A DNA stretch of 20,816 nucleotides from a virus: IMG/VR virus record IMGVR_UViG_3300015371_000681, positions 1 through 20,816 of that record. The stretch is one strand, 5' to 3'. A program made the translations under genes and the position numbers. The notes beneath the pieces are model-generated. The model did no database searches. It saw only the letters and a program-made list of their open reading frames with translations, and had not been told where the DNA came from. Shown here one piece after another: positions 1 to 20,816 of the stretch. Numbering within the stretch: position 1 is the stretch's first letter; each line of letters begins with the position of its first letter.

Positions 1-12
1 TGGGCAACATGA
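1..12 (+). CDS. C-terminal tail of an upstream rightward gene (partial)
   Basis: The first four codons of frame 1 read Trp-Ala-Thr-stop. The TGA overlaps the ATG of the next gene as ATGA, the same stop/start overlap seen at other junctions here. This suggests the window opens on the last residues of another rightward gene. Only three residues are visible, so the product cannot be named and the frame rests on junction style alone. Confidence 0.3.
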   Translation, partial: WAT

Positions 13-314
13 ATATTGAAAAAGGACCGATTCCCGAGCCTAAAGAAGATTTAGACAATGTAGGACTTATAGCACATAAGTTAGACTTTATAGATAAGGC
101 TTGGCAGCATTTATCAGAGACTCACGGTTTACTCTTTGATCGTTTAAATCCAGTGCTTAGTCCAGACTTTCCTCATGATCCCACTCCAACAGATAAATCA
201 CTTGATGACACGCCTTCACGTTCTGAGGTAGTCACTAGATTAGATGATATAACAGATCGAATGTATCGTTTATCTAATGAACTTACCCATATTATGAACC
301 GTTTGGAATCTTAA
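9..314 (+). CDS. Small acidic hypothetical protein
   Basis: This 101-residue protein is not a family I recognise. It has an acidic, Pro-containing N-terminus, a helical stretch around residues 20-45 and a second helical, heptad-like segment at about residues 72-100, so a small coiled-coil or oligomerising protein is plausible. There are no cysteines, membrane segments or catalytic motifs. Its stop overlaps the next start as TAATG, so it is translationally coupled to the resolvase-like gene and belongs to the rightward operon. I infer an accessory role in phage DNA metabolism from position only. Confidence 0.65.
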   Translation: MNIEKGPIPEPKEDLDNVGLIAHKLDFIDKAWQHLSETHGLLFDRLNPVLSPDFPHDPTPTDKSLDDTPSRSEVVTRLDDITDRMYRLSNELTHIMNRLES

Positions 315-778
315 TGATTAGTCGATTTCTAGCTATTGACCCAGGTGACTCTATCGGTATTGCAGAATTTGATGATGAAGGGACTCTAACACAGCGATCT
401 AAAATCAAGCGTTCTTATTTCAAGCATTATTTAGATGATCGTTTTAATCCTGATTACTCTCAAATCTCAGATGTTATCGTAGAGAACTTTCGAGTATTCC
501 CAGGCATGGAATACAATTTTATCCTCAACACTTTTAACGTAGTTCGAGTCATCGGTTTTGTTGAAGCGTATTGTCATATTAATGGTGCAGAGTTCCACCT
601 ACAGGAGCCAAATGTAAGAACCTCTGCTGAGAAATGGTTAGGTTTTAATTACAAGTCACATACACCTGATGATAAGGCAGCCCATGCTCATGGAGTTAAG
701 TGGCTAGTCAACAACCGTATCCTCACTGTGGAGAAGGCGATAAAGGACAACGAGGAATATGACCAAAGAGATCACTAA
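314..778 (+). CDS. RuvC-like Holliday junction resolvase (RNase H fold)
   Basis: This 154-residue protein has the hallmarks of the RuvC/RNase H-like nuclease fold used by phages to resolve branched DNA before or during packaging. The first strand carries the catalytic Asp in AIDPGD (D9), followed by a Gly-Ile turn. A second strand ends in VIVENF (E57). A helix near the C-terminus contains PDDKAAHAHG, giving D119/D120 and H124 as the remaining metal ligands. Length fits single-domain phage resolvases. It starts on the TAATG of the preceding gene and its end overlaps the zinc-finger gene by 20 bases. Assignment to RuvC-like nucleases is by motif order; cleavage of four-way junctions specifically is inferred. 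Confidence 0.8.
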   Translation: MISRFLAIDPGDSIGIAEFDDEGTLTQRSKIKRSYFKHYLDDRFNPDYSQISDVIVENFRVFPGMEYNFILNTFNVVRVIGFVEAYCHINGAEFHLQEPNVRTSAEKWLGFNYKSHTPDDKAAHAHGVKWLVNNRILTVEKAIKDNEEYDQRDH

Positions 779-1277
779 AAAGAAGAAAGCTTTAGAAACT
801 CTTCGGGATCAAGGTCTGCTCACTCCTGCAATGGAGGAAGAGCTACGTCACTTGCTGCAAGTTGAAGAGGATTTGAAGAAAGAAGAGAAGAATGACCTCG
901 ACGACAAATCTCGTGAAGCTGAATCTATTCTTGCTCTTATCCGCCGCCAGGATCTTTTTACGTCTAAAGTCTGTAAGTATCGTGGCTGCAATGGTGTTTT
1001 TGCTTCTAACTACGCTGATGTCGCTTTTTGCTCTAATCGCTGTCGTAGGTTAAAGCTGGAAGAGCAAGGTATTATATGGGATCATAAAAAGCCACCTGCT
1101 CAGAGATGGGGTTGGCGGGGAATTCCAGAGGACTTTGAATCAGTGCCATTAGTCGTACCAGCCGAAGCCTTAAAGGCTGCTGCACATCATCCTGTTATCC
1201 AGCAATTTTTAGCTGAGACGCTAATAGAGCTGGTTGCTGATGATAGGACTGTTGACGCTTCCGCGCCCTCTCACTAA
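759..1277 (+). CDS. Zinc-finger protein, possible DNA-binding
   Basis: This 172-residue protein has a Lys/Glu-rich helical N-terminus (about residues 1-66). A compact zinc site follows: C72-x4-C77, 13 residues, then C91-x3-C95 and a basic RRLK tail. This treble-clef-like arrangement is common in small phage and bacterial nucleic-acid-binding proteins. The remaining C-terminal half is Pro/Trp-containing and then helical, with no nuclease motif I can identify. It begins inside the resolvase gene, so it is part of the same operon. Its last 83 bases overlap the convergent WhiB gene. A role in replication, recombination or transcription control is possible but not shown. Confidence 0.7.
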   Translation: MTKEITKKKKALETLRDQGLLTPAMEEELRHLLQVEEDLKKEEKNDLDDKSREAESILALIRRQDLFTSKVCKYRGCNGVFASNYADVAFCSNRCRRLKLEEQGIIWDHKKPPAQRWGWRGIPEDFESVPLVVPAEALKAAAHHPVIQQFLAETLIELVADDRTVDASAPSH

Positions 1278-1491
1278 TTCCCCACCACCCCTTCTCCTTT
1301 AATTGATAGGCAGTACGAATGCAAATATCTTTGACGGGACAGTCATCACAAAGATACCGTGCTCCACCATAATTTTTGTGGAAGAGCATTTCATCTACCA
1401 TTTGATAAGCTAGACGCCGGTCGTCTAACTCATCAGCAAGCCATTCAGCATAACTGCTGCATTGACTTAGTAGCTTCCATTCCCCTGCCAT
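1195..1491 (-). CDS. WhiB-family iron-sulfur transcription regulator
   Basis: This 98-residue protein matches the WhiB (Wbl) family, small [4Fe-4S] proteins that bind the principal sigma factor and DNA in Actinobacteria. Four cysteines are present in the expected order: C11, then C48-x2-C51-x5-C57. After them come the G-W-W-G turn (68-71) and the SERARKRQ basic helix that contacts DNA. The family's usual GIWGG turn is altered to GWWGI. It is the last gene of the leftward block and is separated from the holin-like gene by a 54-base gap. The gap holds a TTGACT hexamer but no convincing -10. A short AAGG lies unusually close to the ATG. Phage WhiB proteins can alter host sigma-dependent transcription; that role here is inferred. 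Confidence 0.88.
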   Translation of the reverse strand: MAGEWKLLSQCSSYAEWLADELDDRRLAYQMVDEMLFHKNYGGARYLCDDCPVKDICIRTAYQLKEKGWWGISERARKRQQSYHQQPALLASQLKIAG

Positions 1492-1545
1492 ACCTTAGAG
1501 TGTGTCATAACCTCTAATAGAAGTCAAGCACACAGTTAGTGGGAA

Positions 1546-1740
1546 CTAAACTCGGGAGTTAGGATCATTAGGAGTAAGCCAAGTAGTAAAACCAGTAACG
1601 GCTAAAGCCCCTAATGCACTCCACCATTCTGCTGATGTAATATTAGAACCACCATCAGTGAAGGTTCCGTTAGCAGCAAGTAACATTCCCGCTCCCGCAA
1701 GAACACCTGCAACTAAAGCCTTACGAATAGGTCCAATCAT
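1546..1740 (-). CDS. Holin-like small membrane protein
   Basis: This 64-residue protein has a basic N-terminus (IRK), a hydrophobic, Ala/Gly-rich helix at residues 8-24 and a polar turn containing TFTDGGSN. A second hydrophobic segment spans about residues 38-55, before a short polar tail. Two membrane segments separated by a short loop, placed directly after an endolysin candidate (endolysin stop and this ATG are adjacent), fit a phage holin. Many actinophages carry a protein of this size and pattern beside the endolysin. The holin function is inferred from topology and neighbours. Confidence 0.75.
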   Translation of the reverse strand: MIGPIRKALVAGVLAGAGMLLAANGTFTDGGSNITSAEWWSALGALAVTGFTTWLTPNDPNSRV

Positions 1741-2595
1741 TTAGCTCACCTGACTGTCGATAGAATCTAGCCTATTGCCGATGTTGACAAGAGCAGCAGT
1801 AATGCTATCTAACTGTGCTTTTACTGCCACGTCTCGCTCTTTAGTGTTTTTATCCCGAGCAAGTTCACGAGTGCGAAACTCTTCAAACTCCGCACTTAAA
1901 GCGTTCACCTTATCAGTAGCATTAGCAGCTTGCTGAGAAGCCTCCTGTAGTTTAGAACGGGCCTCATCCACGTCACCCTCAGGACCAATTTTCTCAGCCC
2001 AAACTGCGTTTGAAATTTCCGCTAACGTAGGCAACTGATTATCCTTCCACTTCTTTAAATTGAATACAGGAATAGGGTGGGGCCTTGGATGATAGTCCTT
2101 ATGCTCAGGACTTAATCCATCATTCCCTCTGCGATAACTTCCCCACTGAAATACTGCACCTGGTCCTGATGGTTCGGCGCCGCCACCATCAACACCTTTA
2201 AACTCATCTAATAAGGTCCAATGCATATGTTCATCGAACCCACCATGTTGGGAATCTCGTCTCCAAACCGCCCAACCTACAGAACGCGAAGCAATAATTA
2301 CTTTACGCTCTTGTGCTGAATCAATATCCCAAGTTCGAGTATCAATACAAGAACTTAGATCGTGATATCCCGCAGAGGCATCTGCTCCACCACCTGCGAA
2401 TTTCATAAAGGCACCCTGGACAATATCCAACTCATTAGCCAGATTATCAGGTAGCTTCTCCATTGTTGCTAAGTAAGCTCCCCACATTCTACGACTCATG
2501 AAGAGGGGGCGTCCAGAAGTGTCGTCACCTAAGTAAAGAACTTCATATCGGCCGTCTAAAGTACGTTGGCCTTTCACTCTATATTTAGTAAACAT
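1741..2595 (-). CDS. Putative endolysin, M15-type zinc peptidase with C-terminal coiled coil
   Basis: This 284-residue protein resembles actinobacterial and actinophage wall-active proteins with a Hedgehog/DD-peptidase-like (M15-related) zinc fold. The visible metal site is H78-x6-D85 in a GYHDLSSCID context, then FDEHMHW giving H123 and H125. The family sequence WGSYRRGNDGL follows near the middle. Residues 1-60 form an N-terminal extension. Residues about 200-284 are heptad-rich and probably a coiled coil, where a wall-binding or oligomerisation role is possible. There is no signal peptide, consistent with release through a holin. It sits between a membrane protein (2599-2967) and the holin-like gene. 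It is predicted to cut peptide bonds in peptidoglycan; the exact bond is unknown. Confidence 0.7.
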   Translation of the reverse strand: MFTKYRVKGQRTLDGRYEVLYLGDDTSGRPLFMSRRMWGAYLATMEKLPDNLANELDIVQGAFMKFAGGGADASAGYHDLSSCIDTRTWDIDSAQERKVIIASRSVGWAVWRRDSQHGGFDEHMHWTLLDEFKGVDGGGAEPSGPGAVFQWGSYRRGNDGLSPEHKDYHPRPHPIPVFNLKKWKDNQLPTLAEISNAVWAEKIGPEGDVDEARSKLQEASQQAANATDKVNALSAEFEEFRTRELARDKNTKERDVAVKAQLDSITAALVNIGNRLDSIDSQVS

Positions 2596-2598
2596 ACA

Positions 2599-2967
2599 CT
2601 AGTCTCTCTCTAAACAATCTTGTAAATCTTTGGCGTTTACAACAATAGCTACCTCCTGTAGTGAATGCTTAGCTTTATCACTTGAATTTAATAAAGGTAC
2701 TGCACTAGTTTGATCTTTAATATCTCTAAGAAATGCACTAAATTCATCAAAGAATTTTACTAATGCCGCTCTATACTTTTGAGACGATTCATCCCTTGTA
2801 CCCACGGATTTAATAGCACATGTAACAATATCATTTGTTTGTTTATTTTCAGTATGCCATAAGTAATACGAAGGACTGATCATTAAGAAGCCTATTACAA
2901 CGGTAGCTATGACCGCTGTAACTCCGGGATTACGATTAATCCATAATGGATTATCTCGGTTAGGCAT
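2599..2967 (-). CDS. Single-pass membrane protein in the lysis cluster
   Basis: This 122-residue protein has a short polar N-terminus, one clear transmembrane helix at about residues 16-36 (VTAVIATVVIGFLMIS onward), then a soluble helical domain of about 85 residues. Two cysteines (positions about 50 and 118) could pair outside the membrane. Size and topology resemble a membrane-anchored accessory lysis protein, but no family is recognised. Its start overlaps the end of the 36-codon gene at 2960-3070, and the endolysin gene follows within a few bases. A role in holin control or envelope disruption is inferred from position only. Confidence 0.65.
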   Translation of the reverse strand: MPNRDNPLWINRNPGVTAVIATVVIGFLMISPSYYLWHTENKQTNDIVTCAIKSVGTRDESSQKYRAALVKFFDEFSAFLRDIKDQTSAVPLLNSSDKAKHSLQEVAIVVNAKDLQDCLERD

Positions 2968-3070
2968 GTATGATTCCTAGGTCGGTGAGGACGGCAAGAG
3001 TGTAGAGAACAGGCCATACTACAAATAGGACAAAACAAGTAGCAGGGTTATGTTTAATCAGACTTGACAT
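2960..3070 (-). CDS. 36-residue membrane protein (very short gene)
   Basis: A short ATG-initiated reading frame fills the otherwise empty stretch between the genes at 3054-3248 and 2599-2967. It encodes 36 residues: a short N-terminus (MSSLIKHNPAT), one strongly hydrophobic helix (residues 11-29) and a short tail ending in GIIHA. The ATG lies inside the end of the upstream gene and is preceded by a purine-rich GAGATGAGA. Its TAA overlaps the next ATG as ATGCCTAA. The tight fit with both neighbours and the good membrane helix argue for a real gene, perhaps a holin partner or antiholin. Function is not known. Confidence 0.5.
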   Translation of the reverse strand: MSSLIKHNPATCFVLFVVWPVLYTLAVLTDLGIIHA

Positions 3071-3248
3071 TCGTCTCATCTCTGTTAAGAACATTGTCAA
3101 CCTTAAGTCCCAAGGCTAATGACCAAGCTCCTGTGCAGAAGAAATATACTGCCGGGTCCCGTTGACCGAATACAGTTTCATAAACTCCTAGTAAGGCTCC
3201 AACCATTACTAGAATATAACTGCAAACGATTCTCCATGAAGTTATCAC
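3054..3248 (-). CDS. Two-helix small membrane protein, possible second holin
   Basis: This 64-residue protein starts at GTG, preceded by AGGGTGG. It has hydrophobic segments at about residues 5-25 and 32-50, joined by a short loop (FGQRDPAV), and a charged tail (DNVLNRDETNVKSD). The pattern fits class II holins or related phage membrane proteins. It lies between the transglycosylase gene and the lysis block, 12 bases after the former. Since a second holin-like gene sits at 1546-1740, one of the two may be a holin and the other an antagonist or partner. That is inference. Confidence 0.65.
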   Translation of the reverse strand: MITSWRIVCSYILVMVGALLGVYETVFGQRDPAVYFFCTGAWSLALGLKVDNVLNRDETNVKSD

Positions 3249-3260
3249 CAGCCACCCTAC

Positions 3261-3905
3261 TTATCGCCGTCTATTCATGATAGCGCGCATTTGTGCTAGA
3301 ATACTATCAGCATATCCACCTGTTGAGGGGTAACCACTACCACCGCTAATATTGTTATTACCGACTGCGCCAGGTCCACCATACCACGCCTGAGCAGCCC
3401 CGCGCGCTCCGTACTGGCGAAAGTATTGCCTAAGTTTATGGCGAGCAATTCTCTCTTGCGCCCTCGGGTGACGCATGTAATAACGGAGTCTAATATCTCG
3501 TCCTAACGCTTCTTTATCCCATCCTCCTGGACCAACGAAGTTACCTGGCATAATTTGGTATTTACCTGCGGCACCTGAACTAGAGTTCACAGCACCGTAA
3601 TTACCGCCAGACTCCTGCCCAGAGATAGCTTTCATAAAGGCTTCAAAACGAGCGTTATTGCTGTGCGGCATTTTACCGTGATGTTTAGGACCGCCTCTGT
3701 GTCCTCCACCACCACCTAAACCCCGCATACTTCCACTGCTTGCTGCTGACATTCTATCCATTTTCTGAATAGAACTAAGCAACCCCATAGTGGCTTTACG
3801 CCTTTTAACGGAAGCTTTTTGCTGATCACTCAGAACCTTAAGTAGACCAGTCGCTCCATAATTAGTATTGAAGCGAACACTCGCTGCATCAAAATCTTCG
3901 GCCAT
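3261..3905 (-). CDS. Virion-associated lytic transglycosylase (SLT-like)
   Basis: This 214-residue protein has a helical N-terminus (1-55), a Gly/His-rich linker (about 58-84) and a lysozyme-fold domain of the SLT type. The catalytic Glu is E98 in SGQESGGNYGAVN. The typical SGAAGKYQIMP stretch follows (residues 110-120), and an AAQAWYGGPG-like motif lies near residue 170. SLT domains cleave the MurNAc-GlcNAc bond of peptidoglycan. The gene starts on the TAATG of the VanY-like gene and closes the run of internal virion proteins. It therefore probably rides in the particle and opens the wall during DNA entry rather than serving in lysis. In T7 a comparable domain is fused to the large internal protein gp16; here it is a separate chain. 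Confidence 0.85.
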   Translation of the reverse strand: MAEDFDAASVRFNTNYGATGLLKVLSDQQKASVKRRKATMGLLSSIQKMDRMSAASSGSMRGLGGGGGHRGGPKHHGKMPHSNNARFEAFMKAISGQESGGNYGAVNSSSGAAGKYQIMPGNFVGPGGWDKEALGRDIRLRYYMRHPRAQERIARHKLRQYFRQYGARGAAQAWYGGPGAVGNNNISGGSGYPSTGGYADSILAQMRAIMNRRR

Positions 3906-4510
3906 TATTTAGTCCCGAAGAATGGGAAGGAGAAGTGCATGGGGTCCTTCTTACTTCCGTGCCAATTACCGCCCCAGGTAATTCCGTAACGCTTAGCTAG
4001 TCGTCCAATTCCACGCGGAAGATTTTCGTGCATTCCACGTCGAGAACCATAATAGACTGGGTTAGAGGACGGGTTAATGTCAATAGCTAAACCGTACGAA
4101 TGTAGACTGCGAGTGCTAGTCCCAGCAATATTCCTATTGGCATAGCCGCCAATAGAGTCAATATCGTAACCCGTTTTCTTAAGGGCTCGTAAGAATCGTT
4201 TGAAGTCATCTGCCACCGTCTTATTGACTTGAACCGAATGGCCTTGACCATCCCTAATAGTAACAATTTTAGCGTTTGGCCTAATAGGTCCAACCGCTCC
4301 ACGAGCATGACCAATTTTACCGAGACTCTTACCCATCCCTACAGGAGGTCCATTGAATTTTCCTGAACCTCCTCCGCCACCAAATCCAGCACTCTGTGAT
4401 GCACGAGCGTTCATATACATCTTAATGAGACGCCCGGTCGCATCCATACTAGATTGTGAGGAAGCAACGCTTTGACGCGCAATTTTTTCAATTTCAGAGC
4501 CGTAAGCCAT
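3905..4510 (-). CDS. VanY-like M15 D,D- or L,D-peptidase, virion-associated
   Basis: This 201-residue protein carries a clear M15 (VanY/endolysin-type) zinc peptidase domain at the C-terminus. Ligands are H137 and D144 in SLHSYGLAIDINPSSNP, and H192 in DPMHFSF; WGGNWHG (179-185) is the family's typical substrate-side turn. Residues 1-40 are helical and 41-60 Gly-rich, an extension not needed for catalysis that may anchor the protein in the particle. Both boundaries are TAATG overlaps, with the 1131-residue virion protein upstream and the transglycosylase downstream. It likely cuts stem-peptide bonds while the transglycosylase cuts glycan during entry. An alternative is a second endolysin, but position favours a virion enzyme. 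Confidence 0.85.
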   Translation of the reverse strand: MAYGSEIEKIARQSVASSQSSMDATGRLIKMYMNARASQSAGFGGGGGSGKFNGPPVGMGKSLGKIGHARGAVGPIRPNAKIVTIRDGQGHSVQVNKTVADDFKRFLRALKKTGYDIDSIGGYANRNIAGTSTRSLHSYGLAIDINPSSNPVYYGSRRGMHENLPRGIGRLAKRYGITWGGNWHGSKKDPMHFSFPFFGTK

Positions 4511-7500
4511 TAGTATTCAACTCCGAAACGATACTTAAGAATCTGCCTAATTCGAGCGTTCTCTTCGGTTGTTAAATCTTCCTCAAACAGCTGACGCAAA
4601 AGCTCATTACGCATATCGCGTTCCGTTAATTCACGAGAATACATACCAGTCAAGTTAGTTGCAGCCGGACCCAAGTTACCTTCACCCTCATTAAATGCAC
4701 CAGTAGCACCAAGAATCTGTCGCATAAATGGAACAGGTAATTGGTTAGCAGTGTATTCAACTGGACCAGGCAAAGGTACATTTTCACCAGCAAACATTGA
4801 CTGATGACCCATCATTAATTCTGCCGGAATTCTAATTGCAGGGTTAGATTGTGAGATAAAGGAGTCCGCAATTCCACGTCCTCCAGCAGCAAAATCTCCA
4901 CCCTGGAAGGCGAGAATATCACTGAATGGTGAGGGGTAACGAGCGAACATCGGATTACCAGTACCAGGAGTATTATACATCGGTAAGTAACCGCCGGCCT
5001 TTAACCAGTCAGGTACTAATTGATTATCTAATCCTGGCAGCGGATCATCTTCTGTAGGCCAATATCCAAATGCCCCACTGAGGTTTCGGGTAATTTTCTC
5101 CGGAATGATAACCTTCCCTGGATGCTCGAACATGAACCGAGACATAAGGGGTAAGGCTTTTCTTGTCCACTTGTAGAAGGGAAACACGTTGGACAAATAT
5201 TGCTGTTCAAATTTGGTGAAGTCCGTGTAATCAAAATGGGTCATCCTAACCCTGTCAGCAGCCCACTGCATAGCCTCATCAAGAGACCTAGCTTTACTAG
5301 GATTAGAGCGAAGTAAATGCATGAAATGAGCCATGCGCATATAATCTTCACGCCATTCAGAGATACGCCTAAAAGGCTCTCCCATCTTTCGAGTAACCCC
5401 TGAGAAAGCAGTCTCGAAAGTATTAACGGCTGACTCTAGTTCACCGAATTGAGACACAGCAAAGTTCTGACGAATACCGTGTTTGTTCATTCCAGCATAA
5501 ATTTCAGAGTCAAGAATGTATTTCTTAACCTGTCCTTCTGCGTCACGAAGATTAGCAGTATTCCGAATTAAAGGTTTATTCTGAATCTTTAAAGCGTTCT
5601 TAAGAGGGTCACCCGCCATACGTAACAGCGGATCAGAACCGTCCACAAAACCCTCGAATTTCTCCATTCCATGAAAGCGCCAGCCTAATAACCTAGCAGC
5701 CGCTCGGTAATCAGCTGGATTAACAGCACCATCAATCCAGTTAATAAAAGCGTCTCCCATAAGATTACGAATGTGGTAACCAGGGTTAGGCTGTGTAACA
5801 AGGAATTTCCAAGGACCTGTAATACGATTCAGGAATTTAGTAAAATTAGACCATTCTCTCTGATCCTCCATTGTCTTAAGCATCTTAGAAATGCCTTCGG
5901 CAACTTCTGGATTAAAGACAACGTCTTCTAATTCTTTAACACCCTTAGCAGGAACCCAACCGCGTTTCTTCACTAAGTCATTCACAAGAATCCGCCCTGC
6001 CTCATCAACAGTAGCTAATTCTTTAGAAAAACCAAATGAAGCAATAAGGTTGTCAAGTAATTGACGTCGAGCAGCAGCATGCTCTACGGCAGCGGTAGCG
6101 ATCCATAAAGAGTGTGCTCCATCCTTCATACCCTTAATGTTGGAGTCTTTAGCTACGCGCAATAAAGAAGAACGGAACCAATCCTGTTCTTGGAAAGCCT
6201 TCTGTAGTTCAGCCTTCTTTCCCTTAAGAATTTTACCAGTCTTAGGATTAATTAAACCAAGTTCTAGCCCAATCTCCTTCATCTTACGCTTACCAAAAAT
6301 AGGAGGCAAACCAGGAGGCAGCATCCTATTAAGCTCAGCAGGAGAATAAGGAAGCTCTCCTAATAAACCTGTAACCCGCTGAGAAAGCATATCAACGTGA
6401 GCACTAAATACGTCCGAAGCTACTTGTTCCACATTAGACCCTGGAGCTTTAACTAAAAGTTGTCCCGAATCTCTGCGAAGTCCTAACATCCATTCTGCAA
6501 CGCGATCCTCTCGCGTCATTTTACGGATAGCACTACCGTCCTTTACATGCTTAAAGGTGTCGTCAATATAACGACCAGCCATATAAGTAGTAGAACGGCC
6601 TAAATGCATCGCCTCAACTTTAGTGCGATATACGTCCTCCACAATTTTATGGGAGTTACGCAAATACTTTTGAGTGATGTCAAGACCTTGCTCAATAGGC
6701 TTAATTTGAGCGATCTTCTGTAAACCTTCAAGTGTCTTAGAAGGCAGAATGGGAACTCGGACTTTCCTCGTACCAATACCAAGAGTCTGTTTGTAATTAG
6801 CCTCGACAATAGTACGGTAATTGTCCAGAGCTTCTTTAATTGTTAATTCAACAGCCTCATCGCCAGCTTTAGTAGCAGCTTCTCCTGCCATAACCTTAGG
6901 ACTCATGAACCGATAATTACGGTCCTGAATAGAGGACTTAGGCAGTTTCTGAATATTAGCTAAGGTATCACTAAATACCCTATTAGCAGCAAAGCGACCT
7001 TTATCATTGGCGATCTGTCGAATTAAATCAGCAGCTTCTCCCTCTTTAGCCTGTGCTCCCTTAGCTTTCTGGAATCCTTGCCGGAACTTATTAGCAGTTA
7101 ATAGGTCTTTAATCTTACGCGCTTGTTCGTCCGACATAACGCCGGTTTTAAGGAGGTTATTAACTAGCTTATTCTGCCGAGTAACAGCAGCTTCGACTGA
7201 CTTAGCATCCTTAAAAATACGAGCGCCAGTACCCATTTTACCTACAAGACCAACACCAATATAAGTAGTAGGATCGAGCAGGATATCGCCAGTAAGACCT
7301 ACAGCAGCGGTTGTCTTATTATGCTTCCTCCACCATTCTGGAGTAGTTCCAGGTACATTAACACCCGTAGCTTTGTTAACACCAATTCCAAATCCAGCAG
7401 AAACTGGATTAGCTTGAGTGTTCCGAAGAACTTCTCCAAAGGTAGTGTGTTCTTTTCCACTAAAACCTTGCCATGCTCCGGCTCCACCTGCCCGGAACAT

Positions 7501-7905
7501 ATCTCCAACGTCTCTAAGCTGATTACTTAAACTACCACCTCTAATGACGTCAGTAAACTGTTCGCTGAAATCTTTAGAGCCTTCGGCAACAGCGTAAAGA
7601 GGACGAGAAAGTTTATCCACCGTCCACTGAATAGGAGAACTAGTCCAGAATCCTCCCTGGTCACTACTCTCAGCATCGTTTTGAGCAACCGCCCATTTTG
7701 GAGGGAGATCAGAATTCATAAAGCTGTAAGGAACGTTAAACTTAGCTAATGGCTTCGGGGCAGGATGAGACTCCCTATTCATTAAATATTGCATGAATAG
7801 GTTAAGCCCTGGATCGTAGAAATTAGGGCTAGGACTTGAGGCACGCCTGCGCGTAGGATGCCGCTTACGCAGCTTCCTAGCGTAAGAGTTCCTACCCTTA
7901 GCCAT
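4510..7905 (-). CDS. Large internal virion (ejection) protein
   Basis: This 1131-residue protein is the largest in the window. It begins with a very basic N-terminus (Arg/Lys-rich, residues 5-22) and continues as a long, mainly helical chain without extended heptads or tape-measure-like repeats. A distinctive stretch at about residues 895-945 contains HFDYTDFTKFEQ followed by VFPFYKWTRKALPL. I associate this block with large phage virion proteins of uncertain role, including podovirus internal proteins. The Pro/Phe-rich segment after it may be membrane-active. It sits among other basic proteins and just upstream of two wall hydrolases. I infer an ejected protein helping to form the trans-envelope DNA channel, like T7 gp16 in role but not in domain make-up. 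A tape-measure protein is the alternative. Confidence 0.65.
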   Translation of the reverse strand: MAKGRNSYARKLRKRHPTRRRASSPSPNFYDPGLNLFMQYLMNRESHPAPKPLAKFNVPYSFMNSDLPPKWAVAQNDAESSDQGGFWTSSPIQWTVDKLSRPLYAVAEGSKDFSEQFTDVIRGGSLSNQLRDVGDMFRAGGAGAWQGFSGKEHTTFGEVLRNTQANPVSAGFGIGVNKATGVNVPGTTPEWWRKHNKTTAAVGLTGDILLDPTTYIGVGLVGKMGTGARIFKDAKSVEAAVTRQNKLVNNLLKTGVMSDEQARKIKDLLTANKFRQGFQKAKGAQAKEGEAADLIRQIANDKGRFAANRVFSDTLANIQKLPKSSIQDRNYRFMSPKVMAGEAATKAGDEAVELTIKEALDNYRTIVEANYKQTLGIGTRKVRVPILPSKTLEGLQKIAQIKPIEQGLDITQKYLRNSHKIVEDVYRTKVEAMHLGRSTTYMAGRYIDDTFKHVKDGSAIRKMTREDRVAEWMLGLRRDSGQLLVKAPGSNVEQVASDVFSAHVDMLSQRVTGLLGELPYSPAELNRMLPPGLPPIFGKRKMKEIGLELGLINPKTGKILKGKKAELQKAFQEQDWFRSSLLRVAKDSNIKGMKDGAHSLWIATAAVEHAAARRQLLDNLIASFGFSKELATVDEAGRILVNDLVKKRGWVPAKGVKELEDVVFNPEVAEGISKMLKTMEDQREWSNFTKFLNRITGPWKFLVTQPNPGYHIRNLMGDAFINWIDGAVNPADYRAAARLLGWRFHGMEKFEGFVDGSDPLLRMAGDPLKNALKIQNKPLIRNTANLRDAEGQVKKYILDSEIYAGMNKHGIRQNFAVSQFGELESAVNTFETAFSGVTRKMGEPFRRISEWREDYMRMAHFMHLLRSNPSKARSLDEAMQWAADRVRMTHFDYTDFTKFEQQYLSNVFPFYKWTRKALPLMSRFMFEHPGKVIIPEKITRNLSGAFGYWPTEDDPLPGLDNQLVPDWLKAGGYLPMYNTPGTGNPMFARYPSPFSDILAFQGGDFAAGGRGIADSFISQSNPAIRIPAELMMGHQSMFAGENVPLPGPVEYTANQLPVPFMRQILGATGAFNEGEGNLGPAATNLTGMYSRELTERDMRNELLRQLFEEDLTTEENARIRQILKYRFGVEY

Positions 7906-7906
7906 T

Positions 7907-9757
7907 TTAAATTAAGCCCCACTCAATCTGTAATGCTTGCTTAATTGCAAGCTTCAACTTCAAAGGCGCAGTCTTAAGGTTCGTGTGAGTCATAAGGTAT
8001 TTAATCATGTGGTTGTCTTTACGCTGAGGGAGATTAGCCCAACCACCGGCAGAAGCGATGTTATTAGCTGCTTCTTCAACCCTAATGTAAAGGTCAACTC
8101 CACCGCCCTTAAGACCACGATCCTTCAAATAGTCAACAGCACCAGTACGAGAGTTAGAGTACCCTCGTGGCTTCTTCCTCTTAGGCTTATTGTTATCAAG
8201 CTGGTCAGCCATAAACTTAGCTTTATCCAAACCGAACTTTTTAAGGTCCAATTTGTTTTGGAATCGCTGAGTTCGAGTGTCCTGCTTGAATTTAGCAACG
8301 TCAAGACCAAATTCTCGATTAGCCAACCTAGAAGCTAAACGGTCCTGAATTGCTTGACTTCGAGCCGCCCTATTAGCTGCCTGTAGAGCAGTAACAGCAG
8401 TGCTGATCTTACCGAGTCGAGTAGCCCCTAATGCAGACCTCTGATCCCTGAGAGACATAATCTCATCAGTAAACTTCTGACGCGCAGTAGTACGAGCTCC
8501 TAATCCCTGAGCCTGTAATTCTCCACCAATCAAAGCCATTAATTGATCGAAGCCCTGAGTATTCTCTCGCTGTGCTGATGAACTTTCAGCTTGCGAAAGA
8601 TTAGCCTGACTAAGAGCGTATTTTTCGTCTCGGGATAAACCGGAAGTAGCAGCGTCAGTAACTCCACCAATACCTAGGCGAGATAGTTCATCTTTAACAT
8701 CTTGAGTCGCACTATCATAATTACTGCCAAGATTCTCTTTAATCCGCTCATAAGCATTACGAGTATCTTCAAGAGCATTAGCACCACGAGTATCAATACG
8801 TTCTGTATTACTCTCGTTCTGTGCTCCTGCACGTTCGTATAGACCCTTTAAGTCTTGAAGCGTACGCTTCCTTTCTTTTCGGGTCTGCTTAACGCGGTGT
8901 GTAAGAGCCTTAAGTTGCGGATCAAGTTCAGCACTAACAGCTAAGCCAGCTTTACGGTATAATTTACCCGCACCAGTACCTCGCTCCCGAACATCTTTCA
9001 TCATGTTCTTACGAGCGATTTGAACTAGTTTTTTCTCTCGCTTGGGATTTTTTGTATGCTTAACGATGTACTTACGTCGCTTACGAAAATCTGCAACTTC
9101 CTTTTTAACGTTTTGCTCATTAGCACGGAGATAACGATTCTCAGTGATATTTGTAATCTTACGCGCTAATCGCTTACCAGGCTTGCCAAGTTTAATATCC
9201 TGCTTTTTAGGCTTCCCCTTGCCTGGACCCTTGCCTCTGGGATGGTGCCTCTTCTTGAGCTTTGGCCGGTTAGGCTTGCGATGGGGTCGCCCCGGTGCTC
9301 CTGGCCCTTGATGATGCGGAGAACCTAATTTCGGAGGCGGCCGATTATGAGTAGGCTGCTTAGGCGGGTTCTTTTTCTTTGGTTTAGTTCCGTGACCTTT
9401 AGAGCCGCCCTGACCAATAGCATTTCCGCCTAAACCCACTCCGCTACCAATACCACCATAATGAGGCTTAGTATTACGGCGCGCAGAAGAAACTCGCTTA
9501 GCTGACTGTCGAGCGTAGAAGTTATTACTACGATTCAGCCTTTTAACTAGACGGTGCGTAGACCGTTTCTGTTGACGTCCATAAGTGCCGCGTGCCTGTG
9601 AAGTATTAATAGCGTTCACAGCACGCCTCGTGGCACGAGTAATCTGTCGATTAGACGCACCACTACGAACTAAACGCTGAACACGCCTAATCTTTCGTGA
9701 AGTATGCAATCCTCGACGACGATTTAATCCGCCACCACCTGGATTTACTGGATACAT
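7907..9757 (-). CDS. Hyperbasic internal virion protein, candidate DNA-binding ejection protein
   Basis: This 616-residue protein has two parts. Residues 1 to about 260 are exceptionally rich in Arg, Lys, Gly, Pro and His, with low-complexity Pro/Lys/His runs around 120-200, and must be disordered and strongly positive. Residues about 280-540 are long helices with coiled-coil character (repeated Gln/Ala/Arg/Glu heptads). A small folded domain closes the C-terminus. I recognise no family. It starts on a TAATG junction with the smaller ejection candidate and ends two bases before the 1131-residue gene. The charge suits contact with packaged DNA inside the head, and the helical part suits assembly around the portal. 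Both are inference. Confidence 0.65.
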   Translation of the reverse strand: MYPVNPGGGGLNRRRGLHTSRKIRRVQRLVRSGASNRQITRATRRAVNAINTSQARGTYGRQQKRSTHRLVKRLNRSNNFYARQSAKRVSSARRNTKPHYGGIGSGVGLGGNAIGQGGSKGHGTKPKKKNPPKQPTHNRPPPKLGSPHHQGPGAPGRPHRKPNRPKLKKRHHPRGKGPGKGKPKKQDIKLGKPGKRLARKITNITENRYLRANEQNVKKEVADFRKRRKYIVKHTKNPKREKKLVQIARKNMMKDVRERGTGAGKLYRKAGLAVSAELDPQLKALTHRVKQTRKERKRTLQDLKGLYERAGAQNESNTERIDTRGANALEDTRNAYERIKENLGSNYDSATQDVKDELSRLGIGGVTDAATSGLSRDEKYALSQANLSQAESSSAQRENTQGFDQLMALIGGELQAQGLGARTTARQKFTDEIMSLRDQRSALGATRLGKISTAVTALQAANRAARSQAIQDRLASRLANREFGLDVAKFKQDTRTQRFQNKLDLKKFGLDKAKFMADQLDNNKPKRKKPRGYSNSRTGAVDYLKDRGLKGGGVDLYIRVEEAANNIASAGGWANLPQRKDNHMIKYLMTHTNLKTAPLKLKLAIKQALQIEWGLI

Positions 9758-10272
9758 TATGGCCGCCTATTTTTCTTCTTCTTCGTAAGCTTTCCTCGAC
9801 CAAAACCTAAATTACCAGCATTCCGCTCAGCGCCTTGCGCTTGTCCCTGCATCACATTAGACAGCTGATACTGATAATTAGCCATAGCACGCTCTTTATC
9901 TTCACGCATACGGTCTAAGTTAATACCTAATTCAGAAGTGAGATTAGCCTTCTGATTAGCCATTTGATTCGCTGCTTGACCGTAATTATAACCATAACCT
10001 GAGGAGAACGCCATTCCTCGTCCCGCAGCATTATTTAAGATGCTACGGTAAACGTTAGGTGCCTCTTGATTAATGTCACGAATGGCATTAGTCGTATACC
10101 TATTAGCGTCTTGAACATTGCGTCGATAATCAGACCGCATGTTCATGCGACCCTGCAATAAACTCCGTCGCCTTTGTGCAGCACCTAAATCAAAAGGAAG
10201 CGCAGTAGGCTGAGGCTTAGGCGGGCCTGGGTTCTTGGGCGGCTTGCGGGGCTTGCGCTTGATTTCCGGCAT
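9757..10272 (-). CDS. Small basic internal virion protein candidate
   Basis: This 171-residue protein has a Pro/Lys-rich N-terminus (residues 1-28) and a helical, Gln/Asn/Ala-rich middle (30-150) with a Gly/Tyr segment near 88-97. It ends in a Lys-rich tail (LTKKKKNRRP). The ATG is preceded by GGAG at a suitable distance. The first 56 bases overlap the end of the upstream gene in another frame. The helical Ala/Gln-rich core between basic ends resembles small podovirus ejection proteins in style, though no specific family is recognised. It is coupled through TAATG to the 616-residue protein, suggesting stoichiometric production. Confidence 0.6.
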   Translation of the reverse strand: MPEIKRKPRKPPKNPGPPKPQPTALPFDLGAAQRRRSLLQGRMNMRSDYRRNVQDANRYTTNAIRDINQEAPNVYRSILNNAAGRGMAFSSGYGYNYGQAANQMANQKANLTSELGINLDRMREDKERAMANYQYQLSNVMQGQAQGAERNAGNLGFGRGKLTKKKKNRRP

Positions 10273-10555
10273 TATAAATTCTCCCTCTACGATCCTTCAT
10301 TAATCCAGGACCTACAGGAACTAGAGGCTGTGGAATAATAGGAGTAGGCATACTTTGCTGTTGATTACCGTTAATTCGATCTCTAAGATTTAATGCTGCT
10401 GCGGCTAATCCTGAACGACTATCACTCTGTTCTTTTTTAATTCCTCGTTGGATATAGCCAGTCGGGTCTTTACGTCCCGAATCAGGAGCATGGCTAGTTC
10501 CACGGTAAACTCTATTACCGTTTAAGAAGCTACGCTCCCGTTCTTGACCCTTCAT
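10217..10555 (-). CDS. Small hypothetical virion-region protein
   Basis: This 112-residue protein is polar and probably disordered, with a basic N-terminal half (RERSFLNGNRVYRG) and a Pro/Gln-rich C-terminal half ending in AQAPQAAQEPRPA. It begins after AGGATAAGAAT, 22 bases downstream of the nozzle-like gene, and its tail overlaps the next gene by 56 bases. Position suggests a minor virion or assembly protein made with the ejection proteins. No catalytic motif or family is visible. Confidence 0.55.
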   Translation of the reverse strand: MKGQERERSFLNGNRVYRGTSHAPDSGRKDPTGYIQRGIKKEQSDSRSGLAAAALNLRDRINGNQQQSMPTPIIPQPLVPVGPGLMKDRRGRIYNAGNQAQAPQAAQEPRPA

Positions 10556-10576
10556 ATTCTTATCCTAATCTATCTG

Positions 10577-12238
10577 TCAAGTCCGAATAAGACCACGGAT
10601 GCTATAATCCATAGTTAAACCACGAACACGGAAAGTAACTTGATCCGTAATTCCGGAACCCGTAGCCGTTTCAGCTTTATCGATACCAAATTGAATAACT
10701 CGAAAACGCTGTTGTTTCGTTACAACGCTATCGAAAAAATCAGTATAAAAATCAGCGTAATTAGTAATAAGTTGACTGGCATCAACGACCGATGGATCGC
10801 CTTCTCTAATCGAGAAAGTTGGTTTTGCATCCAGGTTATCCGCATCCACATGCTGTAAATCATAACGCCACCTGTAAAGTTTTTTCCATCGCGTAGCATC
10901 ATCCATAGCTAATGGTACTGTCACCATCATATAACGAGGAACTAAAAAGTTACCGGAGCGGTCTTGATCCTTACATTTTCCATCCGGATTGTTAATATCT
11001 CCACCAATACGCATCATGGAGAAATATCCGCCACCTGAATTCAGAACACCATCCACTACCGCACTTGGAGTATCACCCCATACCTGCCAAGCAGTACCCG
11101 AACTAGAGGAAACAGCAAAAGATCGTTTACTATTAGCACTAATGAAGCTATCCGAAGGATCGTATTTAGTCCAGGCTCCTGTATTAAGATTCATACAAAG
11201 AGAAGTATAACTCCCTGACTCGAAAAATCCACCTAAGATGAGACGATTAGCGACGATGGTAATACTAACGCTCTCGCCCCAAGAGTCAGGAGAGTCAATA
11301 ATCGTTCGAATGTTCTCTGCAATACTGAGGAACTCACCATCAATAAACCGATAAATACCCTGACGATTAACAACATAAATGTCACTACCCTTATTTGTAG
11401 CATCAAGAGCACCAAACTGTTTATTGACCTGGCGAAGAATACCGTCCACTGCTGGGTCAGTATTAAAAGTGAAGGCCCAGGTGGAATCCTCTTTAAAAAT
11501 GTAGACAATATCTTCTAAAGCAATAACAGCTGTAACCTGTTGCGCATCTAAAGGATTAACACTAAAAAATCCACCATCAGGAGCAGTCCAGTTTCGCGGA
11601 GCAGTAGCCTTTGAATAATTCACTTTGGAACCATTCAAATCTACTACAAACACACGATCCTGCATTACGAAGGAATAGTATCCAAATTGAGATTGTACAA
11701 GAGTTAAAGCATTCGCAGTAGCTCCTGTAGTATCTCCATTATCCATAGAAATATTATTCTGAAAAGTACCTGCGCTAGCAGCACCACGACGGATAAAGAA
11801 AAGTTCTCCGTTGTACAAAACAACTGAATTAATTAATTTATTATCCGCAGGTTTTGAAGCTCCGTGATCGTTCTCAAATAATTGAGTCGGAGAACCAGTC
11901 GTCGGATCATCCGTGTAATAAACTCGCTCCCGCCAAGTTCCTGTAACCTGTTTTAAAATTGAAACGTACAGTCGAAGGTTACCATTAATTGCCGAGGGAT
12001 GAGAGCCTAATAACCGAAATGTTCCAAAGTTGGTGAAACTACCAGGCCAACCATCAGCCCAAGCATCATGAAAACGAACAAAACCCGGACGTTGTATCAA
12101 GACACCATAATCTGTCACATCCAAATTAATAATGTCCCCAACGAAAGATTCAGCAACGTCATAACTACCCTCGTGCCGAGTAATTAATCCATCTGGCCAA
12201 GGACCAACGTAACGACTAATTTTGTCACTAGGTGGCAT
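10577..12238 (-). CDS. Tail nozzle-like protein (beta-propeller type)
   Basis: This 553-residue protein is built almost wholly of predicted beta strands with repeated aromatic/Gly turns. Examples are DIVYIFKEDSTWAF, DIYVVNRQGIYRFIDGEF and YFSMMRIGGD. The repeats resemble the propeller of podovirus nozzle proteins such as P22 gp10 and T7 gp12. The N-terminal segment (residues 1-60) contains a Pro/Trp-rich linker and IQRPGFVRF, typical of these proteins. It starts 11 bases inside the adaptor gene and lies directly after it, the same order (adaptor then nozzle) as in P22 and T7. It would form the distal end of a short tail and gate DNA release. The family call is by fold impression and gene order. 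Confidence 0.65.
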   Translation of the reverse strand: MPPSDKISRYVGPWPDGLITRHEGSYDVAESFVGDIINLDVTDYGVLIQRPGFVRFHDAWADGWPGSFTNFGTFRLLGSHPSAINGNLRLYVSILKQVTGTWRERVYYTDDPTTGSPTQLFENDHGASKPADNKLINSVVLYNGELFFIRRGAASAGTFQNNISMDNGDTTGATANALTLVQSQFGYYSFVMQDRVFVVDLNGSKVNYSKATAPRNWTAPDGGFFSVNPLDAQQVTAVIALEDIVYIFKEDSTWAFTFNTDPAVDGILRQVNKQFGALDATNKGSDIYVVNRQGIYRFIDGEFLSIAENIRTIIDSPDSWGESVSITIVANRLILGGFFESGSYTSLCMNLNTGAWTKYDPSDSFISANSKRSFAVSSSSGTAWQVWGDTPSAVVDGVLNSGGGYFSMMRIGGDINNPDGKCKDQDRSGNFLVPRYMMVTVPLAMDDATRWKKLYRWRYDLQHVDADNLDAKPTFSIREGDPSVVDASQLITNYADFYTDFFDSVVTKQQRFRVIQFGIDKAETATGSGITDQVTFRVRGLTMDYSIRGLIRT

Positions 12239-12893
12239 AATAGCTCGAATCTTCTTCTGCTATTTGAATTGACGGGTACACGTTCTGATTTCGGATAAAA
12301 GAGTCCGATTGTGCATCATCTAGGCTACTATTAAACTGAGCCATTTTAGTAGCGTAACGACTATCATTATCATCTAGTTCTGCTGCCTGAGCTAAGCAAT
12401 ATTCTACCACCCTCTGATGATATTGAAGGGGTAAGTCGATTGTCCCTGTAGGGTCAGTACCGATAATTGCAGTAGCATCAGTAGGATAACGCTCATAGTA
12501 AAGCGTTAAATCCGCTGCGCTACTTGTTGCAGGTGCAGGACGTAAATTGATTTCGTTATTAAAGAACCAATACTCAAGCGGCGTACCAGTGGGAATAGGA
12601 GTTAAATCTTTGTCAGGATAATCTTGTTCCGCTGCCTGAATCGAAATAGGATTAAGAGCAATCCCTTTATATGCTACCCGATGGAGACGGATAATTTCAG
12701 TAGGTAAAGTATAATTAGCCGTACCACCGGTCGTAGCCATAGTGGCTTTTTTCTGCAGAATCTCTTTGTTACGATTAACAATTTCCCTTTGGGCGTCATT
12801 AATCCAGTCAAGAATAACAGCGTCAGTAATCTGTGATCCTGACTCATCACCAAATTGGCGCTTGACCCGAGTAGCAACGTCTAAAGTTCTCAT
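12228..12893 (-). CDS. Head-tail adaptor (gp11/gp4-like tail tube protein A)
   Basis: This 221-residue protein opens with a helical segment typical of podovirus adaptors: VKRQFGDESGSQITDAVILDWINDAQREI spans about residues 9-37. A beta-rich middle with YTLPTEIIRLHRV and TGTPLEYWFF follows, then a helical C-terminus (HQRVVEYCLAQAAELDD). The length matches T7 gp11-type proteins. It would bind the portal ring and carry the nozzle. The start is an ATGA overlap with the upstream gene. It is one of the more secure pieces of evidence for a short, non-contractile tail, although related adaptors also occur in siphoviruses. Confidence 0.75.
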   Translation of the reverse strand: MRTLDVATRVKRQFGDESGSQITDAVILDWINDAQREIVNRNKEILQKKATMATTGGTANYTLPTEIIRLHRVAYKGIALNPISIQAAEQDYPDKDLTPIPTGTPLEYWFFNNEINLRPAPATSSAADLTLYYERYPTDATAIIGTDPTGTIDLPLQYHQRVVEYCLAQAAELDDNDSRYATKMAQFNSSLDDAQSDSFIRNQNVYPSIQIAEEDSSYYAT

Positions 12894-13357
12894 CGCAACC
12901 TATTCCCGTAGTCCTTAATCACAACATCTTTACTGACACGGTATTTATTCAGAGGGGAAGCGATGACGTGTTTAGCTATGTCAGTCGCCTCTGCCATTTG
13001 CTCCTGTTGCGCTTTCTTATGCATGAGTTTAAGGGCTTCATTGTGCGCATCAATATCGGTGATAACATCGTTGCGCGATGTATCCGCTTTGATAATCTGT
13101 TCGAGGATTCGTCCATCAAATTGGGATTCATCTTGAACGTGGAAAATTATGTATTCTTTTCCATGCACCCTTTCAACGACTGCGAATTGTGGTTCCCCCG
13201 GAAGCCTCTTATCAGCAGGAATCCACTTAACGTCCAATCGAGGATTATAAGCGCGAATAGCCTCAACAATATGAACAGTCCTCTCATTGACAGCATTACC
13301 GTCTGTCAATGGAGCTAAAATAAGAGCCTTATTAAAGGCTAATTGACGATTAGACAT
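12890..13357 (-). CDS. Conserved-looking head-tail region protein, function unknown
   Basis: This 155-residue protein has an N-terminal alpha/beta part ending around residue 85 (FAVVERVHGKEYIIFHVQD), then long helices with the motif DIDAHNEALKLMHKKAQQEQ and a basic C-terminal tail. I cannot name a family, though the DIDAHN-plus-long-helix layout is familiar from actinophage head-region proteins. It starts on a TAATG overlap with the head-fibre candidate and ends in an ATGA overlap with the adaptor. It may be a minor head or connector-associated protein. Confidence 0.6.
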   Translation of the reverse strand: MSNRQLAFNKALILAPLTDGNAVNERTVHIVEAIRAYNPRLDVKWIPADKRLPGEPQFAVVERVHGKEYIIFHVQDESQFDGRILEQIIKADTSRNDVITDIDAHNEALKLMHKKAQQEQMAEATDIAKHVIASPLNKYRVSKDVVIKDYGNRLR

Positions 13358-14004
13358 TAAACGGCCCTTAACAGAAGTCGTGGTGATGAACCTGAATACA
13401 AATTATTAGCATTAAAAGTAAACGTACCAGGTAAGGCTCCTGTAATTCCAGCCAGAATATAACCTGATCCAGATGTCACCCTAGAAGGATCGTCTAAAGC
13501 AACATAAGGTGTCCAACCTGCTGCATAACCACGTAATTCCATAGTTCCAGCAGCAACTTGAGCACAACCAGCTAACCAATAAAGACCCGGATTTAATGTC
13601 TGAGTAATTGGAAGTGTCTTAGAACCAGTAGTAGAACAGTCTACTGTACCCGCATCAACTAAAAGCGTACTAGGTTTACCACCTGAATCAGAATTATAAA
13701 TTCCTAAGCGATAAACAGAAGTCGCTTGCAAAATAGTGCAGGCACAAGCAATTTGATCAAATGCTTGACGCTCTCCAACAATAAACGGAAAAAGGTCTAA
13801 TTCATTGAGAGTAGGAACTTTCGTTGAGTTACCACCATTAGAATCTGGACCATAATATAAACCCGTAGCGAAGCGTCTATTAGATGCAATTCCAAAAGTT
13901 TGCTGAGCGTAGAAAAGCGCCTGTAAATCCTGGATAGATAATCCAGACGAACTTAAACCTAATTGCGTCAGGTAGTAAAGTCGTTCTAGATCAGCGTTAG
14001 TCAT
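13357..14004 (-). CDS. Head fibre / decoration protein candidate with beta-sandwich domain
   Basis: This 215-residue protein has a helical N-terminus (residues 1-36, possibly an anchor). A beta-rich domain with the motif YRLGIYNSDSGGKPSTLLVD, then TLNPGLYWLAGCAQ, follows; I associate this pattern with jelly-roll domains of phage fibres and surface proteins. Its gene is the first after the major capsid gene, set apart by a hairpin and by its own strong ribosome site (GGAGGG, seven bases before ATG). The position suggests a head-bound fibre or decoration protein rather than a tail tip. The cell-surface target is unknown. A tail-spike role is the alternative. Confidence 0.6.
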   Translation of the reverse strand: MTNADLERLYYLTQLGLSSSGLSIQDLQALFYAQQTFGIASNRRFATGLYYGPDSNGGNSTKVPTLNELDLFPFIVGERQAFDQIACACTILQATSVYRLGIYNSDSGGKPSTLLVDAGTVDCSTTGSKTLPITQTLNPGLYWLAGCAQVAAGTMELRGYAAGWTPYVALDDPSRVTSGSGYILAGITGALPGTFTFNANNLYSGSSPRLLLRAV

Positions 14005-14023
14005 TTCATATCCCTCCGAGAAA

Positions 14024-14049
14024 GGCCGGCCCCCATAATGGAACCGGCC
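14024..14049 (-). terminator. GC-rich hairpin after the capsid gene
   Basis: On the leftward transcript GGCCGG pairs with CCGGCC around an inner CCA/TGG stem, with two G-T wobble pairs and one bulged G. The hairpin is followed by TTTCTC. It stands between the capsid stop and the ribosome site of the next gene. The short T tract makes it a weak or partial intrinsic terminator, or an RNA-stabilising end that keeps capsid mRNA abundant over downstream genes. Confidence 0.65.
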
Positions 14050-14055
14050 CTCTCG

Positions 14056-14068
14056 TTAGTCACTAGGA
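14056..14068 (-). repeat. 13-base repeat copy A (after capsid gene)
   Basis: The leftward strand reads TCCTAGTGACTAA between the capsid stop and the GC-rich hairpin. An identical copy lies at 16177-16189 in the scaffold leader. The core TAGTSACTA is a near-palindrome. Confidence 0.5.
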
Positions 14069-14075
14069 TTACGAA

Positions 14076-15290
14076 TCACGTCTCAGTGATGTCGCCAACC
14101 TTAAAGTGAGAGTTACGCCGATCAATACCAAGCTCCCAATAACGACGGAGAATTGCTTCCCAAGCGTCGAAGTCGGTAACCCATTTGAGAACGGAATTAT
14201 CGTCGTCCGCAAATTCCCACTCAGCCTCACGGTAAACAGTAAAATTACTCTCCTGTAAACCATAAGAAGTGTTCGGTGGGCAGTCAACATCTTCCACTAC
14301 AGGAATATCTCCTCCACCAGCGGCGAAAGCTAATCCCTGGAAACCACCCTCGAACGTCTGAGCCTTAACAAATTGACGCTGAGCCTTAAGTAATGAGAAG
14401 TAAGCTCGACGAACACCAAGACTCGCAAAAATAACGGACACCTTGCCGCCATTAATACGAGTGTTGTCGCAAGCCTTAATCCACATTTCCTCAGTCAGTG
14501 AGCGGTTAGAGCCACCATTTGTGTCAATAATCGAAGCCCACTTAGGCTCAGTAGCAGGGTCCACGTTATAAAGAGCGCCAGTAGAAGCAATAATGCTTCC
14601 CAAACCATTCGGCTCACGGAAAACTCCCGCAGAAACCGTACCGGAACCAGTACGCACAATAACGTCGTTAGCTACTGCCGTTCCGTCAGCACCATCATAA
14701 GTAACCGTACCAGCCGGGAAAGTACCCGGCACAATAGCGGTAATCTTACGGTTGCTGAACTTAACAGCACCAGTACCCGGCGTAATAACGTCGATCATCA
14801 TATCCAGTTCGAGATACTGGATATTAGAAACGGTAACTGTGTTAGCACCATCAGCCGTAACAACAGCTAATTGACCAGTCGCGTTACCGTAGAAAATTCG
14901 AGCGCAGTCCTTAGCGGTGTCATCCTTAAGACCGTCCATTTCCTTTTCCATCGCATTAGCGAAGGACTGAGGATTGGTTTCCGCTAATTTCATAAGCTGA
15001 CCAGTTAAACGGACTCGTCCATAACCGTACTTCAACGGAATACGAACGGACGCATAACCCTGCTGACCAGCCGCAGGAAGCTGCTCATTTTCCTGCCGAT
15101 AACCCTGACCGTGATTACGACGAACACGGAGAGGGAAAGTCACATATTTTCCACCAACGTCTTGAGAAACACCACGGTTGGTACTCTCAATACGCTTATA
15201 TCCAATAACTTCACTTTGCAGCTGCTCTCGGAGAGAACCCTGATAGATTTCTTTGAGCAGCGCGTTTACGGTTGCTAAACTCGCTGGCAT
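14076..15290 (-). CDS. Major capsid protein
   Basis: This 404-residue protein is the shell subunit, with an HK97-like layout. The N-terminal arm (1-50) is followed by an extended-loop region rich in aromatic/Gly residues (VTFPLRVRRNHGQGY, residues about 49-63). A spine-helix region follows at about residues 105-130 (NAMEKEMDGLKDDTAKD), then a beta-rich domain with AVVTADGANTVTVSN, and a C-terminal region containing FDAWEAILRRYWELGIDRRN. It directly follows the scaffold gene, 16 bases apart, with AGGAG ahead of ATG. The gene order portal-scaffold-capsid supports the call strongly. Confidence 0.88.
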   Translation of the reverse strand: MPASLATVNALLKEIYQGSLREQLQSEVIGYKRIESTNRGVSQDVGGKYVTFPLRVRRNHGQGYRQENEQLPAAGQQGYASVRIPLKYGYGRVRLTGQLMKLAETNPQSFANAMEKEMDGLKDDTAKDCARIFYGNATGQLAVVTADGANTVTVSNIQYLELDMMIDVITPGTGAVKFSNRKITAIVPGTFPAGTVTYDGADGTAVANDVIVRTGSGTVSAGVFREPNGLGSIIASTGALYNVDPATEPKWASIIDTNGGSNRSLTEEMWIKACDNTRINGGKVSVIFASLGVRRAYFSLLKAQRQFVKAQTFEGGFQGLAFAAGGGDIPVVEDVDCPPNTSYGLQESNFTVYREAEWEFADDDNSVLKWVTDFDAWEAILRRYWELGIDRRNSHFKVGDITET

Positions 15291-15306
15291 TTTAAACTCC
15301 TAGTGA

Positions 15307-16110
15307 CTACTGCTGTTGATTGGCAGAATTTAATAACTGCTCAACCATTGACTGTCGAGCTTTCTTATCAGAATAAATCTTCTGTAAGTCGCCCTGTTCA
15401 CTCGGCAGACCTCCGCCAGCACCTAATGGCTGAGGCGCAGTTGGAGTAGTTGGCGCACCGTTAACCTGTTGACCTCCATTAGAAGGCCGAGCAACATTCT
15501 CATAATACCAGGTTAATGCACTCTCTAAGCCCTGATCTGGATAAGTAGCTGCTCTAGTAAGAACAATTTCCATATCCATCGGACCATACTCCGGAGACAT
15601 TTCCTCGTCTACCGCTACTAAACTATTCCAAATTTCTGTTTCTTCGGCTTCCTGACTTCGAGTCTGCGTATCATTCTCAATACGCTCACTTAAATCAGAA
15701 ATAGCCTGCCTCATAGCAGTTAATTCAGCGTTGTCTCCATCCGGCATATATTCATCCGGATCAACGTCATCCTCACCAATATCGTAATCTAATGAGGCTG
15801 CTAACTGCTTAAGGATTTCCTCAGGATTATCACGCAGCTGAGTAGCAAGCTGAATAGCCATTTGAACATCATTAGGCTGATACTGATTAATAATCTGTTC
15901 GTATGGCTGGTAACGCTGATATTGCTGAGCTTGCTGCTGGAACCGCTGATTAACCTGCTGTTCCCATTTCTTAAATGTCGGCTCAACAACAGGCCGCATT
16001 GCCTCTGGCAATTCTTGAAGCTCATTCCAATAAGGGGGATGAGATTCTTGACCTGCATTTTCCTGCCCTGTACCCGGTTGGCCTTGGGGCTCGGGGATCA
16101 TGTTAGACAT
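15307..16110 (-). CDS. Scaffolding protein
   Basis: This 267-residue protein is acidic and Gln-rich, with a disordered N-terminus (1-30) and a Gln/Tyr helix (about 45-75). An acidic middle (IGEDDVDPDEYMPDGD) and coiled-coil helices (about 125-165) follow, with a Pro/Gly linker and a short C-terminal helix carrying basic residues (SDKKARQSMVEQLLN). That C-terminal helix is the usual capsid-binding element of phage scaffolds. It lies immediately upstream of the capsid gene. A leader of about 80 bases and a predicted promoter precede it, making it the first gene of a head-assembly transcript. Confidence 0.8.
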   Translation of the reverse strand: MSNMIPEPQGQPGTGQENAGQESHPPYWNELQELPEAMRPVVEPTFKKWEQQVNQRFQQQAQQYQRYQPYEQIINQYQPNDVQMAIQLATQLRDNPEEILKQLAASLDYDIGEDDVDPDEYMPDGDNAELTAMRQAISDLSERIENDTQTRSQEAEETEIWNSLVAVDEEMSPEYGPMDMEIVLTRAATYPDQGLESALTWYYENVARPSNGGQQVNGAPTTPTAPQPLGAGGGLPSEQGDLQKIYSDKKARQSMVEQLLNSANQQQ

Positions 16111-16176
16111 TTAAAAAACTTTCTACTCGGTAGACCGTACTTTGGCCTTGGCCCTTATTAGGACTGTACCGCTGCC

Positions 16177-16189
16177 TTAGTCACTAGGA
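16177..16189 (-). repeat. 13-base repeat copy B (scaffold leader)
   Basis: An identical TCCTAGTGACTAA on the leftward strand, placed right at the expected transcription start of the promoter at 16197-16226. A 12-base match in the opposite orientation is at 15298-15309, covering the scaffold stop and capsid ribosome site. Confidence 0.5.
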
Positions 16190-16196
16190 CACTTCT

Positions 16197-16226
16197 AGGA
16201 TAAACCCTGACCTATAAACGTGTCAA
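16197..16226 (-). promoter_or_regulatory. Predicted sigma70-type promoter for the scaffold-capsid transcript
   Basis: On the leftward strand a perfect TTGACA (16226-16221) is followed after 18 bases by TATCCT (16202-16197); a 17-base spacing gives TTATCC. It sits in the largest clear gap of the late block (16111-16232) just after the upstream stop codon. Expected initiation near 16190 gives an 80-base leader ending in a weak GAAAG ribosome site. Confidence 0.55.
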
Positions 16227-16232
16227 GTCAGG

Positions 16233-17009
16233 TTAAGAACGTACTTTCTTTGCCATAGCCCTCTGACGAGCCTTGGCAATTCTAGCAGATAATTTAGCGC
16301 CCTCAGGCTCAGGAGGAGGATTAGAAGTAGGAGTGTCATCCCCGCCGCGCTTAGGAGGAGGATTGATTTGCTGATTGAACATCTTATACAAACCAGTGCC
16401 TTTAGTGTACGGCTTAATCGTCTTTAAGAAATCAGACGTAGTGTTGCCTTTATTCTCACCAAAGACGTAACCACCAAACTGCTTACCCTGTAATGCACGA
16501 GTATACATACGCAGTAAAGGCTTCATAGCCTTACGGTTGTTTTTCTTATTCTTATCCGTAAGAGTGTTCAACCGTCCCTTAACTGGCTGATTCCTAGGAC
16601 GGGGCTCAGGCTCAACTCCGGGAATAATCGGAGGACCACTATTAGGGTCAGGCTCTCCCGGAGCAACGTTCTTCTTAGGAGGAAGATTATGCCCTTGGTA
16701 ATCATTCAACGGATCGCGTTGAATATAAGGCGGATTACTATTCTGTAACGGTCCCTTACTATTAGAACCAACTCGCCTCGGAACACCAGGAGTCATATTA
16801 CGACCAACGCGACGACCAGGTAAATTAAAAGGAGAACGAGGGCCACCAGGGCTACGACCCTTACCTGGACCAACGTTTTTCATTGCATTTTTAATCTTTG
16901 AGCGAGCATCTGGCATTGGTTTTCCTCCATATTCTTTATCCCACCGAGCAGCAATCGCAGGCTCATGAATATGCATCCAGGCTCGCTGCTTATCTGATTT
17001 GTAAGGCAT
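16233..17009 (-). CDS. Pro-rich basic protein between portal and scaffold
   Basis: This 258-residue protein starts with a compact motif, MPYKSDKQRAWMHIHEPAI, continuing with AARWDKEYGGK. The pattern recurs in short phage proteins or at the ends of phage head proteins. Residues about 40-150 are Pro/Gly/Arg-rich and disordered, and residues 150-210 form a basic helical region (LTDKNKKNNRKAMKPLLRMY). A second Pro-rich linker then leads to a basic C-terminal helix (AKLSARIAKARQRAMAKKVRS, residues about 237-257). Function is unknown. Position suggests a minor head protein or an assembly factor. It follows the portal stop by three bases. Confidence 0.6.
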   Translation of the reverse strand: MPYKSDKQRAWMHIHEPAIAARWDKEYGGKPMPDARSKIKNAMKNVGPGKGRSPGGPRSPFNLPGRRVGRNMTPGVPRRVGSNSKGPLQNSNPPYIQRDPLNDYQGHNLPPKKNVAPGEPDPNSGPPIIPGVEPEPRPRNQPVKGRLNTLTDKNKKNNRKAMKPLLRMYTRALQGKQFGGYVFGENKGNTTSDFLKTIKPYTKGTGLYKMFNQQINPPPKRGGDDTPTSNPPPEPEGAKLSARIAKARQRAMAKKVRS

Positions 17010-17012
17010 AAA

Positions 17013-19133
17013 TTACATCCCAGGCAATACCTGTTGCATTGGGTCTTGTGGATATTGCTGAGCTTGTTGCTGACTAACTTCTTGTCCACCCTGGTCTACA
17101 GGGGGCGCAATTCCCTGCTGTTGCATCATAGCCATTTGAACCATCATTTGATGTTGAGTAACGTGGTCCTCAAAAGCGGCCTGTGCTTCTGGCGGGAGAA
17201 TTTCAAATTGCTGAGTTTTACGGAACTGATTATGAACTTCAATATGAAGCTCATGATTATCAAACGTATTAACAGGCAATCCCATAACAGGCTGCATAGG
17301 CTGACCAGTCATCGGGTCAACACTATTCGGATCCATTAATGGCATCCCATCAGGGCCTGTCATTGGTTCTAACATGCCCTGCTGCATCTTAAGGTTTTCT
17401 CGGGTAGCCTGTCGCTTATCAGTTTCTAAGTTCTCATAGAGTTTCTCAATACCCGGGAAATTGAGAACCTCTAGTCCAGCCAATGCTGGAATGTGCTGGT
17501 TGTTCATTAAATCAGTAATAAAAGCTTGACGAGCCGATTTACTAATCGAAAGAGCAGAACCCTGCTCAACTCGAACGTCCTTATTACCTTGAATTGCTGA
17601 TCCCTGGAACATCTGAGCGTCGAAATAAGCGTCAGTACCAACGGTCTTGACTAAACGCTCAGTATCCCAATACTGCTCAACATAGGAGAGTGTAAGAAAA
17701 CCTAACTTCTCCATTCCCATTTCAATACTATCAATCGTAGTACTAAGCTGAGAGTCATCCTGTTCTTGAAGAGTGCTAATAGCAGTAGCCGCTACCACAC
17801 TTCCAGGAGCGTTTCCTCGAGAAACTTCATGCTGCGCACTTAAATCATCAAAGTCCATACGTAACTGATCTAGATGATTAATTACGTAACTAGGAATCTC
17901 CGGAGGCTGTTGTGCTTTAGGCTCTCCAAGACCCGGATTAAACTCAATTACTTGTCCAGGTTCAGAGGTCATCCGCGTAGGATCAATAGAACCCTTCGGG
18001 CTGATATAGCTAATTTTGCCCATCAAGTTCTTATTCTCAACAATCTGAGAACGTGTCCTATTAAGTTCCCTCTGTACTGGAACTAAGTCCTCAATAACTG
18101 AGGCAGGATAAAATTGACCGGTAGGAATGTGATCAATTTTAACGAACGGATATTTCTTATGGTGATAAGGATACGCAACCTCAGATTGCTGAGGCGCCAT
18201 AGCAGCCATTTCTGGCGGCAAATTAGGATCAACAATCGGCATCCTACTAATCTGAGCTAGATTATCGCCTACAATTAAAAGGTAAGCACCCTTCGGAAAA
18301 CGAGCAACTTTCCCAGGCTTAATCCACATTTCAAGTAGTAAAACTTCATCAGGCTCACTATTTTTAGCTGCCGTCAAATTAAGGAAAGCCTCTTCCATAA
18401 TAGAAGAAACGGCCTTAACATCAGGCTGAACTTTCAATCCAGGGAAACGAGAATTAACCCACTCTACAGAGCGTGTCTGAGCATGGATAATGTAGGACTG
18501 ATTCTCAATCTCCTCTTCTAACAGATCAGGTACGAAAATATGAAAAGGGTCTACCACTAGGTAATCAATATCGCCCTGGTATTCGTACTGGCCGTATCCA
18601 CAAATAGCCATCGGGTCCCAAATGGACTTGATAAACCCGACCCCACAAGAAGAACTCCAAAAGACTGCTTTCTTTAATTTATTTTGGATCTTCTTCTCAT
18701 CATAAATCGAAGTAAAAATCTGTTCTGCCACTCGGGCTGCTACAACATCTTGATCTTCTGTAGTATTAGGTACGACAGTCCAATTAGGTTTAGACGAAGT
18801 TAACTTAGCAATCTCTTTACGAATAATTGGGCGAATCATATTAATCTGTAAACGCACTCGCCAGCGCGGAGCAGGAGGTACGTACAGCTTAAAACCTGAG
18901 GCAGAAGTAGAAGTCTTAATCCAGTCTACGTACTGATGCCCCAAAAGAAAGCTCAGATTTAAATACCATTGACGCTCTTTTTTGAGTCGCTGAGCCTTAC
19001 AACGTTTGTACTGATCCTTAACCCAGGCAACGGTTTTCTTATCTTCCGCTACCTGACCTTTTCCGGTTATAAAACTAAGAGCCTGTTGCGCACGGCTCGG
19101 AGAATCAACCGACGAAAGATCCGCTGCCATCAT
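17013..19133 (-). CDS. Portal protein
   Basis: This 706-residue protein forms the dodecameric ring through which DNA enters and leaves the head. P22-type portal features are visible. The wing contains LKKAVFWSSSCGVGFIKSIW (residues about 151-170) and VVDPFHIFVPD. A stem and crown-side helical region has DLVPVQRELNRTRSQIVENK (about 345-365). A further stretch reads SRGNAPGSVVAATAISTLQE, and the C-terminus is a Met/Gln/Pro-rich tail. The length matches P22-like portals rather than shorter siphovirus portals. The start has two adjacent ATGs behind AGGG. Its first 29 bases overlap the end of the membrane protein upstream. Confidence 0.9.
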   Translation of the reverse strand: MMAADLSSVDSPSRAQQALSFITGKGQVAEDKKTVAWVKDQYKRCKAQRLKKERQWYLNLSFLLGHQYVDWIKTSTSASGFKLYVPPAPRWRVRLQINMIRPIIRKEIAKLTSSKPNWTVVPNTTEDQDVVAARVAEQIFTSIYDEKKIQNKLKKAVFWSSSCGVGFIKSIWDPMAICGYGQYEYQGDIDYLVVDPFHIFVPDLLEEEIENQSYIIHAQTRSVEWVNSRFPGLKVQPDVKAVSSIMEEAFLNLTAAKNSEPDEVLLLEMWIKPGKVARFPKGAYLLIVGDNLAQISRMPIVDPNLPPEMAAMAPQQSEVAYPYHHKKYPFVKIDHIPTGQFYPASVIEDLVPVQRELNRTRSQIVENKNLMGKISYISPKGSIDPTRMTSEPGQVIEFNPGLGEPKAQQPPEIPSYVINHLDQLRMDFDDLSAQHEVSRGNAPGSVVAATAISTLQEQDDSQLSTTIDSIEMGMEKLGFLTLSYVEQYWDTERLVKTVGTDAYFDAQMFQGSAIQGNKDVRVEQGSALSISKSARQAFITDLMNNQHIPALAGLEVLNFPGIEKLYENLETDKRQATRENLKMQQGMLEPMTGPDGMPLMDPNSVDPMTGQPMQPVMGLPVNTFDNHELHIEVHNQFRKTQQFEILPPEAQAAFEDHVTQHQMMVQMAMMQQQGIAPPVDQGGQEVSQQQAQQYPQDPMQQVLPGM

Positions 19134-19506
19134 CCGACCCTATAAACTCAGAGAGGTCAAAAGGCTGTAAGCCTTCTGCAATGCGTTGACGGTTTACTTC
19201 ATCTAAATCTGTACCGGATGCAAGATATTCACTCGTCGAGTTCATCGAGGAATTTGGAATCACTGTCGTCGTCGCTTGAAGTGCTGAGAACGTCTGAGGA
19301 TTCTTCGACAGAACTAAGTTCGTCAGTTCTTGATTCCTCATCATTAGTTCCCCCACTAGCTTCCTCAGGTAATTTATCTCCGTCGGAGCTAATGTCTTCA
19401 CTTTCGTCCGGCGAGGTTTCTTCTCCCAAACTTGGAGTGTCTTCCAAATCAGTCCCGTCAGAATCGTCGTGACCAAAATTAGAAAGACTAAGACTGGAGT
19501 ATCCAT
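19105..19506 (-). CDS. Membrane-anchored protein encoded out of frame inside its neighbour
   Basis: This 133-residue protein begins at an ATG six bases after GAAGGA, a good ribosome site. A TTG at 19512 would add two residues. It has one N-terminal transmembrane helix (about residues 5-21, VLVFLILVTTILTGLIW), a basic stop-transfer stretch (EKKPRRTKVK), and a helix rich in Leu/Asn (INYLRKLVGELMMRNQELTN). The C-terminal 45 residues are acidic and polar, containing GLQPFDLSEF. About 278 bases of the gene are also read in another frame by the zinc-finger protein at 19229-19816. Its end overlaps the portal start. The start signal and clean membrane helix argue it is translated. Function unknown. 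Confidence 0.6.
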   Translation of the reverse strand: MDTPVLVFLILVTTILTGLIWKTLQVWEKKPRRTKVKTLAPTEINYLRKLVGELMMRNQELTNLVLSKNPQTFSALQATTTVIPNSSMNSTSEYLASGTDLDEVNRQRIAEGLQPFDLSEFIGSDDGSGSFVG

Positions 19507-19816
19507 CGACAATCCTTCGCAGGTGCTCGTTTTCCACCGTTAATTGAGTGACCTGCAATTCCCGAGAAGCAAGTCTATTAGCAATATCTTCATAGTCACC
19601 AGGGGAAATTAGACCGGCAACAGCTGCTAATTCACGAATACAGTTATAACAGATGTAGCAGACGCCGTACCAATCAATGTCTCGACCTAAATCGACCATA
19701 CCAAAGCTTTTACCTTCGGTATTTCCATTATCGGTAGTTCCGCATCCAATACAAATGTTAGGGGCCTGATAATATTCCCCAACCTTAAATTTATAACTAA
19801 TAACATTATCCGACAT
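19229..19816 (-). CDS. Zinc-binding protein with acidic Ser-rich tail
   Basis: This 195-residue protein has an N-terminal zinc site with C22-x2-C25 and, 27 residues on, C53-x2-C56-x2-C59 (VCYICYNC). A helical region with heptads at about 75-107 follows, then a long tail (110-195) dominated by Asp, Glu and Ser. The tail region is the part shared, in a different frame, with the membrane protein gene at 19105-19506. The start is a TAATG overlap with the upstream gene. Zinc-ribbon proteins next to portal genes occur in actinophages without a known role. A small nucleic-acid or portal/terminase-linked factor is possible. Confidence 0.7.
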   Translation of the reverse strand: MSDNVISYKFKVGEYYQAPNICIGCGTTDNGNTEGKSFGMVDLGRDIDWYGVCYICYNCIRELAAVAGLISPGDYEDIANRLASRELQVTQLTVENEHLRRIVDGYSSLSLSNFGHDDSDGTDLEDTPSLGEETSPDESEDISSDGDKLPEEASGGTNDEESRTDELSSVEESSDVLSTSSDDDSDSKFLDELDE

Positions 19817-20322
19817 TACTTAGTGCTTTCTGCTTCAAAGTCAAAATCGTCTTCTGACTCATCCTCTGACTCAGCAGCTTCACGCTTCTCATCCGGAGTC
19901 TGCGGAGCGTCCTTAACGTACATAACGGGGGCGTAAGCCTCCACGTTTTCTGCTCCACTTTCACGCCGCTCTTTATTACTCTTACGACGGTTCTCATCAG
20001 CCTCAGCCTCTAAACGCTGAGCTTCATCATAAGGCGTCTGAGTATTCTGAGTTGTGCCTTCAATAGTCTTAAGACCTTGATCTTTATCCGTCTTATCATT
20101 GTGCTGACGAGTTGCATAACGGCCCTCTTTAGTCTGCAACTGCTGACTAGGAGAACCCCACACAATCATTTCCTCAGCAAGACCCTCAGCCATAACATCG
20201 GCAACGGTCTTATATTTTGGCTCACGGCCTTCTCGGGCTGCGCTTAAAAGCTCAGCCTCAAAACGATCACGCTCAGGAAGCGTGGGTAAACGACCATTCT
20301 TACTCTTTGATTTAGCAGCCAT
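19816..20322 (-). CDS. Charged helical hypothetical protein upstream of portal
   Basis: I choose the ATG at 20322, which follows AAGGAG at a good distance, over an upstream in-frame ATG at 20385 whose extra 21 codons would run through a hairpin. The product is then 168 residues: a basic N-terminus (AAKSKSKNGRLP), a helical domain with PERDRFEAELLSAAREG, a highly charged helix (about 95-135), and an acidic C-terminus (ESEDESEDDFDFEAESTK). No family is recognised. Small charged proteins just ahead of phage terminase or portal genes are sometimes DNA-recognition factors; nothing here proves that. Its stop overlaps the next start as TAATG. Confidence 0.65.
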   Translation of the reverse strand: MAAKSKSKNGRLPTLPERDRFEAELLSAAREGREPKYKTVADVMAEGLAEEMIVWGSPSQQLQTKEGRYATRQHNDKTDKDQGLKTIEGTTQNTQTPYDEAQRLEAEADENRRKSNKERRESGAENVEAYAPVMYVKDAPQTPDEKREAAESEDESEDDFDFEAESTK

Positions 20323-20340
20323 TATAGCTCCTTGAACGCG

Positions 20341-20366
20341 AAAAACGACTACTCCAAGAGTAGTCG
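20341..20366 (-). terminator. Intrinsic terminator of the upstream small-gene transcript
   Basis: Leftward RNA would form a perfect 9-bp stem, CGACTACTC pairing with GAGTAGTCG around a TTG loop (20366-20346), followed by five T residues (20345-20341). This is a textbook rho-independent shape between the small genes to the right and the portal operon to the left. Confidence 0.75.
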
Positions 20367-20385
20367 CCTCGCTAATGCTTGTCAA
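20357..20385 (-). promoter_or_regulatory. Possible promoter overlapping the terminator
   Basis: TTGACA (20385-20380) is followed after 17 bases by TACTCT (20362-20357), a weak -10 inside the hairpin. Initiation near 20350 would place the start within the 3' arm, so the new RNA could not form the hairpin, and would leave a short leader with AAGGAG before the ATG at 20322. Confidence 0.35.
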
Positions 20386-20391
20386 GCCAAT

Positions 20392-20553
20392 CTAAAGCGG
20401 TTTTATACTTCCATGCTTGCTTTCAATCCAAGATTGAATAAAATAAATGTTTTTCCCAATCATCCAATTACCAATAGGCGCAGCATCTACTACTGTTTTA
20501 TTACGTACTTCTACACCAAAACAAGCATAAGGTAATACAACTCTAGCCCACAT
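20392..20553 (-). CDS. 53-residue conserved-looking actinophage small protein
   Basis: The short gene starts on a TAATG overlap with the membrane protein gene and ends at TAG just before the predicted promoter. The 53-residue product reads like a small protein often seen near packaging genes of actinophages: ACFGVEVRNKTVVDAAPIG in the middle, a Trp-Met-x-Gly-Lys turn (30-34), then an amphipathic helix. The match is from memory of the pattern, not a search. Function unknown. Confidence 0.65.
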   Translation of the reverse strand: MWARVVLPYACFGVEVRNKTVVDAAPIGNWMIGKNIYFIQSWIESKHGSIKPL

Positions 20554-20717
20554 TAGTCATAAATACCATAACTCGGATCAAAGGCTTGAGTGAAACAAAA
20601 GAAAAGGATTACTAAAGCAATCAGGGTCCAGACTGTGATCCAAAATAAGTAGTATTTAAAAGCTGCCCAAGGGTGTTCCCTATGGTGCTCTACTAAAAGC
20701 TGACTTTTTCTGCTCAC
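20553..20717 (-). CDS. 54-residue single-pass membrane protein
   Basis: A GTG start preceded by GAAAGAA gives a 54-residue protein with a charged N-terminus (SRKSQLLVEHHREHPW), one long hydrophobic helix (about 21-45, aromatic-rich) and a short acidic tail ending in GIYD. A stop codon three codons upstream excludes a longer form. It overlaps the upstream reading frame by 38 bases and the next gene by TAATG. The role is unknown. Confidence 0.6.
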   Translation of the reverse strand: MSRKSQLLVEHHREHPWAAFKYYLFWITVWTLIALVILFFCFTQAFDPSYGIYD

Positions 20718-20814
20718 GTTCTTTCACCGCAATTCTATTCGCAGCTAACAAACAAGCTCGACATTGTTTGATAGCATTTTTAGTAGCCGGAACTGGATAA
20801 GTTGAGTAGTCCTC
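20680..20814 (-). CDS. C-terminal part of a small basic protein (runs off the window)
   Basis: An open frame enters from the right edge and ends at TAG (20682-20680), giving 44 visible residues: a Tyr/Pro start, a CRAC pair of cysteines (residues 18 and 21 of the visible part), and a basic helical end (KEREQKKSAF). One Cys-x2-Cys may be half of a zinc site whose other half could be upstream. No start is visible, so identity is open. Confidence 0.5.
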   Translation of the reverse strand, partial: EDYSTYPVPATKNAIKQCRACLLAANRIAVKEREQKKSAFSRAP

Positions 20815-20816
20815 AA

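Follow-up and report, generated by a model that had tools for sequence, protein, structure and literature searches.

Directly upstream of the P22-type portal gene, on the minus strand of the window (the whole stretch of DNA analysed, a 20,816-nt virus record), lie two overlapping ORFs, the first for a zinc-ribbon protein and the second for a membrane protein (table 1). The membrane protein ORF (inner ORF) opens with an ATG at 19506-19504 within the zinc-ribbon ORF (outer ORF), and its 3' end shares 29 nt with the start of the portal ORF. A first-pass annotation of this DNA had placed both ORFs correctly, both frames being on the minus strand, and the GAAGGA site that it assigned to the inner gene is present.

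Table 1. Features of the overlapping gene pair and the adjoining portal gene, in window coordinates
Feature	Position	Strand	Basis or remark
Outer ORF, zinc-ribbon protein, 195 aa/codons	19229..19816	-	ORF list, family alignment, AlphaFold2 model
Inner ORF, membrane protein, 133 aa/codons	19105..19506	-	ATG within listed 135-aa frame; conserved family
Dual-coding overlap, 278 nt	19229..19506	-	Inner frame is +1 of outer
GAAGGA Shine-Dalgarno-like site	19513..19518	-	Six bases upstream of inner ATG
Zinc-ribbon part of outer protein, residues 19-62, two CxxC pairs	19631..19762	-	Alignment and AlphaFold2
Long helix of outer protein, residues 72-113	19478..19603	-	AlphaFold2
Acidic tail of outer protein, residues 114-195, predicted disordered	19232..19477	-	pLDDT 50-58
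Predicted transmembrane helix of inner protein, residues 3-29, N-out/C-in	19420..19500	-	K/R excess on C side
Inner-protein conserved motif SKNPQTFSALQAT	19270..19308	-	Family SKDPxTFQxL
P22-type portal gene	17013..19133	-	Pfam P22_portal, E 4.7e-30; phrog_156 portal

Elsewhere on the minus strand of the window, a second ORF pair (9757-10272 and 10217-10555) shares 56 nt, again read in different frames. In the region 1195-4510 of the same strand, a WhiB-like ORF (1195-1491) and small membrane ORFs accompany ORFs for an SLT transglycosylase-like protein (3261-3905) and an M15 peptidase (3905-4510); the gene order resembles that of Jasmine, and the region is likely one of lysis or tail enzymes.

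The zinc-ribbon and membrane proteins

Family statistics given below refer to 110 non-redundant loci picked for having both ORFs. The zinc site previously noticed in the outer frame of the window was confirmed as a CxxC...CxxC arrangement at residues 22-59, and the family alignment has near-invariant P19, C22, C25, G51, C56 and C59. CxxC...CxxC was found in 95 of 110 relatives of the outer protein. Zinc ligands are missing in some lineages, including those of Jasmine and Shocker, indicating that the overlap arrangement does not depend on metal binding. The outer genes of L008, L011, L106, L112, L115, L116, L131 and L144 have lost the CxxC...CxxC ligands and kept the overlap.

AlphaFold2 predicts a zinc ribbon and a single long helix in the outer protein, with the remainder disordered. 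The tail had been described as consisting of Asp, Glu and Ser only and as lying exactly where the overlap lies; it is indeed acidic (34% D/E in the window) and falls within the overlap, but it includes other residues, and the overlap starts earlier, at residue 104, inside the helix that ends at residue 113. An 84-aa Ser-rich ORF runs antisense over the overlap (window 19218-19472, plus strand) and is probably a by-product of the Asp, Glu and Ser codons of the tail.

The inner start was assigned by sequence, from a Shine-Dalgarno (SD)-like site and a start codon. An SD-like word lies upstream of 73% of inner starts versus 9% of control NTG codons, and the hydropathy of the transmembrane (TM) segment at the inner start exceeds that of codon-permuted sequences at p<0.05 in 99 of 110 loci (window p = 0.017), both figures being inflated because SD and TM were used in part to pick the inner start. 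The TM helix and charge cluster of the first-pass annotation were both recovered, the helix being followed on its C-terminal side by KKPRRTKVK in the window, and K/R is in excess C-terminal of the TM helix in 108 of the 110 loci. The inner protein is predicted to be a single-pass, N-out/C-in membrane protein with its helices and the SKDPxTFQxL motif in the cytoplasm; the near-invariant D of this motif is replaced by N in the window.

Neither protein falls in a Pfam or PHROG family whose function is known. The only family match of the outer protein is PHROG 37518 (function unknown), which aligns end to end with Jasmine gp13. Solved-structure and fold searches returned only coiled-coil or ribosomal zinc-ribbon noise, and the single good viral-library fold match to the outer protein is A0A898KB96, a protein of 175 aa without a name. 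Pfam and PHROGs held no usable family for the inner protein, and tblastn of inner proteins against the isolate-phage collection matched only their own close relatives.

Conservation among related phages

The nearest isolate relatives of the portal, at ~36% identity, come from the Arthrobacter phages Jasmine, Casserole, Brad and Adat, from Cellulosimicrobium phage DS1 and Microbacterium phage Shocker, and from a phage of a spring metagenome. All of these phages have an ORF at the inner position that overlaps a zinc-type ORF. Profile searches with portal and terminase, of which the best 80 matches per search were kept (for portal relatives, the best 80 of 298), added ~160 loci, many of them metagenome contigs and one a Streptomyces contig (L182). 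By scripted count both ORFs occur in 130 distinct loci whose portals are as little as ~32% identical in pairs (median 46%); comparison of these homologous loci, a check proposed with the first-pass annotation, found both frames intact and in the same +1 register in 130/130, with 95-332 nt shared. Adjacency to portal or terminase is partly built into this set, since the searches were anchored on those genes.

The pair was also present throughout an unselected listing of ORFs between terminase and portal, and no in-clade locus was seen to lack it. The script had flagged three in-clade exceptions, and on inspection the overlap was found in all of them: it is normal in L039, accompanied by a weak TM in L027 and without a TM in L009 (the spring phage). 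When outer synonymous codons are permuted, the +1 frame of the window stays open across the overlap in 3.7% of shuffles. Over the family an open +1 frame would be expected in ~20 of 110 loci and is observed in 110, a comparison that is descriptive because the loci were chosen for carrying both ORFs; the third frame is open in none of them.

The eight matched Jasminevirus records and that of DS1 (MW590223) carry no annotation of the inner gene. In Jasmine (NC_041875) it corresponds to 7005-7460, where the gene numbering jumps from 13 to 15, and in Shocker (MW507126) it is annotated as gene 19 with a start ~100 nt late. Gene callers disfavoring long overlaps would plausibly account for this gap. 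We found no open-access paper describing the zinc/membrane gene pair, and the word "overlap" is absent from the main text of the Jasmine phage paper. Across a large podovirus group, all members examined keep a gene that the isolate records checked either omit or shorten.

Selection on the two frames and origin of the overlap

In 17 close pairs, substitutions per site at outer codon positions 1, 2 and 3 are.103,.060 and.278 in the outer-only part and.177,.082 and.079 in the overlap, where the fast site is outer position 1, that is, the inner third position. Given the outer class of each change, inner nonsynonymous changes number 190 versus 256±8 expected, below all 2000 simulations. The window differs from its 96%-identical relative by 11 changes in the overlap, of which 7 replace an outer residue and leave the inner protein unaltered. 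Judging from these substitution patterns, the inner frame is under purifying selection at the residue level.

The outer frame behaves differently. Given the inner class, its nonsynonymous changes (307 versus 312±6 expected) give no sign of residue-level constraint in the overlap, and outer-protein identity is 0.78 in the tail versus 0.87 in the zinc part. Yet the outer frame stays open for 216 nt on average versus 118 expected when inner codons are permuted (278 versus 128 nt in the window, p = 0.012). With inner codons resampled, 1.94 stops are expected in the outer tail and none is observed, hydrophobic residues are rarer than predicted, and D/E makes up 19.6% versus 13.9% expected, being higher in 107 of 110 loci. 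The D/E excess persists when stops are excluded from the null (0.192 versus 0.142; higher in 81 of 86 loci, the window not scored). Two portal segments and the non-overlapping part of the inner gene, used as controls, had no stop depletion, D/E excess or hydrophobic deficit. Open, acidic and poor in hydrophobic residues beyond the null, but free of detectable residue constraint, the outer tail seems to be under selection to stay open, acidic and soluble. The suggestion that an acidic low-complexity tail can tolerate a second frame fits this pattern, with the constraint on the tail being one of openness and composition.

The first-pass reading of the locus as overprinting is borne out by the constant register, by purifying selection on the inner frame and by an outer frame that is stop-free and acidic beyond what the inner frame demands. 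From these sequence comparisons we consider it highly probable (about 0.9) that the head-assembly operon of Jasminevirus-like podoviruses contains a true dual-coding overlap. The more than 100 diverged natural overlaps allow residue-level and composition-level selection to be separated within a dual-coding region. Were only the membrane gene to matter, the zinc tail would be an accidental read-on to a random stop with no selected role. This is unlikely: it is consistent with the lack of visible residue-level constraint in the tail and with a variable tail end, reflected in overlaps of 95 to 332 nt, but not with a tail that exceeds the length predicted by inner-codon permutation, contains no stops and is extra acidic while the controls are clean.

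The overlap series also points to which frame is younger. The inner-protein profile matches small membrane proteins encoded between terminase and portal in a distant clade with 28% portal identity (L185-L187, E 1e-7; L184, 7e-7; L188, 4e-5; L016, 7e-5), and these proteins combine a TM and a coiled coil with a DLPEYKA-like motif. In that clade the zinc gene was not found, nor a long overlap with one, and the outer profile gave no match. PHROG 14818 (function unknown) weakly matches these stand-alone membrane proteins (E about 1e-4), and the window's own two proteins matched neither it nor PHROG 37518 at E 0.01; tblastn of the stand-alone proteins against isolate phages gave no match. A similar TM protein with a weak match (E 0.04) at L183:2765-3091, on a contig titled Candidatus Omnitrophota MAG, hints that the inner family may be wider still. 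The L183 protein carries VMSKNYQDYVF and is encoded upstream of a 24%-identical portal. Since the membrane gene stands alone in the distant clade, it is probably the older of the two and the acidic tail of the zinc gene the younger, overprinted frame, on the evidence of a few outgroups. The tail would have been born when the reading frame of the zinc gene later ran into the older membrane gene.

Two further readings of the overlap fare worse. A fusion protein joining both ORFs by programmed frameshifting, raised as a further possibility in the first-pass annotation, is suggested by overlapping frames on the same strand, but was not supported by a scan of the overlap for slippery sites: -1 heptamers occur in only 7 of 110 loci and known +1 words in 6 of 110, with none shared. 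Such a fusion is very improbable also because the inner gene comes with a start and an SD-like site of its own and is found alone elsewhere. That only the zinc gene is real and the inner ORF a chance open frame can virtually be dismissed, for although acidic Ser/Asp-rich codons do give long open alternative frames, the antisense one included, the inner protein with its TM and motif is conserved in 130 loci, the substitution periodicity of the overlap follows the inner frame, and stand-alone homologues exist in the distant clade.

Proposed function and relation to known systems

We propose that ribosomes start the membrane protein independently at the internal Shine-Dalgarno site inside the zinc gene, with coupling to the upstream gene possibly aiding initiation. 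The membrane protein would face the cytoplasm and act as a tether, keeping assembly of the portal or of the packaging motor at the membrane. Its partner in packaging or assembly would be the zinc-ribbon protein, whose acidic tail is predicted to be disordered. We hold this pair of roles tentatively, at somewhat less than even odds; that of the tether is read only from gene position, constant between terminase and portal in both clades, and from predicted topology. More doubtful is the fuller reading of a clade-wide dual code, in which a sequence-constrained tether and a composition-constrained tail of its zinc partner share the same DNA, the latter overprinting an older assembly gene. On this fuller reading the locus might, with similar doubt, provide a conserved and unannotated head-assembly factor of podoviruses, including those of Gram-positive hosts. 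If the membrane protein does work with the portal, it is a testable candidate for the start of head assembly in these phages.

The membrane protein may instead be real but have a different job at the membrane, for instance in superinfection exclusion or DNA entry, a possibility to which we give the same low weight as to the fuller reading. Exclusion factors are commonly small single-pass membrane proteins, and there is a Pfam SieB match far under the cut-off (E 0.11), but the place between terminase and portal is fixed in two diverged clades and in-clade loci are never seen without the membrane gene. A spanin-like or holin-like role in lysis is distinctly improbable. The likeness lies in a small protein with TM and coiled coil whose gene overlaps another in +1 register, as in overlapped spanins, and there is one weak match to a spanin PHROG (E 3.8e-4) among the 110 inner proteins. 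Against this, a lipobox-like match occurs in 3 of 110 inner proteins and in no outer protein, the outer partner is a zinc protein and not a membrane-anchored i-spanin, the locus is outside the lysis cassette (the annotated holin and endolysin of Jasmine are ~20 kb away), and the isolates' known hosts, being Gram-positive, have no outer membrane. A hydrophobic 19-aa stretch of any kind was found in only 12 of 110 outer proteins. A spanin or holin identity was rejected on three counts, the lipobox, the partner type and the location.

For the preferred role as a tether, the closest functional analogy that we propose is phage T4 gp40, described as a chaperone assisting the membrane-bound portal initiator gp20 (PMC9958956). 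Both would be small viral proteins aiding portal assembly at the membrane; the parallel is proposed for function only. Tblastn of the inner proteins against the isolate-phage collection showed no sequence link to gp40, and the place in the operon differs.

In layout the locus resembles overlapped spanins, in which the +1 register is frequent, the partner gene is often missed by annotators and the C-terminus of the upstream protein diverges within the overlap (PMC6139136). The first-pass comparison with nested Rz/Rz1 genes holds to this extent: like Rz/Rz1 and P2-type spanins, the pair combines a same-strand overlap in +1 register, a membrane protein, omission by annotators and a divergent upstream C-terminus. 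It departs from them in lacking a lipobox and an anchored upstream partner, the latter being replaced by a zinc-ribbon protein, and in lying in the head module, not a lysis cassette, of phages with Gram-positive isolate hosts.

Terminal overlaps that arose by overprinting have been reviewed for viral genes (PMC8227390). As in those, the 3' end of one gene here runs over the 5' end of the next and one product is disordered. Unlike in those, the likely younger part is the C-terminal tail of the upstream gene, and this tail appears to be kept for its composition across more than 100 diverged dsDNA phage loci.
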